Origin: Leptolyngbya sp. Heron Island J
Lineage (GTDB): Bacteria > Cyanobacteriota > Cyanobacteriia > Phormidesmidales > Phormidesmidaceae
DNA: 64,000 nt
Direction of reading: 5' to 3'
Assembly (NCBI RefSeq): GCF_000482245.1
Contig: NZ_AWNH01000012.1
Coordinates: 1 to 64,000 of the forward strand
Shown: piece by piece, positions 1 to 64,000 of the stretch
Position numbering within the stretch: the stretch's first letter is position 1
How the letters are laid out: each line of letters begins with the position of its first letter
Program-made: the position numbers and the translations under genes
The notes under the pieces: model-generated
The model's input: the letters and a program-made list of their open reading frames with translations, nothing else
Databases searched by the model: none
What the model was told of the DNA's origin: nothing

Positions 1-381
1 AAAATAAAACCAATTATCTTTGGGGTTGTTTTATGGATACTTATTGTCATACTTGTATCAATACAAGCCCTCATCTTCCCTATTCAAGATGCTGGAATTT
101 GGTCACCAGTGCCACTAACAATACATTTCGTCACTGTGATTCTTGCTGTTTTAGTTATGTCATTTTGGTATTATAAATCAAGCGAAAAACCAAACGGATT
201 TCTCTTAGGTTTTATCTGGCTTGTTATAGATTTGATTTTAGAATCCGCTATAACAATTCCAATGTTTGTCCTTCCATCTGGTCAAACCCACCTAAGTTAT
301 TTTTTCAGATGGGACTTATTGGTTGATTTTGCAATCATAGTAATAACTCCTGGAATATATAGGTTGGCAAAAAAGAGATAG
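1..381 (+). CDS. Membrane protein, 5' truncated by window edge
   Basis: The frame is open from base 1 to a TAG at 379-381, so at least 126 residues are present and the true start lies outside the window. The visible part is almost entirely hydrophobic, with about four predicted membrane helices (near residues 5-22, 37-55, 66-85 and 102-120) and a short basic tail. The DNA is AT-richer than the phage genes downstream. I do not recognise the family. An integral membrane location is the only inference I make. Confidence 0.6.
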   Translation, partial: KIKPIIFGVVLWILIVILVSIQALIFPIQDAGIWSPVPLTIHFVTVILAVLVMSFWYYKSSEKPNGFLLGFIWLVIDLILESAITIPMFVLPSGQTHLSYFFRWDLLVDFAIIVITPGIYRLAKKR

Positions 382-383
382 CA

Positions 384-420
384 AACCCACCCCTGACGCT
401 CATTGCTTCGGGGGTTATTT
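384..420 (+). terminator. Possible terminator after the truncated membrane gene
   Basis: A C-rich arm at 384-393 can pair imperfectly with GGGGGTT at 410-416, followed by a short T/A run. The stem has a bulged A, so this is a weak call based on position just after the stop codon. Confidence 0.3.
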
Positions 421-537
421 GTTGGGGATGCTCAATACCCTCAATAGATAGCATTAACCAAAAGTCTCGTATTGCAAAAACGTCCTGATCGCTGAACACG
501 CTCCGGTAACCTTGGATGCAGTTTCCCAGGCATTACC

Positions 538-981
538 ATGAGAGCCCCCACAGTTATCGCTTTGTTGTCAGTACTCACGATCGCAGTCCCCACCCCTGTT
601 CGTGCCTGCTACATGGATATGGGAGGCGAGCGCATCGATCTAAGTCATATGTGTGGGGATGGTTCGGGGTCTACACCTGCGCCTGCACCTGCTGCTGAGC
701 CCACACCCCCTGCCAGAGAGGAGCCAGCATACATAAGGCGGGAGGATCTGGCGAGCTTTCAGGTAATCCGCATCAACTCTAACGGAGAAGCAACAGGGCG
801 GGTAAGCTTCACCCGGTCTGCGCCACAAGGGGCCACTGTCCGGGCTTATGTCCGTTTCATGGATGGCACTCGGCGCTATGTTGGGCGGGCTACTCGCACC
901 CGAGGCCAACGCCGGATAGAGATTCAGTTTTGGTTACCCCCTGGCACGTCGGTTAGTGAGGTTGAGGGCGGGGTGAGATAG
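538..981 (+). CDS. Secreted or periplasmic protein of unknown function
   Basis: The 147-residue product begins with a charged residue, a hydrophobic stretch and an Ala/Cys-type cleavage region near residue 23, which reads as a Sec signal peptide. A Pro/Ala/Glu-rich linker (about residues 45-65) leads to a C-terminal domain of about 75 residues rich in Arg, Val and aromatics that looks like a small beta fold. Two cysteines just after the predicted cleavage site could form a disulfide. I do not recognise the domain. The ATG at 538 is preferred because it opens directly on the signal peptide. Confidence 0.6.
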   Translation: MRAPTVIALLSVLTIAVPTPVRACYMDMGGERIDLSHMCGDGSGSTPAPAPAAEPTPPAREEPAYIRREDLASFQVIRINSNGEATGRVSFTRSAPQGATVRAYVRFMDGTRRYVGRATRTRGQRRIEIQFWLPPGTSVSEVEGGVR

Positions 982-1084
982 GTTTGGGTGCGATCGCACT
1001 GGCCAAAGGTCTGGGGTTGTGCAGACGCCCGGACAGCTAGGGATCAGATGTGGACAATGGGGGTGCTGAGTTTGGTGTGTAGCT

Positions 1085-1438
1085 ATGCCTGATAAGCCAA
1101 AACCTAAAAGCTTTCAATTGACCGGAACAGAGGCCATCACGCCGGAAGCCCTTCGCGGGTTGTTGGGGCTTTTGCTGCTTGGTGGCGTAATTTCCTTCTA
1201 CTTCTTGGGTGGACTGGATTGGTTGACAGCTAGGGAGGTTGACAGCCTGTATGTGGAAACTGCCGAGGATCTGGAAAGCCAATATCGCTTGATGGGCTCT
1301 GAATCTTCAGAAATGGATAAATGCGTTCAGGCTGGGGTTGTTGCACAGGCATGGTTGCAGGCGGAGGATCAAGGCAGTTATCGAACCTGGAAAGCTACTG
1401 AAAAAAGTCACTGTGAAGCGGCTGGGATTCAAAATTAG
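1085..1438 (+). CDS. One-helix membrane protein of unknown function
   Basis: A 117-residue protein with a basic N-terminus, one strongly hydrophobic segment at about residues 25-45 that is Gly/Leu rich, and a soluble C-terminal region of 70 residues with two cysteines. The layout suggests a single-pass protein with most of its mass on one side of the membrane. It ends convergently with the leftward gene at 1435-1857, sharing 4 bp. No family recognised. Confidence 0.5.
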   Translation: MPDKPKPKSFQLTGTEAITPEALRGLLGLLLLGGVISFYFLGGLDWLTAREVDSLYVETAEDLESQYRLMGSESSEMDKCVQAGVVAQAWLQAEDQGSYRTWKATEKSHCEAAGIQN

Positions 1439-1857
1439 CAGATTACTGAGAGAAGATCTTCATAGTCAACAATCTTTAAGTCGTGCCACTCGTCACTCAT
1501 CAGTCCGATGCGGTCTTCAGCCGTAAACTTGACTGCTAAGTGATCTACGGCATCTTTACCATACTTGTATATCAAGTCTTCGTGTCTTGGTAAATTCCCA
1601 AGCAATGGGCACTCTCTGAGTTTATCCACTACATAGTCATATACCGGCCATGCTGTTTTCCAGTGAGCGCTAGAAGCCAAATCCACGGCGTTCAAACCTG
1701 CATCCGTGAAGCCCTCGCTAGACTGTTGGATGTCAGCGAAAACGCTGTTCCAGGAATCCCATTTGTAGATAAAGTCATTAATTGCGGGCTCGCAAAAAGA
1801 ATCTACTGGGAGCCGGATAAGACAGGCTGAATGTTGAACTTTGCAAAGTAAATTCAT
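1435..1857 (-). CDS. Partner protein of an XRE regulator (possible toxin or immunity protein)
   Basis: This 140-residue acidic protein follows the XRE gene at 1854-2225 with a 4-bp ATGA overlap, so the two are translationally coupled. It is rich in Trp, Asp and His (for example around residues 60-75 and 118-128) and has no signal peptide or membrane segment. Regulator first and small unknown protein second is a common toxin-antitoxin or phage-regulator arrangement, but I do not recognise any toxin fold and the role is inference from context. Confidence 0.5.
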   Translation of the reverse strand: MNLLCKVQHSACLIRLPVDSFCEPAINDFIYKWDSWNSVFADIQQSSEGFTDAGLNAVDLASSAHWKTAWPVYDYVVDKLRECPLLGNLPRHEDLIYKYGKDAVDHLAVKFTAEDRIGLMSDEWHDLKIVDYEDLLSVIC

Positions 1858-2225
1858 AGCCGAATCTGCTCCTGTAAGTATTTACTCCACACCTGTCCAT
1901 GGGTCAATCCATAACGCTGTTGTGCTGCTGCTAATCGTTGTTTGGCCATCGGTATGGTGCAGTCTAACGCCTGAGCTATCTGTTCCCACCGCTCCACACC
2001 ACATTGGTGGAGCAGCTCGGCAAACAAGGCTACGGGGTCTACTCCCCAGGACTGAGCCATCATCAGCAAATCGACCAACTTAATGTCAGTACGACCGCTT
2101 TCTCTATCCCTTAGAAAGGTGTCTGCCATTCCAAGTTCAGCGGCAGCCATATACCTAAGGGATTTGCTGTATTTTTCGCGAGTCTTTTTTAAAGCCTCTC
2201 CTAATTGTTTGTCGTTAGGTAACAA
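1854..2225 (-). CDS. XRE-type helix-turn-helix regulator
   Basis: The N-terminal 65 residues match the Cro/C1 type HTH pattern: a helix with KKTREKYSKSLRYMA, a recognition region MADTFLRDRESGRT and a third helix. The C-terminal half is a further helical region of unknown role. It is transcribed leftward, divergent from the tail operon starting at 2302, and overlaps its downstream partner by 4 bp. The 76 bp between it and the tail operon probably contain promoters for both directions, so it may control tail gene expression. Confidence 0.7.
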   Translation of the reverse strand: MLPNDKQLGEALKKTREKYSKSLRYMAAAELGMADTFLRDRESGRTDIKLVDLLMMAQSWGVDPVALFAELLHQCGVERWEQIAQALDCTIPMAKQRLAAAQQRYGLTHGQVWSKYLQEQIRL

Positions 2226-2301
2226 TTGGTGATCACGATTTGCTCAGGAATGCCCTATTTTAGCTTGCACATCTGCAAGATTGTAGGCGTAGGTCTATTC
2301 C

Positions 2302-2724
2302 TTGCCTGTGTCTCTCAAGTGGAAGCCGCCCAAACTACCCGCTAACAAAACGGCTCAGTACGCGAACACGGCTGACCATGCACTGATTGTGCATAATGGC
2401 GCTGTGCTGCGAGGTGGGACGCGCATTCCTGGACGCAAGTTTATGCTGAATGCGATCGCGGGTAACTTTGGCTTTGATGATGACTTCAGAGCGGTTGAGG
2501 TTTTTGCTGATGCCTACCAAGAGACAGGTAGCTTTGCTCGTGCATTTAGGGCAACCGCTCAACAGGGCCAGAAAGAGATTAAAGCCGCCTTTGGGTATAA
2601 GTGGGCTTGGCCTTCCGGTAGAGCCACTAAACGCCGTAATGGCGAAGTGGTGACATCTCCCAGAAACATTATCGATACAGGTGAGCTTAAGCGGTCTCAG
2701 CAGCCAGTGAGGTTCTTGCCATGA
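2302..2724 (+). CDS. Phage tail completion / HK97 gp10-like protein
   Basis: First gene of the tail operon, 140 residues, basic. Position (immediately before a tail-terminator-like gene and a tube protein) and size fit the HK97 gp10-type head-tail joining or tail completion family. The C-terminal part ends in a 'DTGEL..S' segment typical of that family. The start is a TTG at 2302; a GTG at 2308 is an alternative and neither has a strong Shine-Dalgarno site. The stop overlaps the next ATG by 4 bp. Family call rests on synteny plus weak motif resemblance. Confidence 0.55.
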   Translation: MPVSLKWKPPKLPANKTAQYANTADHALIVHNGAVLRGGTRIPGRKFMLNAIAGNFGFDDDFRAVEVFADAYQETGSFARAFRATAQQGQKEIKAAFGYKWAWPSGRATKRRNGEVVTSPRNIIDTGELKRSQQPVRFLP

Positions 2725-3158
2725 GTGCAAATTTTGCTGATGCGGTTGAGTTGAGTGAATACCTGGCCAATATCTTGAGACCGCACTTAGGAGAGTGGAA
2801 GGATGGTAGCCCCAGAGTACATATCATCCCGCCCGAGCCAGAACTGCCGGGCAAGGTTAAAGCTGATACCGCCAGCCAATCAGAGCTGGAATGCATCATT
2901 TTTCGTGTGGCTGAAGGTGAGCCCAGATCAATGAGTGGTGGTCAGAAGTATCGAGAGCCAGTGTACCAAATCGAGCTAGTCAATTACCTCGACAATACTA
3001 AACTTGCTCACGCGATGAACGTGATTGACGCGGACGCTCGCATTATTTCAGCCCGTCCTCGAACGTATCTGCCTGCTAACACCCAAACCTATGAGCAATG
3101 TCGTTATTACGTGCGGACTGCTCAAGTGATCAACAAAGTCGTTTACACCCCTTCTTAA
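2721..3158 (+). CDS. Tail terminator-like phage protein
   Basis: A 145-residue protein coupled to the previous gene by an ATGA overlap. Its place between the gp10-like protein and the tube protein, and its alpha/beta composition with a central 'YQIELVNY' strand, fit the tail terminator (gpU-like) slot, which caps the tail tube and stops its polymerisation. Sequence similarity in this family is low, so the call is mostly positional. Confidence 0.5.
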   Translation: MSANFADAVELSEYLANILRPHLGEWKDGSPRVHIIPPEPELPGKVKADTASQSELECIIFRVAEGEPRSMSGGQKYREPVYQIELVNYLDNTKLAHAMNVIDADARIISARPRTYLPANTQTYEQCRYYVRTAQVINKVVYTPS

Positions 3159-3161
3159 CTC

Positions 3162-3410
3162 ATGCCTGAATTAAAAGATTTCTACGTCGTTCGTCATCCC
3201 AACAATCAATTTGAGCCAACCCAAGGCAAAGAGCCCACGGGGTTTATTGCAAGCGCTAAACGTTTTTCAAGTATTGCCGAGGCTGAAAAAGGCGCTAGTG
3301 AGGGCGCTGTTGGCATCAGTCTCTATGGTTATGAAGGTGGTAAACCTATTCCCCTGAAACACATGCCCCTAAGCCAGGGCAAGACTGACAACGCTAAGCC
3401 CACCACATAA
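3162..3410 (+). CDS. Small tail-operon protein of unknown function
   Basis: An 82-residue protein 3 bp after the tail-terminator-like gene, on the same strand and with the same base composition. It has an N-terminal 'FYVVRHPNNQFEP' segment, a central Ala/Glu helix and a polar tail. I do not recognise it. Placement before the tube gene suggests a tail assembly or completion role. Confidence 0.55.
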   Translation: MPELKDFYVVRHPNNQFEPTQGKEPTGFIASAKRFSSIAEAEKGASEGAVGISLYGYEGGKPIPLKHMPLSQGKTDNAKPTT

Positions 3411-3439
3411 ATCTATTTCTCATAGGAGTTCTCAAAACC

Positions 3440-4390
3440 ATGGGTTTCCCTACGATTTCTCAGCTCGTATCAGATGACCGAGCGAGTGTATGCCCTATCC
3501 CTGATAGTCGCACTTTGCCAATCCCTTATACCATTGACTCTGACGCAGCAGCGGGGGCAGGTGCAGGCACGCTTACATTGTCTTTGACGACGGCTGATGG
3601 AGCAGCAGCGGGGGCGAGCGATCGCGCAGAATTAGAACATGATTCAGAGATTTTCTTCCCTAGCTCTAATACAGTCGCCGTGGATGGCGCTGGAGTATTA
3701 GGGAGGCGTACGATCAGTGTTGATGATGGGGCGCTTGGATTGCCCACAAATTTGGTGCAGGTCGGCGATTACATTAAATTTGCTGGCCATGCTCAGAGGT
3801 ACTTGATCAAAGAACGAACTGCAGGTGCTACTGAATATACGCTTCGCCTTGACCCTGCTCTTAAGGCAGTTCCCGCCGATGATGAAGCCGTCACCGTTTA
3901 CAATGTTGTCCGACTAAATCTGGGCACTGGTATTCAGTTCGTAGATATTACCAGTGCCGGGGCAGCGGTCCCAGTAACAGGCGTCAAGTATCCTATGGCA
4001 GGCCCTGTGACATCGCTGACGGTCTATGAGATGCGTCAACTGTTGGGTGTAACCGACATGTCTCCTACGCCGACGGTGGCCTCCACGGAAGTGACCGACA
4101 TGAAGTCTAAGGCCAACATTCAAGGCGACACTACGTTTGACCTGTCCATCTCTGGGGTTGAATTCAACGGAAATAGTGGGCTTGGTGAAGTGGTGCTCCC
4201 ATCGTTGTTGGACGGAGATGACACGAGCATTGGCGTCTATTTTATCTATGTGAACCAAGACGGCAAACGTATTCAGGATACTGGCTCATTCACAGCCTCT
4301 GGCGGTGCTGGCCCTGTGGAAGCTGCTCGGACCTATGAGGTAACCGTGTCTGCAAACCTGGGCGACAACTTTGAACGATGGCAGCCATAA
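3440..4390 (+). CDS. Major tail (tube) protein
   Basis: A 316-residue Thr/Ala/Gly/Val-rich beta protein preceded by an AGGAG site about 9 bp before its ATG. It sits directly before the gpG/gpGT frameshift pair and the tape measure, which is the conserved place of the tail tube subunit in siphoviruses. Residues 30-135 carry an insertion-like Ala/Asp-rich region and the C-terminal half has the alternating strand pattern of tube proteins. The length is at the upper end for tube subunits, so an extra domain facing outward is possible. Confidence 0.65.
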   Translation: MGFPTISQLVSDDRASVCPIPDSRTLPIPYTIDSDAAAGAGAGTLTLSLTTADGAAAGASDRAELEHDSEIFFPSSNTVAVDGAGVLGRRTISVDDGALGLPTNLVQVGDYIKFAGHAQRYLIKERTAGATEYTLRLDPALKAVPADDEAVTVYNVVRLNLGTGIQFVDITSAGAAVPVTGVKYPMAGPVTSLTVYEMRQLLGVTDMSPTPTVASTEVTDMKSKANIQGDTTFDLSISGVEFNGNSGLGEVVLPSLLDGDDTSIGVYFIYVNQDGKRIQDTGSFTASGGAGPVEAARTYEVTVSANLGDNFERWQP

Positions 4391-4623
4391 AGCTATTGCA
4401 GTCCCCCCGCCTGACCTTGGTCAATTCTGTGATTGAAAACGGGTTAATCAAAGCAGGCTGGGTGTATTCACTCGGCTTGCTCGGCTCCGTGGAACCAGTA
4501 CAGGGAGATGGCCAGCAGTATCAGGTAAGCATTCCCGAATTCATGCAGCAAGACCCCAGTGGTGGGGAGTTGTTTGAAGCTAACGACACTATTGATTTTT
4601 TCTTAGCCAATGGACAACAATGA
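4378..4623 (+). CDS. Small tail-operon protein
   Basis: An 81-residue protein whose start overlaps the end of the tube protein by 13 bp and whose end overlaps gpG by 14 bp. Beta-rich, with a C-terminal acidic region. No family recognised. The tight overlaps on both sides support expression as part of the tail operon. Confidence 0.5.
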   Translation: MAAIKLLQSPRLTLVNSVIENGLIKAGWVYSLGLLGSVEPVQGDGQQYQVSIPEFMQQDPSGGELFEANDTIDFFLANGQQ

Positions 4624-5293
4624 GTTCCTAGAAAATCTACGCAAACAATCCCGCCCAGGATTCAACAAACTGGAGCGAGATTGGTACTTTAATCGGTTTC
4701 AGGCTGAAGCAGGAAAAATTGAGGCACTGAAACAACTAGCCGAGCAAATTTCAAAAGCTCTTAATGAGCCATTGGACCAAGTAACGAGCTGGATCGTCCG
4801 GTCTTCGGCCAATGACACCGAGGCTATGGGTAAGCTTACTAAATGGCTTCCTGATATTGCTCGACTAGAAGATGAGGCTAAGCGCTCCAACCAAGCTGCC
4901 AGCCGGGATATGGCAGGGATGATTCTGTGCTCCCGGTTATCTCTGGAGTGGGTGGTTAACCACAAAGAACGGCTTGAAGAGACCTATTTGATTGAGTTCC
5001 CTAACGCTGATTGGGAAGGGTTGCAATCTCAAAAACCTAGCAAGTTCCTTGGCTCCGAAGGACGCTGGAAGGTGATTAATGCCATTACAGATATGCTCCC
5101 TGGCAGCATCATCGAAGAAATTGCAGACTATGCCATGAACGAATTGTTCGATGGCAAACGCCCAGAACCAGAGCCCGAGGAAGCGCCTGAGGATGTCATA
5201 AAAAAGCCAGTACCCGAGTCCAGCGAGCCAGAGAGAATAGGGCTCGATTCGATGAGTATTTCTGGGGGCTCTACCTTACCCTCTGCGAGCTAA
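4610..5293 (+). CDS. Tail assembly chaperone gpG-like protein
   Basis: A 227-residue, mainly helical, acidic protein placed between the tube and tape measure genes, the position of lambda gpG. These chaperones bind the tape measure protein and recruit tube subunits. Near its 3' end the codons ATA AAA AAG contain the slippery heptamer A AAA AAG at 5200-5206, and the -1 frame is open to 5589. The unshifted product ends in a Pro/Glu/Ser-rich tail. The function follows from position and the frameshift signal, not from sequence identity. Confidence 0.75.
   Translation: MDNNEFLENLRKQSRPGFNKLERDWYFNRFQAEAGKIEALKQLAEQISKALNEPLDQVTSWIVRSSANDTEAMGKLTKWLPDIARLEDEAKRSNQAASRDMAGMILCSRLSLEWVVNHKERLEETYLIEFPNADWEGLQSQKPSKFLGSEGRWKVINAITDMLPGSIIEEIADYAMNELFDGKRPEPEPEEAPEDVIKKPVPESSEPERIGLDSMSISGGSTLPSAS
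5200..5206 (+). promoter_or_regulatory. Programmed -1 frameshift site (A AAA AAG)
   Basis: The heptamer A AAA AAG is in the correct register relative to the gpG frame (ATA AAA AAG). It lies 9 nt after the last stop codon (TGA, 5188-5190) of the -1 frame and upstream of the zero-frame stop at 5291-5293, so a shift here gives an uninterrupted fusion. The same heptamer drives dnaX frameshifting in E. coli. Confidence 0.8.
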
Positions 5294-5589
5294 AGATCAG
5301 CGATCCGTTGTGGCATTGGGACAGCATTCTTACCCTACCCATTCGAATGGTGCATGACTTTGTTGAAGAGATGCGTCGCCGTGACACTGCAACTCAAAAC
5401 CGTGCTCAATTTGCGATCGCATCCTTTGCGGCCACCCATGGCAAAGACTGGAAGCCTCAAGATTTCCTCCCCTGGGCAACTGAACAACCTGTAGCCGCTG
5501 ACACCTTAGCTGTTCTCCAAGAATTGGTCGATGCTGGAGAACTTAGTCCACGGGCAGAAGCCGCCGCTAGAGCGAGACTCAAGGCATGA
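5206..5589 (+). CDS. gpT part of the gpGT frameshift product
   Basis: After a -1 slip at 5200-5206 this frame adds 127 residues to 199 residues of gpG, giving a fusion of about 326 residues. There is no ATG or good ribosome binding site that would let it be made alone; the first possible start is a TTG at 5308. The added segment is Trp-rich near its start and helical after that, as expected for a T domain that contacts the tube subunit. The stop overlaps the tape measure ATG by 4 bp. Confidence 0.75.
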   Translation, partial: ASTRVQRARENRARFDEYFWGLYLTLCELKISDPLWHWDSILTLPIRMVHDFVEEMRRRDTATQNRAQFAIASFAATHGKDWKPQDFLPWATEQPVAADTLAVLQELVDAGELSPRAEAAARARLKA

Positions 5590-8500
5590 CTTCCTTAGGC
5601 GAATTAACCCTAGATTTAAAGCTCGACGACAAAGCCTACAACAAAGGTATTGCTGAAGCTCGCAAAAAAGCAGAGGCAATGGACCGAGAGTTTGTATCTG
5701 TGCTTCGGGCAGACACTAAGAACTTTCTGGCAGCCTTTGAGCAAGCGGAACGGGTTAAGAATCGGCTAGACCGAGTTATCACGGCTGAATTCAGAGTAAA
5801 TACTAATCAGATCCGTGGAGCGCTGGAGATTGCCGAGAATGCTCGACGTGAGTTCAAGAAAACTCAAAACACAACATTTACAGCTGACAATAGTCAATTC
5901 CTGGCGGCTGTTAAAGAGATTCGGGCAGCTCGCCGGAACATTGACAAACCCATCAAGGTAAAAATTGGGGTTGAGATCCAAGGATTATTTAACGCGGTCA
6001 ATAATGCGACTAGGGCCATTGCCAGGCTTAGGAAGCCAGTCGCGGTCACATTCACTGCTAACGATCGCGCCCTACGACGCACGCTCAACAGCATTGACAA
6101 AGCAACAGCGCGATTGGGTAAGCCGGTTAGTGCCAACTTCAGGGCCAAGGCGGATCAGTTCTTTAAGGTATTTCGCAATGTTGAGGCTGCCAAAAAACAG
6201 GCATCAACTGACGTTGTTGTTAATTTTAAGCCCAGGAATGAAAGCAGCCTGCTGAGCACTTTAGAGCGAGCAGAAGCCGCTCGCAAACGATTGACTGGCA
6301 CATCTACGGTGGTATTGCAGGCAGACGCCCGAAAGTTTTTTAGGGCTATTAAGCTGACTGAGTCCGCAAAAAAGGACTTCCGATCTGCTGCTACCACCAC
6401 GCTAAATGCCAACGCCACTAAATTCTTTAGGGCTATCAAGGCAGCCAATGAGGCTCGCAAAACACTGTCTAAAACTATCACGGTAGAGATCCGTGCAAAT
6501 GCGACTCAGTTTTTTAGAGCGGTCAAGCGAGCTGAGAAGGCGAAGCAAGATTTTCGATCAGCCGCTACTACCGAATTTAAGCTAAACGCTAATAAGTTTT
6601 TCAAAGGCATTCAGCAGGTTGAACGCGCTCGCAAAACGGTAACCAAGGATGTCACGGTCAATATCCGGGCTAATGCTACTCAATACTTCAGAGCAGCTAA
6701 ACGCATTGAGCAGACCAAGAAAGATATTCGGTCCACGGCTACCACTGAGTTAAGACTGAATGCCAATAAGTTTTTCTCGGGGCTGAAGCGAGCAGAACAG
6801 GCCAAGAAGTCTGTTGTGAGAGATGTCACCGTAAGGCTCAAGGCTGACGCTGGCCAGTATTTCCGCACCACCAAGCGGATAGAATCTGAGAAGAAAAAGT
6901 TTCGTGGGACGGCTACCACAGAATTAAGGGCCAACGCCAGTCAGTTTTTTAGAGCCACCAAAACTGTCAAAGAGCAGAAAAAAGAATTAGGCAAACCAGT
7001 CTCTACAACGCTGCGACTCAATAAAGAGCAGTACCGACAAGATCTTAGGGCAGCCCGCACCGACACCCGAGAGTTTAAGCGTGAATTTGGAACTGGTCAG
7101 TTTCGATTACCACGGGTTAATAGCCGTGAGTTTGAGCGCAGCATTAGGGATGCTGGGAGTCGAGGGCGAAACGTCTTAACTGGGATCTTCCAGGGGATCG
7201 GGCAAGAAATATTTCAGACAATCACCACTGCGCTCACGGCTGCCTTATCTGCACCGATCCGGCTGGGTGGAGGTGCGATCGCAGCATTCTCTGATGTAGA
7301 AGCAGGATTGGTAAACTTTGAGGCCAAGGCCCGTAGCTCGGTTGACAGTGCAGAAGAGTTGGCTAGAGTGTCTGCTAAAGTCGCTGATGAGGCTGAACGT
7401 ATTGGTATTGAAACCAGCAAGACTCCGGCTCAGGTGGCTCAAATTGCTACCCGCATGATCGAGCTGGGGGCAACAGCAAACCAGGCAGCCAACAACGTTG
7501 ATGGAGTTATTACAGCCTTAGAGGCTACCGGCTTTACAGACATCGACAAGACTGCTAAATCATTTCAGTTAGCGGCCAATGTATTTGGCGAGTCCTCAGA
7601 AGAGTTTGCCGATAAACTGGCCTTGCTCACTTCGAGCACAGCCGTCACGACAGCAACCGATGTAGAGCAAGCCTTTGGTAAAGCTGGGGGTGCGTTTCGG
7701 GCAGCTGGCCAGGACTTAGAATCTTTATTGGCATTGTTCTCTGGCTTCAGATCGGCAAGTGGCCCAGAGATTGCGGCAACGGCCACCCGAAACGCTGTAG
7801 CTAAACTGCTGCCCCCAGCTGAACGGGCTACCGAGATTATCGATAAATTGGGCATCACCTTATTCGACTCTGCGGGTGAGGCACTACCCATCCTGGATGT
7901 CTTGGAAGACCTTAAGAGCAGGATTGAGGATTTACCTCAAGAAGAACGCCTGAGATTCTTACAGCGCGTCTTTGACCGTCGTAGCGCCTCTGAGATTGCT
8001 CTTATCCTGGAGCAGCTTGATACTGTTAGATCTACCTACGATGGACTGCGGGAGGACTCCGAGGGCGTTGCTAAGCAGCTGCAAAAAGATCTGAATCAAG
8101 GTATAGGCGCAGCGGTTAACCGTTTGGGCGGAACCATCCAAACACTGGCAGGAGCCTTTGGTGAAGCATTAGGGCCTGGAGTAGAAGCTTTGATTCGGGG
8201 GCTGACTGGGGCATTAAACACGGTAACGGAGGCCGCAGCTGGTGGTTTATTTGATCCCTTGACTGAATCGGTCGAACGGTTTTTTGTTGCAATCAGTGGG
8301 ACAAGTTTATCTAACCTACTGGATCAACTAAGAGCTGGGGAGGGACCAGTAGACGGACTGGGACGCGCATTTGTTCGCGTTGCCGACACAATTCAAGGTG
8401 CTTTGGCTTCTGTGATTAATGGGTTTACTAACTTCATCCAAAACAACCCTGATGCACTAGGTAATTTTGTGGATGGCTTCGCTGATGGATTTAGTCGGAC

Positions 8501-11072
8501 ATCAGAAACGATTGGTCAGATTGCTGGGCAGCTGATACGCATTATTCAGCCTATTGGTGAGATCTCTCAAAATCTATTCTCTGGATTACTTAATCAATCT
8601 AAATCGTTGGTGTCAGTGTTCAGTATTTTTGGGAATGTCGTTACGCCACTGCTAGGGATACTTGAGACCTTGTCTGAGAATTCTGTTCTCGTTGATTTTG
8701 CATTCAAAGGTATCCTTGCCCGAATGATTGCAATTAACGCCGTGAATTTTGCTGGGACTTTAGCGGGCATCGCAACAGGGCTAGTCACTGTTGCTTCAAA
8801 AGGTTTAGCTGCAGTCAAAATATTGACAGGAGCGGCAGCTGCAGGAAAAGGCTTAGCGGCATTCTCGGCGGCGGCTGGCCCAGTCTCTGCCTTAGCAACA
8901 GCATTAGGAGGGCTAGCGATCGCAGCAGGCGTTGTGACTGCCGCTCTTGGCGTATTAGTTGGGGTTTTAGCCGTCATAGAATCCATTCGAATTACGGCAA
9001 TAAATAATGAGATTGAAGCCTTGGCAGGTGCGACAAACACATTAGGCGATGCCAGTATTAATGCGGCTCAGGGGCTGAAAAATGCCATAAAAGAAGCCAA
9101 CGCAGAACGAGCTGAAGGGCTAGATATTGATCAGCAGGCATTGCAGCAGCGCATTAAATTAGCTGAGGAAGAAAAAAAGGCATTGCTGGCACAGCGCCGA
9201 GATCTAGAAGAGCGTTTGTCTAAGGCAGGGAACGGATTATTTGGTAACGCTTTTGGTATTGCCGATGCCCAACGTGGGGCACTTGAGAACCAGATCAAAG
9301 AGACGGAGGCTGCAGAAAAAGCTCTCAACAGTCAGATTGAATCTGCCAATGAACTTCTGCAGGTTGAGCAAGATCGACTACGGAAAACAGACGAGTTGCG
9401 CCAGCAAGACCTAGAGTCATTCCAGGAAAATGAGCAAGCCAAACAGGAGTCTGCTGAAAAACGACTAGAAGCCGTTGAAGCCGACGTTAAAGCGGCCAAT
9501 GCCCGCATCAATCAATCTGAAGCGGAGGCGATTAATGCCGTACTAGAACAGCAGCTTAATGGACTGGATGAGGATACGGCGGCCCAACGCATCCGAGAAA
9601 TTGAGGCTAGAGCTGCTGAAGAACGGGTTGCCCAAAAACGCAAAGAGCTGGATGAGATCATTCAACTCGAAGCTGATGGTGTTTTAGAAGCCGAGAAAGC
9701 CTCTGAGAAAAAAGCTGAAATTGAAGCTCAGCGAACTCAGTTAGTAAGGCAGCAATTAGAAGCTCAGATTCAGGCCCAAAAAGAAGCTGAAGATAGGCGG
9801 CGTGATGAGGCGGTCAGGGCATTTAATGAATTTAATGAAGCCGCTAATCGTGCATTTGAGGAACAGTCCAATGCATTGCAAAAACAGCTAGATGCTCAGA
9901 TTGATGCAGAGAAACAGGCATTTGAAGAGCGCGAAAAGCTGCTAAAAGATGAATTTGAATTTAGGGAGGAACAACTCAAAAAGCAGCAAGAAATTGAAGA
10001 CGAAGCCCTTAAGAAGCGGCTTGATGCTCAGAAGGAAGCCTTAGCCGAGCAACAGCGGCTTGAAAAAGAAGCGAACGACCAAAAACTATCGGCTGTCGAG
10101 CGGTTTGTGGATCGACAGCTGCAATTAGAACAAGCTGCCGACAGTGAAGAACGGAAGCGGCTAGAGGAACAGTTTGCCAATGAAGATGCCCAAGCTAAAC
10201 GCCGTAGCGAACTAGAAGAGAAGGCGTTACGGAGATCTGATCAAATTGCTGGCCGAGAGCGTCGTCGTCGTGGGGACCCAGTTAGCCCCATCGATCAAGC
10301 CCGGCGGGAATTTGACGACGATCAGCAAGCCGAGGCTGATCGGCTGGCAGCTCAACAAGAGGCTGTTCAGCAAAAAGTAGAGGCTCGCCAGGCTGAGGCT
10401 CAAGAACGGCTAGCCCAACAGCGTGAGGAACAAGAGCTGAGGCTGGCTCAACAGCGGGAAGCACTGGAGCAGCAACAGCAGCAGCGCCGAGAGCAATTAG
10501 AAGCCCAAATAGCCAACGATCGCCGCACACTAGAAGATGAGCTGGCTCAACGCCGCATTGAAGCCGAAACAGGACTGCAGCAGGACCGAGCCGCATTCGC
10601 AGCAAACCAACGCCAGCTAGACATCAACGCCGCTAACGAAGTCGCCCGTATACTGTCAGCCGCCAGACCCCAGACACTAACCGCCCGTCGTCATGGTGGT
10701 CCGGTCAGCCCTGGTAGTTCATTCCTCGTAGGAGAAGCCCCACACATTGGCCCTGAGTTGGGCGTATTTAGTGGTAAGCCATTCTTATTCACTCAGCCTA
10801 CAATCCTGCCCAATCCACCCCAGGGACAAATCTACAGTCCAGAACAAACCAAACGAATCATGAGGGCTACCCCGTCGGCTGCAACCACTGGTGGGAATGG
10901 TGAGAGTGCTGCGATCGCAAACGAAATCCGTCAACTTCGCCAGCAGGTGGGCCGCATCCGTGAGGTGATGCCTTTGCTAGATGCCCTGGCCCAGAACATA
11001 GCCAACGATACAGGGCAGATGGAGCGAGATCGTCTGTTTGAAAATGCCCGCTGGCGGCTAGGGGGCATTTAA
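5586..11072 (+). CDS. Tape measure protein with N-terminal tandem repeats
   Basis: The 1828-residue protein sets tail length. Residues 18-510 are about sixteen degenerate 29-residue repeats. Residues about 560-830 resemble the TP901-type tape measure core. Residues about 960-1140 hold long hydrophobic Ala/Gly-rich segments that could insert in a membrane during DNA entry. Residues 1180-1670 are a Glu/Gln/Lys/Arg-rich coiled coil. Near residue 1700 the motif GGPVSPGSSFLVGE matches the usual tape measure C-terminal 'GGPV-LVGE' region. At roughly 0.15 nm per residue this predicts a tail near 270 nm, if the repeats extend as usual. It follows gpT by an ATGA overlap. Confidence 0.9.
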   Translation: MTSLGELTLDLKLDDKAYNKGIAEARKKAEAMDREFVSVLRADTKNFLAAFEQAERVKNRLDRVITAEFRVNTNQIRGALEIAENARREFKKTQNTTFTADNSQFLAAVKEIRAARRNIDKPIKVKIGVEIQGLFNAVNNATRAIARLRKPVAVTFTANDRALRRTLNSIDKATARLGKPVSANFRAKADQFFKVFRNVEAAKKQASTDVVVNFKPRNESSLLSTLERAEAARKRLTGTSTVVLQADARKFFRAIKLTESAKKDFRSAATTTLNANATKFFRAIKAANEARKTLSKTITVEIRANATQFFRAVKRAEKAKQDFRSAATTEFKLNANKFFKGIQQVERARKTVTKDVTVNIRANATQYFRAAKRIEQTKKDIRSTATTELRLNANKFFSGLKRAEQAKKSVVRDVTVRLKADAGQYFRTTKRIESEKKKFRGTATTELRANASQFFRATKTVKEQKKELGKPVSTTLRLNKEQYRQDLRAARTDTREFKREFGTGQFRLPRVNSREFERSIRDAGSRGRNVLTGIFQGIGQEIFQTITTALTAALSAPIRLGGGAIAAFSDVEAGLVNFEAKARSSVDSAEELARVSAKVADEAERIGIETSKTPAQVAQIATRMIELGATANQAANNVDGVITALEATGFTDIDKTAKSFQLAANVFGESSEEFADKLALLTSSTAVTTATDVEQAFGKAGGAFRAAGQDLESLLALFSGFRSASGPEIAATATRNAVAKLLPPAERATEIIDKLGITLFDSAGEALPILDVLEDLKSRIEDLPQEERLRFLQRVFDRRSASEIALILEQLDTVRSTYDGLREDSEGVAKQLQKDLNQGIGAAVNRLGGTIQTLAGAFGEALGPGVEALIRGLTGALNTVTEAAAGGLFDPLTESVERFFVAISGTSLSNLLDQLRAGEGPVDGLGRAFVRVADTIQGALASVINGFTNFIQNNPDALGNFVDGFADGFSRTSETIGQIAGQLIRIIQPIGEISQNLFSGLLNQSKSLVSVFSIFGNVVTPLLGILETLSENSVLVDFAFKGILARMIAINAVNFAGTLAGIATGLVTVASKGLAAVKILTGAAAAGKGLAAFSAAAGPVSALATALGGLAIAAGVVTAALGVLVGVLAVIESIRITAINNEIEALAGATNTLGDASINAAQGLKNAIKEANAERAEGLDIDQQALQQRIKLAEEEKKALLAQRRDLEERLSKAGNGLFGNAFGIADAQRGALENQIKETEAAEKALNSQIESANELLQVEQDRLRKTDELRQQDLESFQENEQAKQESAEKRLEAVEADVKAANARINQSEAEAINAVLEQQLNGLDEDTAAQRIREIEARAAEERVAQKRKELDEIIQLEADGVLEAEKASEKKAEIEAQRTQLVRQQLEAQIQAQKEAEDRRRDEAVRAFNEFNEAANRAFEEQSNALQKQLDAQIDAEKQAFEEREKLLKDEFEFREEQLKKQQEIEDEALKKRLDAQKEALAEQQRLEKEANDQKLSAVERFVDRQLQLEQAADSEERKRLEEQFANEDAQAKRRSELEEKALRRSDQIAGRERRRRGDPVSPIDQARREFDDDQQAEADRLAAQQEAVQQKVEARQAEAQERLAQQREEQELRLAQQREALEQQQQQRREQLEAQIANDRRTLEDELAQRRIEAETGLQQDRAAFAANQRQLDINAANEVARILSAARPQTLTARRHGGPVSPGSSFLVGEAPHIGPELGVFSGKPFLFTQPTILPNPPQGQIYSPEQTKRIMRATPSAATTGGNGESAAIANEIRQLRQQVGRIREVMPLLDALAQNIANDTGQMERDRLFENARWRLGGI
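5637..7122 (+). repeat. About sixteen degenerate 87-bp (29-residue) coding repeats
   Basis: The repeat unit begins with an aromatic pair and helix (FFRAVKR-like) and ends with a strand segment (TTEFKLNANK-like). Units start at residues 18 and 47 and continue in 29-residue steps, with one unit of 30, to about residue 483, followed by one partial unit. The first unit equals the common N-terminal segment of many tape measure proteins, so the array looks like expansion of an ancestral module. Confidence 0.8.
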
Positions 11073-11569
11073 TGGCGTTGTATTTGCAGTTGAAGTTAGG
11101 ATCTCTGACTGTTCGGTTCAAAGGAGCCATTTTTGAAGATGGTGAGCTCCCCAGGGCTGTCGATCCTGAGCTAGCCGGAGAAACCACTTATTCCAATGAG
11201 GGCGGGGTGAGTGTTAGCGGTAGCTCTTTTCACCCCAAACATTTGTGGACTTGGGCCGTGGCAACACGAACCATTTGTGTTACGCAACCGGATTTACCTG
11301 ATCAAGTCCGAGAGCTATGGTCTGAGTACGATCGCTTGCGGAGAGCTAGACTAAATCCCCAGATTGAACTAGAAGATGGGACGCAATACTTCTTTGAAAA
11401 CACTCCGCGCACCCGAGCCCTTGCCACAGATGCCAGTGAAATTGCAACATCCACAGGACGCATAAAGTACTATTCAAAATACTATGTGACTTTTGCTAGG
11501 CCACCTGTTTTTCAACAGGGTGAAGGTTTCACAATTCAGCTAGCTGAGGGGGATATCTTCTCAGCATGA
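11072..11569 (+). CDS. Distal-tail-like protein
   Basis: A 165-residue beta-rich protein whose ATG overlaps the tape measure stop by 1 bp (TAATG). Between the tape measure and the large hub protein is where siphoviruses encode the distal tail (Dit) or an equivalent small baseplate protein. I see no diagnostic motif; the assignment is positional. Confidence 0.5.
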   Translation: MALYLQLKLGSLTVRFKGAIFEDGELPRAVDPELAGETTYSNEGGVSVSGSSFHPKHLWTWAVATRTICVTQPDLPDQVRELWSEYDRLRRARLNPQIELEDGTQYFFENTPRTRALATDASEIATSTGRIKYYSKYYVTFARPPVFQQGEGFTIQLAEGDIFSA

Positions 11570-13716
11570 CTATCGCCAACACTAGCGCCCGCTCCCTTCA
11601 AATCCTCATCGGCCCCGATCTACAAGACTGGTCGGCCCACTACGGCGCGTTCACTCCCGGCTACACCTCCCTGGGCGATGAAAGTGATCCTGGCAAAATC
11701 CCCATCCAAGCCCAGCTAGAGATAAAGCCCGCCTACAACACCCCCGAATCCATCGATCCACTGCTCAACCCCATCCGATGGCGTGTAGGACAGGATGTGC
11801 AAATACGCCCCCGCAACGATGCGAACACCGCGTGGCTGACAGTGCCCTGGACACACCTAAAGATTGTCGCCAACCCCAGCCGACCAGGGCGGGGCAGTCT
11901 GATCCTTGAACTGGGCTGTAAGGTGCTGTGGAGTAATCAGAGCAAGTTCGACGACGATCGCTCCGGGATTATTTACGGCCAAGCAGAGACCGCTGATGCA
12001 GTAGGACGTCGTTTGCTTCTGGCTAGCGATGTCAACCCAGCGAACATCAACCTTGGAACGTGGCCTTATTCAATAGATCGCCCCATCGGCAAACGGGGCC
12101 AGAATAGCTACCTCAATCAACTGGCGGACCTGGCCTATGCCAATGACTGGCGCTATCTCCATCAGAACTCCAGTGGCCAAATCACAGCCACTGAATTGTC
12201 GTTGGCTTCGACGGGAGCGATCGCAACCATAACCCGTGGCCAGAACGATCTCGTCTACGAACCCAACCCTGACCCAGAGCGTCCCGCAGAAATCACCAAG
12301 GTGGCTGGGCTGGGGTATGAGTTGGGGACCATCGAAAATCCGTCGGTGGACATTCAGGATGAGACCATAAATTTCAACGACCTGAGCTCTAACAGCTTTG
12401 GTGAGGGAATCGCTGTACGAACGATCACTACCACAAGTTTCACGACTGGCGCAAACCCCACGAAGACAACGCGGGTGCAGATCTTCCAGGCTGAAGCGTT
12501 GATGTTTCAGAACCCAACTATCCCCTCACAGTTGAGGGAGTTCAGCGATGAAACAGAAACCGAATATTATGAAACAGGCAAACAAGACCCAACCACAGCC
12601 CGTCTCACACAACGCATCCGCACAAAACTTCAGAACGGGCGGACGCTAGACCCCCGTGACGAGATCTTCAACATGCGGGAGATCGAACGGGACCAGGAAG
12701 ACATCACCTATGGCTCGGGCGAACCGATGGAGCGCTACCGGTTCACGGCGAGCCAAGCGGCTATCATCCTCGATGAAAACGCCGAAAACCCATGGGACAG
12801 AATCACGGTTGAAGATTTAGATTTTTCGTGGTCTGAGCACGCCACCGGCAAGTACGACCGAGTTGATAAAGCCAAAGAACCACTGATCAGAATTCGCTCA
12901 AACATCAACCGAGAGTTGGCGAACCCCGATGCTCTCCTTACCAAAAACCGCAACTATAATCGCTCCCGCCCCAACAAACCATTTGACACCCAGTATTTTG
13001 ATGCTGGTATTGATGAAAACCAGTCCGAGTTCACCGGCACTGCCAATTACATGCCCCCCGGTGGCCCATCCGGCTACGAGAAAGAACGACTTTACACCGT
13101 GGCCAATGGGATGGCCTTTAGTGATACCCAGATGCAAACGCTTGCGGCTAAACACCGCGACCTAGCTATTGGCCGAGAGCGGGGGTACGCGATCGAGCTG
13201 GCGATTAATGATGCGCTGTTGATGTCTCCGCCGTTGCCTGAGATTGATGTGGTGGATGTCGACGGGCGCACCTACGCCTACAAAGGAGATGCGCTGACAT
13301 TTGAATTCCTCCAGGCCAGGGCAACGGCGGGGTGTTCTGGTATTTGGATTGGTGGGGGGTATCAGCAGGCGATTAACCTTGCCGGACAGCTACCTGCTAT
13401 TCAGGTTTCTGTTGATATCTTCCGAAGCAACATTGATATTACTGGGCAACTACCTGCCATCAGGGTGGACGTAGCGGTTGTTGCCACGATTGATATAGCT
13501 GGACAGTTGCCTCAGATCCAGGTTGAGGTCGATGTGCAGGAAGACGTTGGCGGCGGCTCCAGCTGGTTTGATATTGATACAAATCAGGACTGGCTTGACA
13601 TCGACACAAATCAAGATTGGCTGGGGATTGGCACAGGCTCAACAAGTTGGGCGGGGATAAGTCAGCAAGAGTGGCTAGCGTTAAATACAAATCAAGACTG
13701 GATAGGAGTCGAGTGA
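11566..13716 (+). CDS. Tail hub / baseplate protein with repetitive C-terminus
   Basis: This 716-residue protein overlaps the previous gene by 4 bp (ATGA) and occupies the hub (Tal or gp27-like) position. Residues 1-560 are an alpha/beta hub-like body; a segment near residues 175-215 resembles hub proteins that load at the tail tip. From about residue 600 there are three copies of a 19-20 residue unit centred on GQLPxIxV, then five or six copies of a 9-residue Trp unit (WxxIxTNQD). These C-terminal repeats may form a ligand-binding tip. Hub role is inferred from position and size. Confidence 0.6.
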   Translation: MTIANTSARSLQILIGPDLQDWSAHYGAFTPGYTSLGDESDPGKIPIQAQLEIKPAYNTPESIDPLLNPIRWRVGQDVQIRPRNDANTAWLTVPWTHLKIVANPSRPGRGSLILELGCKVLWSNQSKFDDDRSGIIYGQAETADAVGRRLLLASDVNPANINLGTWPYSIDRPIGKRGQNSYLNQLADLAYANDWRYLHQNSSGQITATELSLASTGAIATITRGQNDLVYEPNPDPERPAEITKVAGLGYELGTIENPSVDIQDETINFNDLSSNSFGEGIAVRTITTTSFTTGANPTKTTRVQIFQAEALMFQNPTIPSQLREFSDETETEYYETGKQDPTTARLTQRIRTKLQNGRTLDPRDEIFNMREIERDQEDITYGSGEPMERYRFTASQAAIILDENAENPWDRITVEDLDFSWSEHATGKYDRVDKAKEPLIRIRSNINRELANPDALLTKNRNYNRSRPNKPFDTQYFDAGIDENQSEFTGTANYMPPGGPSGYEKERLYTVANGMAFSDTQMQTLAAKHRDLAIGRERGYAIELAINDALLMSPPLPEIDVVDVDGRTYAYKGDALTFEFLQARATAGCSGIWIGGGYQQAINLAGQLPAIQVSVDIFRSNIDITGQLPAIRVDVAVVATIDIAGQLPQIQVEVDVQEDVGGGSSWFDIDTNQDWLDIDTNQDWLGIGTGSTSWAGISQQEWLALNTNQDWIGVE
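13375..13710 (+). repeat. Two sets of short tandem protein repeats in the hub gene
   Basis: Set one: three units of 19-20 residues containing GQLPAIQV, GQLPAIRV and GQLPQIQV. Set two: about six units of 8-10 residues each starting with Trp and often ending NQD. The pattern resembles small repeat modules in adhesins, but no known carbohydrate-binding fold is claimed. Confidence 0.65.
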
Positions 13717-13717
13717 T

Positions 13718-14059
13718 ATGGCGGCAGGTTCAACGGTGGCTGATTTCACGACATTAGAAGGATTGACTGGGGTTAGTGACAATGACTGGTTTCTTGTTAT
13801 TTCCCAAGGCTATGGCCGATATGTTTACGACTCGGCGGGCACTGCGGCGGCCAATGGTGATATCACAAGAGTCCATGGGGCAGGTGGCCGATGGTATGCG
13901 AGCGGACAAATTTTCTCAGACAACATTCCTAGCGGCCCCGCTGAGCTACCTGTTCAGGTAAGCCGAACAGAGCCTGGCTCAACCGGAGGTAAGGAGATTA
14001 ATCGCATTTACTGGAACGGCGGCGGCGGTAATTCAACATGGAATAGCGAATCAATTTGA
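13718..14059 (+). CDS. Tail-tip accessory protein of unknown function
   Basis: A 113-residue protein starting 1 bp after the hub stop codon. It is Gly/Ser/Asn rich, has no membrane segment and reads as a small beta protein with a Gly-rich C-terminus. Its place between the hub and the GH10-like enzyme suggests a baseplate or fibre accessory part. The stop overlaps the next ATG by 4 bp. Confidence 0.55.
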   Translation: MAAGSTVADFTTLEGLTGVSDNDWFLVISQGYGRYVYDSAGTAAANGDITRVHGAGGRWYASGQIFSDNIPSGPAELPVQVSRTEPGSTGGKEINRIYWNGGGGNSTWNSESI

Positions 14060-14808
14060 TGATAATAGGCTCCAAATATATTCACAAAAATCCACTCCTT
14101 CATAAGGATTTCCAGCACATCACACTATGCGCATGGTCAGAGGGTTCGATGCATCGAGGGAGTGCCAAAGAATTACTCAAAGATCTGCAAAGCCAGGGCA
14201 ACATTATCCATGGCCACAACATCCTAGATAAACGCCACAAGCCTAAGGTTTCCACCCTAGAAGAACTTATGGGATGGGTTCGCAATAAAATTGAAGGTAT
14301 TACAGGGGTTCATTCCTGGGATGTGTTGAACGAAGTTATGGGCAATTTCCCTGATGATTGGCTTTTAGCTGTGCTGGAAGAGATGCGAAAACTACAGCCA
14401 GATAGTCTTTTGCTTTGGAATGAATACGCTCTTAAAAACAGGGACTATTGGGATCGACTTATACAATTGGCTGCGATCGCAAAATCCCATGGGCTGTTAG
14501 ACGGAGTGGGCATACAGCGACACATCAATCTTCGAGGAAAGCTCCCATATTCTGAGGTACTCAAGCCAGCTTATTCGTTAGAATGCCACTTAAAAAGCTG
14601 GGTAAACGAAAGACGATTGAGCTATGAAATAAACCGAATTCATGAGCTAGGGTTGCTATGCCATATTTCAGAGGTTTCAATTTGTTGCTTTCCATGGCAG
14701 AGATCTGTCGCTCAGAGGTTTCTAGAAAGGCTGATCGAGATTTCCAGAAATAACGATGCATGGAAGTTAACACTATGGGGTTCCCCTGCAATTAAGGAGA
14801 TTAGCTAA
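14056..14808 (+). CDS. GH10-like glycoside hydrolase in the tail operon
   Basis: The 250-residue product carries the landmarks of glycoside hydrolase family 10 in order. HGHNIL at 52-57 corresponds to the GH10 RGHxLVW strand. WDVLNE at 88-93 places the acid/base at Glu93. The LLLWNEYAL strand is at 118-126 and DGVGIQRH at 149-156. HISEV at 203-207 places the nucleophile at Glu206, and LTLWG at 238-242 is the last strand. GH10 enzymes cleave beta-1,4-xylan-type chains. Usual catalytic domains are about 300 residues, so this is a trimmed barrel. In a tail operon it is probably a depolymerase for sheath or cell-surface polysaccharide. Confidence 0.75.
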   Translation: MMIIGSKYIHKNPLLHKDFQHITLCAWSEGSMHRGSAKELLKDLQSQGNIIHGHNILDKRHKPKVSTLEELMGWVRNKIEGITGVHSWDVLNEVMGNFPDDWLLAVLEEMRKLQPDSLLLWNEYALKNRDYWDRLIQLAAIAKSHGLLDGVGIQRHINLRGKLPYSEVLKPAYSLECHLKSWVNERRLSYEINRIHELGLLCHISEVSICCFPWQRSVAQRFLERLIEISRNNDAWKLTLWGSPAIKEIS

Positions 14809-15491
14809 TGCCTTACTCAACAGCGGCAATCAATGCAGCCATCAATGCAGTTGGGGCGCTTCTAGATGTGGGTAGCGCAGGCAGCCCAACCGCTGAATTC
14901 ACTAACCAAGATGGCTCAATTGTTTATCTTTCGCAACCCTTAGAAAACGATGCATTTGGCGCTGCTGTTGGGGGGCAGATAACCGCCAATATCCCAGCAG
15001 GCAGCATAACTGGATTGGTAGATGGTTCAGCAGGGTATATCCGATTCAAAAACAGGGATGGGGTTGTTGTTGACGCTGAAACTGCTGCAGCTGACGCGGT
15101 GACAGCGTTAATTGCGGTTGGAGCTGGCAACCCTACAGTAGAGATAACTAATAGCGATGCTTCGATTGTTTTTGGCAGCATCAACCTAGATGCCACACCG
15201 TTTGGAGCTGCGGTTAGCGGGGTGGCTACTGCTAATTCACTCCCCAAAACATGGGCAGCCACAGCAACCGGGACCGCAACACACAAACGCTGGAAGGATG
15301 GGGATGGGTTCGTTGTTGGAACTGAAGCCCTGGCCTCTCCCGCTACGATTGAAAGTGGCAGAGCCTATACCTCAAATAGCATTACCTTTTCATCCCCTGG
15401 GATAAACTCACTGCTTACAAATGCAATCTCGGTGACAACAGGGAACTCCTACACCACCAACTCAATCACTCAGACTCAACCCGCAAGCTAA
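14808..15491 (+). CDS. Fibre-like protein with a duplicated domain
   Basis: The 227-residue protein contains two copies of a domain of about 75 residues (about residues 5-85 and 92-165). Each has an AlaAsx-rich helix, a 'GxPTxExTNxDxSIV' strand and an 'FGAAVxGxxTAN' segment. Similar domains are common in phage virion proteins of unknown role encoded near tail fibres. The C-terminal 50 residues are Ser/Thr/Asn rich with two copies of a TxNSIT motif. The start overlaps the GH10-like stop by 1 bp. Confidence 0.6.
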   Translation: MPYSTAAINAAINAVGALLDVGSAGSPTAEFTNQDGSIVYLSQPLENDAFGAAVGGQITANIPAGSITGLVDGSAGYIRFKNRDGVVVDAETAAADAVTALIAVGAGNPTVEITNSDASIVFGSINLDATPFGAAVSGVATANSLPKTWAATATGTATHKRWKDGDGFVVGTEALASPATIESGRAYTSNSITFSSPGINSLLTNAISVTTGNSYTTNSITQTQPAS

Positions 15492-16294
15492 TGGCCGCTA
15501 TTGATAGAGTCCTAGAAGCCACAAAACAACGGCGACAGGCAACCCTCCAATTGATAACTCAGCGATCTGATCTGCCAGTTGAGGAGATTTATGCAGGCGA
15601 TCGCAGGTTCCGCCAGGTTGGTGCTACAGGTGGGTACCTTGGTAGGAATCGGCCAAAGCGCATCAGTCGTAGCATTGGCGAATCCGTCGACTCACTGCTA
15701 TCTGGTGAGAGCGGGGATGTGGATGACCAAGAGCTTAGGCGAATTGTTGATGACCTATCCCAAGCCTTACGGGTGGTGGCCAATCGGCGCGGGATTCTCC
15801 TGTATCAAGGCGATGAAGCCACTAATCCAAACGACGATCCTAACGATGAAGATAACGAGGGCGAGAACAGGGCATATCAGCAGTACGATAATCAGCTAGT
15901 GGCTACTGGCAGTGAGCCCAGAGAGGGGGCGCTCTACCGACATGTCCCAGCAACAGCGACTGAACCCGAGAAATTTGTTCCAGTGGCCATGCATGAGGAC
16001 CAACATGGGCAGATTCAGTCACCAACGGTCAGCCAGACAATATGTGTGATCACTGGTGCAGAATACCGCAGTAAAATCACTAAATTCTCGCTTAAGCTAG
16101 TCGGGGGAGCGACAGTGACAACGCGAGTAGACGACGATACCAATCTAACTGTCGGCACCTCTCCGGACGAAACTACGGTGACTTTTAGTCAAGGCATTGG
16201 GACGGTGATTGATAAAGACCAAAGCCTTGAATTCACTGTCACAGCTACGAATGGTTCTGCGATCGCTTGGTCTGTTGGTTATACAAAAATCTGA
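15491..16294 (+). CDS. Fibre or baseplate-like structural protein
   Basis: A 267-residue protein with a basic helical N-terminal half (residues 1-105), an acidic Asn/Asp/Glu hinge (about 108-130) and a beta-rich C-terminal half (170-267) that looks like a small jelly-roll or Ig-type fold. An N-terminal anchor, hinge and C-terminal beta domain suit an adsorption fibre. No family match is claimed. Confidence 0.5.
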   Translation: MAAIDRVLEATKQRRQATLQLITQRSDLPVEEIYAGDRRFRQVGATGGYLGRNRPKRISRSIGESVDSLLSGESGDVDDQELRRIVDDLSQALRVVANRRGILLYQGDEATNPNDDPNDEDNEGENRAYQQYDNQLVATGSEPREGALYRHVPATATEPEKFVPVAMHEDQHGQIQSPTVSQTICVITGAEYRSKITKFSLKLVGGATVTTRVDDDTNLTVGTSPDETTVTFSQGIGTVIDKDQSLEFTVTATNGSAIAWSVGYTKI

Positions 16295-17211
16295 TGAGCC
16301 GACGCTGGTTTAATTTAATTGAATCTACAAAAGGCCGTCTTGAATTTTTGGCTTACAAAATAGTTGGCTCCACACGCGAAGAATGGTGGATAGGAGGGAT
16401 TGAAGATCCCAGGCTGTTGTATGCAGTCGACTATTCATTTGTCGACACAGGTAGCCGTTTTAGCTTTCACCAGCGTGGCAATAGCGGCAACGCAATTGTG
16501 ATTGTGACAACCGAGCCAATCAACGACGACGACGATCCAAACCTTAACTTTCAGTTTGATATGTCTGGGGCTGTAACGGCTCAGTTTGCTCCAGGTGTTC
16601 TCCCTCCTAATTTAATGGTTGTGGACCGAGGTTGGGGCATGGGCTACCAGAGGGATGTACCAACGGAAAATGAAGGCAATCGAATTCATACGGCCTACCT
16701 TAACTTTTCTGAGGTTAGGCAAGATAGCTTGAATTCTTTGGGCTACGCAATCCCGCTTGGTCTGCCTGGAAGACTATATACACTCCCGTCTTACCCAACA
16801 CCTGAGGCTGACTACAGAACCAATGAAACTGCGTTTGGTCGCGGACTACCTTCAGTAGCATACGATCACGCCTTAATCACTAACTCTGCGACAGGTACAT
16901 TCAACCTGCAGGCTTACTACAGTGCAGCAACCGGGGAGTTGCCATTAGTGGGCGACACCATCCAAACAATTAGAACCTCTGTTGCTAGAGGCGTCGCCCA
17001 TAATGCATACTACAACCACCCGTTTGTTTATGTCGTTGATGGATTTGTCTCAAACTCAAACCCAAACCCACAAAACATTACGCTGAACACATACAGACTG
17101 GAAGTAGGACAGGCAAATGTCACCGGCTCATTGGAGTCAACAGAGGTACTGCAGCCGAAAGGGTTTGATGATCCGGATTTGATTGTTTTTGGGGTACTGA
17201 TCCGGGTTTAA
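16294..17211 (+). CDS. Terminal fibre-like protein of the tail operon
   Basis: The best start is the ATG at 16294, which overlaps the previous stop as TGATG. A TTG at 16267 would add nine residues but lacks support. The 305-residue product is beta-rich and aromatic, with Asn/Pro-rich loops and no membrane segment. It closes the run of adhesin-like genes, so a receptor-binding role is a reasonable guess. Confidence 0.5.
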   Translation: MSRRWFNLIESTKGRLEFLAYKIVGSTREEWWIGGIEDPRLLYAVDYSFVDTGSRFSFHQRGNSGNAIVIVTTEPINDDDDPNLNFQFDMSGAVTAQFAPGVLPPNLMVVDRGWGMGYQRDVPTENEGNRIHTAYLNFSEVRQDSLNSLGYAIPLGLPGRLYTLPSYPTPEADYRTNETAFGRGLPSVAYDHALITNSATGTFNLQAYYSAATGELPLVGDTIQTIRTSVARGVAHNAYYNHPFVYVVDGFVSNSNPNPQNITLNTYRLEVGQANVTGSLESTEVLQPKGFDDPDLIVFGVLIRV

Positions 17212-17366
17212 GCTTGAGATCAGTCTCATCGCCAATCGCATCCTATGGGTGGCAGCACTCCCCAACGAAGCCGCCGCACTCGACCCAAACGGGCATTCGG
17301 TGATTCAGTACGCGGTGAAGTAGCCACCTCCTGGGCACCCTACAACCAACCCCACAACCACAACCC
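17212..17366 (+). other. Intergenic stretch with a short fibre-like frame remnant
   Basis: An open frame through 17230-17322 encodes a short segment ending NGHSVIQYAVK before a TAG. It has no start codon with a ribosome binding site and may be the remnant of a fibre C-terminus. Confidence 0.3.
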
Positions 17367-17561
17367 ATGACCACCCCCGAAGGACTCACCCCCACCGAAT
17401 ACAAGGAAATCGTATCCGACGCCGCTGCTGATGCCGTAATAGACTGCGGGGCGTATTGCTTCGGCGGGGGTGATGTGGGTGTTAGGCCCATCCTCAAATC
17501 GGGAATTCTTGATTTGGCAAACAATAAAACCATCGCCCCCGCTAGGACCCCTGAACGCTAG
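17367..17561 (+). CDS. Possible small protein at the end of the tail operon
   Basis: A 64-residue frame with an ATG start and an acidic, Ala-rich N-terminal half. The terminator hairpin at 17536-17567 overlaps its last codons, and the C-terminal half has an odd composition, so the 3' part may be frameshifted or not translated. Weak call. Confidence 0.3.
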   Translation: MTTPEGLTPTEYKEIVSDAAADAVIDCGAYCFGGGDVGVRPILKSGILDLANNKTIAPARTPER

Positions 17562-17574
17562 TGGGGGTTTTTGT
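17536..17574 (+). terminator. Rho-independent terminator ending the tail operon
   Basis: CCCCCGCTAG (17536-17545) pairs with CTAGTGGGGG (17558-17567), one G-U pair, followed by TTTTT. It lies at the 3' end of the rightward tail operon. Confidence 0.75.
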
Positions 17575-17602
17575 TTGATCCGAGTCGATTGCGTGCTGAC
17601 AA

Positions 17603-17628
17603 CAAAAAAGCCGCTTACTACAGCGGCT
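17603..17628 (-). terminator. Terminator for the leftward 18.3-17.7 kb gene pair
   Basis: Read leftward, GCCGC and GCGGC arms (17623-17627 and 17610-17614) enclose an 8-nt loop and are followed by six T (17604-17609). It lies 44 bp after the stop of the 110-residue gene. Confidence 0.75.
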
Positions 17629-17671
17629 CAGACTATCAGTGAGATCGTCAATCAAATATCTAAGCAACAGC

Positions 17672-18004
17672 TTATCCTTTGGTCACCATATGTGACAAGT
17701 CTTCCCCGAGGATATCCGAAACAGCTTCATCCAGCCCCACCTTAAACCGGTATCCATTGGGGCACCATATCCAGCAGGTGGGATAGCCAGGGGCGGGCAG
17801 TGCATCATAGCCACGACCTTGGATTCGGAACCCAACAGAGACTTCACCCCCGACCCGATCCGCAAATAACGCACCATTACACTTTTGGGCGACCACTTTA
17901 TTAACCAATGCCAAAACACTGCGGATGTCTTGGGGATTGCGGTTGGCAGTTGCGATCGCTTTTCGAGCGAGATTGATGCCTGCGAGGATGGAACCTAGTC
18001 TCAT
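17672..18004 (-). CDS. Unknown protein coupled to a membrane coiled-coil gene
   Basis: A 110-residue protein overlapping the upstream gene by 4 bp. The first half is helical and basic, the second half is aromatic with a Cys-Pro pair. No signal peptide. It lies between the tail operon and the membrane operon, where phages often place lysis genes, but I see no lysozyme or endolysin motif. Confidence 0.5.
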   Translation of the reverse strand: MRLGSILAGINLARKAIATANRNPQDIRSVLALVNKVVAQKCNGALFADRVGGEVSVGFRIQGRGYDALPAPGYPTCWIWCPNGYRFKVGLDEAVSDILGEDLSHMVTKG

Positions 18005-18351
18005 GCCTGCCCCCCGCTAAATACATCCCCAAACTTTTCTTTGATTGAGAGGATCTCATCACGCATGGTTTGCACTTCTGCGGGGGAGATGATGTCGTCC
18101 TCTAAGATTTTCTCAAGCCCATCGACACGGCTTTTGATGTAGCCGAGTGTACTTTCTAGCTGAGAAAAGCGCTTTTCAATCCTGGATTCAACTTGATCAG
18201 CGAGAGTGTCTAATTGCTTCAGCTTATCCTTGACAGAATCCCTGGAGAAGATGGCAGTCGCAGCGACAGAGACGAGGCCCACTGTTCCAATCAGGGCTTC
18301 TAATACGGCTGGATTTTCTAACATAGTAACGATTGAAAGCGGAGTATTCAC
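18001..18351 (-). CDS. Small membrane-anchored coiled-coil protein (holin-like or membrane adaptor)
   Basis: The 116-residue protein has one hydrophobic segment at about residues 16-34 and then a long heptad-patterned region (about 42-100). One-helix proteins with a coiled-coil cytoplasmic part sit in the lysis region of some phages, but they are also common as host membrane adaptors. The next gene overlaps it by 4 bp. Confidence 0.5.
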   Translation of the reverse strand: MNTPLSIVTMLENPAVLEALIGTVGLVSVAATAIFSRDSVKDKLKQLDTLADQVESRIEKRFSQLESTLGYIKSRVDGLEKILEDDIISPAEVQTMRDEILSIKEKFGDVFSGGQA

Positions 18352-18403
18352 CCACAGGATAGCCTAGATGCTTGCGATGTGGCTGTTCCTATTTAAAGAC
18401 AAA

Positions 18404-18430
18404 ACAAAAAGACCACCCCGAAAGGCGGCC
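18404..18430 (-). terminator. Leftward terminator
   Basis: Read leftward, GGCCGCC (18424-18430) pairs with GGTGGTC (18411-18417) using G-U pairs, followed by TTTTT (18406-18410). It is one of two terminators between the 18.6-24.7 kb operon and the 18.3 kb gene pair. Confidence 0.6.
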
Positions 18431-18487
18431 CTAACCATGATGAGGCATAGCCCCACTTGTTCCCTTGTACGCCCCCATTCTAGCCAA

Positions 18488-18522
18488 AGAAAAAGCGCCG
18501 CCGAAAGCTCCCAGGCAGCGCT
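18488..18522 (-). terminator. Leftward terminator of the membrane ATPase operon
   Basis: Read leftward, AGCGCTGCC (18514-18522) pairs with GGCGGCGCT (18494-18502) over 9 bp, followed by TTTTT. It ends the operon whose last gene stops at 18593. Confidence 0.75.
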
Positions 18523-18592
18523 TATGATTGTTCCCGTTGCGGAGTGTTGGTTGGTACTACAGCGGGGTGGGTGGGGGTTCCGGGGAGATTAT

Positions 18593-18799
18593 CTAGGTTG
18601 CCCTGTCGCTTAACTGATTAACGATCTCCGCGCAGAGATCTGTTAAGCCTGATTTCTTAATTCGACCACCACCCCATGGAAGTGCCGCTGAGTACCCAAT
18701 AGCTCTACCTGGGTCTACTTCGGACATTATCGGTTTAATGTCGAACTTGCTAAAAATATTCTGGGCCGCAGCCAACTTGATCGTTCCTTTCTTCCACAT
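18593..18799 (-). CDS. Small protein, last gene of the membrane operon
   Basis: The ATG at 18799 follows a GGAG site at about 10 nt and is preferred over a TTG at 18814. The product is about 68 residues, basic at the N-terminus with a Gly-rich centre. No family recognised. Confidence 0.45.
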   Translation of the reverse strand: MWKKGTIKLAAAQNIFSKFDIKPIMSEVDPGRAIGYSAALPWGGGRIKKSGLTDLCAEIVNQLSDRAT

Positions 18800-18819
18800 A
18801 ATCCTATTCTCCAATTACA

Positions 18820-19014
18820 CTACACAACCCATTTGCTATTTAAATAAACTTGATCGTTCGCATGAACTGTTTTTGACTTTGGCCACGCTTCATTGATTGC
18901 GTCGTAAGTTATTCGGTAATGAGCACATGCTTGATTCATCGCGTCGTAGTCGTCCTCTGCATAACAGAAGAATGAATCGCCGTTTAGTAGCCCAACAAAA
19001 TAAATTTCCACCAT
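18820..19014 (-). CDS. Small hypothetical protein
   Basis: A 64-residue protein starting directly after the stop of the GIY-YIG gene. Begins with a short hydrophobic strand and ends in a basic, aromatic tail. Contiguity with neighbours supports expression; function unknown. Confidence 0.5.
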   Translation of the reverse strand: MVEIYFVGLLNGDSFFCYAEDDYDAMNQACAHYRITYDAINEAWPKSKTVHANDQVYLNSKWVV

Positions 19015-19524
19015 TCAACCTCCAATCACTTCAAAAACTAACACCCCAACCCCCACCAACCCGACCCACACCAGCAATGTCCCCAGGGCATCTCGCAGCC
19101 GCACTCGTCTCCGCTGCTTTCGTTTCGCCCACACCAGCCACCCCATGGCACCCAGTTTGCCAAGCCAGGGGCGATCGCAATTCCAAAACCATGGATAACT
19201 CGTATCGTTCCATGGGGGCCGAAATTCTTTGATGTATCGATTTTCTTGTCGTACATAGTCCAGGGTCTTTATATAGGCGATGTGTGATGCCCTGAGAGAC
19301 GCCAGCCAATACCGCCCATGCCTGCGATCGCCTGTGGCATTCCAGCGCTGGTGGATATTTTTAGATAGGCCAATGTATAGAGTTTGGCGGCCACGCATAA
19401 CAGCGTATAGCCCTGGGATTTCAGGTAACTGATCATGGGCGGAAAAGCGTATCCGTTGCCATCGTCGGGGATGGGCTAGGGTGGAGAGGGGGACGGATGG
19501 CCAGAGGGGGATTGGGAGTGTCAT
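19015..19524 (-). CDS. GIY-YIG domain protein with C-terminal membrane helix
   Basis: The 169-residue protein has a compact GIY-YIG domain: GLY at 38-40, LYIGLS at 49-54, an Arg near 60, a possible catalytic Glu94 in the QEN segment and Asn106. A basic stretch (134-144) is followed by a hydrophobic helix at 147-166. A GIY-YIG nuclease tethered to the membrane is unusual and suggests action on DNA crossing or docked at the envelope. It is coupled to the upstream gene by an ATGA overlap. Confidence 0.65.
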   Translation of the reverse strand: MTLPIPLWPSVPLSTLAHPRRWQRIRFSAHDQLPEIPGLYAVMRGRQTLYIGLSKNIHQRWNATGDRRHGRYWLASLRASHIAYIKTLDYVRQENRYIKEFRPPWNDTSYPWFWNCDRPWLGKLGAMGWLVWAKRKQRRRVRLRDALGTLLVWVGLVGVGVLVFEVIGG

Positions 19525-19805
19525 TCGAAATCAGGCCCCGACGCATCGCAATCCCATGGCCAGACAATATCACCACTTTCATCCCGCGCTGCCTCGCACC
19601 GCAGCTCATTACCTCTAGAATCCTGCGTTGTGGTCGTCGATGACTCAGGGCTATCTGTCGTCGTGGTCACAGTCCCATTGTCGTTATTGGTCGTCTCAAT
19701 CCGATGGGGCCGACCGGTATTACCCGCACCCTTGGCTAGGACAGGGGGTGTCAGGGCAGGGATGATTAGGGTTAAAGACAAGAATAGAAAGATTGGGTTT
19801 TTCAT
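19521..19805 (-). CDS. Secreted Thr-rich protein
   Basis: The ATG at 19805 overlaps the stop of the 45-residue upstream gene and is preferred to a TTG at 19829. The product of about 94 residues begins with a clear signal peptide with cleavage after an Ala-x-Ala-type site near residue 24. A Thr/Ser/Asn-rich low-complexity region and a C-terminal acidic segment with two cysteines follow. Probably periplasmic or released. Confidence 0.6.
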   Translation of the reverse strand: MKNPIFLFLSLTLIIPALTPPVLAKGAGNTGRPHRIETTNNDNGTVTTTTDSPESSTTTTQDSRGNELRCEAARDESGDIVWPWDCDASGPDFE

Positions 19806-19939
19806 TGGTTTGTTTTCCACCAGTAACAACGGTATTCAATTTCACTAGCTGCCGACGCCTCAACGCAAAAGTTGGTATTGGCGTACCAGCCTATTAATGC
19901 GCCGAGGATGAGAGGGATGAAGAAGGGGCGGGGGTTCAT
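19802..19939 (-). CDS. 45-residue small membrane or exported protein
   Basis: This short gene begins at an ATG at 19939 that overlaps the stop of the 200-residue gene (ATGA) and its own stop overlaps the ATG of the next gene. The protein has a basic start, a hydrophobic helix at about residues 6-20 and a polar tail with two cysteines and a Trp pair. Overlaps on both sides are strong evidence that it is translated. Size and shape would suit a small envelope subunit. Confidence 0.65.
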   Translation of the reverse strand: MNPRPFFIPLILGALIGWYANTNFCVEASAASEIEYRCYWWKTNQ

Positions 19940-20538
19940 TTCATCCCCCACTTGGCTAAGCGCTTGAGTACGGTGGCCCCAGCATTAACAATAGGATTTT
20001 CGTATTGAATGTCTTCAAGACTGACAGGCTCAAGCTCCCAGCTTTTTTTCGTGGTATCCCATCCCTTTACCCACATCAAGCGCCGGTTGAATGACACTAC
20101 ATCCCCAGCTTGTAATTGATGCGATCTCAATAAAATGGTCTGATCTCCTCTTTGAACGCTGATAAAACCTTCTGGAAACTTTCCTCGAAATTCCGTTGGC
20201 TGTGCGCTTCTCGTTTGATGAGGCGATATGTTGCTCTCTATGTATTCAAACAATGGATAAAACATCTCATCGTCGACATCTAGCGCAATTGCTAGTGCAT
20301 CAACGCAAGTTTTAACCTCGCTATCCGAAAGTTTGATAGCCGAAACCTGACCCAAACTCTCAATGCCATCAAGAAGCTGTTGATATTCGCTGCTCAGGTT
20401 AGGAACCCCAGATTGATGTGCGAGCTCTTCTGCTACCTGCAAGGCATCTATCAGCAAATCTATGTTTTTCCCTTTCAATATCATGAACCTGTGCTCCCAG
20501 TGAATTGAGGTGTGTAGGGTTAGACATTTGTTATTCAA
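19936..20538 (-). CDS. Unknown protein downstream of the membrane ATPase
   Basis: Up to 200 residues. A TTG at 20538 overlaps the ATPase gene, while an ATG at 20484 gives 182 residues and a cleaner N-terminus. The first part is helical, the last 90 residues look like a beta domain. No transmembrane segment. It lies between the ATPase and the exported small proteins, so a cytoplasmic accessory role is likely but unproven. Confidence 0.55.
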   Translation of the reverse strand: MNNKCLTLHTSIHWEHRFMILKGKNIDLLIDALQVAEELAHQSGVPNLSSEYQQLLDGIESLGQVSAIKLSDSEVKTCVDALAIALDVDDEMFYPLFEYIESNISPHQTRSAQPTEFRGKFPEGFISVQRGDQTILLRSHQLQAGDVVSFNRRLMWVKGWDTTKKSWELEPVSLEDIQYENPIVNAGATVLKRLAKWGMK

Positions 20539-22303
20539 TGCCGTAAGCTTCAGCGGCAGGCAGGTACATGATGCGCAACCCAGGCGAACCCTTAATCACC
20601 TTGAACTGATCTGGGTACATGCTCTGGAGAGACCTGCAAATATCTTCCATAAGGGGATAATAACCCTCTCTTTCAGACGGTTCTGTTTCAGATTTTTTTT
20701 CACCGCTAAAGCACTGAGCTGCCATCTTGATGGTGATACTTGATGTACCGTTTCCGATAGCGCACTGCTTACGAATTTCGTTAGCGACCCTTTCTAAGGC
20801 ATTGACCCACTCTTCGATTTCGTCTTCGTCGCCTCCGTCATCGAGAAAATCAGAAGGAAGCTCGTAATTATTTGGCTTATCTAATCGAGCGTCTAACTCA
20901 GGAAATAGCTCTAAAGCGCTGTGAACATAACAAGGGACCATATCTCCTTCGCGGCCTTCCACTTTGACAAACTTCAGCCAATCAGGCAGCTTAATTACCT
21001 CTCCTGTGCTCTCGTAAGCATTACTTTGAGCTTCCAAGACGTGGTATGTCCCTGAAGGATATTTGCCAGTTTTTTTATAGTCTGCACCCACGCTTCTGGC
21101 CCATAAAGCGCCTAACATCAGAAGTTCAGACTTGGCTTGATCTGAATATCCAGCAGGAATACCCATGGATGTGGCTGTTTTGCCATGCATCACTAGCCGA
21201 ACGCAGCCCCCAGTCTTAGCAAACCCTGTCATCAAGTTGTTCCAGAGATCCGTACTAGACTGTTTGCCCATGGACCTCAATGTCTTAGTGCATTCGTCCA
21301 GAAACCAAATCCGATCCCTGGCTGAGCCCTTCTTTAAAGCACTAATTTCTTTGATGACCGCCTGATACCCTTGTTTGCCAGTGTCGATATCGCCGCCATA
21401 GATTCGCGTAAATTTAACCGGATAGATATCATCATCGCAGGTCACATAGGTAATCTGTTTATCATTGAGCGCTGACTCAATGATGGCCAAAATCATCAAG
21501 ATAGTAGATTTTCCTGACCCTTGATTTCCGGTTGCACCAATCATGCGATCGCCCACAAATTGTTCTATGTCGCAGCCAGCGGATTTTAGCTCACGCAGCA
21601 AAATGGTGGCCCGCTCCTGTTTGGTTTTTGAAAGAAACTCAGGGGATACCCCGTGGTCATCAAAAATCGACCGTGGAGCATTGTCGTCTATACTCCAATC
21701 GTTATCGGATGATTTAGTACTGTACTGAGGGGTCCAAGACGATATTTCGCCATCCGGTTCTTCCTCATCGTCATCAATCGTCAAAACTTCGTAATCTGTA
21801 TCAATAGCAGGTTCAATAACGTCTTTCTCTCCTTCAGCAGATTCTTCACTATCGCCTTCAAGCATGTTTTTTAAGACTGAAGACGTTTTTTCTTTAACTA
21901 AGGGATCAGCCGTTTCCGGAACTCCTTTACAAAGAGCTTCTAAGTCCTCCCACTCATCATCTGTGAGCCAGTCCCCAATCATGTCATCACGGATGTCTTC
22001 CTTAAACTCAAAGAACCGCTTGATAGCAAAGTAGCCGTTTCCACCCGTCCCGACACCAAACAAAATTACCGCTAACAAGGCTCCGCCTCCGCTAGCAAGC
22101 GCAACCGCACTGAGACCCAAAGATGTTGCAGCTCCCCAAGTCAGGAACGAAAACATTCGCGATGTCTCTCGCTCCTCAGCAATATCTGCATAAATATCGG
22201 TTGGAGAAACCCTCCCCTCCCTCAAATTCTGAGATAATTCTGCGATCGCTTGAGATTTTTCCTCAGGCAGCAATGCGTCAATGGACGGATGTGACAGCAT
22301 CAA
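20531..22303 (-). CDS. Membrane-anchored P-loop ATPase (DNA transfer, packaging or secretion type)
   Basis: The 590-residue protein has two hydrophobic segments at about 52-70 and 72-95, an acidic linker (150-210), and an ATPase core. Walker A is GATGNQGSGKST at 256-267 with Lys265; Walker B is RIWFLDE at 331-337 with Asp336 and Glu337. The order of two membrane helices followed by a P-loop domain recalls type IV coupling proteins, HerA/FtsK-type pumps and filamentous-phage morphogenesis ATPases. Here the core is short and I cannot choose between them. It is the hub of the leftward operon and overlaps both neighbours. Confidence 0.7.
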   Translation of the reverse strand: MMLSHPSIDALLPEEKSQAIAELSQNLREGRVSPTDIYADIAEERETSRMFSFLTWGAATSLGLSAVALASGGGALLAVILFGVGTGGNGYFAIKRFFEFKEDIRDDMIGDWLTDDEWEDLEALCKGVPETADPLVKEKTSSVLKNMLEGDSEESAEGEKDVIEPAIDTDYEVLTIDDDEEEPDGEISSWTPQYSTKSSDNDWSIDDNAPRSIFDDHGVSPEFLSKTKQERATILLRELKSAGCDIEQFVGDRMIGATGNQGSGKSTILMILAIIESALNDKQITYVTCDDDIYPVKFTRIYGGDIDTGKQGYQAVIKEISALKKGSARDRIWFLDECTKTLRSMGKQSSTDLWNNLMTGFAKTGGCVRLVMHGKTATSMGIPAGYSDQAKSELLMLGALWARSVGADYKKTGKYPSGTYHVLEAQSNAYESTGEVIKLPDWLKFVKVEGREGDMVPCYVHSALELFPELDARLDKPNNYELPSDFLDDGGDEDEIEEWVNALERVANEIRKQCAIGNGTSSITIKMAAQCFSGEKKSETEPSEREGYYPLMEDICRSLQSMYPDQFKVIKGSPGLRIMYLPAAEAYGIE

Positions 22304-23136
22304 TTGACATCTCCTTTAAATAATCGAACTCCTTTACGAACCAAGCAGAAACACCAAACAGCAAGCCATAGGAAGAACAACGTTATCGAGCCACGCATGA
22401 CGTTAGTCCAGTCGATTCCGGTAGCCCATACCGACCAACCGCCTTTAAGCGGTGGAGCGGCATACAGTACAACTCCCCCATCAATGCAGAAGCAGGCAAA
22501 CTGAACGACCCTCAAGCCAAAAATAAAAGATTCATAGTATCGGTTGTAATCCTCAATCATGGATGTCACCAATGATGAATCCCCTTGCTGAGGGTTGATT
22601 TTTTTAAATTTACGAAAGCTGCTAATGATGGACTTTCTTAATCGTGGTGAATGCTTGATCACCGTTGGAGCAATTTCACCTGACTGCAGCAACAAGAAAA
22701 TGATGATGAATCCAAAACCGTAGGTTGTGATAACCAGTGCGTGAAGCACACTGGCGGCAATATCTAAAAAGAACGCCAGGAGATCACGCAGGAAACTCCC
22801 ATACTTCCAGTCCTCAACAATACCAGCCCCCATGCGTTTCCAATCGATCACCTGCGACTCGCCAACTTTTCGCCCAAGCTCCGCATAGATATGGGCTCCT
22901 TGAAACAGGAGCCACCCAATCAACACGATTAGCAAAAAGCACAAAATAATACATACTGTGCTGCCTGGCGTGAAAATAGCTCCTAGCTTTGGAGCCTTGA
23001 ATTTAGACGTTTTACGAGAACGAGGGGTCTTAGTATCAGACTTCTTTTTTTTGGAGTATTTCTCCCTCAAGTTACTGAGTTTTTGGGTTGTTGTGTCGGA
23101 ACTTTGAGTTGCTCCATCGCCAGCAGCAGCTACCAC
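22300..23136 (-). CDS. Polytopic membrane protein, partner of the ATPase
   Basis: A GTG start at 23136 has an ideal AAGGAG six bases upstream, and the stop codon of the previous gene lies directly before that site. The longer frame from a TTG at 23208 is less likely. The product of about 278 residues has a basic Lys-rich N-terminal region (to about residue 60) and four or so membrane helices. The last codons overlap the ATPase start by 4 bp. A channel or platform for the ATPase is plausible. Confidence 0.65.
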   Translation of the reverse strand: MVAAAGDGATQSSDTTTQKLSNLREKYSKKKKSDTKTPRSRKTSKFKAPKLGAIFTPGSTVCIILCFLLIVLIGWLLFQGAHIYAELGRKVGESQVIDWKRMGAGIVEDWKYGSFLRDLLAFFLDIAASVLHALVITTYGFGFIIIFLLLQSGEIAPTVIKHSPRLRKSIISSFRKFKKINPQQGDSSLVTSMIEDYNRYYESFIFGLRVVQFACFCIDGGVVLYAAPPLKGGWSVWATGIDWTNVMRGSITLFFLWLAVWCFCLVRKGVRLFKGDVN

Positions 23137-23146
23137 GGCTTTCTCC

Positions 23147-23728
23147 TTACTGATCAATTTGAATCTCTGAACGATGCGCCCTTGGGTTCCAGTCCGCTGC
23201 ACTGGCAAACCTGTTGTTTACGATGTCCATGTCCGTCGCCCTGGCCACGGTGCTCATATCCACATAGCCGTCCGGACCAATTTCAGCCGTTGTGCCGCGA
23301 TCGTCACAGACTTCTGTCTTCGGCGGAAACGGCTTGCCCGTGTTTTTATCGATGGGTCGAAAATCCGTCGTGATGACGGCGACCTTGCTGGCATAGCGTT
23401 CGCCCGGCTCTTTCGGGAGAAACGTAATGATGCACCCAGAGTAAAAACGAATATGGGCTTGACGAGCTTCCAGCTCACGAGCTTCTAACTCGGCTTCCAG
23501 CGCTTCAGCTTTCGCTTTTGATTCTGCAGCCAGCACTCTGGATTGAAATTCTTGCCGATCTTGCAGCTGGCTAACCTCAGATTTCATCTCCCGGAAGTTT
23601 CGGCTCGACGGAGTGAATTGCATGGCGATGGAAACAGCAATCGCAGCTCCACCAACGAACAATACCGGTCCACGGTCTGCTGTCCGTTGCGGGCGTTTTC
23701 TATTGACGGCTTTTTGACGACGTGACAT
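23147..23728 (-). CDS. Single-pass membrane protein with periplasmic coiled coil
   Basis: The 193-residue protein has a very basic N-terminus, one membrane helix at about 22-37, a Glu/Ala/Gln coiled coil (45-92) and a C-terminal domain with two cysteines (about 99 and 142). The orientation predicted by the positive-inside rule puts the coiled coil and C-terminus outside the cytoplasm. Such proteins often bridge membranes in secretion or transfer systems. The gene follows a long repeat-rich leader region. Confidence 0.6.
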   Translation of the reverse strand: MSRRQKAVNRKRPQRTADRGPVLFVGGAAIAVSIAMQFTPSSRNFREMKSEVSQLQDRQEFQSRVLAAESKAKAEALEAELEARELEARQAHIRFYSGCIITFLPKEPGERYASKVAVITTDFRPIDKNTGKPFPPKTEVCDDRGTTAEIGPDGYVDMSTVARATDMDIVNNRFASAADWNPRAHRSEIQIDQ

Positions 23729-23938
23729 GACTTTAAAATCGACCTAGTTCGCTAAACAATTTATAAGTTGACAATGAGCAGGACAGGACTGAATTTAACC
23801 CCCTACAGGGAACCTTGCCTGCTACGATCTCCTGTGCCTGCTAAAACCTTCCTGTTCCTTTAGATGAAGGGTTTCGGCTGTTCCTGCAAATTATCTACAG
23901 GAGGTCAACCAGGATCTTGACACTCCTGTAGATCCTGC
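23729..23938. promoter_or_regulatory. Intergenic region with many CAGGA/TCCTG motifs
   Basis: About ten copies of TCCTG or its complement CAGGA occur in roughly 200 bp, in both orientations and often at 8-15 bp spacing. The region lies within the leftward operon, between the 169-residue and 193-residue genes. It could be a clustered protein-binding site, an origin-like region or a transfer origin. Confidence 0.5.
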
Positions 23939-24448
23939 TCACTTTGCAGGGCCTAAAACAGCCTGATCTAGCCGCGCTTTTTGGGCGGGGCTGAGGAGAT
24001 TTGCAAACGTTTTCGGGTCTGGGAATTTGGGCGCTGATAAATTTGTCAACAAATCCCCTCCTTCCAAACGCTCAAACTCAATGGACACCGTGGCGTCAGC
24101 TTGAACCGATTCTCCTAATTGGTAAGTTGAACGCCGTTTGGCCAGCATGCTTTCTAGCGTTGAGCCATTTAGCATACATTCCTCTCTATACGCGATCGCA
24201 TCAGCGGCGCTCTCCAGTTTCCGCTCAAGCCCTGTGATGACATCAACTTTTTTCTGCAGTTGGTGCCCAAGAGCAGCCGCTGCAGTATCAGAGAAGGCCA
24301 GGGATGCCTCTTTAGCTTGTTCTGCAGACTCGCTAGGGGCAGTACTGGGTGCTTGTACCTGATGTGATGCTTGAGATTGAGTGCGATCGGTCGAAAAGCC
24401 TTGACCTGCAGTGGCTTTAGCTTTTTTCAAGTCTTCTGTTGTTCTCAC
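23939..24448 (-). CDS. Soluble helical protein of unknown function
   Basis: A 169-residue protein with a Ser/Thr/Gln/Ala-rich disordered N-terminus (to about residue 48), a helical Ala-rich centre and a C-terminal domain. It begins 2 bp after the small HTH gene. No signal peptide. Possibly a DNA-binding or partition accessory protein; not recognised. Confidence 0.5.
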   Translation of the reverse strand: MRTTEDLKKAKATAGQGFSTDRTQSQASHQVQAPSTAPSESAEQAKEASLAFSDTAAAALGHQLQKKVDVITGLERKLESAADAIAYREECMLNGSTLESMLAKRRSTYQLGESVQADATVSIEFERLEGGDLLTNLSAPKFPDPKTFANLLSPAQKARLDQAVLGPAK

Positions 24449-24450
24449 AA

Positions 24451-24705
24451 TTAAATCTCCTTAAGTAAATCGAAGTGAACGTCAATGAAGTGGTTGATGT
24501 TTCTGCCTGAGCGCAGCCAACCAGCCAAACTAACCAGTGCATCCAGCTGTTTGCCGGTATAAGTCCCAAACTCGCAAGGATGAATGTCTAGCTTCTGACG
24601 CCAACGACGAATTGTTCTAGAAGCAACAGATCTTCCAGTTTCTGACTTGATGCAGAGCTTAACTTCTGCTGCCGTAAAACCATCATTTAAGACCTGAACA
24701 TTCAT
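24451..24705 (-). CDS. Small helix-turn-helix DNA-binding protein
   Basis: The 84-residue protein reads as a compact HTH: FTAAEVKLCIKSE then RSVASRTIRRWRQKL as a turn and recognition helix, with a helical tail. It is the first gene of the leftward operon and faces a tandem CCTAGGTCATG repeat 66 bp upstream, so it is probably the operon regulator. Confidence 0.6.
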   Translation of the reverse strand: MNVQVLNDGFTAAEVKLCIKSETGRSVASRTIRRWRQKLDIHPCEFGTYTGKQLDALVSLAGWLRSGRNINHFIDVHFDLLKEI

Positions 24706-24771
24706 TGCCCCTTAAGTCTCTCCTTTAAAAGGTTTCAGCGATTTGGTGACCTACCTGTGTCCGGTCGACGA

Positions 24772-24793
24772 CCTAGGTCATGCCTAGGTCATG
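24772..24793. promoter_or_regulatory. Tandem operator-like repeats CCTAGGTCATG
   Basis: Two identical 11-bp units lie head to tail at 24772-24782 and 24783-24793, and each contains the palindrome CCTAGG. They stand in the divergent region between the leftward HTH gene and the rightward gene near 24.9 kb. Confidence 0.55.
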
Positions 24794-24897
24794 CCGCCAC
24801 TAAAGACAAGGATAATTCAGAAAATAAGAAATAGCAATGCTATCTCTATGCTTTAGCTATACAATTGCCTAAACCTCGTTCTTCAATCAAAATTGAG

Positions 24898-25239
24898 ATG
24901 CCCAAAAATATAGAAAAAGCGATGCCTGGGAAAAACCAACGGAATATAAGCTTGTCCGATGCAGCGTCTGAAGAATTCCAGTTGGTAGCAGATTGGTTGG
25001 GGGTACCCCAAGCGTCGCTAATGAGGCAAAAGCTAGAAGAAGCACACCAGTCACCAGCTTTTGCGTCGGTGGTGAGACGAGCCAAGGCATCTCAACGCGC
25101 GTCAGCTGAAATCAGTCAGCTGACAAGGGAACTGAGAAGTGAAATCGCCAGCAACGAAAATGCGATCGCGCTGCTTGACAAACTGGAATCAGAATTAGAA
25201 ACGCTGCTAGGGAAAGTACCCGGATCTGATAGTCATTAG
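24898..25239 (+). CDS. Ribbon-helix-helix-like DNA-binding protein
   Basis: From the ATG at 24898 the product is 113 residues; a TTG at 24865 and an ATG at 24922 are alternatives. The segment RNISLSDAASEEFQLVADW followed by a short second helix looks like a strand-helix-helix DNA-binding fold of CopG type. The C-terminal half is a Leu/Glu coiled coil (about residues 75-108) for oligomerisation. It is divergent from the leftward membrane operon and may share its operator. Confidence 0.5.
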   Translation: MPKNIEKAMPGKNQRNISLSDAASEEFQLVADWLGVPQASLMRQKLEEAHQSPAFASVVRRAKASQRASAEISQLTRELRSEIASNENAIALLDKLESELETLLGKVPGSDSH

Positions 25240-25253
25240 CCACCCTCCCCACC

Positions 25254-25283
25254 AAAAAACCTGGGAGCCAGTCAACCCCCAGG
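25254..25283 (-). terminator. Leftward terminator beyond the RHH-like gene
   Basis: CCTGGG (25260-25265) pairs with CCCAGG (25278-25283); read leftward the stem is followed by six T. It would stop transcripts entering from the right and faces the end of the rightward gene. Confidence 0.55.
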
Positions 25284-25820
25284 CAGTCAGTGTGTGTTGC
25301 GGCAGCCGGAGCGCGGCGATCAGCTCCAGCCGTGTAATCCAGGTTACCCAAAGTAACCCGTTATATGTCCTATAGTATGACAGTCATTTGCCACTTATAG
25401 TGGTTGCGCCTGGCCTTATGCTGGGCGTTTTCTGTGGGTGGGCAGCCTCCGAGATAAAACCCCCAGAAGTATTGGCGGACTCCCAGGGGGTTATGTCGTG
25501 CTATGTGCAGCTAGAGATGCTTGCTGTGCTCTAGCCGCACATAGTTTGCCCAGGGAGGGTTGGGGTTAACGGAGGAAAGCTTAAAGGAATGGGAAGGCAC
25601 TGCCTCCACCCACGGACATCGGCTGATCGCTGAAAGCCCTATGTTTTGGTTGACATCCGTGGGGCCTTATTTGACAAGGGTTTCAGTGCTTGAGGCCGTA
25701 AATCCTGCAGGCTGATAGGATAGGACTATCGACATCCGTGGTTTAGCTGTCTGACAGTTTCACTCGTTACAACCAGGGAGCTTCAGCATTCACGGAACCA
25801 ACGTTAGCCTTTGGGCATTG
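25284..25820. other. Gene-free stretch with hairpins and a leader-like repeat
   Basis: No convincing gene is present. A perfect AACCCCC/GGGGGTT stem spans 25458-25492. A CCCACGGACATC motif lies at 25609-25620, and the leader-like block at 25643-25753 is homologous to sequence beside CRISPR array 2. Confidence 0.5.
25643..25753 (+). repeat. Inverted copy of the CRISPR array 2 leader-like sequence
   Basis: This block is similar over about 110 bp to the reverse complement of 35766-35877. Shared segments include GACATCCGTGGTTTAGC, GGGGCCTTA, GGTTTCAG and GGCTGATAG. The motif GACATCCGTGG occurs at 25652-25662 and 25731-25741. No CRISPR repeat follows it. Confidence 0.65.
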
Positions 25821-26327
25821 TTATTCCGTTGTGAATTGCGGCATGAACGGAATATCCGTACTGCCAACATCTAGATTTAGCTGAGATAATAACGTTGTCA
25901 CTTGTCCCCGGTGATGGGTTTGGTGGTTAAACATGTGCATAATCAGAAACCTTCGAGATACTGAACGCACTTTCCCATCGACTTTGCTCTTGTAAGTCTG
26001 CACCTGGTCAAGCCAGGAATCTTCAAGCGTTGATACCCAATCGACAAGCCGAATATCAAGAGAAGAACGAGCAGATTTAAGCTCAGAAAATGTGGAGAAA
26101 AGCTCTGCCCCAAGTTCCGGTACCTGAGGTGGATTTTCGGTAAATCTTGACATAAAGGCCAGGTCGCCATAGGTGATGTGGTTGAGTGTCAAATATATAG
26201 AGCCAAAGAATGCTCCCCTATCTAACCTAAGTTCATCCTCTGGTAGCTCTGAACACACGTCGTAAATCTTGCTATTCATCCATTGGTTATACTCAGCCAG
26301 CAACAGAAACAGGGGTTTGTCTAGCAT
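25821..26327 (-). CDS. DinB-family protein
   Basis: The 168-residue protein has the DinB/YfiT four-helix pattern with the usual metal-binding histidines: His50 in the TLNHI segment and His135 and His139 in FNHQTHHRGQ. The C-terminal 'GQVTTLL' and 'DIPFM' segments are also typical. DinB-family proteins are metal-dependent enzymes, often thiol transferases, and are common in cyanobacteria. The gene stands alone. Confidence 0.85.
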   Translation of the reverse strand: MLDKPLFLLLAEYNQWMNSKIYDVCSELPEDELRLDRGAFFGSIYLTLNHITYGDLAFMSRFTENPPQVPELGAELFSTFSELKSARSSLDIRLVDWVSTLEDSWLDQVQTYKSKVDGKVRSVSRRFLIMHMFNHQTHHRGQVTTLLSQLNLDVGSTDIPFMPQFTTE

Positions 26328-26605
26328 ACTTACCTTTTGATCAGTAAACTTCGAAAACTATACCCCAACCAACCTCTGACGCTCACCCCTACCACAGCCC
26401 TATGGAGTACTCGGGAGCAAGTTACATCAACTGCAACACTTGATATACGCATTAAATAGCCCCCAATACACAGGTACCGAGGGCGGCTTTGTTATAGGAA
26501 GTTACTCATAATATGAAGGAGCAGTATGTCTGCTCTCAGTGTCTAGAGTACCCAGTTCTGTAGGGAGAGATCGCACCTTTCAAGTGTGCACAATCCCTCA
26601 AGTTC
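26328..26605. other. Intergenic region without a recognised gene
   Basis: The sequence holds promoter-like AT-rich patches upstream of the DinB gene but no open frame with a ribosome binding site. Confidence 0.4.
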
Positions 26606-26992
26606 TTATTGGGTTTGAGGGGTTGAGCTCACGCCTTCTATAAGATGGGAACGAACACACGTCAATAGACTGTTAAACCGGAAAGGCTTGGCAATGAATG
26701 CTTGAGCCCCTAAGGAGAGAACGTCTTCTCGAATTTCGTCATTGTCAAGAGCCGTCACAACAATCACAGGAATCTGCACTGCTTGCGCACGGATTTCCTT
26801 TAAGACTTCCCTGCCATCCATTCCAGATAGCCCTAAATCTAGCAATATAAGGTCGAATTTTCCTGATAAAGCTAAGGGAAGAGCTTGATTCCCATTTGAG
26901 GCTATCTGGGTTTGATAGCCTGCTTTTTTCAATCCTTTTGACACAAAGTCTGCGATCCGAGGTTCATCTTCAACAATTAAAATAGTCGCCAC
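26606..26992 (-). CDS. Single-domain response regulator receiver
   Basis: The 128-residue protein is a stand-alone CheY-like receiver. The acidic pair Glu8-Asp9, the phosphoacceptor Asp52 in LLDLGLSGMDG, Thr80 and Lys102 in AKPF are all present. The sequence resembles OmpR-family receivers but stops after the receiver, with no DNA-binding domain. It probably relays a phosphate or acts by protein contact. No histidine kinase is nearby. Confidence 0.9.
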   Translation of the reverse strand: MATILIVEDEPRIADFVSKGLKKAGYQTQIASNGNQALPLALSGKFDLILLDLGLSGMDGREVLKEIRAQAVQIPVIVVTALDNDEIREDVLSLGAQAFIAKPFRFNSLLTCVRSHLIEGVSSTPQTQ

Positions 26993-27117
26993 AGTGCAAA
27001 CTGTAATTCAGGTCGTCAACCCTGAAGCTTAAAGGGTTTTTTGGGAAGAAGATGTAAGCATTGACTCAGAATTTGCAGAAAAGTGTCAATTATTCGTTTA
27101 ATAGGACATCTTATCGG

Positions 27118-27273
27118 ATGAATGCAACCACTCTCGGCACTGCACGCCCGTTCACTCCCCAACCAACCGCTGCCCCTGCCAATCCCCTCAAGAGTAACTT
27201 CATTCAGGGGTTTGAGCTTAACCGAGTAGGAGCGACAGGATTTGCTGGCATTTCTGAATATGTTGACCGATGA
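27118..27273 (+). CDS. Possible small protein
   Basis: A Pro/Ala/Asn-rich product of 51 residues from the ATG at 27118 (70 from a TTG at 27061). It is divergent from the receiver gene. Codon use is plausible but there is no strong ribosome binding site and no family. Confidence 0.3.
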   Translation: MNATTLGTARPFTPQPTAAPANPLKSNFIQGFELNRVGATGFAGISEYVDR

Positions 27274-27341
27274 AACTTTTATTCAGAATCCGGCCTTCGG
27301 CGCTCCCCACGACGATTAACTATTAAGCAGGATAAGAAATC

Positions 27342-27536
27342 TTACTCCACCGTATGACCTTTTGCAGTAATCGCTTCCCGCACAGCATTTTCAGAGGCGC
27401 TGGTTTCGGCAGATACCTCCTTCGTCTCAACATTAATGTTGACCTTTGCACCGGAGTCCAGCTCGGTGATGGCTTTGGTAATAGTGTCAGCGCAACCATC
27501 ACAAACGATGGAAGGAACCTTGAGTTGCATAGCCAT
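27342..27536 (-). CDS. Heavy-metal-associated (HMA) domain protein, Atx1-like metallochaperone
   Basis: From the ATG at 27536 the product is 64 residues with the ferredoxin-like HMA pattern. It begins MAMQLKVPSIVCDGC, so the metal-binding CxxC is at residues 12 and 15. The end has the usual 'AITAKGHTVE' strand. Small HMA proteins carry Cu(I) or Zn(II) to P-type ATPases. The longest frame (start 27569) adds an unlikely basic leader. Confidence 0.85.
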   Translation of the reverse strand: MAMQLKVPSIVCDGCADTITKAITELDSGAKVNINVETKEVSAETSASENAVREAITAKGHTVE

Positions 27537-27569
27537 AGGGATAGGGTGTCCTCTTCGAAACAGTGGCAC

Positions 27570-27983
27570 CTTTAATGTAGATCGTTTTTAACACAGACCA
27601 GAGTAGATATCTGGGTAGAGATTGTAGCAATCCCATTGAGTTGTGCGAGTCACCTTGACGGGCTTTTCCTCACGGCAAGGGCCAACGCTCTCCGACCAAG
27701 AACAGCGCCAACCCTCGTTGCCTCTAGGTTTCCTGAAAGCCTATGGACATTCCCGAACACCTCAGTTAAGCTAGGCGAAACCACCTCATTTTCTGAGGGG
27801 GTCTGCCGAACCTCGAAAACTGCATTATTTCGTTGACCCCCTCAGATACATTACTGGGCAAGGGCTTCAGACGTTTTCCACAGGGCTTTATTGGGAATAG
27901 CTTCTATTTATCTGGGCTTTTCCAGACCCCCTCAGAAATCGGGTTCTAGAGGACTTGTATAGTAAGGGTTCCAGAAGGTGGGG
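27570..27983 (+). promoter_or_regulatory. Probable leader of CRISPR array 1
   Basis: A gene-poor stretch directly upstream of the first repeat. The inverted motif CTGAGGGGGTCTG / CAGACCCCCTCAG occurs near 27793 and 27927, plus a GACCCCCTCAG near 27834. The last repeat of the array is the degenerate one, so this side is the leader end. Confidence 0.5.
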
Positions 27984-28304
27984 GTTCAGAACCCATTACC
28001 CCGCAAGGGGACGGAAACTTCTCGCCATCGGTGTGGTCGCACACCTCTGTGTTTTGTTCAGAACCCATTACCCCGAGAGGGGACGGAAACAAATAACCTC
28101 AGTTTAAGTAAAACTGCTCAGGAGGCTGTTCAGAATCTACTACCCCGAGAGGGGACGGAAACTAGTGCATGTTTTCCTTAACCTCTGTGTAGGGGGCAAG
28201 GGTTTAGATCCCATTACCCCGAAAGGGGACGGAAACGCGATCAGATTAATCTCTCCCATCATGAACTTTAGGGGTTCAGACCCCACTGCCCCGAAAGGGG
28301 AAAC
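27984..28304 (+). CRISPR. CRISPR array 1: five repeats, four spacers
   Basis: Repeats of 35 bp start at 27984, 28056, 28128, 28202 and 28274. They contain the stem CCCCGAGAGGGG and end in GACGGAAAC. Spacers are 37, 37, 39 and 37 bp. The loop and 5' half vary between repeats (GCAA, GAGA, GAAA loops) and the last copy lacks ACGG, so the array is decaying. Repeat shape and the GAAAC end resemble cyanobacterial type III-associated repeats. No cas gene was seen in the window, so processing would have to be in trans. Confidence 0.9.
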
Positions 28305-28686
28305 TACCCACACAAAAACAGGGCATACGCATGACGCACGCCCCTTCTGAATTCCTATTGTTCATGTGTCAGGCTTGGTGAATATCTAAGCCGCCACCAG
28401 CCTTAATAACCAAATACCCCACCCCCGACCTTAGTCTCGTATCTCAGCCCCAAAGCCTCCCAAATGCTCCACTAAGGTCTGACCGACAATGAAGGACGAT
28501 GCCACGACAGAAAGTCTTTAGGAAATATACAGAACCTTTCAGGCGATCGTTTAAGGCTGCATGGTAGACCGAAATATTTCAATCTAACCAATTGTTAGGC
28601 TCCAAGTGCATTTGTAGAGTAGTAGCTTCCACATATCGGATTTGTGTTTATCATTCAATTGCTGTGAGATTATTGGAAGGCTTCAG
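28305..28686. other. Gene-free stretch after CRISPR array 1
   Basis: No open frame with a ribosome binding site was found. The AT-rich end near 28560-28680 probably carries the promoter of the following membrane gene. Confidence 0.4.
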
Positions 28687-29472
28687 ATGGAAGCGTTAAT
28701 TGTTCGGATCGTCAAGGAGATTAGGCGTGGAGAAAATATAGACTTATACATTGCAATAGTTACAGCTATTGCATTACTAATACTAGGTATCTTTGGTATA
28801 TCAAATCCTAGCTGGATTGCCTCTATCAACATATCTGTGCTAATACTTATTACGGTTTCGCTACTAGGAAATCGTTATCGGATCGAGAATATACAAAAAA
28901 AGCTTTCAGAGTCTAGCCATGGTGTTTTCCAGGAGAAATTTCCAGAAGATTTTGAGGAAAGTATCTCACAAGCACAAGAGCTATGGATTGTTGGTATTAA
29001 TCTAGGAACAACTTCAAGCATATACTTTAAAAACTTTCGCCGCATATTAGAAAGCCGTAGAAAAATAAAGATACTTATACTAGAGCCGAATGGAGTAGCA
29101 AATAGCCTTGGTGCTGCTAGATATGATATGCAGACATCATCTCAATGGCACAGGATAAAGATTTTAGAATCAATCACGATATTTTGTAGGTTAAAAGAGA
29201 AAAATCCTGAATTCCTAGAAATTCGAACAATTGACTATATACCTAGTTTCGGCTTTTTTGGCGTTGATCCTGAATCGTCAAAAGGTACTCTATACATTGA
29301 ACACTACGGTTATAGATTAAGAGAAGGTGACTTACCCAGAGTTGTTTTGAGACCTAAAGATAGTGCTTGGTATGTTCTTTTTCAAGAACAACTTTTTACA
29401 TTGTGGAATGATGGTAATGAGTGGAATCACAATGTAGCTGAGACAGAAGCGATGATTCAAAACTCCCCCTAG
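28687..29472 (+). CDS. Two-helix membrane protein with cytosolic effector-like domain
   Basis: The ATG at 28687 gives 261 residues and removes an unlikely Cys-rich leader. Two membrane helices at about 18-37 and 43-62 are followed by a soluble domain of about 190 residues. Its core 'WIVGINLG' strand, 'RRKIKILILEP' strand and Asn/Arg/His-containing loops recall PLD-like or DUF5919-type domains attached to two-helix anchors in defence loci. The catalytic motif HxK is not obvious. AT content is higher than in neighbours. Defence role is inferred from architecture and from lying between a CRISPR array and an Mrr-like nuclease. Confidence 0.5.
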   Translation: MEALIVRIVKEIRRGENIDLYIAIVTAIALLILGIFGISNPSWIASINISVLILITVSLLGNRYRIENIQKKLSESSHGVFQEKFPEDFEESISQAQELWIVGINLGTTSSIYFKNFRRILESRRKIKILILEPNGVANSLGAARYDMQTSSQWHRIKILESITIFCRLKEKNPEFLEIRTIDYIPSFGFFGVDPESSKGTLYIEHYGYRLREGDLPRVVLRPKDSAWYVLFQEQLFTLWNDGNEWNHNVAETEAMIQNSP

Positions 29473-29750
29473 GGTCAATATGCTTTTGATTACTGAGTTA
29501 CAAGCTACATTGAGTTGTCTTTAGCACAGTGACCTAATCGGTATAGGGATAATCCTCACGAATGCAGGGCTGCACCAGTCACTTCAGCATCACGGGGCAA
29601 ACATGCCCTAGAGCGTTGGAAGTTATATGGAAAATTCCGTACAGCTGCCGAATCTAGGCGTAATATACCGGCAAGTTCCATATAGCTAGCCTTATAAGGG
29701 GTAGCTATATGGAAAAGTAGATTTAATAATAGTTATGTAGCAGAGAAAAC
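29473..29750. other. Intergenic region with TTCCATATA half-sites
   Basis: It contains the inverted repeat listed separately and a related TATATGGAAAATTCC site near 29628. No gene seen. Confidence 0.45.
29676..29714. repeat. 13-bp perfect inverted repeat upstream of the Mrr-like gene
   Basis: TTCCATATAGCTA (29676-29688) and TAGCTATATGGAA (29702-29714) flank a 13-nt spacer. The element is 37 bp upstream of the Mrr-like start and could be an operator or a hairpin in the 5' leader. Confidence 0.65.
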
Positions 29751-30641
29751 ATGAGCGATCTTGCGTGGGAAGCGATTAATGATCAACTCTTCGTGAAGCT
29801 CACGGGTACTTTGCTGTCACGTTACGGGTTCATTGATCTTGACTACCAAGGTACTGGTCCGGATGGCGGCATCGATTTATTCGCAACCGAATTGGTGACG
29901 TTCACGGTACAAGGTTCCGTACCTTTCCGATGGGCAATCCAATGCAAATACTCTTCTGAGCCAAGTGACAAATCGGTCAAGGCATCTGAAATCTCTGACA
30001 TCAGCGGCATATTGCGTTCTCAACGCTATGCCGTTCAGAAGCCTCAAGGTTATATGTTGGTTACGAATCGACGCATTACTCAAACCGTGGTGGAACGCCT
30101 ACGGGGCATCAATGACACAACAGAGTTCCGCACCGCGAGGATTGATGGAGATCGTGTTGAGTCTATGCTGTCTGAGAAGCCAGAGATTAGTGATGCATTC
30201 TTCGGCAGTCAGATTTTGGGAACACCTGCCATTACAGCACGCAATCCCAAGGGACGATATCTTGAATCACGACCAAAAACTTCCGTCACATTTCGACTAA
30301 TTGAAGGGATGCAGGCGACAGGGCCGTGCGCATCCTGGGTCTGTCGTGAATTGCTGATCGACCCGCATTCTATCCAAACGACGCTCAACCGCTCACAATT
30401 CGAGGCTTTGGGGGCAATTCCGTACCCACGCAGTGAAGAACCGGAGTGGTCGAAGCACAAGGGTCAGCCTGCCGCAATTCTGGAGCTTGAGATTGACGGT
30501 ATAAAGCACTTCTGTCGGGTGACGATGGTGGAAAACGATCAAGAGTGTGTTCTGGGCTCTGAGATATTGCAGAAGTACATTACCGTAATTCACCCGGATG
30601 GAACTTGTCACCTTCATTCAGCCGGTCCACAAACTGCCTAA
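29751..30641 (+). CDS. Mrr-like (PD-(D/E)XK) nuclease with unusual C-terminal domain
   Basis: The 296-residue protein has an N-terminal restriction-endonuclease fold: DGGID with Asp38 and Asp42, then IQCKY with Gln64 and Lys66, the D...QxK signature of the Mrr_cat family. These enzymes usually cut modified foreign DNA. Residues about 170-296 form a second beta-rich domain. Its last segment (LGSEILQKYITVI) looks like the end of a retropepsin-like fold, without a DTG motif. No methylase is adjacent, which fits a type IV or abortive system. Confidence 0.65.
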   Translation: MSDLAWEAINDQLFVKLTGTLLSRYGFIDLDYQGTGPDGGIDLFATELVTFTVQGSVPFRWAIQCKYSSEPSDKSVKASEISDISGILRSQRYAVQKPQGYMLVTNRRITQTVVERLRGINDTTEFRTARIDGDRVESMLSEKPEISDAFFGSQILGTPAITARNPKGRYLESRPKTSVTFRLIEGMQATGPCASWVCRELLIDPHSIQTTLNRSQFEALGAIPYPRSEEPEWSKHKGQPAAILELEIDGIKHFCRVTMVENDQECVLGSEILQKYITVIHPDGTCHLHSAGPQTA

Positions 30642-30715
30642 TAGGGATAGGGAAAATCGCACGAATCCCCCTCCCACACTTCCCAGTGCGGGTCCATGCC
30701 AGGGTAATAGGTTCA

Positions 30716-31297
30716 TCATTTCACCCCTAAATTTCTGCAATACGATTGGGCATAGAAAAACCAGCATTCACAATTCTTGCCAGCGATATAAGCAGACTCA
30801 TGAGGTTCTCCATAGCCAACTTGCAAGACTAACTCGCCACTGTCGTACATTGAGATCTCTGCCCATTGCAAACCCTGGATGAAGTAACGGATAAATTCAG
30901 GGGTAGTTTCCATATCCCATTCACCACCATCTCTAGACTCAATTCGATAACACAAGTAGTATTGACCAGCCGCTATCTGCTCAAGGAACGCCTCCACTAC
31001 CCGAAACCTGGCAGCTTCTAAAACCTGCATGTCGCCATCGACCAAATCTAATTGATCATGTTGGACAGGAAAACGAATCACAGAACCGTCAGGCAATTCG
31101 CGAGTTTCGACAACAACACCGCTAATTCCATGCTGCTTTTGATAAGCATGCACTTGCTCTCGAACCTCGTGATAGCTGGTAATGGCTGCAAACTTTTCTT
31201 CAATGCGATCGAGCCTGACAAATTCACGCTCTCCTTTAATGTGCGCCATCATCTCAGAGTCAATGATTTCGATCAGCTGATCGGTGGTGTAAGTCAT
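30716..31297 (-). CDS. Unknown protein coupled to an antirepressor-like gene
   Basis: The 193-residue acidic protein overlaps the upstream antirepressor-like gene by 4 bp. The first 55 residues are helical and the C-terminal half is aromatic with a 'CECWFFYAQ' segment. No membrane helix. It probably belongs to the phage-type regulatory cluster; function not recognised. Confidence 0.55.
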   Translation of the reverse strand: MTYTTDQLIEIIDSEMMAHIKGEREFVRLDRIEEKFAAITSYHEVREQVHAYQKQHGISGVVVETRELPDGSVIRFPVQHDQLDLVDGDMQVLEAARFRVVEAFLEQIAAGQYYLCYRIESRDGGEWDMETTPEFIRYFIQGLQWAEISMYDSGELVLQVGYGEPHESAYIAGKNCECWFFYAQSYCRNLGVK

Positions 31298-32193
31298 GCC
31301 GCCACACCTCCATCAAATACCTCCAGCACTCGCTTACTCCACTTGAGATGCTGATAGGTAGTCATGTCGCCGTCACTTCCATTAGCGGTAGTCATTCGGC
31401 CATACTCCTGCCCCCATTCAGTTGGCAGATACTTAGGTTCACCCTTGGCAGGTTTATCAACTTTAATCTGAAGCCCCATGTCTGTTAGTGCCCGATTCAC
31501 TTTTACGGCACTTAGCCCAAGATACTTACCCAAAGAAGTTGGGGTTAACCAGACAATATCTTCGGCGTCAACAGTATTAGTGGCTGCCAGCATACTTTGT
31601 GCAGGCTTTAACGCTGGTGACAGTTCAGGGTAAAGTGCTTGCACTGCGGAAATCTCTGCCCCAGCTTTTAGGCTTTTAGACTGTTCCTCTGTCTTACCTA
31701 GGGTTAGGGGTTCAAGAATGTATCGAGTTAGCTCAACAACTTCTTTGGGAGATGGCAGCGCTAAGGTGCTTTTTGAAGCCGTTGCGGGAATTTCCGTATC
31801 GGTAGGTGACTGTATTTGAACTAACCCCTTAGCGGCATAACAAGTAGCCCGAATACCCATCTCCTGAAATTGATCACAAGCATATTCAGCTTGAACCGTG
31901 CATCGTTTGCCAGCTTTATAGGCATAGTATTTAAGAATTACTCCAAGAGCTTGATCTGGGACTCCCTCCTCAGAGAAGCGGAAAATTTGCCCCCCATCAA
32001 AGCCTTTATTTTCAAGCATTACAGCTAATTCAGACTTGTTTTTTTGCCCCCCATTAAAGTGGTATCGTAACGACCCTGGTTCCTTCCCAGCCAAACGCGC
32101 AGCAGCCTTGATGCTAACAATTGCCACACCGTCACTTTCACGTATGGTTATCTCGTCTGCGATATTTCGAAACTCGATTATTTCACCACTCAT
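31294..32193 (-). CDS. Phage antirepressor-like protein
   Basis: The 299-residue protein has an N-terminal KilA/Bro-like region with an 'SIKAAARLAG' helix and a C-terminal wing-type domain (about 218-280) starting LTPTSLGKYLGLS. It shares both regions with the protein at 42297-43130, so the two are paralogues. Antirepressors inactivate phage repressors. This one lies beside two XRE regulators and a divergent promoter region, which fits that role. Confidence 0.6.
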   Translation of the reverse strand: MSGEIIEFRNIADEITIRESDGVAIVSIKAAARLAGKEPGSLRYHFNGGQKNKSELAVMLENKGFDGGQIFRFSEEGVPDQALGVILKYYAYKAGKRCTVQAEYACDQFQEMGIRATCYAAKGLVQIQSPTDTEIPATASKSTLALPSPKEVVELTRYILEPLTLGKTEEQSKSLKAGAEISAVQALYPELSPALKPAQSMLAATNTVDAEDIVWLTPTSLGKYLGLSAVKVNRALTDMGLQIKVDKPAKGEPKYLPTEWGQEYGRMTTANGSDGDMTTYQHLKWSKRVLEVFDGGVAA

Positions 32194-32367
32194 TTGTTAA
32201 TCCTCAGAAACTTCATTTCGTAATTCAAAACTCTTTTTTCCTTCCGTCCCTTTAAAATCCCACTACCAACAGCACGTCCCCCGACCGCTGCCGACTGCTC
32301 TATTTCGTTGCTAAAATCTGTTGGCGCTATTATAGCGAGAAAACAGAGAAAAGAGAGAAGAATGCAA

Positions 32368-32652
32368 TCAAAAAAGAGTGCTTTCTTTTTGATTCTCTTT
32401 TGACTTTTGGGTGCTGTTTGGGCGGTACTCTATCAGGTCTGAAAACGACAGCGGATAAAGCTCTAACTTCTCTTTGTTGCCCAGTGCAAGAATCGCATCC
32501 ATAATTCGGTCAACGCGATCTAACTTGGGGGTTTTGGCTCCTGATCGATATTCAGAAATTAGAGCATCACTTTTTAAGCCGAGGTATTCAGCCAGGGCAA
32601 CATTGCGCACGTTGTATCGAGCTTGGACTTCTTTGAGTTTGAAGATGATCAT
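32368..32652 (-). CDS. XRE-type regulator
   Basis: A 94-residue Cro/C1 HTH protein: residues 5-60 form the helices with NVALAEYLGLKSDALISEY as the turn and recognition region. It lies 12 bp after a second XRE gene, and both face away from the operator-rich region near 33.0 kb. The C-terminal tail is Lys/Ser rich. Confidence 0.75.
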   Translation of the reverse strand: MIIFKLKEVQARYNVRNVALAEYLGLKSDALISEYRSGAKTPKLDRVDRIMDAILALGNKEKLELYPLSFSDLIEYRPNSTQKSKENQKESTLF

Positions 32653-32664
32653 GACGCCCTCCTT

Positions 32665-32985
32665 CTAAAATGGCGCTTCCCATTCGGTGCCATCATCCGA
32701 AATAATTTTCTTTTTGCCTTCTTCGGGCTGCTGGTCAAAACTTACGCCGAAAGAAACACCTAAAACCCTTTCTATTTCTCGGAGCGTTTCAAGCGGCAAA
32801 ACTTTAGTGTCTTCATTTTCTATTTTGTACCAGTTCGCTGGGGTCATCCCTGCATCTGTAGCAATCTTGGCCACGCTAAGCCTCTCTGGGAGTTGCTGCC
32901 GCTGCAACTCCTCCCTTGCTTCTTTAATGCGTCCTCCAAGCCCAGGGAAATCGACATCCTTGCGAACCTTCATCATTACGGCCAT
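32665..32985 (-). CDS. XRE-type regulator (repressor-like)
   Basis: A 106-residue HTH protein: the segment RLSVAKIATDAGMTPANWY and the following helix form the DNA-binding part. It is the promoter-proximal gene of the leftward pair next to the operator half-sites, the position of a repressor that controls both itself and the rightward operon. Confidence 0.75.
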   Translation of the reverse strand: MAVMMKVRKDVDFPGLGGRIKEAREELQRQQLPERLSVAKIATDAGMTPANWYKIENEDTKVLPLETLREIERVLGVSFGVSFDQQPEEGKKKIISDDGTEWEAPF

Positions 32986-32999
32986 AGACTGCGTACTCC

Positions 33000-33110
33000 A
33001 TCATAAATTGTCGGTTGTAATTATATATTAATCAACAATCTATAATTGTCAACTGGCGGTTGACGACTGTTGATTGTCGGTTTATAGTTATGCTATAGCA
33101 AAGCCCCAGG
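33000..33110. promoter_or_regulatory. Divergent operator region with TTGTCGGTT-type half-sites
   Basis: Half-sites related to TTGTCRRTT occur at least four times in 90 bp. They include GTCAAC and GTTGAC arranged as an inverted pair (33048-33064, 5-bp spacer) and GTTGATTGTCGGTT near 33069. The region separates leftward XRE genes from the rightward operon and resembles a lysogeny-type switch. Confidence 0.6.
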
Positions 33111-33170
33111 TCTCTCCGTCCAAAGATCGACCCAGGGCTAAGCAACCCAAACCACTTAGCAATTTGGATT

Positions 33171-33596
33171 ATGCAAACTATACCCAAGTTTTCGACTAGT
33201 CCCAATGGTGATAGCCACACCGTTTTCTGGGGCGATCAGGTTATTGGAAAGATCGACTTTAATATCACCACGCTGAAGTGGGAGTACAGCCGCTACAGCC
33301 AGTACCCCGCTATCACCTCTGGTGCCACGGCTGCGGAATGCCTGAAAGTAGCTGAGCAAGATCATGCGCTAGTTCATGCGTCCAATGAACCCTGCCTGGC
33401 TGAGGCTGGATACGTTAACAGCATTCGTCTGGTCCGTGCGACTGACATGGCCTCACTGACAGGGCACATCAATCAGGCTAAGGCAGATGGGATTCCAACC
33501 ATCATCTGGCTGGCCGGTGAAGACGCTCCGCTGTGGTGGAGTGAGTGCCTACAGGCTTCCGTGATGGCTGCCTACAAGGGGAGGGCTCACCAATGA
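33171..33596 (+). CDS. Unknown protein, first gene of a rightward operon
   Basis: A 141-residue protein with an N-terminal beta half and a helical C-terminal half containing several Trp. It starts next to the XRE-controlled promoter region and overlaps the next gene by 4 bp. Not recognised; probably an early phage-type protein. Confidence 0.55.
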   Translation: MQTIPKFSTSPNGDSHTVFWGDQVIGKIDFNITTLKWEYSRYSQYPAITSGATAAECLKVAEQDHALVHASNEPCLAEAGYVNSIRLVRATDMASLTGHINQAKADGIPTIIWLAGEDAPLWWSECLQASVMAAYKGRAHQ

Positions 33597-33802
33597 AAAT
33601 CACCAAGAACCCTACCTTTGGCCAGCTCTACGTCGAACACAACGGCTACGAGTACCGGGTACCCAAGCACAACGTTCAGCACTTCCTACGGGGTATCGAC
33701 CTGGAAGAGGTGCCTGACGAAGGGTGCCATCACGACAGCTCATTAGCGGATGAAGCGCTGGAGCTGTTTGCTGAGCTGGTATGCCAATTGCCTGACATGT
33801 AA
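33593..33802 (+). CDS. Small acidic protein
   Basis: The ATG at 33593 overlaps the previous stop (ATGA) and gives 69 residues, shorter than the longest frame. Beta strands in the first half, acidic helix at the end. Function unknown. Confidence 0.55.
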   Translation: MKITKNPTFGQLYVEHNGYEYRVPKHNVQHFLRGIDLEEVPDEGCHHDSSLADEALELFAELVCQLPDM

Positions 33803-33863
33803 GACCTCACCGCCGGTTCCATCGCTACGGGACCGGCCCCGCCAACCCTACGGAATTAGAACG

Positions 33864-34040
33864 ATGCGAATACTCCTATACACGTTGTTGTGGCTTGTTG
33901 TTTGTCCCCTATGGCTGCTGACTCAAGCTTTAGATGCAGGTAGCTACATCGAAGGTCAGCTTAGTGATCTTGAAGTACGCCTGAAGCTTGAGATTGAGTC
34001 TCGGATCAACGCCACCATCAAAGCTTGGGCGGAGGCGTAG
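33864..34040 (+). CDS. 58-residue small membrane protein
   Basis: From the ATG at 33864 the protein has a hydrophobic helix at about residues 3-20 and a helical, charged C-terminal part. The longer frame upstream is an artefact of the adjacent gene. It is followed 4 bp later by the next ATG. Confidence 0.5.
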   Translation: MRILLYTLLWLVVCPLWLLTQALDAGSYIEGQLSDLEVRLKLEIESRINATIKAWAEA

Positions 34041-34044
34041 ATCG

Positions 34045-34359
34045 ATGACTAACTTCACCTTGCAACTAACCAAAGAAGGCTACATTGCCGCCTTCCCCTC
34101 TCGAATGAACCACGGGGCTTCTTATGAGTCGTTACCCTGGCCCACACCCGATCAAGCCATTCAGAGTCTGACGGATGACTACGACTGGGATAGCCAGGTC
34201 GGTGAGGCGATGGATGTGATTCGTCCTGTCATTGAGAAGCACGGGGCGGGACTGATTATTGATGCTTTGCTCCGACTGGAAGAAGTGCTTTCTGATATTG
34301 CCCTGCATGAAGCCAAAGGGGCATTGGAAGTGACTCAGAAGATTATGGACCGCTATTAA
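34045..34359 (+). CDS. Small hypothetical protein
   Basis: The ATG at 34045 gives 104 residues. The N-terminal 35 residues look like a beta hairpin and the rest is an acidic helical region. Same operon as its neighbours; function unknown. Confidence 0.5.
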   Translation: MTNFTLQLTKEGYIAAFPSRMNHGASYESLPWPTPDQAIQSLTDDYDWDSQVGEAMDVIRPVIEKHGAGLIIDALLRLEEVLSDIALHEAKGALEVTQKIMDRY

Positions 34360-34411
34360 TCCTGCGCGATCGCTACCGGTTCTCCGATGAGGGGAACCGG
34401 TTTGCTGTGCT

Positions 34412-35290
34412 ATGTCTCTACAGCTAACCACCCGTATCTATACCCGCATCCTTGACTGCGGCAGAGAAGAGGCCAGACTTTGGCATGTGCTTCGGGCCAT
34501 GGACCCGCAAGGCACTGGCAAGGTACTGACAACACCTGCTGCACTCGCCCAGTTAATGGATGTTGGTTGCTCCACTGTGTACCGATGGCTCAAGAATGGC
34601 CTCGGTACCTTTTGGCGTGGAAGACGGGTGGTTAATGACCAGACGGAACTCTATCTATCCGGCATTGCTCAGGTAGTGCGATCGCTCAGCTTAGGCAAAC
34701 TGGGTGCGATCGCAGAGGTTCCAATAAGCCTCCTGACCCGAGCAGGGGCAAAGGCATTGTCCACCCAGTTAGATGCCCAACAACGACAACGACAGGCGTG
34801 GTGGGCGGCGAATGCAGAAGCCAACAGAAATGCTAGGAAATTCATATTGAAGCCATGGGAGCGCGTCGCCTCTGCTATATCGACAGGGGCAAACGAAGGT
34901 GGGGAGGCAAAACCCTTTCCCAAATACGCTCTCATTGATGGTCAATGGCAATTACCTGGTACTTCTTTAGCAGGCATCCGAAAACAAACTGATTGGAAGA
35001 GCGATCGCACCATCCAACGCAGACTATCCAATACCTGGAGAAAAGAGAGAGACCTTGAACCGGTGGCTAAACTGAGGGTTGCTGAGGACTTGAAAGACCC
35101 AGCATTAATCTATCAGTTGGCTCAATCTGGTGTAGGTTACTTTGCTACAGATAAGCGAGTCTATAAGGTATTGCCTCACACCACTGGCAAGTACTTTGTT
35201 CTGTTGCATAACATCTATGCTGAGGAGTATGAGCTACTGAGCTGTAGACGGTTGAGAGGGAAAGTGAAGAAGATGGTTGAACGAATATAG
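34412..35290 (+). CDS. HTH-containing DNA-binding protein, replication or regulation type
   Basis: A 292-residue basic protein with an HTH near residues 40-72 (TPAALAQLMDVGCSTVYRW), a long Ala/Arg-rich central helix and a C-terminal domain with a basic tail. The arrangement suits a phage replication or late-activation protein. It ends the rightward operon that starts at 33171. No catalytic motif seen. Confidence 0.5.
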   Translation: MSLQLTTRIYTRILDCGREEARLWHVLRAMDPQGTGKVLTTPAALAQLMDVGCSTVYRWLKNGLGTFWRGRRVVNDQTELYLSGIAQVVRSLSLGKLGAIAEVPISLLTRAGAKALSTQLDAQQRQRQAWWAANAEANRNARKFILKPWERVASAISTGANEGGEAKPFPKYALIDGQWQLPGTSLAGIRKQTDWKSDRTIQRRLSNTWRKERDLEPVAKLRVAEDLKDPALIYQLAQSGVGYFATDKRVYKVLPHTTGKYFVLLHNIYAEEYELLSCRRLRGKVKKMVERI

Positions 35291-35390
35291 TTAGGACAGA
35301 AATGAGAATAAAAAATGAGGATTCTGCTCAAGCGATCGCAGCACTAGAAATTATTGAGGCTGAGTAGTAGATCTAATAGCGCTAGCTAAA

Positions 35391-35730
35391 AACCCTCCGA
35401 TTTCAACTGATCGGTAAAGGTGATGCAAGAGCTTACCGAAATGGGTAAGAAAAATGGACTATTATTTCCAACTATTCCGATTTCAACAATCGGTAAAGCG
35501 TGGTGATGGGTAAAGGAAGAATGGAAGAGTTTCTTTCATTCTTCCAACTATTCCGATTTCAACTAATCGGTAAAGTGAACGAAGCTAGCGTAGTAAGCTA
35601 TGGCCATCCAGACTATAGCTAGTTTCCAACTATTCCGATCTGAGTCGATCGGTAAAGCAAGAGCCCGAAGAAAGTGAATTGCAGCAGCACAGAGGTTTCC
35701 AACTATTCCGATCTGAGTCGATCGGTAAAG
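35391..35730 (-). CRISPR. CRISPR array 2: four full repeats plus one truncated
   Basis: Repeats of 34-35 bp lie at 35465-35498, 35541-35575, 35623-35657 and 35696-35730; a truncated copy spans about 35391-35418. On the minus strand they start CTTTACCGATC and end GAATAGTTGGAAA, similar to cyanobacterial TTGGAAAG-type repeats. Spacers are 38-47 bp, unusually variable. Two repeats carry a GATCTGAGTCGATC centre and the left ones GATTTCAAC. The degenerate end is on the left, so the leader should be on the right. No cas genes are near. Confidence 0.85.
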
Positions 35731-36089
35731 ACACCCCCAGCAGAAGCCCGTCATAGAGCACGCCCCAGACAGCTAAACCACGGATGTCGATATAGCCATT
35801 CTATCAGCCTACAGTTCTAGCCACTTCCAACGCTGAAACCATTGCCCTGTAAGGCCCCACGGAGGTCAACGGAAAACCAAGGTTTTCGAGGATCTGCTCA
35901 CCTCCGTGGTCAACGCCAATTACTAACAGTTAGTCCCCCAACAACAAAACCCCCAGCGCCACCGCCAGGGGGAGAGCAGGATTAGCTTCGACATCTACAG
36001 CGTATCGACTGGGCACAGGCCACACCCTAGCCAAAGGTCTAGAAAGTTGGAATGTACGGAACTATGGCTGTAGGGTGCGTCTTTACTAG
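35731..36089. other. Gene-free region between CRISPR array 2 and the TnpB element
   Basis: It contains the leader-like block and a GC-rich hairpin region near 35950. No open frame is convincing. Confidence 0.45.
35766..35909 (-). promoter_or_regulatory. Leader-like sequence of CRISPR array 2
   Basis: Read leftward it approaches the array from the expected leader side, ending about 36 bp before the first repeat, one spacer length. It carries CCACGGATGTC (35778-35788), CCACGGAGGTC (35857-35867) and CACCTCCGTGG (35899-35909) and is similar to 25643-25753 in inverted orientation. Confidence 0.6.
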
Positions 36090-37430
36090 TGCTACGTTGA
36101 CTACTCCCACCGCTAAATCAAAGATTATAGCGGGGGATTCCCAGGCTCACGCTTGAGAGTTTTCTGCTTCGTAGCACTAGCCTTAACAGACTTGCTCTGT
36201 TCGGGTCTTACAGTTGCTCCACAGACTTCGACCGCTAGACCAGCGGCAAGAATATTTATCGCAGCATTTATATCTCTATCATGGCTATGGCCACACTCAG
36301 GACAAACCCAATCTCTAACATTAAGCAGCATTTTGGGGCTGATATGCCCGCAATTACTGCAACGTTTAGAGCTTGGAAACCATCGGTCAATCTTGACCAC
36401 AGTCCGACCATACCAATCAGCTTTATACTCAAGCTGCCTAACCAGTTCACCCCAACTTGCATCACTGATAGAGAGTGCAAGTTTGTGGTTTTTCTTCATG
36501 TTCTTCACTGCCAAATCTTCGACTGCAATTACTTGGTTTTCGCGTATCAGTCGAGTAGTCAGCTTATGAAGAAAATCTCTGCGAGTGTCAGCTATTTCAG
36601 CCTGGATTCTCGCTACTTTCAACCGTGCTTTATGCCGATTGTTAGAGCCCTTTTGCTTCTTAGCGAGACGCTTTTGAGCCAATGCAAGCCGCTTGTGCTT
36701 TTTGCGAAACGTCTTAGGATTAGCAACTTTCCCGCCATTGCTGTCAGCAATCAGGCTTGTTACACCCAAATCAACCCCGATTTTATTAGGAGACTTAGGC
36801 AATGTCTCAATACCCACGTCCACCAACAGGCTTACAAACCAACGACCAGACGGATCAAGCTTGACCGTCACAGTCGAAGGTTTAGCACCTTCAGGCAATG
36901 GCCTAGACCATCGAATCGGCAATGGTTCGGAACATTTAGCCAAGTAAATCTGATTGTCTCTGAACTTGAACGCCGACTTAGTGAACTCAGCACTTCCACC
37001 ATTATGCTTCTTTTTGAAGTTGGGGTATTTCGCCCGACCTGCAAAGAAGTTGGTGAAAGCCTTTTGAAGGTGCCTGAGACATTGTTGCAAGGGGACACAG
37101 CTAACCTCATTCAAGAAGTTCAGCGAGTCCTCTTTTTTCCAGAGCGTAAGCATAGCGGACGTTTCTTTGTACCCAACCCGTTTTTGATGCTTATACCAAG
37201 CGTCAGACCGTGCAGCCAATGCGCGGTTGTAAACGAGTCGAGCGCAACCCATAGTTCTTCTCAGCAAGTTTTCTTGCTCAGGAGTTGGATAAAAACGATA
37301 TCGAAATGCTTTTTGGCTCATAGTCACATTATAGTGTTTAGAATGTGAAAGTGTGATCTGCCACGCTCTTTTGTTTTGTGAGGGGTGATTTATTCCTCTC
37401 GTCGCTAAGCTTCGCTATAGCGAGAGTCTC
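36090..37430 (-). mobile_element. IS200/IS605-type element with tnpB only
   Basis: One tnpB gene without a TnpA transposase. On the left (3') side a hairpin CCCACCGCTA / TAGCGGGGG (36106-36136) overlaps the tnpB stop, the usual right end and guide-RNA scaffold. On the right a palindrome CTCTCG...CGAGAG (37396-37426) could be the left end. Exact boundaries are uncertain because these elements make no target duplication. Confidence 0.65.
36125..37327 (-). CDS. tnpB: TnpB RNA-guided nuclease (OrfB of IS200/IS605)
   Basis: The 400-residue protein has the full TnpB layout. An N-terminal helical and basic region is followed by RuvC motifs GVDLGV (Asp186), VEDLAV (Glu270) and DRDINAA (Asp352), and a zinc finger with Cys323, Cys326, Cys342 and Cys345. 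All catalytic residues are present, so the enzyme is probably active. TnpB uses an RNA from the element's 3' end to cut DNA next to a short motif. Movement would need TnpA supplied elsewhere. Confidence 0.93.
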   Translation of the reverse strand: MTMSQKAFRYRFYPTPEQENLLRRTMGCARLVYNRALAARSDAWYKHQKRVGYKETSAMLTLWKKEDSLNFLNEVSCVPLQQCLRHLQKAFTNFFAGRAKYPNFKKKHNGGSAEFTKSAFKFRDNQIYLAKCSEPLPIRWSRPLPEGAKPSTVTVKLDPSGRWFVSLLVDVGIETLPKSPNKIGVDLGVTSLIADSNGGKVANPKTFRKKHKRLALAQKRLAKKQKGSNNRHKARLKVARIQAEIADTRRDFLHKLTTRLIRENQVIAVEDLAVKNMKKNHKLALSISDASWGELVRQLEYKADWYGRTVVKIDRWFPSSKRCSNCGHISPKMLLNVRDWVCPECGHSHDRDINAAINILAAGLAVEVCGATVRPEQSKSVKASATKQKTLKREPGNPPL

Positions 37431-37521
37431 CAAAATCTGCCCTCACACACCCACGATCTGGATGACCCGCCCCCGGTTTGCTGTCGGGGGTTTTCTGTGT
37501 GTTGGGGCGAGCCCCTTAGAA

Positions 37522-37716
37522 TTAATCGGTGAGCGCTTGTAGAATATCGGATGCGTTCGTGCCGACTAGTTGCAAGTTCACACCCAACCGCTGAAAATCT
37601 TCAAGAGTTCTCTGGGTGTGGGTGCCATTTAAGGCATTTGAGGCTAACTGAGTAGCTCTATAGGCAGAAAACCCTTGGCGCTCTAGCTCGTTGCGAAGCA
37701 GTGCATGTTGTCTCAC
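37522..37716 (-). CDS. Possible small helical protein
   Basis: A GTG at 37716 gives 64 residues with two predicted helices and a polar linker. The upstream part of the longest frame has poor composition. No strong ribosome binding site. Function unknown. Confidence 0.35.
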   Translation of the reverse strand: MRQHALLRNELERQGFSAYRATQLASNALNGTHTQRTLEDFQRLGVNLQLVGTNASDILQALTD

Positions 37717-37880
37717 TTGGTGGCGATTTGGGTAGTCATGGTGCGCTTCCTCCTGGGAATGTGTCGTGGTGGCCCGTTGCGGTGGGCCAGTCCGGTTCCT
37801 TTCCGTACTAACGACCAGATGGCCTTGCACGCCCTGAATAAGCTCCAGCATCAGGGGGCTGTTCCCTGGAGCAATATTTG

Positions 37881-38126
37881 TTATTCCGCCATCTCCTCCA
37901 TCTCAGCGTCGGAGTGGCTAGATGTGACAAACTCGATCGCTTCCTGCAGCGTGTCCACTTCATCAAAATAGGAGCTCTCACTGTAAGGCTCGTCAGCCAA
38001 GCCCACCCGCCAGAATGTATCGTCATCATCCTGGACACTCCAAATGCACTGCCACGTATAGCCATGAACAATGATGGATTCGTCAGCGCGGGTGATTGTA
38101 GCGGTAGCAGTAGTAGTGACGCTCAT
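37881..38126 (-). CDS. Small acidic hypothetical protein
   Basis: An 81-residue acidic protein with a Thr-rich beta N-terminus and an acidic helical C-terminus ending in Met-Glu repeats. ATG start. Function unknown. Confidence 0.5.
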   Translation of the reverse strand: MSVTTTATATITRADESIIVHGYTWQCIWSVQDDDDTFWRVGLADEPYSESSYFDEVDTLQEAIEFVTSSHSDAEMEEMAE

Positions 38127-38304
38127 GACGATTGGCTCCAGAAAAACGACAAAGTCTTTTAGTCGCTGACCGGCTCCGGTACGCTCGCTGGCTTATGCCC
38201 CGGTGACGCGCCTCACGTCCTGCGCCCCGTTTGCCCTGGGGAGGGGTGGGCATCCCGTGCCCGGTTGAATTAAATATAGCGAATCCCGCTTTATTCATCA
38301 ACCC

Positions 38305-38332
38305 TTGCTATAAATTCATTTTTAGATACAAT
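38305..38332 (+). promoter_or_regulatory. Promoter for the GIY-YIG/XRE gene pair
   Basis: TTGCTA (38305-38310) and TACAAT (38327-38332) are separated by 16 bp, with the first start codon 10 bp downstream of the -10 box. The region is more AT-rich than its surroundings. Confidence 0.45.
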
Positions 38333-38341
38333 GGGATTCAG

Positions 38342-38572
38342 ATGTCAAAGGGTCTTATGAAAGAAAGGACACAAAAAACTATTCGCATGGGTGAAAAAAC
38401 ACCCATGATCGTCGCTTACTACGCCGCCCGATGTGGATTGTTGTATGGCAACAAAGGTTCTATCGGACTACTGCTGGACGTAATCTCAAATTTTCGAGGG
38501 AAGCGATTGGATACATTTACTCAGTTAATCAAAAATCAGATGGCAGAGGACAAAGAAAATGATAGGCATTGA
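38342..38572 (+). CDS. Small basic partner of the GIY-YIG/XRE protein
   Basis: The ATG at 38342 gives 76 residues, a basic helical protein. It overlaps the next gene by 14 bp. Two-gene layout with a nuclease fusion suggests an antitoxin or an accessory subunit, but no known fold is evident. Confidence 0.5.
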   Translation: MSKGLMKERTQKTIRMGEKTPMIVAYYAARCGLLYGNKGSIGLLLDVISNFRGKRLDTFTQLIKNQMAEDKENDRH

Positions 38573-39446
38573 TTCTTTGAATTTAGGCGACTTGCCGACA
38601 GTAGATTTCGAAAGAAAAAATGCCTTGCCATCTGTGTGTGGAGTTTATCTTGCTATTGATTCAAGCAATAAAGTCCAGTATGTGGGGAAAGCGAAATCGA
38701 TTAAAGACAGATGGGACTCTCACGAAAAAGCCAAAGAATTAGAAGCAAGCAATAAAATTGCATACATCCGGTGCTCGTACAGGGCTTGCAATCAAATTGA
38801 AGCTGACCTAATCAGCTTCTACCAACCTAAACTAAACAAAAGCTTCACTCAGAAGGAGTATTTTAATCAAAAACCAAAAACAACACTGAACTGGAATTTT
38901 AGGTTTATTTTTAACAGGCAAAAAAAGAGTGTCGCAGATATTGCAAAAGCCTCTGGTTTGACTAAATCTAAAATTCAGAACTTTGTGGAAATGGAGAACT
39001 GCCCAAATATAAGCACACAGGTTTTGCACAGGCTATGCATTTCCTTGGATTGCCAGCCAGGAGATCTAATTTCAATTGAATACGAAGACATCAAGCATTC
39101 ACAAAGTGTACAAAAAACAAAAAATCCAGCAGAGCCTAGGCTTGGGAGCATTTATAGGTACAAAAATCACGGCCAAAATCCATTGATATGGTCAGAATTC
39201 AAAGTAATAGGATTAATCGAAAATAGCCTAAAAAGCTATAAAAGTCTTGTTTGTAATGGGGCTGCAGATTATGCATTAATACCGGGACTGCAAGAAATGG
39301 TCAAAAGAAATTCTTCTGGTTACACAATTGTTTCAAAAACAAGAGGAAAGAATTCTTCGGTCTGGAATGCAAGATGGGCAATAAATACTGATTTTTTACT
39401 TTCCGAGAATTTTCAATTTATTGACAACTCATCTACTGTCCCCTGA
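38559..39446 (+). CDS. GIY-YIG nuclease fused to XRE-type HTH
   Basis: The 295-residue protein begins with a GIY-YIG domain: CGVY at 27-30, YVGKA at 41-45, Arg51, Glu81 in the NQIEADLI helix and Asn93. Residues 123-175 form a Cro/C1 HTH (KSVADIAKASGLTKSKIQNF). Residues about 190-295 form a third domain of unknown type. A nuclease that carries its own sequence-reading HTH suggests a site-specific endonuclease, for example a homing or self-regulating defence enzyme. The gene is AT-rich compared with its neighbours, consistent with transfer. Confidence 0.7.
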   Translation: MIGIDSLNLGDLPTVDFERKNALPSVCGVYLAIDSSNKVQYVGKAKSIKDRWDSHEKAKELEASNKIAYIRCSYRACNQIEADLISFYQPKLNKSFTQKEYFNQKPKTTLNWNFRFIFNRQKKSVADIAKASGLTKSKIQNFVEMENCPNISTQVLHRLCISLDCQPGDLISIEYEDIKHSQSVQKTKNPAEPRLGSIYRYKNHGQNPLIWSEFKVIGLIENSLKSYKSLVCNGAADYALIPGLQEMVKRNSSGYTIVSKTRGKNSSVWNARWAINTDFLLSENFQFIDNSSTVP

Positions 39447-39574
39447 GGAGTTAAGGCAGTTGGTGTGCTTCACCCGAGCCTTGGCTATAGATTGTGATGA
39501 CGAGCTAAGGTTGAGCAACTAGCCCCGGCATACTCCACGGTGGTTCTTTGAGAATTCCGTAGCGTTGTCGGGGT

Positions 39575-39967
39575 TTAGGGTTGGCGCGGGGGCCTGGTGC
39601 GTCGGGGAGGCGAACTAGGGCCATCTTCCACCACCCCAACCAGTAAAAACGCATGCTCCACCACAAACCACTGTTTTACTAACAGGGTCATGTCATCAAA
39701 CAGATAGACTTCTCCGTCGCCATCGCAGATTTCCGCCATCTTGCCCATGCTCATGGTTCTCGCCAAGACGATCGCTGAACTGAGCCCCTGATAATCATGG
39801 TGTGGATGAATAACAATGCCATCGACATCCGGATCATCAATCGTGGTGCAATAGCCAGCTGGGTGATTCTGGCCCAGCACACCATTGACAATGCCCGTGG
39901 GATTCTTCCAGGCTTCGTCGTGTTCGGAGTACAGCGGCGTGAATCGGGGGTCAGTGTAGGTTTTCAT
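39575..39967 (-). CDS. Hypothetical acidic protein
   Basis: A 130-residue protein with Asp- and His-rich loops (about residues 43-58) and a Pro/Arg tail. It overlaps the upstream membrane gene by 17 bp. No family recognised. Confidence 0.5.
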   Translation of the reverse strand: MKTYTDPRFTPLYSEHDEAWKNPTGIVNGVLGQNHPAGYCTTIDDPDVDGIVIHPHHDYQGLSSAIVLARTMSMGKMAEICDGDGEVYLFDDMTLLVKQWFVVEHAFLLVGVVEDGPSSPPRRTRPPRQP

Positions 39968-40145
39968 TACTTGTCAGTTTCTTGCAGATTTCATCCAACA
40001 GCGTGTAGTAAGCCTCTCTGCCCATCACTAATCGAGCCGCCCTAGAAATGGCCCTATCGACCACAAACGCTGTCAGCCAGATGAATGCCGCCAGTCCTAT
40101 GACAGCATCAATAATCAAGTGGATCTTGGTGTAGTACTCCAGCAT
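39951..40145 (-). CDS. Small one-helix membrane protein
   Basis: A 64-residue protein with a hydrophobic segment at about 9-30 and a basic C-terminal helix. It starts 2 bp after the stop of the 48-residue gene upstream. Confidence 0.5.
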   Translation of the reverse strand: MLEYYTKIHLIIDAVIGLAAFIWLTAFVVDRAISRAARLVMGREAYYTLLDEICKKLTSNENLH

Positions 40146-40147
40146 GG

Positions 40148-40294
40148 TTATTTTCTATATCGCCCAGACGTCAATTCCAAAGCGACCAACGCCCACCCAA
40201 ACGCATTACAGTATCGAATCAGATCGCCCATCCTTAGGACTTTTTTGGGTCTAAGCCAAAACCACAGCGAGCAATTCATCCTGCTACCAGCCAT
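40148..40294 (-). CDS. 48-residue small basic protein
   Basis: The ATG at 40294 has a clear AAGGAG ten bases upstream, and the gene ends 2 bp before the next start. The protein is basic and aromatic with a short hydrophobic centre. The ribosome binding site makes translation likely despite the small size. Confidence 0.5.
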   Translation of the reverse strand: MAGSRMNCSLWFWLRPKKVLRMGDLIRYCNAFGWALVALELTSGRYRK

Positions 40295-40399
40295 AACTTT
40301 TAATCTCCTTCTTCAATACGCTTGCATATCCTCTCAGGCACCCACCAACACCTCCCATCGTCCTTCTCCACAAATAGATACCCTGGCAGTCTTTGGTCA

Positions 40400-40687
40400 T
40401 TAGCGAAATACAAAAGGCCAATGAATACCCCTAGTAAAACTGCTTGGGCTCAAATCAAAGTCCCCAGGCTGAGACTGAAGATCCTTGACCACTGTTTTGC
40501 AGTGCTTTCGGAACCGCCACAATCCCACCACTATATTTTTAGTCTTGGGGGACCAATCATTGATTAAGTGCCGTTCATTTGTACACTGCCTATGAGTTGG
40601 CACAGATAAAACTGCACTGAATAAAAGAGAGCGTTGGGCTCTGTCAATTTTGAGGCAGTCTACCTGCCAATGCGTTGAGGTCTTCAT
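40400..40687 (-). CDS. Possible basic protein
   Basis: A frame of 95 residues from an ATG at 40687. It is basic with a Ser/Pro-rich end. There is no strong ribosome binding site and several opposite-strand frames overlap, so this is a weak call. Confidence 0.3.
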   Translation of the reverse strand: MKTSTHWQVDCLKIDRAQRSLLFSAVLSVPTHRQCTNERHLINDWSPKTKNIVVGLWRFRKHCKTVVKDLQSQPGDFDLSPSSFTRGIHWPFVFR

Positions 40688-40878
40688 TGCTTCAGTCAAG
40701 ATAAATTCTTGCCGCCATCCTAGCACCCCCCAACCTGCGATCGCGCCAGGCTTCCGGCCCACCAGCAAGAATCTCCTGAAAGGCTTGGTTTTAAAGGGGT
40801 TGAGCAGCAAAAACTCTGGGTGTGCGATCGCGTGTGGGTTGGCTTATGATTTGGTGAAGAAGACAATCGCACTTTTAA

Positions 40879-41241
40879 ATGAACAATCCATTCGGCATTA
40901 AGGCCAAAGCGCCACTCAGTATTGTTGCCCGCCCTGGAGAGGTGAGCCTGACTTTTAATCGCGTATGCGGGATGCAGATACATCACGAGATTCTAAGTAT
41001 TGAGATTTTCGGCAACTTTCATGTGGGAGTACAGACATATGACAATGCTCCGTCTGAGCCTGAGCCATCACTTGCATACTGGATAAATTTTCCTCACAAT
41101 CTGTATGACCCCAATCATGTCGCCACCCGAATTGCTGAGCGACTTAAGGCAGAGCATGGGATAGATAGCATTGTAAGCAGATACAACCCTAAAGACGATG
41201 ACAACGAAGGGCCAATGAATGTGCTGGTGACTGCTCGGTAA
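40879..41241 (+). CDS. Hypothetical protein
   Basis: A 120-residue protein with alternating strand and loop segments in the first 70 residues and an acidic tail. ATG start and unbroken frame; another small gene follows 10 bp later. Function unknown. Confidence 0.5.
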   Translation: MNNPFGIKAKAPLSIVARPGEVSLTFNRVCGMQIHHEILSIEIFGNFHVGVQTYDNAPSEPEPSLAYWINFPHNLYDPNHVATRIAERLKAEHGIDSIVSRYNPKDDDNEGPMNVLVTAR

Positions 41242-41251
41242 GCTTTGATCT

Positions 41252-41593
41252 ATGCTTCATCCCAACCCCACCCAGACCTACCGCCACCGAAAACACGACC
41301 CAGCCGCCGGACGCTGGCATGAGTATGAGGTGGTTGGCATCGTGGAGCCGTGGCCTGAGATTCCTTCAGGTGATGTTCGCACCCACTGGTATTTCCCTCA
41401 GCGGTATCGCCACACCGGCACAGGAGAGTTGGTCGTACTCATCGGCTGCGGCACCAAGATTTACGCAGAGGTGAATGAGCCTCACATCGCATACAGAAAC
41501 ACCCGCCCCGACCTGTGTGATCCGGAGTGGGTGTTTTGCCTCAGGCAAGTGAGTGAGTTTACCGATAGGCGTTTTTCTTTGATAGAGCCCTGA
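41252..41593 (+). CDS. DUF1653-like small protein
   Basis: A 113-residue protein that starts with the TYRHRKHDP and YEVVG pattern seen in the DUF1653 family, then a Trp/Tyr-rich beta region. DUF1653 proteins are short, of unknown role and often phage-borne. The match is partial because the C-terminal half is longer than usual. Confidence 0.45.
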   Translation: MLHPNPTQTYRHRKHDPAAGRWHEYEVVGIVEPWPEIPSGDVRTHWYFPQRYRHTGTGELVVLIGCGTKIYAEVNEPHIAYRNTRPDLCDPEWVFCLRQVSEFTDRRFSLIEP

Positions 41594-41599
41594 TAGCTA

Positions 41600-41788
41600 C
41601 TACGATCGCGTACCAATGCGAGCTGTTCTATTCTTCTTTATCCTTCCAGCGAGGTGGTAGGCGGTCATTAAATCTTTTTCAGTTAAATCCTGGTCTAAGT
41701 AACTGCTTAGCGCTTGCTGGCAAATACTGGCCTCTTCATCAGAAAGATAGATGAACCGATTAGGGGGTTGTTCTTGTGGTTGATCCAT
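41600..41788 (-). CDS. Small hypothetical protein of the leftward small-gene chain
   Basis: 62 residues, helical, with a basic end. The ATG overlaps the stop of the upstream 50-residue gene as TAATG, so the two are coupled. Confidence 0.5.
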   Translation of the reverse strand: MDQPQEQPPNRFIYLSDEEASICQQALSSYLDQDLTEKDLMTAYHLAGRIKKNRTARIGTRS

Positions 41789-41940
41789 TATTTAAGCTCT
41801 CCACATAATGCTCTGGCCGCTCGGTAGCAAGTGCTCCAGCTCCACATCGGGTTGTAGTTTTGCAGCAGTAAGGCTGTCGTGTCTACATCGCCGTCGGTGA
41901 CCGCAGCCTCTAAATCATCTGGGAGTTGTGGTTTGTTCAT
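41788..41940 (-). CDS. 50-residue small protein
   Basis: Reads from an ATG at 41940 that overlaps the stop of the upstream gene (ATGA), and its stop touches the next ATG. The product is acidic at the N-terminus and aromatic in the centre. Overlap on both sides supports real coding. Confidence 0.55.
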   Translation of the reverse strand: MNKPQLPDDLEAAVTDGDVDTTALLLQNYNPMWSWSTCYRAARALCGELK

Positions 41941-42221
41941 TGCACCCCTCCCAGTTTCTTAGCCAAATACTCAAGATTCCGAACGACAGCGGCAAACTGT
42001 TCTGTCGAATAGCATTCAATCTCGGGCAAGTCATTCCAGTTGCCATCAGCATCCACCACTCGGATGTAGGCATGGCCTGTTAGCTCATGAGCAACGACCT
42101 GGATCTCCAGAGGGCCTTCTAGTTCCGGTTGCTTGCTGTAGACACCCTGGTCAATCAGTTTGTAGCCTTCACGTTCTAGCCATTGCAGGGCCAAGTTGTA
42201 TGCAGTCGTCAATTGAGGCAT
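41937..42221 (-). CDS. Small soluble protein
   Basis: The ATG at 42221 with AGGAG about 9 nt upstream gives 94 residues, preferred over a start at 42287. Helical N-terminus, beta centre, helical end. Coupled to the next gene by ATGA. Confidence 0.55.
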   Translation of the reverse strand: MPQLTTAYNLALQWLEREGYKLIDQGVYSKQPELEGPLEIQVVAHELTGHAYIRVVDADGNWNDLPEIECYSTEQFAAVVRNLEYLAKKLGGVQ

Positions 42222-42296
42222 GAGAATTTCTCCTAAAATTTGATTGATTCGACGTCCTGATAAAATGTCAGAACTTTTGATGTGCACAACGTGAAG

Positions 42297-43130
42297 CTAT
42301 GCTGCAGACTCCATCTCTTGACCACGAAGCTCGTCAATGATGCTGGCGTACCAGAGCAACTGATCCTTATCGGATTTGCTGTTGGTTGACACTGGCTTGC
42401 GATCGCTGAATGGCTTTCCTTTTTCGGTAGCACTCCATTTGCCTTCAATCTTTTCCTGATAACCCAATGCAGCCAGCATATTGTTAGCAGCCCTAGGATT
42501 GGGTTTACCGCTGCTTTTGTAGGTCATACCCAACTGATCAGCTATCTCAGTGGGAGTCAGCAGGGCTTCAGATGACTTAAGAGAGGCGCGTTCTTTGGCA
42601 GGGACTTCGGGCAATGCAACGTTAGGACAGTGTTTCTTGATATTCAACAATGCGAAACTCTCACCATAGGCAGGACCAAACATTTCACCAAGAGCTTTTC
42701 CTGCATCGACAAAGCCAGCAATTAATTTCGGTTCATTTGGTTGGATCTGTTGATTGAATTGATCGTCTGAAATTTGATTGAAAGCCGTTTTGACGCCAAA
42801 TGCACCAAATGTATTGGCAATAGCCTTAGCGTAGACCGCCTTAGCCTTCGACTCATTGGCGAAATAGTCAATAGTCAACCATGTGGCAACAGGATTAAAT
42901 CCTTCTTCAGCTAAGGCAGCGGACTCAAACCCTTTAGCCTCAAGCTTTTGAGCTAATGCAGCCGACTTAAAGGCAGCGCCCCGAATAATAGAAGTATCAG
43001 CAACACCGCAGAGGGCAGCAACTCCTTTAATACTAAGATTTTCACCCTGTAAATTCTCTCTAATAAATTCGACCAGACTTTCTGTGTCAATAGCCTTGCG
43101 TACTTGCAAGGTCAAAGTATTTTCACTCAT
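42297..43130 (-). CDS. Phage antirepressor-like protein, paralogue of the 31.3-kb gene
   Basis: The 277-residue protein has an N-terminal DNA-binding-like region (LSIKGVAALCGVADTSI), a central helical part and a C-terminal winged domain starting LLTPTEIADQLGM. It shares the SIK...LA..LE.KGF pattern and the LTPT start of the C-domain with the protein at 31294-32193. Two antirepressor-like proteins suggest two repressor targets or two phage remnants in the element. Confidence 0.55.
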   Translation of the reverse strand: MSENTLTLQVRKAIDTESLVEFIRENLQGENLSIKGVAALCGVADTSIIRGAAFKSAALAQKLEAKGFESAALAEEGFNPVATWLTIDYFANESKAKAVYAKAIANTFGAFGVKTAFNQISDDQFNQQIQPNEPKLIAGFVDAGKALGEMFGPAYGESFALLNIKKHCPNVALPEVPAKERASLKSSEALLTPTEIADQLGMTYKSSGKPNPRAANNMLAALGYQEKIEGKWSATEKGKPFSDRKPVSTNSKSDKDQLLWYASIIDELRGQEMESAA

Positions 43131-43303
43131 TTTTCAATCTCTCCATTGCTTAAATAGCGTTTGGGCGAAATGCAATCAGGTTGTTTCGCATTCCGCAATA
43201 TCTGCTGTCGTCGTTGCTGGCGCTGTTTGGCGGTTGCGATCGCTTCATCTAGATCGCATTCTCCAAAAGCTAGGGAGCCAATGATTGTCGTAAAGTCGTC
43301 CAT
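43127..43303 (-). CDS. Small protein before the antirepressor-like gene
   Basis: The ATG at 43303 has an AGGAG about 8 nt upstream and gives 58 residues, helical with a Gln/Arg-rich centre. It overlaps the antirepressor-like start by 4 bp. Confidence 0.5.
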   Translation of the reverse strand: MDDFTTIIGSLAFGECDLDEAIATAKQRQQRRQQILRNAKQPDCISPKRYLSNGEIEK

Positions 43304-43350
43304 GACCGTCTCCTGTGGTTTGTGGAGATCAGCCTCTGTGATTCTGAAAG

Positions 43351-43515
43351 TTAATTGCCGCTGGGCTGCTGCCAATTCTCACCCAGTTGCTCTAGTAATC
43401 CGATAGCTCGCTGGCGTTCACCCATGGGTTGAGTCTCGTCTGCTGCTATGCCCTTGAGAAACTGAATGTGATTGTCGATCTGGATTTTCTCAACCATCCC
43501 GCGCATGGTAGTCAT
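43351..43515 (-). CDS. 54-residue small protein
   Basis: The ATG at 43515 overlaps the stop of the 50-residue gene (ATGA); a second ATG three codons later sits at better spacing from GGAGG. Helical, with a Leu-Glu rich C-terminal half. Confidence 0.5.
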   Translation of the reverse strand: MTTMRGMVEKIQIDNHIQFLKGIAADETQPMGERQRAIGLLEQLGENWQQPSGN

Positions 43516-43664
43516 GACCTCCACCCCGGAACTACTTTAGTGCTCTGAATGGTTACCTTGTGAGGGTTTTGCCATGGCTTTACAGGTGGCAACTGCGCCC
43601 CATTGCTGCGCTGAAGCTGGGCTCTGAGATTAAGAATCTCAGCCGATTGCTGTTTATTCTTCAT
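43512..43664 (-). CDS. 50-residue small protein
   Basis: The ATG at 43664 follows an AAAGGA site. A Lys/Gln-rich helical N-terminus is followed by a Pro-rich tail. It is coupled to the next gene by ATGA. Confidence 0.5.
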   Translation of the reverse strand: MKNKQQSAEILNLRAQLQRSNGAQLPPVKPWQNPHKVTIQSTKVVPGWRS

Positions 43665-43735
43665 GGTTATCCTTTGTCACAAATAGAGCCGAAGCTCAGG
43701 CCCATCGCCCTCATTGCAAGGGCAAGGCAGCGTGA

Positions 43736-44086
43736 TTACTGCTGGGCGTTGATTAGGGCACGATTGAGCTTGATCATGTCAGAGTTAAATTGCAGTTGAA
43801 TCTGTAGCAATTCAATCTCATTGCGAATGGTGTCCATCTCCGCTTCAATGGCAAGATATTCTTCGTCACTTGCCTTTAGCTCGGTGAGTGCAGCTTTCCG
43901 TTTATCGGCATTCGTTAAAGCTTTATCTACTGCAATTATCGAGTTAAAACGAGCAACCGCGATCGCTTCGCCCTTTTGTAAATGAGCTAATCGCTTACCC
44001 TGCTCGTGAATCTGCAATCGAATATCATGTGAGCCTTGAATCAAACGTTTAGTCTCTTCTGCCAAATTCATGGTTAAGTCCATCAT
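43736..44086 (-). CDS. Coiled-coil protein
   Basis: A 116-residue protein that is almost entirely helical with heptad Leu/Ile spacing over residues 10-105 and no membrane segment. It follows the RDF-like gene at 51 bp on the same strand. Phage genomes often carry such small helical proteins next to recombination genes; no specific function claimed. Confidence 0.5.
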   Translation of the reverse strand: MMDLTMNLAEETKRLIQGSHDIRLQIHEQGKRLAHLQKGEAIAVARFNSIIAVDKALTNADKRKAALTELKASDEEYLAIEAEMDTIRNEIELLQIQLQFNSDMIKLNRALINAQQ

Positions 44087-44137
44087 GTCACCAAATTAAG
44101 TTCATGTTGTGTAGCCCAGCGATCGCAGCACTAAGCA

Positions 44138-45517
44138 TCAATCAATCCCAACACCGTTAAACGTCGTTGGCTGTTCCTTCTGGGCAGGCCTAATGTGATT
44201 TGGTAGCTCAGAAATAAAGAGTTCAGCCAGTCCTTCATCAACAATCCCCAACTCATCCTGGAGACGTACGATTAACTTCATCGCATCTGTCTGCCTGACC
44301 ATGTGGGACTCACCATAATGGAGCAGCATCAGCTCGATTAGCTCTGATGTTTTCTCGATGCCATGGAGGGTTTGATCAACTTGCCCCCAAAGGTCATCTT
44401 GGACTGATTTATCAAGCTTCGTAAACTCGTTAACCGCTGCCACTCGTTCCTTAGGAGAGCGCCCTAGCATCTGCTCTCGATACTCTGCTGCTGCATCTTG
44501 ATCAGCCGCAGTAAACGTATCCACAATCGGCTCTGCCTCGATCTCATCCGACCCCCCAACACTAGGCTCTAATGCTGGTTTCTCATAGGCTGAGGCAGGT
44601 GCGATCGCTTTCTGCTCAACTTCAGCAACGGGCAATGCCTGAGGCGATGCCATGGGTAATTCAAGCTTAGACATCTCCTGATAAAGCGCTTGATCCTCTG
44701 GTTGCAACAATGCCAGTTGGCCTTGCTCAGCCATCTGAAGGATCATCTGCTTCCGGAAATAGGTATTCCAGAACGACAGCCATTGCTCATCCTCAGTAAT
44801 CTTGATGGGCCATGCTTCACTTCTGCCATATCCACCTGTATACTTCTTGGCTTTTCCGTCGTACAGGGGACGAGCGATGTCTTTGGGAATCCGTCGAAGG
44901 ACAAAAGGGATATACCCCCAAGTCATCGGAGATGGGATAGACGCCTTAGACAAACTACCGTACTTTTCTTCAAATCCTCTGAGTTGTTTGGTCACCCCAA
45001 CGACGTCATTGATGCCGGTGACCGTCTGGACAATCACCTGCTGCATTCCAGCAATGCCAAACAATTCACGAATATAGAACTTCAGATAACCAGTAGACGT
45101 GCATTCAGAACAAATGGCTTCATCGGGTTTCCGCTGACATGGGCGATCGCAGTCCTGACCACAGCGCTTAGGATACGGCTTCCCGCCACGATAACTTGTC
45201 TTGGTGACAACCTCCCGAATAATCCGCTCGCCATTACAACGATGCTGAAGACCCTGAACAGTTACCGCATCGTTCCAGGTTTCAAAGACTTTGTCTGTCT
45301 CCTGGTGAGGGAAAAATACCCGTAGCTCAGTCGGTTGCATGGTGTTGTAGCTCGCCATGATCACCTTGTCAAATGGCGGTGGAATATCCAGGCGGAACTT
45401 GTCTTTAAGATCCGCTCCCGCTCGATTCTGCTGCTTTTTAGCCCCCTTCCAGGACTTACCCAGCTGGCTGGTCTCAATCGGCGTATCAGACTTTGTCGTT
45501 AATCCTAAAATTGGCAT
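44138..45517 (-). CDS. Recombination-directionality-factor-like (Gp3-type) protein
   Basis: The 459-residue protein has an N-terminal region resembling the phage Gp3-type recombination directionality factor fold. A 'LRVFFPHQETDKVFETWNDA' strand-loop region precedes a cysteine cluster (Cys94, Cys119, Cys123, Cys127, Cys136, Cys139). A helical segment ending 'VTKQL' follows. Such factors turn a serine integrase from integration to excision. The last 180 residues are an acidic helical extension. No integrase was seen in this window, so the partner may lie outside. The family call rests on pattern resemblance. Confidence 0.45.
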   Translation of the reverse strand: MPILGLTTKSDTPIETSQLGKSWKGAKKQQNRAGADLKDKFRLDIPPPFDKVIMASYNTMQPTELRVFFPHQETDKVFETWNDAVTVQGLQHRCNGERIIREVVTKTSYRGGKPYPKRCGQDCDRPCQRKPDEAICSECTSTGYLKFYIRELFGIAGMQQVIVQTVTGINDVVGVTKQLRGFEEKYGSLSKASIPSPMTWGYIPFVLRRIPKDIARPLYDGKAKKYTGGYGRSEAWPIKITEDEQWLSFWNTYFRKQMILQMAEQGQLALLQPEDQALYQEMSKLELPMASPQALPVAEVEQKAIAPASAYEKPALEPSVGGSDEIEAEPIVDTFTAADQDAAAEYREQMLGRSPKERVAAVNEFTKLDKSVQDDLWGQVDQTLHGIEKTSELIELMLLHYGESHMVRQTDAMKLIVRLQDELGIVDEGLAELFISELPNHIRPAQKEQPTTFNGVGID

Positions 45518-45537
45518 TATTCAGAAATCTCCTATAG

Positions 45538-45744
45538 TTAAGCTTCTGGCAGTTCGCTGTTTTCCAGCAGATATATGTAGCTGTTCTGCTCGCGCACTAT
45601 CGAGCTAAGCGCCTCGATCACATCGCATGCAATCCTGATAACCTCTTCAGGGTCCTCGCAATCAGGGATCAAGCCCTTAAGTCGAGAGTATTGAACAGCG
45701 TCCACAGGGATACTCGTTGGAATCATTGGCAATATTTGACTCAC
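45538..45744 (-). CDS. Small acidic protein
   Basis: 68 residues from a GTG at 45744, or from an ATG at 45726. An acidic helical protein with two cysteines. It stands directly upstream of the RDF-like gene. Confidence 0.5.
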   Translation of the reverse strand: MSQILPMIPTSIPVDAVQYSRLKGLIPDCEDPEEVIRIACDVIEALSSIVREQNSYIYLLENSELPEA

Positions 45745-45788
45745 CTCACCACCTCGCTGTTCTCATACATCTCTTTCATTAAACAAAA

Positions 45789-45833
45789 CAAGAAAAGCCC
45801 TGACCGCATAGACATTTCAAAGATGGCCAGGGC
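45789..45833 (-). terminator. Leftward terminator
   Basis: Read leftward, GCCCTGGCC (45825-45833) pairs with GGTCAGGGC (45797-45805), followed by TTTTCTTG. It follows the 86-residue gene. Confidence 0.6.
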
Positions 45834-45843
45834 AAACACTACT

Positions 45844-46104
45844 TCACCGCGGCATCCATCCATGGTCATTGAATAAATCGCCACCATCGTCGTAGCTACA
45901 GAACAGCTCCCACCCCCTTTCTTCCGTCGCCCTCCAGTGCAGGCGATAATGTCGGGCTCTAGCAGCAAAAGACCATGGCGGCGACCCTGTCTCAGATGGG
46001 CCATAGGCATACTTGCTCAATGAGTACCAGAACAATGCTCGCTTAGACCAAGTTGCCTTATTAGCAAAGACCAACTTTCTCCACTTCTCAAAAGCTCGCT
46101 TCAT
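45844..46104 (-). CDS. Small aromatic basic protein
   Basis: The ATG at 46104 overlaps the upstream stop (TGATG) and gives 86 residues. The protein is Trp/Tyr/Arg rich in the first 60 residues and acidic at the end. An overlapping frame at 45741-46010 is a shadow. Function unknown. Confidence 0.5.
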   Translation of the reverse strand: MKRAFEKWRKLVFANKATWSKRALFWYSLSKYAYGPSETGSPPWSFAARARHYRLHWRATEERGWELFCSYDDGGDLFNDHGWMPR

Positions 46105-46316
46105 CACACCACCCACTCACCCACAATCTGCAGTCTGTCATGAGCCCCCGCGACCACAAGAGCCGCCCCATCCTTCGTGGGATACTGCCCAATAGGTAGA
46201 TCCCCATTCTCTGTGGCTAAGTAGGCTGTCCAACGACCGGAGTGAGACTTATAGCAAACAGAGCCGATGTAGCTTCCGTTGCAGTGGACGTCGCCGTTGT
46301 CAAAGATCTCAAGCAT
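46104..46316 (-). CDS. Small beta-rich protein
   Basis: A 70-residue protein with short beta segments and many Gly and Tyr, probably a small barrel. It follows an AGGA-type site and its stop touches the next ATG. Confidence 0.5.
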   Translation of the reverse strand: MLEIFDNGDVHCNGSYIGSVCYKSHSGRWTAYLATENGDLPIGQYPTKDGAALVVAGAHDRLQIVGEWVV

Positions 46317-46345
46317 AGTTATTTCTTCCTAAAAAACTAAAAACA

Positions 46346-46383
46346 GAAAAGCCCCAGCCCCATAGGCGTCAATCAGCTGGGGC
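46346..46383 (-). terminator. Leftward terminator
   Basis: GCCCCAG and CTGGGGC arms (46377-46383 and 46351-46357, read leftward) are followed by TTTTCTGTTTTT. It separates the 86-residue gene at 46390 from the next chain. Confidence 0.7.
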
Positions 46384-46389
46384 GAAACC

Positions 46390-46650
46390 CTACGCAACCA
46401 ACCCAAACTCTGGCAGCTGATCCCCTGCAAACGTCTCCAGGATGAACCAGTTGCCAGGGCACAACGCCCGCTTAGCCTTAATCACAGCGGCCAAACTATC
46501 GGGCTGCACCCACATCTCTAAATACTTCTCCTGCCCATGGCCATTGCCGACAAGAACAGCGACTCTCTCCAACTTGCAACTGGAGTTTGCAGCGGTGGCG
46601 GTGCTCAAGGGAGCGACTAATATTGCATCTGTAGCGGGATAGTTGGTCAT
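46390..46650 (-). CDS. Small soluble protein
   Basis: The ATG at 46650 gives 86 residues and follows AGAAAGA. A beta-rich centre with one Cys pair. The upstream part of the longest frame is out of register with a plausible protein. Confidence 0.5.
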   Translation of the reverse strand: MTNYPATDAILVAPLSTATAANSSCKLERVAVLVGNGHGQEKYLEMWVQPDSLAAVIKAKRALCPGNWFILETFAGDQLPEFGLVA

Positions 46651-46720
46651 GGTTCTTTCTATAAATAATTTGTTATTTGCAGCGCGAGCAGTATTCTCAG
46701 CTTGCTCAGAGCCTTTGGGC

Positions 46721-47155
46721 CTACGCCTTAGCCATATCAGCAGGCCACTTCTCGGTAGCCCAGGAGATGTACTCTTCAGCCTCAATATTCGGAGCCAACA
46801 ACATCGCTAACTCCGTATCTGCCACGGGCTCAGCCGGAGTCTCGTAGCACAACAGAAACCGACAGGTTGCATCCAGTCCAGCCACCGTCATCGGCACACC
46901 ATAGTCACACACCCACTGATAAACAGCCACGCCAGCAGCAGCCAGCACGCAGGCGATGAGCAACAGAACAAGAGCCGCCATGGTCGCGTACGTCCGACCG
47001 TGGTTCTCCCACCAACGCCGGGTGATGCGCCCTGAATCAATGGCATCCTGGGCCGCGCCGCGAGTCCAGCGATATAGGGTGATTGCAGTTGCCACGGCCT
47101 CGACGGTGGCGTCGTTGGTGGTGATTGTGTTGATGATTTCTTGGTAAGTTTTCAT
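46721..47155 (-). CDS. Membrane protein of the small-gene operon
   Basis: The 144-residue protein has a soluble helical N-terminus, one long hydrophobic stretch (about 58-85) that could be one or two helices, and an acidic C-terminal region. It is the first gene downstream of the promoter at 47251-47276, so it heads the leftward chain. Confidence 0.55.
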   Translation of the reverse strand: MKTYQEIINTITTNDATVEAVATAITLYRWTRGAAQDAIDSGRITRRWWENHGRTYATMAALVLLLIACVLAAAGVAVYQWVCDYGVPMTVAGLDATCRFLLCYETPAEPVADTELAMLLAPNIEAEEYISWATEKWPADMAKA

Positions 47156-47250
47156 GATGAGTAAATAGCGAATGTGTCGTGGGAGTGAATGGTGGTGCAG
47201 CTCGGCCCGTGTGGTGGGGGTGGCTGCTGTGCATCGAGCACATTACCAAT

Positions 47251-47276
47251 GTATATCAACAATATACAAATGTCAA
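47251..47276 (-). promoter_or_regulatory. Leftward promoter with overlapping palindromic operator
   Basis: The leftward -35 TTGACA is at 47276-47271 and a TATACA -10 box follows after 15 bp. The perfect palindrome GTATATcaacaATATAC (47251-47267) covers the -10 region, so a dimeric repressor could block it. Confidence 0.55.
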
Positions 47277-47499
47277 ACAAAGAATACAAAAACCACGGGC
47301 GCACATTAAAACGACGCTGTGAACTTACTGCACAGCGCCATCTCACCGGCCACCAAAAAATTAGCGATCGCATCCGACCGCACCGCCTTCAGTTCAGCAC
47401 GACGGATCAGCAAGCGTGCGATCGCAGGGGCGAGGCTTGCGGGGCGAGGGGGTACCTGAAATGAGTGAGTATTTGTTCGCGGTGGGGTAAGGCAATTAA

Positions 47500-47523
47500 T
47501 CCTCATTGGCATTCCAATGAGGA
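47500..47523. repeat. Perfect 10-bp hairpin TCCTCATTGG/CCAATGAGGA
   Basis: Two 10-bp arms (47500-47509 and 47514-47523) around a CATT loop. No T-run follows on either strand, so it is not a standard terminator. It marks the boundary between the leftward small-gene block and a gene remnant. Confidence 0.6.
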
Positions 47524-47706
47524 GATAGACCAGATCAACCAGGGATAACTGAGTTTAATGAGTGGTGGAAATGGGCTTATGGACAAGGACTAGTTATTGC
47601 ATCACAGCAGATTGATGAAAAGATATGGGTTTGTACTACCGATCTAAAGTGGCTGAAGTTCAAGGAAATCGAAGCATTACACAATACGTCACAAACAAGG
47701 TGTTGA
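47521..47706 (+). pseudogene. Remnant of a Trp-rich protein gene
   Basis: The frame is open for 61 codons from just after a TGA at 47518-47520 to a TGA at 47704-47706, with no ATG start. It encodes a Trp-rich segment (EFNEWWKWAYGQGL) typical of a protein C-terminus. It is probably the truncated end of a gene cut by the 47.5-kb junction. Confidence 0.35.
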
Positions 47707-47728
47707 CAAAAATGAGTTTTTTGGACAG

Positions 47729-47759
47729 AATTTTGACGTCGTGCAAACGAGTCAAAATT
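47729..47759. promoter_or_regulatory. Palindromic operator AATTTTGAC(N13)GTCAAAATT
   Basis: Perfect 9-bp arms at 47729-47737 and 47751-47759. It lies 15 bp before the ATG of the following gene and overlaps its probable promoter. The downstream XRE-ImmA/IrrE protein is a likely binder. Confidence 0.7.
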
Positions 47760-47774
47760 CAATAGGACCTGAAA

Positions 47775-48467
47775 ATGTCGTCATCAACATCCAATTTTGA
47801 TAATTTACTGTACGAATCATGCCCTACTGAGTTTTTGACTGGTTTGCTTCAAGCATTGGATAGGTCATATAAAGTGACTGAGAAAAATGTAAGTTATCCA
47901 ACCTTTGAAAGACCTGAAGCGATGGATGTACGTGGGCATTACCTACGAGGAAAGTTTGAGACAGAATGGAAGAGATTAGCCGCAAGTTTTCCAAGCGCTT
48001 ATGTTGAAAGTCGAAAAAATCATAGGAAAACCAGCAATTACACCTGGGTGCAATTTGGGCGTCTATTTTTAACTGCTTCTTCTGTTCCAGAAAGAGGTAG
48101 AAAACCTAGACCAGCTCAATTCAGAGGAAATTACGCTTCAGCAAATGGCCAGCTTGAACTCGAAATGGACTTATATGAGCGTCCGCAATTAGAAGGAGAG
48201 CCTGTTTATGGAATATTTCTTTATGGCCCCTTGAAAGCAACTTTACCCAGCATTGCTACAGTTGCCTTTCCAGACATTAAATGGAAAATTTTTCTTGACA
48301 AAATAGATTTACTTAAGCGGCATCCTGGCTTTTTTGGTACAAATGAACTAGATGTCGAGGTGCAGTATGAACCAAGGCCTGAAGTAGGAGATCTATCTCC
48401 AGAAGAAATCATTCCGGAGCCCGATTTGCCTATTATTCGCCGTCGTCCTGCAGAAGAAGAAGGTTAA
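47775..48467 (+). CDS. Unknown protein paired with an XRE-ImmA/IrrE protease
   Basis: A 230-residue protein with no membrane segment. The N-terminal half is helical and the C-terminal half beta-rich with a Pro/Glu/Arg tail. It is 2 bp upstream of the protease gene and under the same operator. In such pairs one member is often the target or antitoxin of the metalloprotease regulator. The exact role here is unknown. Confidence 0.55.
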   Translation: MSSSTSNFDNLLYESCPTEFLTGLLQALDRSYKVTEKNVSYPTFERPEAMDVRGHYLRGKFETEWKRLAASFPSAYVESRKNHRKTSNYTWVQFGRLFLTASSVPERGRKPRPAQFRGNYASANGQLELEMDLYERPQLEGEPVYGIFLYGPLKATLPSIATVAFPDIKWKIFLDKIDLLKRHPGFFGTNELDVEVQYEPRPEVGDLSPEEIIPEPDLPIIRRRPAEEEG

Positions 48468-48469
48468 TT

Positions 48470-49702
48470 ATGCTGTTAGAAAACATATCAGGATTTAATG
48501 GGGTCAACCTCATCGAAGCTAGAGAAGCTAGAGGACTCACTGGCAAAGAGTTTGGTAAGCTGCTTGGCGTAACTCGTCAAACTATTTCAAATTACGAAAA
48601 CAACAAACGGAAGCCCTCTTTGCAGACTTTAGAAAAAATAAGTGAAAAGCTTAATTTTCCGTACTCATTTTTTCTTAATTCATCAACAGAAAACTCTGAA
48701 ATAGTAGCGCCAATTTTTTACAGATCAATGAGTGGCGCTACGAAAAATGCTAGAAGAAAAGCTGAGATCAAGTTTAATTGGCTTGTAAAACTAGTTTTAT
48801 ATCTAAGTGTTTTCGTAGAAACTCCAGAAGTAAATTTTCCAGACTTTGATTTGCCATCTGACCCAAATCATATATCTGATGAAGAAATTGAAAGGATTGC
48901 AATCGAGGTTAGACGTTTTTGGGGGCTTGGAGATGGGCCTATAAGTAATTTTCTATGGCTTCTAGAGAACAATGGAGGAATAGTAGTTCGTAGATCCCTA
49001 GAAGCAAAAAAGTTAGATGCTTTTTCTCATTGGCGAGACGGGGTTCCCTACATTGTGATAACTAATGACAAACTTAGCTGCGCAAGAGCGAGATTCAGTG
49101 CAGCTCATGAACTAGGGCATTTAATACTTCACCGAAATGTTCCTCAGATATGTCTCAATAAACCTGAGTATTTCAAGTTAATTGAACATCAAGCCAATAG
49201 ATTCGCCGCTGCAATTCAAATGCCTTCAACAGCTTTTTATAAGGAAGTTAAGCGGATTAACCTTGAAGCTTTTCGCTTTCTGAAGCAAAGGTGGAAGCTT
49301 TCAATTGCGATGTTCATAACAAGGGCAGAAGACCTAGGTTGTTCAGACTCAAAAAAGGCTTTGTCTTTATGGAAATCATACAGCCGGAATGGGTGGAAGA
49401 CATTTGAACCATTAGATGATGATCTGCCATTAGAAGAACCTAAGCTAATCAAAAATACCGCTGATGTTTTACTAACAGAAAAAGTGATTAGCAAGCAGCA
49501 AATTCTTGATCAAATGGATTTATTTCATTTAGATGTGGAAGATTGTGCCGGATTACCAGAAAATTATTTGAACCCGAGACTAGGTGAAGTTCTAGATCTC
49601 AAGATCAAGCTACGTAGCAGAGATAAAAACAAGAAAGAACTTACAGAAAGGCACTCTGGAGATGTACTAATTTTTCCACATCCAGAAAAGTTGGAAAACT
49701 AG
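48470..49702 (+). CDS. XRE HTH fused to an ImmA/IrrE-type metalloprotease
   Basis: The 410-residue protein has an XRE HTH (residues 12-65, GKEFGKLLGVTRQTISNYE) and a zinc protease domain with HELGH at 213-217 and a second motif EHQANRFAAA starting at Glu239. ImmA/IrrE proteases inactivate a repressor in response to DNA damage or phage signals. The protein is a single-chain regulator-protease and stands second in a two-gene cassette controlled by a perfect palindrome. A toxin-antitoxin or defence-type switch is a reasonable reading. Confidence 0.8.
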   Translation: MLLENISGFNGVNLIEAREARGLTGKEFGKLLGVTRQTISNYENNKRKPSLQTLEKISEKLNFPYSFFLNSSTENSEIVAPIFYRSMSGATKNARRKAEIKFNWLVKLVLYLSVFVETPEVNFPDFDLPSDPNHISDEEIERIAIEVRRFWGLGDGPISNFLWLLENNGGIVVRRSLEAKKLDAFSHWRDGVPYIVITNDKLSCARARFSAAHELGHLILHRNVPQICLNKPEYFKLIEHQANRFAAAIQMPSTAFYKEVKRINLEAFRFLKQRWKLSIAMFITRAEDLGCSDSKKALSLWKSYSRNGWKTFEPLDDDLPLEEPKLIKNTADVLLTEKVISKQQILDQMDLFHLDVEDCAGLPENYLNPRLGEVLDLKIKLRSRDKNKKELTERHSGDVLIFPHPEKLEN

Positions 49703-49727
49703 CATGCACGCAAAATGCGTGCATGCT
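49701..49727. terminator. 12-bp perfect hairpin at the end of the protease gene
   Basis: AGCATGCACGCA and TGCGTGCATGCT (49701-49712 and 49716-49727) with a 3-nt loop begin inside the stop codon. No T-run follows, so termination would be atypical. It may stabilise the mRNA end. Confidence 0.5.
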
Positions 49728-49881
49728 GTATGGGCCGCGTGTGGGTCACCAGTCGGGCTTCCTATCCTAGGCTGCGGGGTCCAATCCCCCGGCGGTCACC
49801 TCTTATCATTGTACCGAAGAGGATCTAAGGCATGGATTTCATTGTTTAGATGCTCTAATACTCATCCTTCAGCCACCATCA

Positions 49882-50274
49882 TCAACAAATCCGATGCTCA
49901 AAGCGCACGAATGCATTTCCCATATCTACGCGATGTCTCCGAATGCGCCAACCATAGTCGATGGTGGGCTCAGCTGTGACGTAAACATATCTGTTTCGCG
50001 TATCAACTAGATACCCACGTTCTCCAGGGACAAAGACGTAATATGCAGTCTCCCAATCATTTGATCCTGAAGGGATATATTCGATCTCAACTTGCATATC
50101 AGTAGCGCAGCGATTTCTGAGGTTAAAATTGTAGGAAGTCAAATTGTCTATCACATCCCTCCCTCCATTAGACCACGTCCCTGGATCAAATGGAGTATTA
50201 TCAAGCTGAGCATAAGATGGTGTTTGAGCAACAGCAAACAAAATAACAAAGGGTAAAATTCGTTTCCAGATCAT
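49882..50274 (-). CDS. Secreted protein with signal peptide
   Basis: A 130-residue protein starting with a basic, Phe/Leu-rich signal peptide that ends at Ala-x-Ala near residue 22. The mature part is beta-rich with several Tyr and Arg and two cysteines far apart. Function unknown; probably periplasmic. Confidence 0.6.
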   Translation of the reverse strand: MIWKRILPFVILFAVAQTPSYAQLDNTPFDPGTWSNGGRDVIDNLTSYNFNLRNRCATDMQVEIEYIPSGSNDWETAYYVFVPGERGYLVDTRNRYVYVTAEPTIDYGWRIRRHRVDMGNAFVRFEHRIC

Positions 50275-50546
50275 TGTTCTTTCCTCTCTAGCAAATTGAC
50301 TGTCTTGCTAGGTACTGCAAAGGATAGGAAGCCCCTAAGTAAGTAGTCCGAACTTGAAACATTCAACTATTCTTCCAAAAGGAAACTAAGCTAAAGTCTT
50401 TGTTCCGCGTAGGGCTCAGCGGTACTTACATTTTGCAATCTAGGTAAGCTTTTCTACCCTTACCTACTTAGCTGTTAAAAATCAACTTCATAGTTTGGGC
50501 ATACAGCTTTCGAATCGCCTGTGTCGTAGCCCTTTGAAGCTATTAG

Positions 50547-50592
50547 CTTATTTCTTGACAAGCCTTAACTATAAGGCTTGTCAAGAAATAAG
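50547..50592. repeat. 20-bp perfect inverted repeat with 6-nt loop
   Basis: CTTATTTCTTGACAAGCCTT and its complement (50547-50566 and 50573-50592) flank AACTAT. Each arm contains TTGACA-like sequence. It may be a bidirectional terminator, a MITE-like remnant or a binding site. Confidence 0.6.
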
Positions 50593-50789
50593 AGCCTTAT
50601 CACGCTAAAAGCATTGGCATGCAAGGGTTTGAGTCACTTTGTTCCCTTATTTCGCAACAGCTCTATAGAACCTAGAAGCTCAAGAAGATTCTAACGACTC
50701 TTCCGATGCTGGCCTCTCATTCGTTAAAGGATATACACAAGGCTTTTTATATATACCTCCTAAGTTTAGGATGAGAATATGAGAATCTT

Positions 50790-51039
50790 ATGAAGAAATT
50801 AGAGGAACTGACAGGATACTGGCAAGAGGGAGAAAGCGCCAAAGCCAAGAGGAGGACAAAACTACCATCAATGGCTTTCTAGTCAATATGGCCTTCAAAA
50901 ATTAATGCAGCACATTTGGCAAGTCATTGGTATGGCTAAAACTTGTGAAACTATGCCTGAGTTAAGGCAACGCATGGCTGAAACCTTTGGGACAGGGCCA
51001 ATACAGCTGACCATCAAAATACCCAAACAAAGTCCGTAA
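50790..51039 (+). pseudogene. Frameshifted small gene
   Basis: Two frames read as one protein: an ATG at 50790 opens a frame (MKKLEELTGYWQEG...) ending at 50882, and a second frame continues through 50873-51039 (...GLQKLMQHIWQVIGMAK). Joined, they make about 80 residues without a stop. A one-base shift near 50870-50880 breaks it. The protein is short, basic and helical; family unknown. Confidence 0.4.
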
Positions 51040-51159
51040 CTCTGTATCTCACCTATCCCAAACCAAGCTATAGCCATGAGCCTACATCTGAACCATCGGC
51101 ACCTCATAACCAGCTACTAAGCCCCAGCCACCCCACACAGCAGCCAGGGCCACACACAG

Positions 51160-51327
51160 CTATTGCGTCACCTCCTTCTCAGGGCCGATGATCTCAATCT
51201 CATGACTGCTATCAGGCGAGCTGGACCTAATTGCGAATGAGCCTCCACGCCAAAGCACAGCAAGCCCAAGCAGGGTTACTCCAAAAACAATGGTGGGGAT
51301 TATTATGTTGATTGAGTGTAATTTCAT
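51160..51327 (-). CDS. 55-residue small membrane protein
   Basis: The ATG at 51327, with GGAG upstream, gives a protein with a hydrophobic helix at about residues 6-24 and an acidic tail. The longer frame adds an unlikely N-terminus. Confidence 0.45.
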   Translation of the reverse strand: MKLHSINIIIPTIVFGVTLLGLAVLWRGGSFAIRSSSPDSSHEIEIIGPEKEVTQ

Positions 51328-51758
51328 GGCCTGCTCTCCATTGAATGCACGAACTGAGGCCGCCTGCACCCTAGGTGGCCTTTGATGTTTTAAGTTCCCC
51401 TTGCGGGCTCATACAATCTTGAGCTTGTCAGCGAGTTTTCGCAAACTTTCCTAGCGAGTTTTCACAAACTTTCCTAGCGATAATATTGGCTTTTCACCAA
51501 AAAGATATAGATAATTTTAGGTTTTCCAGAGAATATTCTTCACAGGAGATAAATCTCTCTTTATCCCTGTTTTCAAAGCAGCATTGGGCACCCTATAACT
51601 AACCACAGGATGCCGCCCATGACCAAACCAAAGCCACACAAACGACCCCGCAATGGCGGAAATGGGTGACGTTCGTTATTGCTGTGATTACCTGGCCTTG
51701 GACGGTTGCTGAGCGGGTGAGGCGGGGGGTATATGGGCGGAAGTATCGGAGGTAGGAG

Positions 51759-52502
51759 TTAGCCTTGGTTTTCGTCGGAGTTCTCAGGCAGGCGTTTTGA
51801 TATTTTTTCTCGAAGCTCTTGGGCTGTACAGTCGAGTGGTTCAATTTTGATATGTAGACTTGCTGCAGATTTCTTTGATGCTTCCTGAAAATTTCCTAAA
51901 CCTCCAATCACTCCTCCACATACTGCCCAACAAGCAGCTATTGGAATCCCTACAGGTGGAGCTAACATTATTGGCGCAGTTAATGCTGCAACATGCAAAA
52001 CACCTAAGCTGCAAAAAGCACCTCCAGTCAAGCCTATCAACCCACCTGCCATAGCATCACCCGCAATAGCAGATTGAAGCGCCTCGTGCTCTATTTCTTG
52101 AAGACTTTTAAGCACCTCTCTATCGAACACATCACAGTCACCTTTGCAAACTCCGTGGGATTTAAAATCCCTATCGTTTTCTTCTAAACACTCGCTACAT
52201 CTAGCGGCGTAGAAATAAGAAATTAGCTTAGGGGTACCCTCATTTTGAGAAGCCGCTGCCTCAAACTTCTCGATAGCTTTACTTAAACTTTGACATGCCT
52301 CGGTAACATGATTGCGCTTAGCACGTTCAACCGCCTTTTTTATATGATGCAATCCCTCTTCTAGCGGCCCTTTCTGAATAAGATCGATAGCAGTTGGAGC
52401 ATTGAGGCATACCTGAATACTTCCGGCAATTGCATTAAGGCACGATTCGAGCCCATAAGTGAGAAAAAATCCAGAAAAGGTAAATCCTTCAACCAAGGCC
52501 AT
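51759..52502 (-). CDS. Cysteine-containing protein with glycine-rich membrane hairpin
   Basis: The 247-residue protein has an N-terminal helical region with spaced Cys, a central segment with a CxxC-like zinc or redox pattern (about residues 100-125) and a long Gly/Ala/Ile-rich stretch (about 145-205). That stretch resembles glycine-zipper membrane insertion hairpins. Such hairpins occur in pore-forming effectors and in scaffold proteins. No homologue is known to me. Confidence 0.5.
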   Translation of the reverse strand: MALVEGFTFSGFFLTYGLESCLNAIAGSIQVCLNAPTAIDLIQKGPLEEGLHHIKKAVERAKRNHVTEACQSLSKAIEKFEAAASQNEGTPKLISYFYAARCSECLEENDRDFKSHGVCKGDCDVFDREVLKSLQEIEHEALQSAIAGDAMAGGLIGLTGGAFCSLGVLHVAALTAPIMLAPPVGIPIAACWAVCGGVIGGLGNFQEASKKSAASLHIKIEPLDCTAQELREKISKRLPENSDENQG

Positions 52503-52686
52503 AAGTCAACCTCATTTCTTCATTTTTAATTTTGATGAATGAATTATCTAAAGCAGAAGAACTTGACTTAAATCACCACAACTTTAGCCTAAATTTTTTT
52601 TTTGAGATACATTTTTCTGGATATATCTACAAAGTAAAATACCGGAGAACAAGCCTTTCAATGATTTCAGCTCAAGATAAAATCAG

Positions 52687-53367
52687 TTACTCAGCCTCTG
52701 ACAGTCGTTTTATCAGGTCGGCTTTCTTAAGCTTGGAGTAGCCTGTTATCCCTCGTTTCTTCGCCCTTTTCTTTAGCTCTGTGGCAGTGAATGTATCAAG
52801 AAGTATAGGATCAGTGATCACCTCAGGTAGAGGTTCGGGCTCTAAGTAAAAAACCTTTCTCAGTTCCTTGAGCTTCCCTTTTGTAATTCTGCATTTTAAT
52901 TTGGTAATTGGCTCCAGAGTCTTCCAGTACTTACGTGGAGCGCTGTCAATACGTCCAGCAGTTGTAGCTACACTAACTCCCTTAAGTAATGTCCCAGGCT
53001 GCTTAATCAGATAGTCGAGGGCAGCCGCTATCTGTTTGTGTGTAGCCTTAGATAGGTTAATACGAGGTACTGTGTCATGGGCTAGCACAGAGGATACCAA
53101 GGCAGTATCAGCAGAGTCATCAGCAATGATGCACCAGGCTTTCTCAAGTCCAGCTTCTGCGATCGCTTCGTAGACAAATGCATTCGCTACGACTTCATAC
53201 TGGTCAACTCCAACCTCTTTAACAATGAGAGGTATCCAGTTTCGCTGACTTACTCGAAGCAAACTACTAGCCTCATGAATTAAAAACTCATGAGCTTCTG
53301 TCAACGGACCTGGCTCAATTTCGTCAAATGGCAAACACATAAGATTGCCAATATCTCTTATCCCCAT
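52687..53367 (-). CDS. parB: ParB-like centromere-binding protein with SAP/Rho-N tail
   Basis: The 226-residue protein overlaps parA by 10 bp. Residues about 40-85 (NWIPLIVKEVGVDQYEVV and the segments after it) resemble the N-terminal ParB/Srx fold. The centre is helical. Residues 190-226 (TATELKKRAKKRGITGYSK then KKADLIKRL) look like a SAP or Rho N-terminal nucleic-acid-binding motif. Together with ParA it would segregate the replicon. No CTP-binding motif is confirmed. Confidence 0.6.
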   Translation of the reverse strand: MGIRDIGNLMCLPFDEIEPGPLTEAHEFLIHEASSLLRVSQRNWIPLIVKEVGVDQYEVVANAFVYEAIAEAGLEKAWCIIADDSADTALVSSVLAHDTVPRINLSKATHKQIAAALDYLIKQPGTLLKGVSVATTAGRIDSAPRKYWKTLEPITKLKCRITKGKLKELRKVFYLEPEPLPEVITDPILLDTFTATELKKRAKKRGITGYSKLKKADLIKRLSEAE

Positions 53368-54698
53368 AACAAATAATCCTTAATGAATTTTCTATATTGC
53401 TGAAATGCGACTTTTGAGCAAAATGCAGCTGGTGTGTGGAGAAAATCGGCCTTAGCAATGTTCGCCATATAGCGAATTTTCACCATTTCAAAATCTCGAC
53501 GCCCCTTAGTCCATTTAGGGTAAAAATATGGTCTCAAATTAAATCCTTTTTTCTTCCCATCCTTGATGACCTGTTCAATAGCCTTATGCATAATTTCAGA
53601 CAGGCTAGGTGAAATTTTAGATGGATGGCTATTAAAAAGTACTACTAAAGGTATAGGCCCAGCATCCCCAAAGCTCCTTCGTCGCCCCTTCTGTATTTCT
53701 GGTAATAAATCAGTGACTGCCATGCCTGCATTTTGCAGGGAATGGAGATTATCATGGCGCGCTGGCATCAGGACGACATCTGCCGCATAAACAGCCTGCT
53801 GAGAAAAAACTCGCCAGTTTGGAGGTACGTCGATCAGTATGTAGTCGTACTTAGTCTGTTTTACTGATTCCAGAGTCTTTAATAGCGAATGATCTTTAAC
53901 ATACTGCCTTAATCCAACTTCATCGGCTTCAGAAACCATTTTCGCGTCGGAAAGGATCAGGTCAAAGCCAACTTTTTCCCCACTTCGAAATTTATACTCA
54001 TAGGATGTAATGCTTTCACAAATATCAGCATTCTTTTCTGTTAACATTCGCCACATCTGCCCTTGAGATGGAGGCAGACCCAAGGCATCGCCTAAATCCT
54101 GCTGGTTAGGATCAAAGTCAATAGCAAGCACACGCTTACCAAGAACCGTTAAAGCTGCAGCCAAATTGATGGTAGTAGTGGTTTTGCCAACACCACCTTT
54201 ATTGTTGTAGATCGCTATCGTTAAACCCCTGGGGACGATATTCATCCGCTCACGAAACTTTCTAGCAATTCCGTCTGGGTCTGAGCACTCCAAGCACGGA
54301 GTCACTGGGTATATAACCTTTCCGTGTTTTCGGAATAGCTGAGCATGCAGCGAGTTTGTAATGATACCCCATTGCACCGACTCGGATTTATCGCCCAAGA
54401 GGTAGCGCTTCAACTGATCTACAACTTTCACATATTCCTTTTGACCTTCAGCCAAATCTTTGTCTTGCCCCTTGGTTTCGACATATAGATAAGGATCACG
54501 TCTTGTGTCAATAAACCTGCCATTTTCTGTGCTTTTGCCTGCTGCATGGTCAACCGGACCCGCTCCCGTAGGGAACTGAAAGAATATGTCGTCCTTAGTG
54601 AAACCTAAAGCCTGAATAAAAGCAGGGGTAAATTCGCGCTCAACAAATGCTTCTTCTGCCCCATCAGGCAATTGATCGATAATTTCCTTTAAACTCAT
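53358..54698 (-). CDS. parA: ParA partition ATPase with N-terminal PD-(D/E)XK-like domain
   Basis: In the 446-residue protein, residues about 1-150 resemble the type I restriction R-subunit N-terminal domain (HSDR_N). Asp68 in RRDPY is followed by YVETKG, giving Glu74-x-Lys76, and an LFR..G segment. Residues 160-446 are a ParA ATPase: NNKGGVGKTTTT with signature Lys167 and Lys172, a Walker A' LAIDFDPNQQDL and a Walker B ILIDVPP. ParA proteins position and separate replicons on the nucleoid. The nuclease-like domain is not part of usual ParA and may bind DNA or act as a guard. Confidence 0.8.
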   Translation of the reverse strand: MSLKEIIDQLPDGAEEAFVEREFTPAFIQALGFTKDDIFFQFPTGAGPVDHAAGKSTENGRFIDTRRDPYLYVETKGQDKDLAEGQKEYVKVVDQLKRYLLGDKSESVQWGIITNSLHAQLFRKHGKVIYPVTPCLECSDPDGIARKFRERMNIVPRGLTIAIYNNKGGVGKTTTTINLAAALTVLGKRVLAIDFDPNQQDLGDALGLPPSQGQMWRMLTEKNADICESITSYEYKFRSGEKVGFDLILSDAKMVSEADEVGLRQYVKDHSLLKTLESVKQTKYDYILIDVPPNWRVFSQQAVYAADVVLMPARHDNLHSLQNAGMAVTDLLPEIQKGRRRSFGDAGPIPLVVLFNSHPSKISPSLSEIMHKAIEQVIKDGKKKGFNLRPYFYPKWTKGRRDFEMVKIRYMANIAKADFLHTPAAFCSKVAFQQYRKFIKDYLLWG

Positions 54699-55094
54699 CT
54701 AATAGCCTCTCGATATAACGTTAGGCTTGCGACTTTTGACAAGCAACTCACAATAAAATTAAAAACATAGATAACATCCCTATACACACCGTATACGGAT
54801 ACTCAGAAAAAGTTATGCGAACCTTAGTAGATAGTTAAAGACTCATACTAAAGGCTAAAACCCGTCATTTTCTAATAGAAAAAACAAGGAGCAAAGCATT
54901 AGTTAAAGTCAATACTTTGCTTCTTGTTTTCTTTATATCAATAACTGCATTGAAAGGAATCTATTCTAAGGATTGTTTCTTTGTAAGATGCCTTGCAGTT
55001 ATAAATCAGCTAAATGATGGAATTTTCTACAAAATGCGATGAATTAAACGATGTATCCCCGAGACTTAGCAGAGCGCCCTGGTTTGTAGAAATG
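54699..55094. other. Gene-free region upstream of parA
   Basis: AT-rich; contains a perfect palindrome CCGTATACGG at 54789-54798, a possible parA operator or parS half. No open frame was found. Confidence 0.45.
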
Positions 55095-55244
55095 TCATTC
55101 AAGTTTTACAGAGAGATCAATTAACAGGTGAGTTAACTTTAATCTTTCTTCTTTTGAGAGGTTTTTGGCTCTCTCTAAAACCTCTTTGGCCAAAATAGAA
55201 AGGCCTTCAGGTCCACCTTCCTTTTCAAACGATTTACTTTTCAT
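55095..55244 (-). CDS. 49-residue helical protein related to the XRE regulator tail
   Basis: The product's C-terminal LSKEERLKLTHLLIDL resembles ISKEEQIRLMHMLLDH in the XRE protein at 55369-55767. This looks like a duplicated or swapped regulator end. ATG start at 55244; moderate support. Confidence 0.4.
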   Translation of the reverse strand: MKSKSFEKEGGPEGLSILAKEVLERAKNLSKEERLKLTHLLIDLSVKLE

Positions 55245-55368
55245 GAGTGAGTGATTTCAGGATACCGGCGTTTTTTACTGCTGTGCCCCCGATACTTTTT
55301 ATTCGAAGGAAGTCACTAAAAGCACATTGTATAAAAAATAATCGTTACGTATGTATGTAGGTGCGGCG

Positions 55369-55767
55369 TCATGCTTTAGTCGTACCTGATTGTTGATGAT
55401 CAAGAAGCATGTGCATTAGCCGTATTTGCTCTTCTTTGCTAATAGACACAGCTATTTCAAATACATCCTCAGCAGTGACGTAGGCTCTCAGATCTTCTGG
55501 TTTTCGCCCCTGGCTTATCGCCTTAAGTTCTACGTAAGTATATGGAACGACTTCCGAGAGTGCCTCCAGCACATCATCGGATACATCACTCAGGGATTTT
55601 TCAAGGCGATCAATTGTGCCGTGAGATACATCAACAAGTTCAGCAAACTTTCTTAAACTAAGCCCTCTGGATTCGCGAGCGGATCTAACTATTTCGGCTA
55701 ATTTATCCAGCCCCTCTTGGGAGTCCATGGTCATTGGCAGCTCTAGTTTTCGCATCGTCAAACACAT
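55369..55767 (-). CDS. XRE-type regulator
   Basis: A 132-residue HTH protein with Cro/C1 fold at residues about 20-75 (SARESRGLSLRKFAELVDVS). The start at 55767 has a GAGGTGAT site just upstream. It is divergent from the RHH gene at 55867 and faces palindromes in the 100-bp intergenic region. It probably controls the replication operon to the right, or a toxin-antitoxin pair. Confidence 0.75.
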   Translation of the reverse strand: MCLTMRKLELPMTMDSQEGLDKLAEIVRSARESRGLSLRKFAELVDVSHGTIDRLEKSLSDVSDDVLEALSEVVPYTYVELKAISQGRKPEDLRAYVTAEDVFEIAVSISKEEQIRLMHMLLDHQQSGTTKA

Positions 55768-55796
55768 ATCACCTCACCCCGTAATCTTCATATAGA

Positions 55797-55857
55797 CAGC
55801 TGTATAGTGTTGCTATACAATCAAAACTGTATTACTCTATAGACAGACGTATACAGG
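55797..55857. promoter_or_regulatory. Operator region between divergent XRE and RHH genes
   Basis: TGTATAGtgttgCTATACA is a perfect 7-bp inverted pair with a 5-bp spacer, and CTGTATTACTCTATAGACAG and CGTATAC elements repeat the same core. At least three overlapping half-sites occur in 60 bp. Confidence 0.6.
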
Positions 55858-55866
55858 CACTAGACA

Positions 55867-56037
55867 GTGAAACAATCAGGCCGCAAAAAAGGGCCAAAAA
55901 CAAAGCCAGTTCCAATTAGATTTGCTCCGTGGCAACTTGTTTTGATGCAAAGCGCTGCAAGCAGGGAAGGGATACCTTTCGCTACTTGGGCGAGAAAAGT
56001 CCTCGTGAAAGAAGCTCAAAACGATAAAGCCGCCTAG
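55867..56037 (+). CDS. Ribbon-helix-helix small DNA-binding protein
   Basis: A GTG start gives 56 residues. A Lys/Arg-rich N-terminus and the strand PVPIRFAPWQLVLM followed by two helices read as a MetJ/CopG-type fold. Size and divergent regulation fit an antitoxin or plasmid copy-control repressor. Confidence 0.6.
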   Translation: MKQSGRKKGPKTKPVPIRFAPWQLVLMQSAASREGIPFATWARKVLVKEAQNDKAA

Positions 56038-56105
56038 TAATACATCAACAGAAGTCAATGCATTGAATTGACTCAAATCTATGTTACACGGGAGAGTGTG
56101 CAGAG

Positions 56106-56216
56106 ATGTCCGCAACAGCAACAGTGTACGACAACAAGGACGTCTATACCCTAGGGGTCTTCCTAGTGAGGGGTCTCACCAATGTTGTTCAGTGTGCCCG
56201 TCGTAGGGGGAGATAA
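56106..56216 (+). CDS. 36-residue leader-type small protein
   Basis: An ATG after GGGAG opens a 36-residue frame ending 6 bp before the next ATG. It may be a small regulator or leader peptide of the replication operon. Confidence 0.4.
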   Translation: MSATATVYDNKDVYTLGVFLVRGLTNVVQCARRRGR

Positions 56217-56222
56217 ACAGCC

Positions 56223-56459
56223 ATGAGTATTCTGTTCAGCCCACCGACCACAACCAAATTCGCCTCACTCCACGACAACACCAATTCCTTCGCTCTGTGG
56301 AGTGTTGGGGCTATTGAGGACGATGATCTCTACTGGGTGATCGCAAGTCCAGAGGGGAAGCCGCTAACCCAAGAGACCTGTCAACGGCTGAGGGCTGTGG
56401 TGGCCTTCCAGAATATTGCGATCGCCCAGGGTGGTTCGGGGAGGGGTGACCATGAGTGA
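56223..56459 (+). CDS. Small protein of the replication operon
   Basis: A 78-residue, mostly beta protein. Its end overlaps the nuclease gene by 8 bp, showing coupled translation. Function unknown. Confidence 0.5.
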   Translation: MSILFSPPTTTKFASLHDNTNSFALWSVGAIEDDDLYWVIASPEGKPLTQETCQRLRAVVAFQNIAIAQGGSGRGDHE

Positions 56460-56823
56460 GATTACTGTTCTCCCGATCTGCCCCGACTGGGCGGCCAAAG
56501 CCTCTGAGCTAGAACTGGCTTTTGGTCAGTTGTGGGTAGAGCTTTACCCCAGACTCGATCTTTATGTTGAGCAAAAGCTTATTCCTAAGCGTCGGTTTCG
56601 ATTTGATTTCTGCCACTACCCAAGTCGGGTGGCGATTGAAATCCAAGGCTATGGCCCTGGGCACTACAGCAAAAGGGGAGTCGACCGCGACAACCTGAAG
56701 CATCGGTTAGCTGCTGAGAACGGCTGGCTGGTGGTGGCCGTGGAAGGGGAGAAGGTTCGTGATGCGGAAGAGCATCACAGGATAGCCAAGATTATTGACG
56801 GTAGGGCAAAAGAGGCCGCATGA
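56452..56823 (+). CDS. PD-(D/E)XK-like small endonuclease
   Basis: The ATG at 56452 gives 123 residues. The core RRFRFDFCHYP (with Asp) and AIEIQG (Glu, Gln) resemble a VSR/DUF559-type PD-(D/E)XK fold, followed by a basic segment with His and Tyr. Phage operons often carry such resolving or restriction-like nucleases. It is coupled to the next gene by ATGA. Confidence 0.6.
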   Translation: MSEITVLPICPDWAAKASELELAFGQLWVELYPRLDLYVEQKLIPKRRFRFDFCHYPSRVAIEIQGYGPGHYSKRGVDRDNLKHRLAAENGWLVVAVEGEKVRDAEEHHRIAKIIDGRAKEAA

Positions 56824-56990
56824 CCACTGCAAATTTACAGCTAACACTTGAAGAGCTGGCCTTTATCCATGGGTTGACTTGGGAGCATTTTGTTTTTGTG
56901 AGCGCTCCCGAGGGTAACCACACAATGATCCAGGGATTGCTGCAGAAGTTACAGGTAGCCGCTGGTGCAAGTGAGCAGGAGGCCGCATGA
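56820..56990 (+). CDS. 56-residue small protein
   Basis: An acidic helical protein, coupled at both ends (ATGA overlaps). Function unknown. Confidence 0.5.
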   Translation: MTTANLQLTLEELAFIHGLTWEHFVFVSAPEGNHTMIQGLLQKLQVAAGASEQEAA

Positions 56991-57229
56991 GATCTCCCTA
57001 TAACAATCCCCGCCCCATTCTTCGACCCATCGCTAGGGCATTCCCCCATCAGGAGCGTGGATCGTGCCTGAACTGTCGCTATAGCAAAAAGCGGCAAGGT
57101 GGGTTGTTCTGCCATGGGTGTTATGGGATGGGGCAGGTGTTTAGCCCGAGAGTGAGCAGCGTGCTTACTGGTGAGGAGCGGTGGGCGTTGCACCGCATTG
57201 CCGCAGGATTAACGGAGGAAGCTTCATGA
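56987..57229 (+). CDS. Small zinc-ribbon-like protein
   Basis: The 80-residue protein has CLNC and CHGC motifs at about residues 27-30 and 42-45, fitting a treble-clef or zinc-ribbon. Basic N-terminus. Probably nucleic-acid binding. Confidence 0.55.
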   Translation: MRSPYNNPRPILRPIARAFPHQERGSCLNCRYSKKRQGGLFCHGCYGMGQVFSPRVSSVLTGEERWALHRIAAGLTEEAS

Positions 57230-57525
57230 AGCACATTCACCCACCCACCGAATGCGATCGCGCGCTCAAGGAAAAGGTGATTACAGACGGAGATATCGCT
57301 AAGTCTGTCTCATGGTATGAGCAGAACTGGGAGCGAATATCGATCAGGCTGATTACGTCGCTGACTATTGAGGGCGTCACTTATACCCAGAGATGGCAAG
57401 AGATATTTGACTACAAGACGTTGCCTGCATGGCGATCGGGACAACTGAAGGGTCTAGCTGTGGCCTATGTCTATCTGACGCTACGGCAGCTTTGCAGAGG
57501 ACTCAGAGAAAGGGCCAGCCCGTAG
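57226..57525 (+). CDS. Small phage-type protein
   Basis: The ATG at 57226 overlaps the previous stop and gives 99 residues. Helical protein with several Trp and Arg and a C-terminal basic helix. Function unknown. Confidence 0.5.
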   Translation: MKHIHPPTECDRALKEKVITDGDIAKSVSWYEQNWERISIRLITSLTIEGVTYTQRWQEIFDYKTLPAWRSGQLKGLAVAYVYLTLRQLCRGLRERASP

Positions 57526-57591
57526 CCGCAAAGAGCGTTATTCCTTGGTGCATTTACTTTCATTGTTGTTTAGTAAGTAATTCCTGAAATC

Positions 57592-57768
57592 ATGAGACAA
57601 GAAACCGCCGATAACGGGGGACGGGTTTGTGTGCTTGAAATTCCTCCGAGCACAGTGAACTTCGACCACATTAGCGATGAAGAGAAGCTTGAATTATGGG
57701 CTGTTCACCGTGGCTCCCCAGCAGGCATTAGACAACGCCTCATCGATTTTCAGGGGGTAGGGTTGTGA
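57592..57768 (+). CDS. 58-residue small protein before the initiator gene
   Basis: ATG at 57592; the stop overlaps the GTG of the next gene, giving coupling. Mixed composition, function unknown. Confidence 0.5.
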   Translation: MRQETADNGGRVCVLEIPPSTVNFDHISDEEKLELWAVHRGSPAGIRQRLIDFQGVGL

Positions 57769-58898
57769 GAGAAACCTGTATTCGCCATCAACCAAAACAA
57801 ATAATGGCAGTCATTAGGCAGGATTATTACGACATAACCGCTGATGCCGTAGCTTCAGCATTGATCAATTTTTTTGAATTTCGTGCCAACGGCGTTATCT
57901 CAAGCAACTCCAACCAAGCCAATTCGGAAGATATACCTCTAGGGGAAATATCAATAAAAGAGTTTCAAGAGGCTTTGCTAGGGCTTTCTACGGACAAGCA
58001 AATTAGAAAGCGACTAGATTATCTCATACAGCAAAAAATCGTCTCTAGAGCAAAAAAAACAGGACGTGTAACTGAATTTGTATTTCATATAGGAAACACG
58101 CAGAGCGCCATCGACCACCCCGGTCAAATGACCGCACCATACCCCGGTCATTTGACCAAAGAACCCCGGTCAAATGACCAAAGAACCCCGGTCAAACAAC
58201 CGCACCAACCCCGGTCAAATGACCGTTCATCTATATATAAGAATAATTTAAAAGAAAAAGAAGAAAGAAAGAAGGATCCTTCCCCTTTTGAAAAGCCTGC
58301 TACGCAGCCCGAGGAAATCAATTCTTCTGTTCAGATTAATGAACAAAATTCTGGGCAAACGGGATCGGCTTCGCTTGATTTGGGTCAGGCTAAATCGGTA
58401 GGCAAAGATCAAGGGGGTAATGTTCCGCCGCCGCCAAAAGTTGGCGTTGTTACGTACAAGCAGTCTCCCGAGTCGATAGACCTTTCTGAGCTGTGGGAGG
58501 TTGCAGAGTACGAGGCCAAAGCCAAGGCTAGAGCTTTAGCTCCTGGCCACAGACATCCAGCTTTGGTCGCTCATGGGTTGGGAGATATCTGGGTAGGGCC
58601 AAACGTAAGCGATTTTGATGCAGGATTGTTGGCATTAATTGCTAAAAACAAAAAAACTGGCAATCATCCCGACAATCGGGCCGCTTGCGTGACGTTTATC
58701 ACTAGGGCGATCAGGGATGCTGACTGGGCAAAGCTTGAGGCTCTTTGGCTGGATGTCCAACAGAAAACGCGACAACAGCCAGCTTTGACCGTCATTGATG
58801 CGCCTTTACCAAAGAAAGAAACAGGGAAATATTCACCTCCGCCTGAAAAAAATTGGGCAAAGAACGTACTAGGAGCAAGATATCGAAATGCAGGCTAA
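57765..58898 (+). CDS. Replication initiator, lambda-O-like in layout
   Basis: The 377-residue protein has an N-terminal DNA-binding-like region (about 20-110) with winged-helix character and a long polar linker (about 117-235). The C-terminal domain (235-370) is suited to helicase loading. The linker is encoded by five iterons and an AT-rich tract. The gene runs directly into dnaB. This mirrors lambda O followed by P or DnaB, where the origin lies inside the initiator gene. Start is a GTG overlapping the previous stop. Confidence 0.7.
   Translation: MRETCIRHQPKQIMAVIRQDYYDITADAVASALINFFEFRANGVISSNSNQANSEDIPLGEISIKEFQEALLGLSTDKQIRKRLDYLIQQKIVSRAKKTGRVTEFVFHIGNTQSAIDHPGQMTAPYPGHLTKEPRSNDQRTPVKQPHQPRSNDRSSIYKNNLKEKEERKKDPSPFEKPATQPEEINSSVQINEQNSGQTGSASLDLGQAKSVGKDQGGNVPPPPKVGVVTYKQSPESIDLSELWEVAEYEAKAKARALAPGHRHPALVAHGLGDIWVGPNVSDFDAGLLALIAKNKKTGNHPDNRAACVTFITRAIRDADWAKLEALWLDVQQKTRQQPALTVIDAPLPKKETGKYSPPPEKNWAKNVLGARYRNAG
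58118..58275 (+). other. Putative replication origin: five iterons plus AT-rich tract
   Basis: The unit CCCCGGTCAAATGACC occurs at 58118, 58142 (reversed centre), 58164, 58186 (imperfect) and 58209, at 22-24 bp spacing. Its core GGTCAAATGACC is nearly palindromic. It is followed at 58225-58275 by an AT/purine-rich unwinding tract. Confidence 0.75.
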
Positions 58899-61263
58899 CA
58901 ACACCACACCCATTCTCCCGTTTCGGTCACCTAAGACGGCTGACCCTGCCAACATAGACGCTGAGTACGACATCATCGGCGCAATCCTGGTTGACCCAGG
59001 CGCGATCGCTCGGATTGCTCACAAGCTACCCCCAGAGGCGTTCTATGTGCACAACCACCGCACCATCTACCAGGCTTGCCTAGAGCTTCACAGGGATGGC
59101 CAAATTGTTGACCTGATGACCGTATGCACTGCGCTGGCCAATAACAAGCAGTTGGATAAGGTTGGCGGGAAGAGTGCGATCGCGCAAATGTTTGATCTAT
59201 GCCTAACGTCGGCAAATGTCGAGCAACACGCCGATTTAATTCTTGAAAAGCACTTTCGTCGCTGCATGGCCCGTGCAGGCGCAGAAATCCAAGAGATTTC
59301 CAAAGATGTCAGTCGGGGGTTGGGTGATTGCCTAAGTGAAGCTCAGAGGTCACTAGGCAGACTTTTGGAATTGGGCGTTAGTGAAAGCAGTGTTATCAAG
59401 CTTGACCAGGTAGTTGCTTTGAATATTTGCAAAACTGAAGACGCAGCTGATGACAAGATCCCTAAAGGCATCCCGACTGGTTTTTATGACTTAGACGAAA
59501 TGCTTCGTGGAGTAAAACCAGGTGAGCTAATTATCTTGGCTGGTCGTCCGTCGATGGGTAAATGCCTTGGTAAAGGCACCAGGGTTGTGATGTTTGATGG
59601 AACCCTTAAGGCGGTTGAGAATGTTGCCGTAGGTGATTTGCTAATGGGTCCTGATTCAAAGCCGAGGAAGGTATTAAGCTTGGCTCGTGGAAGAGAAATG
59701 ATGTATTGGGTCAGGCAAAAAAGAGCTATTGACTATCGAGTAAATGAAAGTCATATTCTGTCTCTTAAATACAGTGGAGATAATGGGACAATCAAGCATG
59801 GTGACATTTTTAACGTCTCTGTTAGGGGATATCTTGATAAGTCTCAACGATTCAAGGAAAGAGCTAAGGGGTACAAAGTTGCTGTAGATTGGCCAGACCA
59901 GCCACTTAAGATCGATCCTTATCTGTTGGGTGTCTGGCTTGGTGATGGCTCCACCGGAAAGGGTTCAATTCATAACCCTGATCCTGAGATAGAAAACTTT
60001 TTGCGGGACTACTCAAGTAAAACTGGCTGTGAGTATCGTTGCTACGACAGAGAAAGTTGCCCTGAGCATGTTCTGATTAATGCGTCAAACGCTAAAGGGT
60101 TATGGACGTTGTTGGGGGAGTTGGGCTTGCAAGGCGATAAGCGTATACCAGACAGCTATGTCGCAAACTCAATAGACAAACGGATGAATTTGCTCGCAGG
60201 GCTTTTGGATACAGATGGATATTATTGCAGTAAGTTCAATTGCTTTGAAATCACTCTGAAATCGAAGATTTTGTCTGAGCAAGTCAAGTATCTGGCAGAC
60301 ACCCTTGGTTTCAGAACTAGCCTCAATTCAAAGCAGGGGACTATCAAGGAGGTCAACTTTTCCGGTACGTACTACCGAGTCAGGATCTCTGGAGATCTTG
60401 ACTCTATCCCAACTAAAGTCGAAAGGAAGCAGGCCAGAGCACTAAAGACTAAGCGTGACTGGAGAAATACTGGCGTATCTGTAGAAAAAGATTGCGTAGA
60501 CGATTACTACGGGTTTGAGATTGACGGAGATCATCTTTTCTTGCTTGAAGATCTGACCGTTACTCACAATACAGCTGGGTTGGTTAACGTGGCTGTTAAT
60601 GTCGCAGCTCAGGGGCGCGGGGTCTACATTTCAAGCCTTGAAATGAGCGCTGAGCAACTTGGTTATCGCATTATGTCGGCTGACTCTTCTATTGAGTCTG
60701 GGAGGCTACGAGATGGCAAAGTAGGGCAACATGAATGGCCAAGCTTAGGTGAGTCAGTGACAAAGTTAGCCGGTCTTCCCGTCTGGATTGACGATAGTTT
60801 TCGCCAGACACCTGAGACTGTTGCAGCTAATATTCAGCGAATCAATGCTGAGAATGGGCCAGGCACGATCAATCTGGCCATGGTGGACTACATCCAGCTT
60901 ATGGGAGATCGCGGTGCAGGCAATCGAGTCGCAGAACTTGGAAAGATCTCCCGTGGATTTAAAGGAATGGCGAAGGAGCTAGGGCTTAGTGTCTGGACGT
61001 TGTCTCAGCTGTCGCGTGGTGTTGAGTCGCGCAATCCGAAACGACCTCTAATGAGTGATCTGAGGGAATCTGGAAATATCGAAGAGGATGCAGATGCCGT
61101 AATCCTCTTGTACAGGGAGGATTATTACGATCCTGACACGCCTGACAGAGGGCTTGCCGAATGGATCGTTGGCAAGAACCGCAATGGTCCCACAGGTACG
61201 GTCAAGTTGTTATTTGAGCCTGCTTTCACCAGATTCCGTAACCTAGCGCCAAGGATTGGGTAG
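58888..61263 (+). CDS. dnaB: DnaB-type replicative helicase interrupted by an intein
   Basis: The 791-residue precursor holds a DnaB helicase of about 455 residues after splicing. It has the N-terminal DnaB domain (about 22-130), the linker, and the RecA-like core with P-loop GRPSMGK broken at Lys225 by an intein, then AGL after the insertion. Later motifs include LAMVDYIQLM and SQLSRGVESRNPKRPLMSDL. DnaB unwinds DNA at the fork and would be loaded by the initiator encoded just upstream (11-bp overlap). The host helicase cannot work until the intein is removed. Confidence 0.95.
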   Translation: MQANNTTPILPFRSPKTADPANIDAEYDIIGAILVDPGAIARIAHKLPPEAFYVHNHRTIYQACLELHRDGQIVDLMTVCTALANNKQLDKVGGKSAIAQMFDLCLTSANVEQHADLILEKHFRRCMARAGAEIQEISKDVSRGLGDCLSEAQRSLGRLLELGVSESSVIKLDQVVALNICKTEDAADDKIPKGIPTGFYDLDEMLRGVKPGELIILAGRPSMGKCLGKGTRVVMFDGTLKAVENVAVGDLLMGPDSKPRKVLSLARGREMMYWVRQKRAIDYRVNESHILSLKYSGDNGTIKHGDIFNVSVRGYLDKSQRFKERAKGYKVAVDWPDQPLKIDPYLLGVWLGDGSTGKGSIHNPDPEIENFLRDYSSKTGCEYRCYDRESCPEHVLINASNAKGLWTLLGELGLQGDKRIPDSYVANSIDKRMNLLAGLLDTDGYYCSKFNCFEITLKSKILSEQVKYLADTLGFRTSLNSKQGTIKEVNFSGTYYRVRISGDLDSIPTKVERKQARALKTKRDWRNTGVSVEKDCVDDYYGFEIDGDHLFLLEDLTVTHNTAGLVNVAVNVAAQGRGVYISSLEMSAEQLGYRIMSADSSIESGRLRDGKVGQHEWPSLGESVTKLAGLPVWIDDSFRQTPETVAANIQRINAENGPGTINLAMVDYIQLMGDRGAGNRVAELGKISRGFKGMAKELGLSVWTLSQLSRGVESRNPKRPLMSDLRESGNIEEDADAVILLYREDYYDPDTPDRGLAEWIVGKNRNGPTGTVKLLFEPAFTRFRNLAPRIG
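59563..60570 (+). other. DnaB intein with LAGLIDADG homing endonuclease
   Basis: A 336-residue insert (Cys226 to Asn561) lies between the Lys and Thr of the P-loop GRPSMGK-T. It starts CLGKGTRV with nucleophile Cys1, has an NESH block B, LLGVWLGDGS and LLAGLLDTDGY endonuclease motifs, and ends TVTHN before a Thr. All splicing residues are present, so both splicing and homing activity are expected. Confidence 0.92.
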
Positions 61264-61272
61264 GAGACAACC

Positions 61273-61590
61273 ATGGATATTTTGCTATCAGACCAACTCT
61301 CAGTCTTCGACGCCCCAATCATCATCGATTCAACCCCTATCCCACCCACCCCAAAGCCCGAACCAACGGAATATTCACCTGGTGACCTCGTTGTTCCCAA
61401 GGCTCGGGAGGGTCATCCGGTCCCGCTGTTTCCCGATCAGGTGTGCGAGGTGGTGCGCATTGGCCAGTCTCTTGGGCGCGATTGTTTTTTCTGTGTCCCG
61501 GTGAAGTGGAAGTCTCGGGGTGTGCCAGCGTTTCCCTGTAACCCGTTGGATTTGCTGTTGCTGGTACCAGCGAGAGGAGGTGAATCATGA
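61273..61590 (+). CDS. Small protein downstream of dnaB
   Basis: A 105-residue protein with a Pro-rich N-terminal region and a beta C-terminal region with three Cys. Coupled to the next gene by ATGA. Function unknown. Confidence 0.5.
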   Translation: MDILLSDQLSVFDAPIIIDSTPIPPTPKPEPTEYSPGDLVVPKAREGHPVPLFPDQVCEVVRIGQSLGRDCFFCVPVKWKSRGVPAFPCNPLDLLLLVPARGGES

Positions 61591-61826
61591 ATCTTCCAGT
61601 TGATTTATCCCCACAGCTGGGTATGGTCTCTTTCTTCCAAAAGCTAGATTCAACTGGATTTGATCAAAGTCTCAGGCTTTGGTGTCAGCAGCAGAATTTC
61701 AGGATTGAGGATGATTGGACGACAAACGTAATCGTTTCTCAATTAAGCGACGAGCTGGTGATTAAGTTGGGCGCATTGCCAAGGAAAAGGCTATTTAACA
61801 AAGTTCAAGAAAGGAGAGAGCTATGA
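61587..61826 (+). CDS. Small hypothetical protein
   Basis: A 79-residue protein with helical and aromatic content, coupled to its neighbours by ATGA overlaps at both ends. Function unknown. Confidence 0.5.
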   Translation: MNLPVDLSPQLGMVSFFQKLDSTGFDQSLRLWCQQQNFRIEDDWTTNVIVSQLSDELVIKLGALPRKRLFNKVQERREL

Positions 61827-62254
61827 GCGGTGTATCGATAGAGCCATTTATTCATGATGATTACGATCTTGACGACTACACCGAATATGACGGGGATGGG
61901 CCATATTTTGACCCATATGCGGGCTGCTATGACGATGAGCCCAACGATCTGTGGGACGAAGAAGATGATCACGAGTATTGGCTCCAAGAATGCGGCTTGG
62001 TTGAGGGCCAAGGCTGCCTAAAAGCGGGCTCTGAAGAATGTGATTTTGAGTGTCCGTTCTCGATGGAAATGGTTCAGCCGTTTTTTGATGATTCTGAGCC
62101 TAGCGGGCTCCTGTTGAAAATTCCTGTGTTCCTTCGCAGATGGTGGAGCGATGTCAAGTTTTATCAGCGGCACATGAGCGAAGACTACCAGGCCCATGCG
62201 TATTGGGTGCGTTATGCCTGGGGGCTAGAGAGTGAAGAGGATTGTCCATTTTGA
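61823..62254 (+). CDS. Acidic cysteine-containing protein
   Basis: A 143-residue, very acidic protein: residues 10-55 are Asp/Glu/Tyr-rich, with several Cys (about 35, 57, 65, 73, 77) that could bind metal. The C-terminal part is aromatic and basic. Strong acidity suggests a DNA-mimic or a protein-binding role, but no homologue is known to me. Confidence 0.5.
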   Translation: MSGVSIEPFIHDDYDLDDYTEYDGDGPYFDPYAGCYDDEPNDLWDEEDDHEYWLQECGLVEGQGCLKAGSEECDFECPFSMEMVQPFFDDSEPSGLLLKIPVFLRRWWSDVKFYQRHMSEDYQAHAYWVRYAWGLESEEDCPF

Positions 62255-62264
62255 GGAAAGAGTG

Positions 62265-62975
62265 ATGAGTGAAACAGCAACAGCAACCAAACCCAAAGAA
62301 CGCCCTATTCTGTTCAGTGGCCCTATGGTGCGGGCGATTCTTGAAGGGCGGAAGACGGTGACTCGGCGGGTACCTTCGACAGAAGTTTGCGTCAATCATG
62401 ACGAGCATCACCCGTATGCCATTAGGGATAAAAAAGCCCTATGGCACACCTACAAGACGCTTGACGAATTCGTCGAACGACGTAGCCCACATGGAAGTCC
62501 AGGAAACGTTCTATGGGTTCGCGAGACTTGGCGTCCATGCTGGTGGGATGAAGATTTTGTTGATGTCAGGTTGGAATATAAAGCCGATGGCGAAAAGCGT
62601 GATGTATCGCCTAGCTACGAGGTGTGGAACCCAACATCGCTAGAGAATTTGCACATCGCTGTATCTAACCAGTCTTGGGTGGGCGATGACTGGAAGCCAG
62701 AGAATGTTAAATGGCGACCCAGTATCTTTATGCCCCGCGCAGCGTGTCGGTTGAAACTGCGTATCACTGACGTACGGATGGAGCGCTTGCATGAGATCAC
62801 AGCCGCCCAGTGCATCGCTGAAGGGATCGAGATCGAGCGAAGTATTAACACGGCCTGTGGAGAGGCCGAGGCTTTTAACAAGTTTATAGAGCTGTGGGAC
62901 GGCATCAACTCTGCTCGGGGATATTCGTTCGAGTCAAACCCGTACGTGTGGGTTGTTGAGTTTGAACGCCTCTGA
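62265..62975 (+). CDS. ASCH-domain phage-type protein
   Basis: The ATG at 62265 (after GAGGAAAGAG) gives 236 residues. The pattern PILFSGPMVRAILEGRKT then WVRETW, and the later MPRAACRLKL and WDGIN segments, match phage proteins with an ASCH fold. These bind RNA or nucleotides and often sit in phage replication operons. Confidence 0.7.
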   Translation: MSETATATKPKERPILFSGPMVRAILEGRKTVTRRVPSTEVCVNHDEHHPYAIRDKKALWHTYKTLDEFVERRSPHGSPGNVLWVRETWRPCWWDEDFVDVRLEYKADGEKRDVSPSYEVWNPTSLENLHIAVSNQSWVGDDWKPENVKWRPSIFMPRAACRLKLRITDVRMERLHEITAAQCIAEGIEIERSINTACGEAEAFNKFIELWDGINSARGYSFESNPYVWVVEFERL

Positions 62976-63014
62976 TTACACCACCCACTAGAACCCCAAC
63001 CAAAGGAGGAAGGA

Positions 63015-63251
63015 GTGAACGAACAATTTAGCGCTGACGATCTTGATTTTAGCTTTCTAGAAAACATCTGCCAGCTTTTTCAAATTGCATCAGGAGAACA
63101 TGGCGAAAACGTTGGAGTTTTCACGATTCATCAGGGTAACGAGCAAGAAGGATTTACCAAGGGATACATCATTGCGGTTGATCCAAGAAATCTTAGGAGA
63201 TCAACGCAGCTGCAATTAGAAGCACTGATAGCAAGACTTACGGAGGAATAA
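63015..63251 (+). CDS. Small protein with strong ribosome binding site
   Basis: A GTG start preceded by AAAGGAGGAAGGA gives 78 residues, mixed alpha/beta. The next gene follows at 3 bp. Function unknown. Confidence 0.55.
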   Translation: MNEQFSADDLDFSFLENICQLFQIASGEHGENVGVFTIHQGNEQEGFTKGYIIAVDPRNLRRSTQLQLEALIARLTEE

Positions 63252-63254
63252 ATC

Positions 63255-63623
63255 ATGACAGCAACACTAACCACCGACACAGCCTCAGGGCAATTCGTCC
63301 ATCTCGAGTTAGAAGAGAAAGTTGAATTAAAGTACAGCCGAGCGCCGGTCACCCTCTCGATGCATGAGTTAATCCGAGATTGGTCTGAAGGGCTGATCAA
63401 CGACGATGCTTACATTCGATTCGCCTTAAAGATTGAGCGAGTCGGCCAAGAAGGCTTGGAAGAATTCGACGTAACTAAGTTCTGTGAGGACTGGGAGGGC
63501 TATACAAATAGCGACAAACCCAAGCGGCTTAAAGAGGCGAAGGTGACTGGATACATCCAAAAGTTGCAACAGAAAGGTGCGGCAACGGTCGAGATCAAGA
63601 TGCAGTTGAGCTTGGATATTTAG
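63255..63623 (+). CDS. Unknown soluble protein
   Basis: A 122-residue protein with an N-terminal beta region and helical C-terminal region. Same operon. No known family. Confidence 0.55.
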   Translation: MTATLTTDTASGQFVHLELEEKVELKYSRAPVTLSMHELIRDWSEGLINDDAYIRFALKIERVGQEGLEEFDVTKFCEDWEGYTNSDKPKRLKEAKVTGYIQKLQQKGAATVEIKMQLSLDI

Positions 63624-63706
63624 TTATGCCACTTAAAGACAGCCTGAAGGTCGGCCCATGGCCAGGCGGAGCACCATTTTTGTCTGAGATAGAAGGAGAG
63701 CAAGCA

Positions 63707-64000
63707 ATGCCTGATAACACGATTACACCCAACCCTAACCCCCTCACCCCAGCTCAATTGCGGGAGGCCCTGGATCGGTGGGCGGAGGAGCAGCCAGGCG
63801 TGATCCGGTTTGACCATGAGGATGGCTTGCAGCCTGGATGGGAAGCTCAGATCTGGTCTCCCCGATGCGATATCCAGTCAACAGACCGCTCTGGTTACCA
63901 CTGGGAATTTATTGCGTCCCAGCTTGAGAACGGCGGAGCGATCACGTTTGATGTCAAAGACTGGATGCTGTTGCTCTCACTAGCGATTCAGCATCAGTAC
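63707..64000 (+). CDS. Partial gene running off the right edge
   Basis: An ATG at 63707 follows AAGGAG at good spacing; an in-frame ATG at 63626 has none. The frame stays open to base 64000. The visible part has a Pro/Asn-rich start and then a mixed domain with Trp. Function cannot be judged. Confidence 0.5.
   Translation, partial: MPDNTITPNPNPLTPAQLREALDRWAEEQPGVIRFDHEDGLQPGWEAQIWSPRCDIQSTDRSGYHWEFIASQLENGGAITFDVKDWMLLLSLAIQHQY

Follow-up and report, generated by a model that had tools for sequence, protein, structure and literature searches.

Where does the element carried by this stretch of DNA begin its replication? The window, meaning the whole 64-kb stretch that was analysed, is the first part of a 208,660-bp contig. 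Besides tail and head genes it encodes a phage-type regulator and a ParA-like protein, and it has a module in which an O-like gene is followed by a gene for a DnaB-type helicase. A homologue of the integrase of a related contig (G015:C2, 67,992 bp, with terminase, head protease, tail, RecT-like and integrase genes) lies just past the window (contig position 65.8-67.0 kb) and is followed by ordinary cellular genes. The element is likely an integrated prophage whose left end is cut by the contig end. According to the original prediction, its origin is formed by repeats and an AT-rich tract inside the O-like initiator gene, as in phage lambda. Judged by sequence comparison, this proposal is strongly supported by the exchange of a cassette between related elements, by viral proteins with the same type of N-terminal domain and by matches of relatives to O-like families, and replication of the prophage very probably starts inside the initiator gene.

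In regard to the repeats, the five copies of about 16 bp that had been predicted at distances of 22-24 bp were recovered as three exact copies of CCCCGGTCAAATGACC and two copies with two mismatches each, spaced 24, 22, 22 and 23 bp from start to start (Table 1). With up to three mismatches allowed, the window holds six matches to this unit against 0.47 expected, and none of 100 shuffles reached six. A search outside the gene, as originally suggested, gave no further exact copies, the 16-mer occurring three times in the 8.06-Mb genome, always within the initiator gene. By Tandem Repeats Finder score this is the strongest of the three arrays in the window. The copies are read in all three frames, as different peptides, and the spacings are not, as a series, multiples of three; because of this distribution over the frames, selection acts on the DNA, and a repeated peptide cannot be the source of the copies. 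The AT- and purine-rich tract of about 50 bp was likewise found directly after the last repeat, and among the 63,951 50-bp windows of the 64 kb it has the lowest duplex stability, as calculated with the nearest-neighbour values of the SantaLucia 1998 set.

Table 1. Features of the putative origin, the initiator gene and the adjoining helicase gene (positions in the window).
Feature	Position	Strand	Basis
O-like replication initiator gene (probable), 377 aa, GTG start	57765..58898	+	no Pfam/NCBIfam/PHROGs match
N-terminal DNA-binding domain, type A, predicted winged helix, pLDDT 72	57765..58109	+	structure prediction
Exchange cassette	57768..58290	+	no nucleotide homology to G015:C2 between 57768 and 58290
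TDKQIRKRL, residues 76-84	57990..58016	+	invariant in 5/5 type A proteins aligned
Iteron 1, CCCCGGTCAAATGACC	58118..58133	+	repeat search, spacing
Iteron 2, CCCCGGTCATTTGACC, core in opposite orientation	58142..58157	+	repeat search, spacing
Iteron 3, CCCCGGTCAAATGACC	58164..58179	+	repeat search, spacing
Iteron 4, CCCCGGTCAAACAACC, variant common in relatives	58186..58201	+	repeat search, relatives' iterons
Iteron 5, CCCCGGTCAAATGACC	58209..58224	+	repeat search, spacing
AT/purine-rich tract, likely unwinding element	58225..58274	+	least stable 50 bp of the window
C-terminal domain C1, presumed helicase/replisome contact	58416..58895	+	common to relatives with unrelated N-domains
DnaB-type replicative helicase gene, interrupted by an intein	58888..61263	+	PF00772, PF03796, phrog_19
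Intein in DnaB, Hint and LAGLIDADG	59563..60570	+	domain matches; alignment gap 59562 to 60568 against G015:C2

The gene that carries these repeats begins with a GTG codon supported by the motif MRE(S/T)C, which is conserved in relatives. Its product gave no match in Pfam and NCBIfam at E up to 1 or in PHROGs; this includes Phage_rep_O (PF04492, TIGR01610) for the N-domain and RepA_N for the protein at the same Pfam and NCBIfam limit, and the C-domain had no match in any of the three libraries. The N-domain, modelled from an alignment that included two viral relatives, is predicted to form a winged helix, and the invariant TDKQIRKRL falls in the predicted recognition helix (residues 77-89). 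A PDB search with this model returned generic winged helices only, with tied scores; the entries 4pql and 4pt7, which we take to be structures of pSK41-type Rep initiators, were level with unrelated winged helices, at Z 8.1-8.4 over 88 residues. Prediction of the full-length protein from its single sequence gave a pLDDT of 37. The C-domain has a core, ...APGHK-P--VAHG-G--W-GP---DFD..., common to the relatives found in the same order. As predicted, the DnaB gene follows with an overlap of 11 bp, with the addition of an intein, and no P-like loader was seen. The intein sits at the ATP-binding motif GRPSMGK, while the DnaB of G015:C2, otherwise about 94% identical, is without it.

The strongest evidence for the function of the repeats comes from the comparison with G015:C2. 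Nucleotide homology between the two elements is interrupted over about 520 bp, from the start codon (four bases into the gene) to the end of the AT tract, and from there on they are 94.6% identical through the C-domain and DnaB. At the corresponding place, the G015 element has about 490 bp encoding a different winged-helix N-domain together with six 15-bp iterons, CCGAATACGGA plus spacer, which are followed by an AT-rich tract of its own. On alignment of the two elements, N-domain, iterons and AT tract have been swapped as a single piece between the two lineages. Since the binding sites sit between both domains, a single recombination replaces the DNA-reading domain together with its target. 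The absence of the iterons from close homologues had been named as an observation that would speak against an origin here, and literally G015 does lack the iterons of the window; but it has another N-domain with iterons of its own, and therefore supports the idea. The GC skew of G015:C2 changes sign several times, with one switch near 60 kb, close to its iterons, which is not decisive.

The reverse combination, the same N-domain on another C-domain, was found in the viral contigs L067 and L068. Their N-domain is about 45% identical to that of the window and their C-domain is unrelated, while the gene contains six copies of GGTCAAAYRACC spaced by exactly 23 bp, followed by a purine/AT tract led by CTATATATAA, as in the window. 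Six iteron copies are also present in G053, whose whole protein is 34% identical, and nine in G485. In this small set of six type A genes, the 34 iterons share the core GGTCAAAYRACC, in which positions 1-7 and 10-12 hardly vary. Of the near-palindrome from which binding of a dimer had been proposed, GGTCAAA and ACC are thus almost constant, whereas its right arm is variable and many of the iterons are non-palindromic; dimer binding to a palindrome is possible, weakly supported by the comparison and not required by it. No iterons were found within the genes of three distant N-domain relatives (G136, G293 and G165; 25-31% identity). Two further distant type A N-domains (L086 358-1722 and L087 1456-2841) have linker repeats that are related but drifted (GGCCAAATGACC and GCCAAATGGC, respectively), and judging by these, the iteron may possibly change gradually with the N-domain.

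To what extent the N-domain predicts the iteron can be seen from 13 genes found by protein similarity, comprising six N types and two C types, with iteron patterns set by hand. All 17 pairs with the same N type also agree in iteron type, including the eight in which the C-domain differs, and no iterons are common to the 29 pairs that have the same C-domain and different N-domains. Furthermore, searches of viral contigs with iteron DNA only led to the same association: all nine type B matches fell in O-like genes with a type B N-domain, and all five type C matches in such reading frames with a type C N-domain (four clear, one weak). By these comparisons, iterons and N-domain are co-inherited. 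Tandem GGTCAAATGACC was also considered as evidence of an origin in itself and rejected, as its matches occur in non-replication contexts; in public contigs it marked operators and repeat elements, some of them near phage repressor genes, and no initiators.

Relatives of the window protein were retrieved through whole-genome searches in the same order and through N-domain alignments; a whole-protein search of phages, plasmids, viral contigs and genome contigs yielded none. The relatives within the order have the C-domain in common and differ in their N-domains. Among 386 genomes sampled across the phylum the C-domain was found in its own genome only, and viral contigs contained no relatives of it. 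A paralogue in the same genome (G000:C21) matches PF04492 at 29.0 bits (cut-off 28.7), and has iterons and a DnaB neighbour; the proteins of G015 and G059 have HTH_36-like N-domains, and several relatives match PHROGs families annotated as "replication initiation O-like" or "replication initiation protein". DnaB adjoins the initiator at three loci, namely in the window, in G015 and at the paralogue, and is absent next to it at G053, G054, G059 and the viral loci, and therefore use of the host helicase would be required in these relatives. In G055, initiator copies end at contig ends upstream of the C-domain (L055 1-693, L052 9761-10396, L053 10532-11221 and L054 7418-8053), as if the iteron arrays broke the assembly, and there seem to be four or more such elements in this genome.

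Taken as a whole, these data are best explained by a temperate cyanobacterial phage whose O-like initiator is encoded by this gene and acts at an origin formed by the five iterons and the AT tract of the linker. We hold this explanation with high confidence. The N-terminal winged helix would bind the iterons, as their co-inheritance suggests, and the assembled complex would strain and melt the adjacent AT tract, in accordance with the stability of the tract and with lambda O. The C-terminal domain would then bring the phage's own DnaB onto the melted strand, with which the presence of a DnaB gene beside the initiator gene at three loci fits, although a direct contact between the two is a guess, given that DnaB does not adjoin the initiator in several relatives.

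Alternatively, the repeats could be operators through which the N-domain or another regulator controls transcription of the O-DnaB operon, and not the start of replication. Initiators often autoregulate as well, and other genomes do have tandem GGTCAAATGACC close to phage repressor genes and in further contexts unrelated to replication. However, the repeats are placed 350 bp into the coding region, with the least stable DNA of the window immediately after them, and their surroundings show no surplus of promoter-like sites; in relatives they number five to nine, about 23 bp apart, and they are exchanged together with the N-domain and the AT tract, so that we regard a purely regulatory role as very improbable. 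We consider it very improbable that the site binds the initiator for copy control, incompatibility or partition, with the main origin elsewhere in the prophage, at 23.8, 25.6 or 51.4 kb. A ParA-like gene, two 23-bp repeats at 51430-51475 and a second very AT-rich spot near 52.59 kb would be in line with such an arrangement. On the other hand, the interval 23.3-26.7 kb, which covers the first two sites, named as alternatives in the original prediction, contains no iteron array, the site at 51.4 kb has two copies only, and lambda O and pSK41 Rep use the internal site as the origin (PMC7466680, PMC5703833). Finally, almost no credence can be given to the view that the repeats simply reflect a repetitive protein linker and do nothing as DNA: the linker is of low complexity and three iterons of L067 do encode a repeating 23-residue peptide, but the frames and spacings described above give different peptides from the same DNA, the DNA core hardly differs from element to element, and synonymous-codon shuffles with the protein held fixed fail to produce the repeats (12-mer copies numbered four, and three or more arose in 0/2000 shuffles).

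An origin inside the initiator gene has precedents in several systems. The iterons inside the gene differ between gene 18 of P22, gene 18 of phage L and lambda O, and in P22 a DnaB-type helicase is the product of gene 12 (PMC8022706). In lambda, the middle of the O gene holds the origin, in which an AT-rich tract comes after the iterons (PMC7466680), and the window shows the same order in the middle of its gene. The likeness to lambda that had been proposed holds to this extent, but the iteron sequence and the N-domain differ, there are four iterons in lambda and six in Stx phages against five here, and lambda uses the P loader with the host DnaB, while in the window the phage's own DnaB gene follows. 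Because the DnaB helicase gene adjoins and no P-like loader was seen, the window is modelled better by P22 genes 18/12 than by lambda O/P, and theirs is the closest layout we found: an O-like initiator with repeats in its own coding region and a DnaB-type helicase gene downstream (PMC8022706). The P22 genes differ from the window in that the latter has a cyanobacterial host, an intein-bearing DnaB, and N- and C-domains without detectable sequence relation to known families.

In regard to the exchange of the cassette, the closest parallel is offered by plasmids. The Rep of pSK41 has its Rep boxes centrally in the rep gene, a winged-helix N-domain, a dispensable linker and a C-domain that contacts DnaG primase; between pPR9 and pSK41, about 500 bp with the N-domain and the origin have been exchanged, while the C-domain (>97%) and the upstream sequence (99%) are kept, and the two replicons are compatible (PMC5703833). 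This is the same exchange event as between the window and G015, although those are Gram-positive plasmids and the window protein has no RepA_N sequence match. Likewise, the Nostoc plasmids pNOS3756_1 and pNSMS102 carry genes with a variable N-domain, five to six internal iterons at 22-23 bp (AGTGCTGGGGGGAACACCC) and a C-domain common to viral L067/L068. Unlike the window, they have another N-domain, another C-domain and no adjoining DnaB gene. These initiator-like genes are annotated as hypothetical or helix-turn-helix proteins.

The principle of an internal origin and of cassette exchange is thus already known from lambda, P22 and pPR9. What appears to be new, as far as Pfam, NCBIfam, PHROGs and a literature with few subscription journals extend, are the families of the N- and C-domain and the demonstration in cyanobacterial phages and plasmids, by which the principle is extended to protein families absent from current libraries. 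We lean towards the view that the cassettes form a single pool common to phages and plasmids of cyanobacteria and recombine freely onto at least two unrelated C-domains, that the domains of the window represent undescribed families in this pool, and that the incompatibility group could be changed by one crossover, independently of the recruitment of the replisome. Where cyanobacterial phages and plasmids have initiators that are annotated as hypothetical proteins, their putative origins could be located in this way, and the rule by which the N-domain type predicts the iteron could be used for origin annotation and for the prediction of incompatibility. The compact origin cassette is also potentially useful for cyanobacterial vectors.

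Other repeats were observed in the window as well. The two near-identical 23-bp direct repeats at 51430-51475 (AGCGAGTTTTCRCAAACTTTCCT), in what seems to be non-coding DNA, are separated by about 1.2 kb from the ParA-like operon (minus strand, 52687-54698) and are a candidate partition site. At 27976-28309 there is a CRISPR-like array of five units of a repeat of about 36 bp (GTTCAGAACCCATTACCCCGAGAGGGGACGGAAAC) with a period of 72-74 and a degenerate last unit, for which no match was found in Rfam. A second CRISPR-like array, at 35386-35730, consists of about five TTCCAACTATTCCGATTTCAACTAATCGGTAAAG units spaced by 73-82, its left end degenerating.
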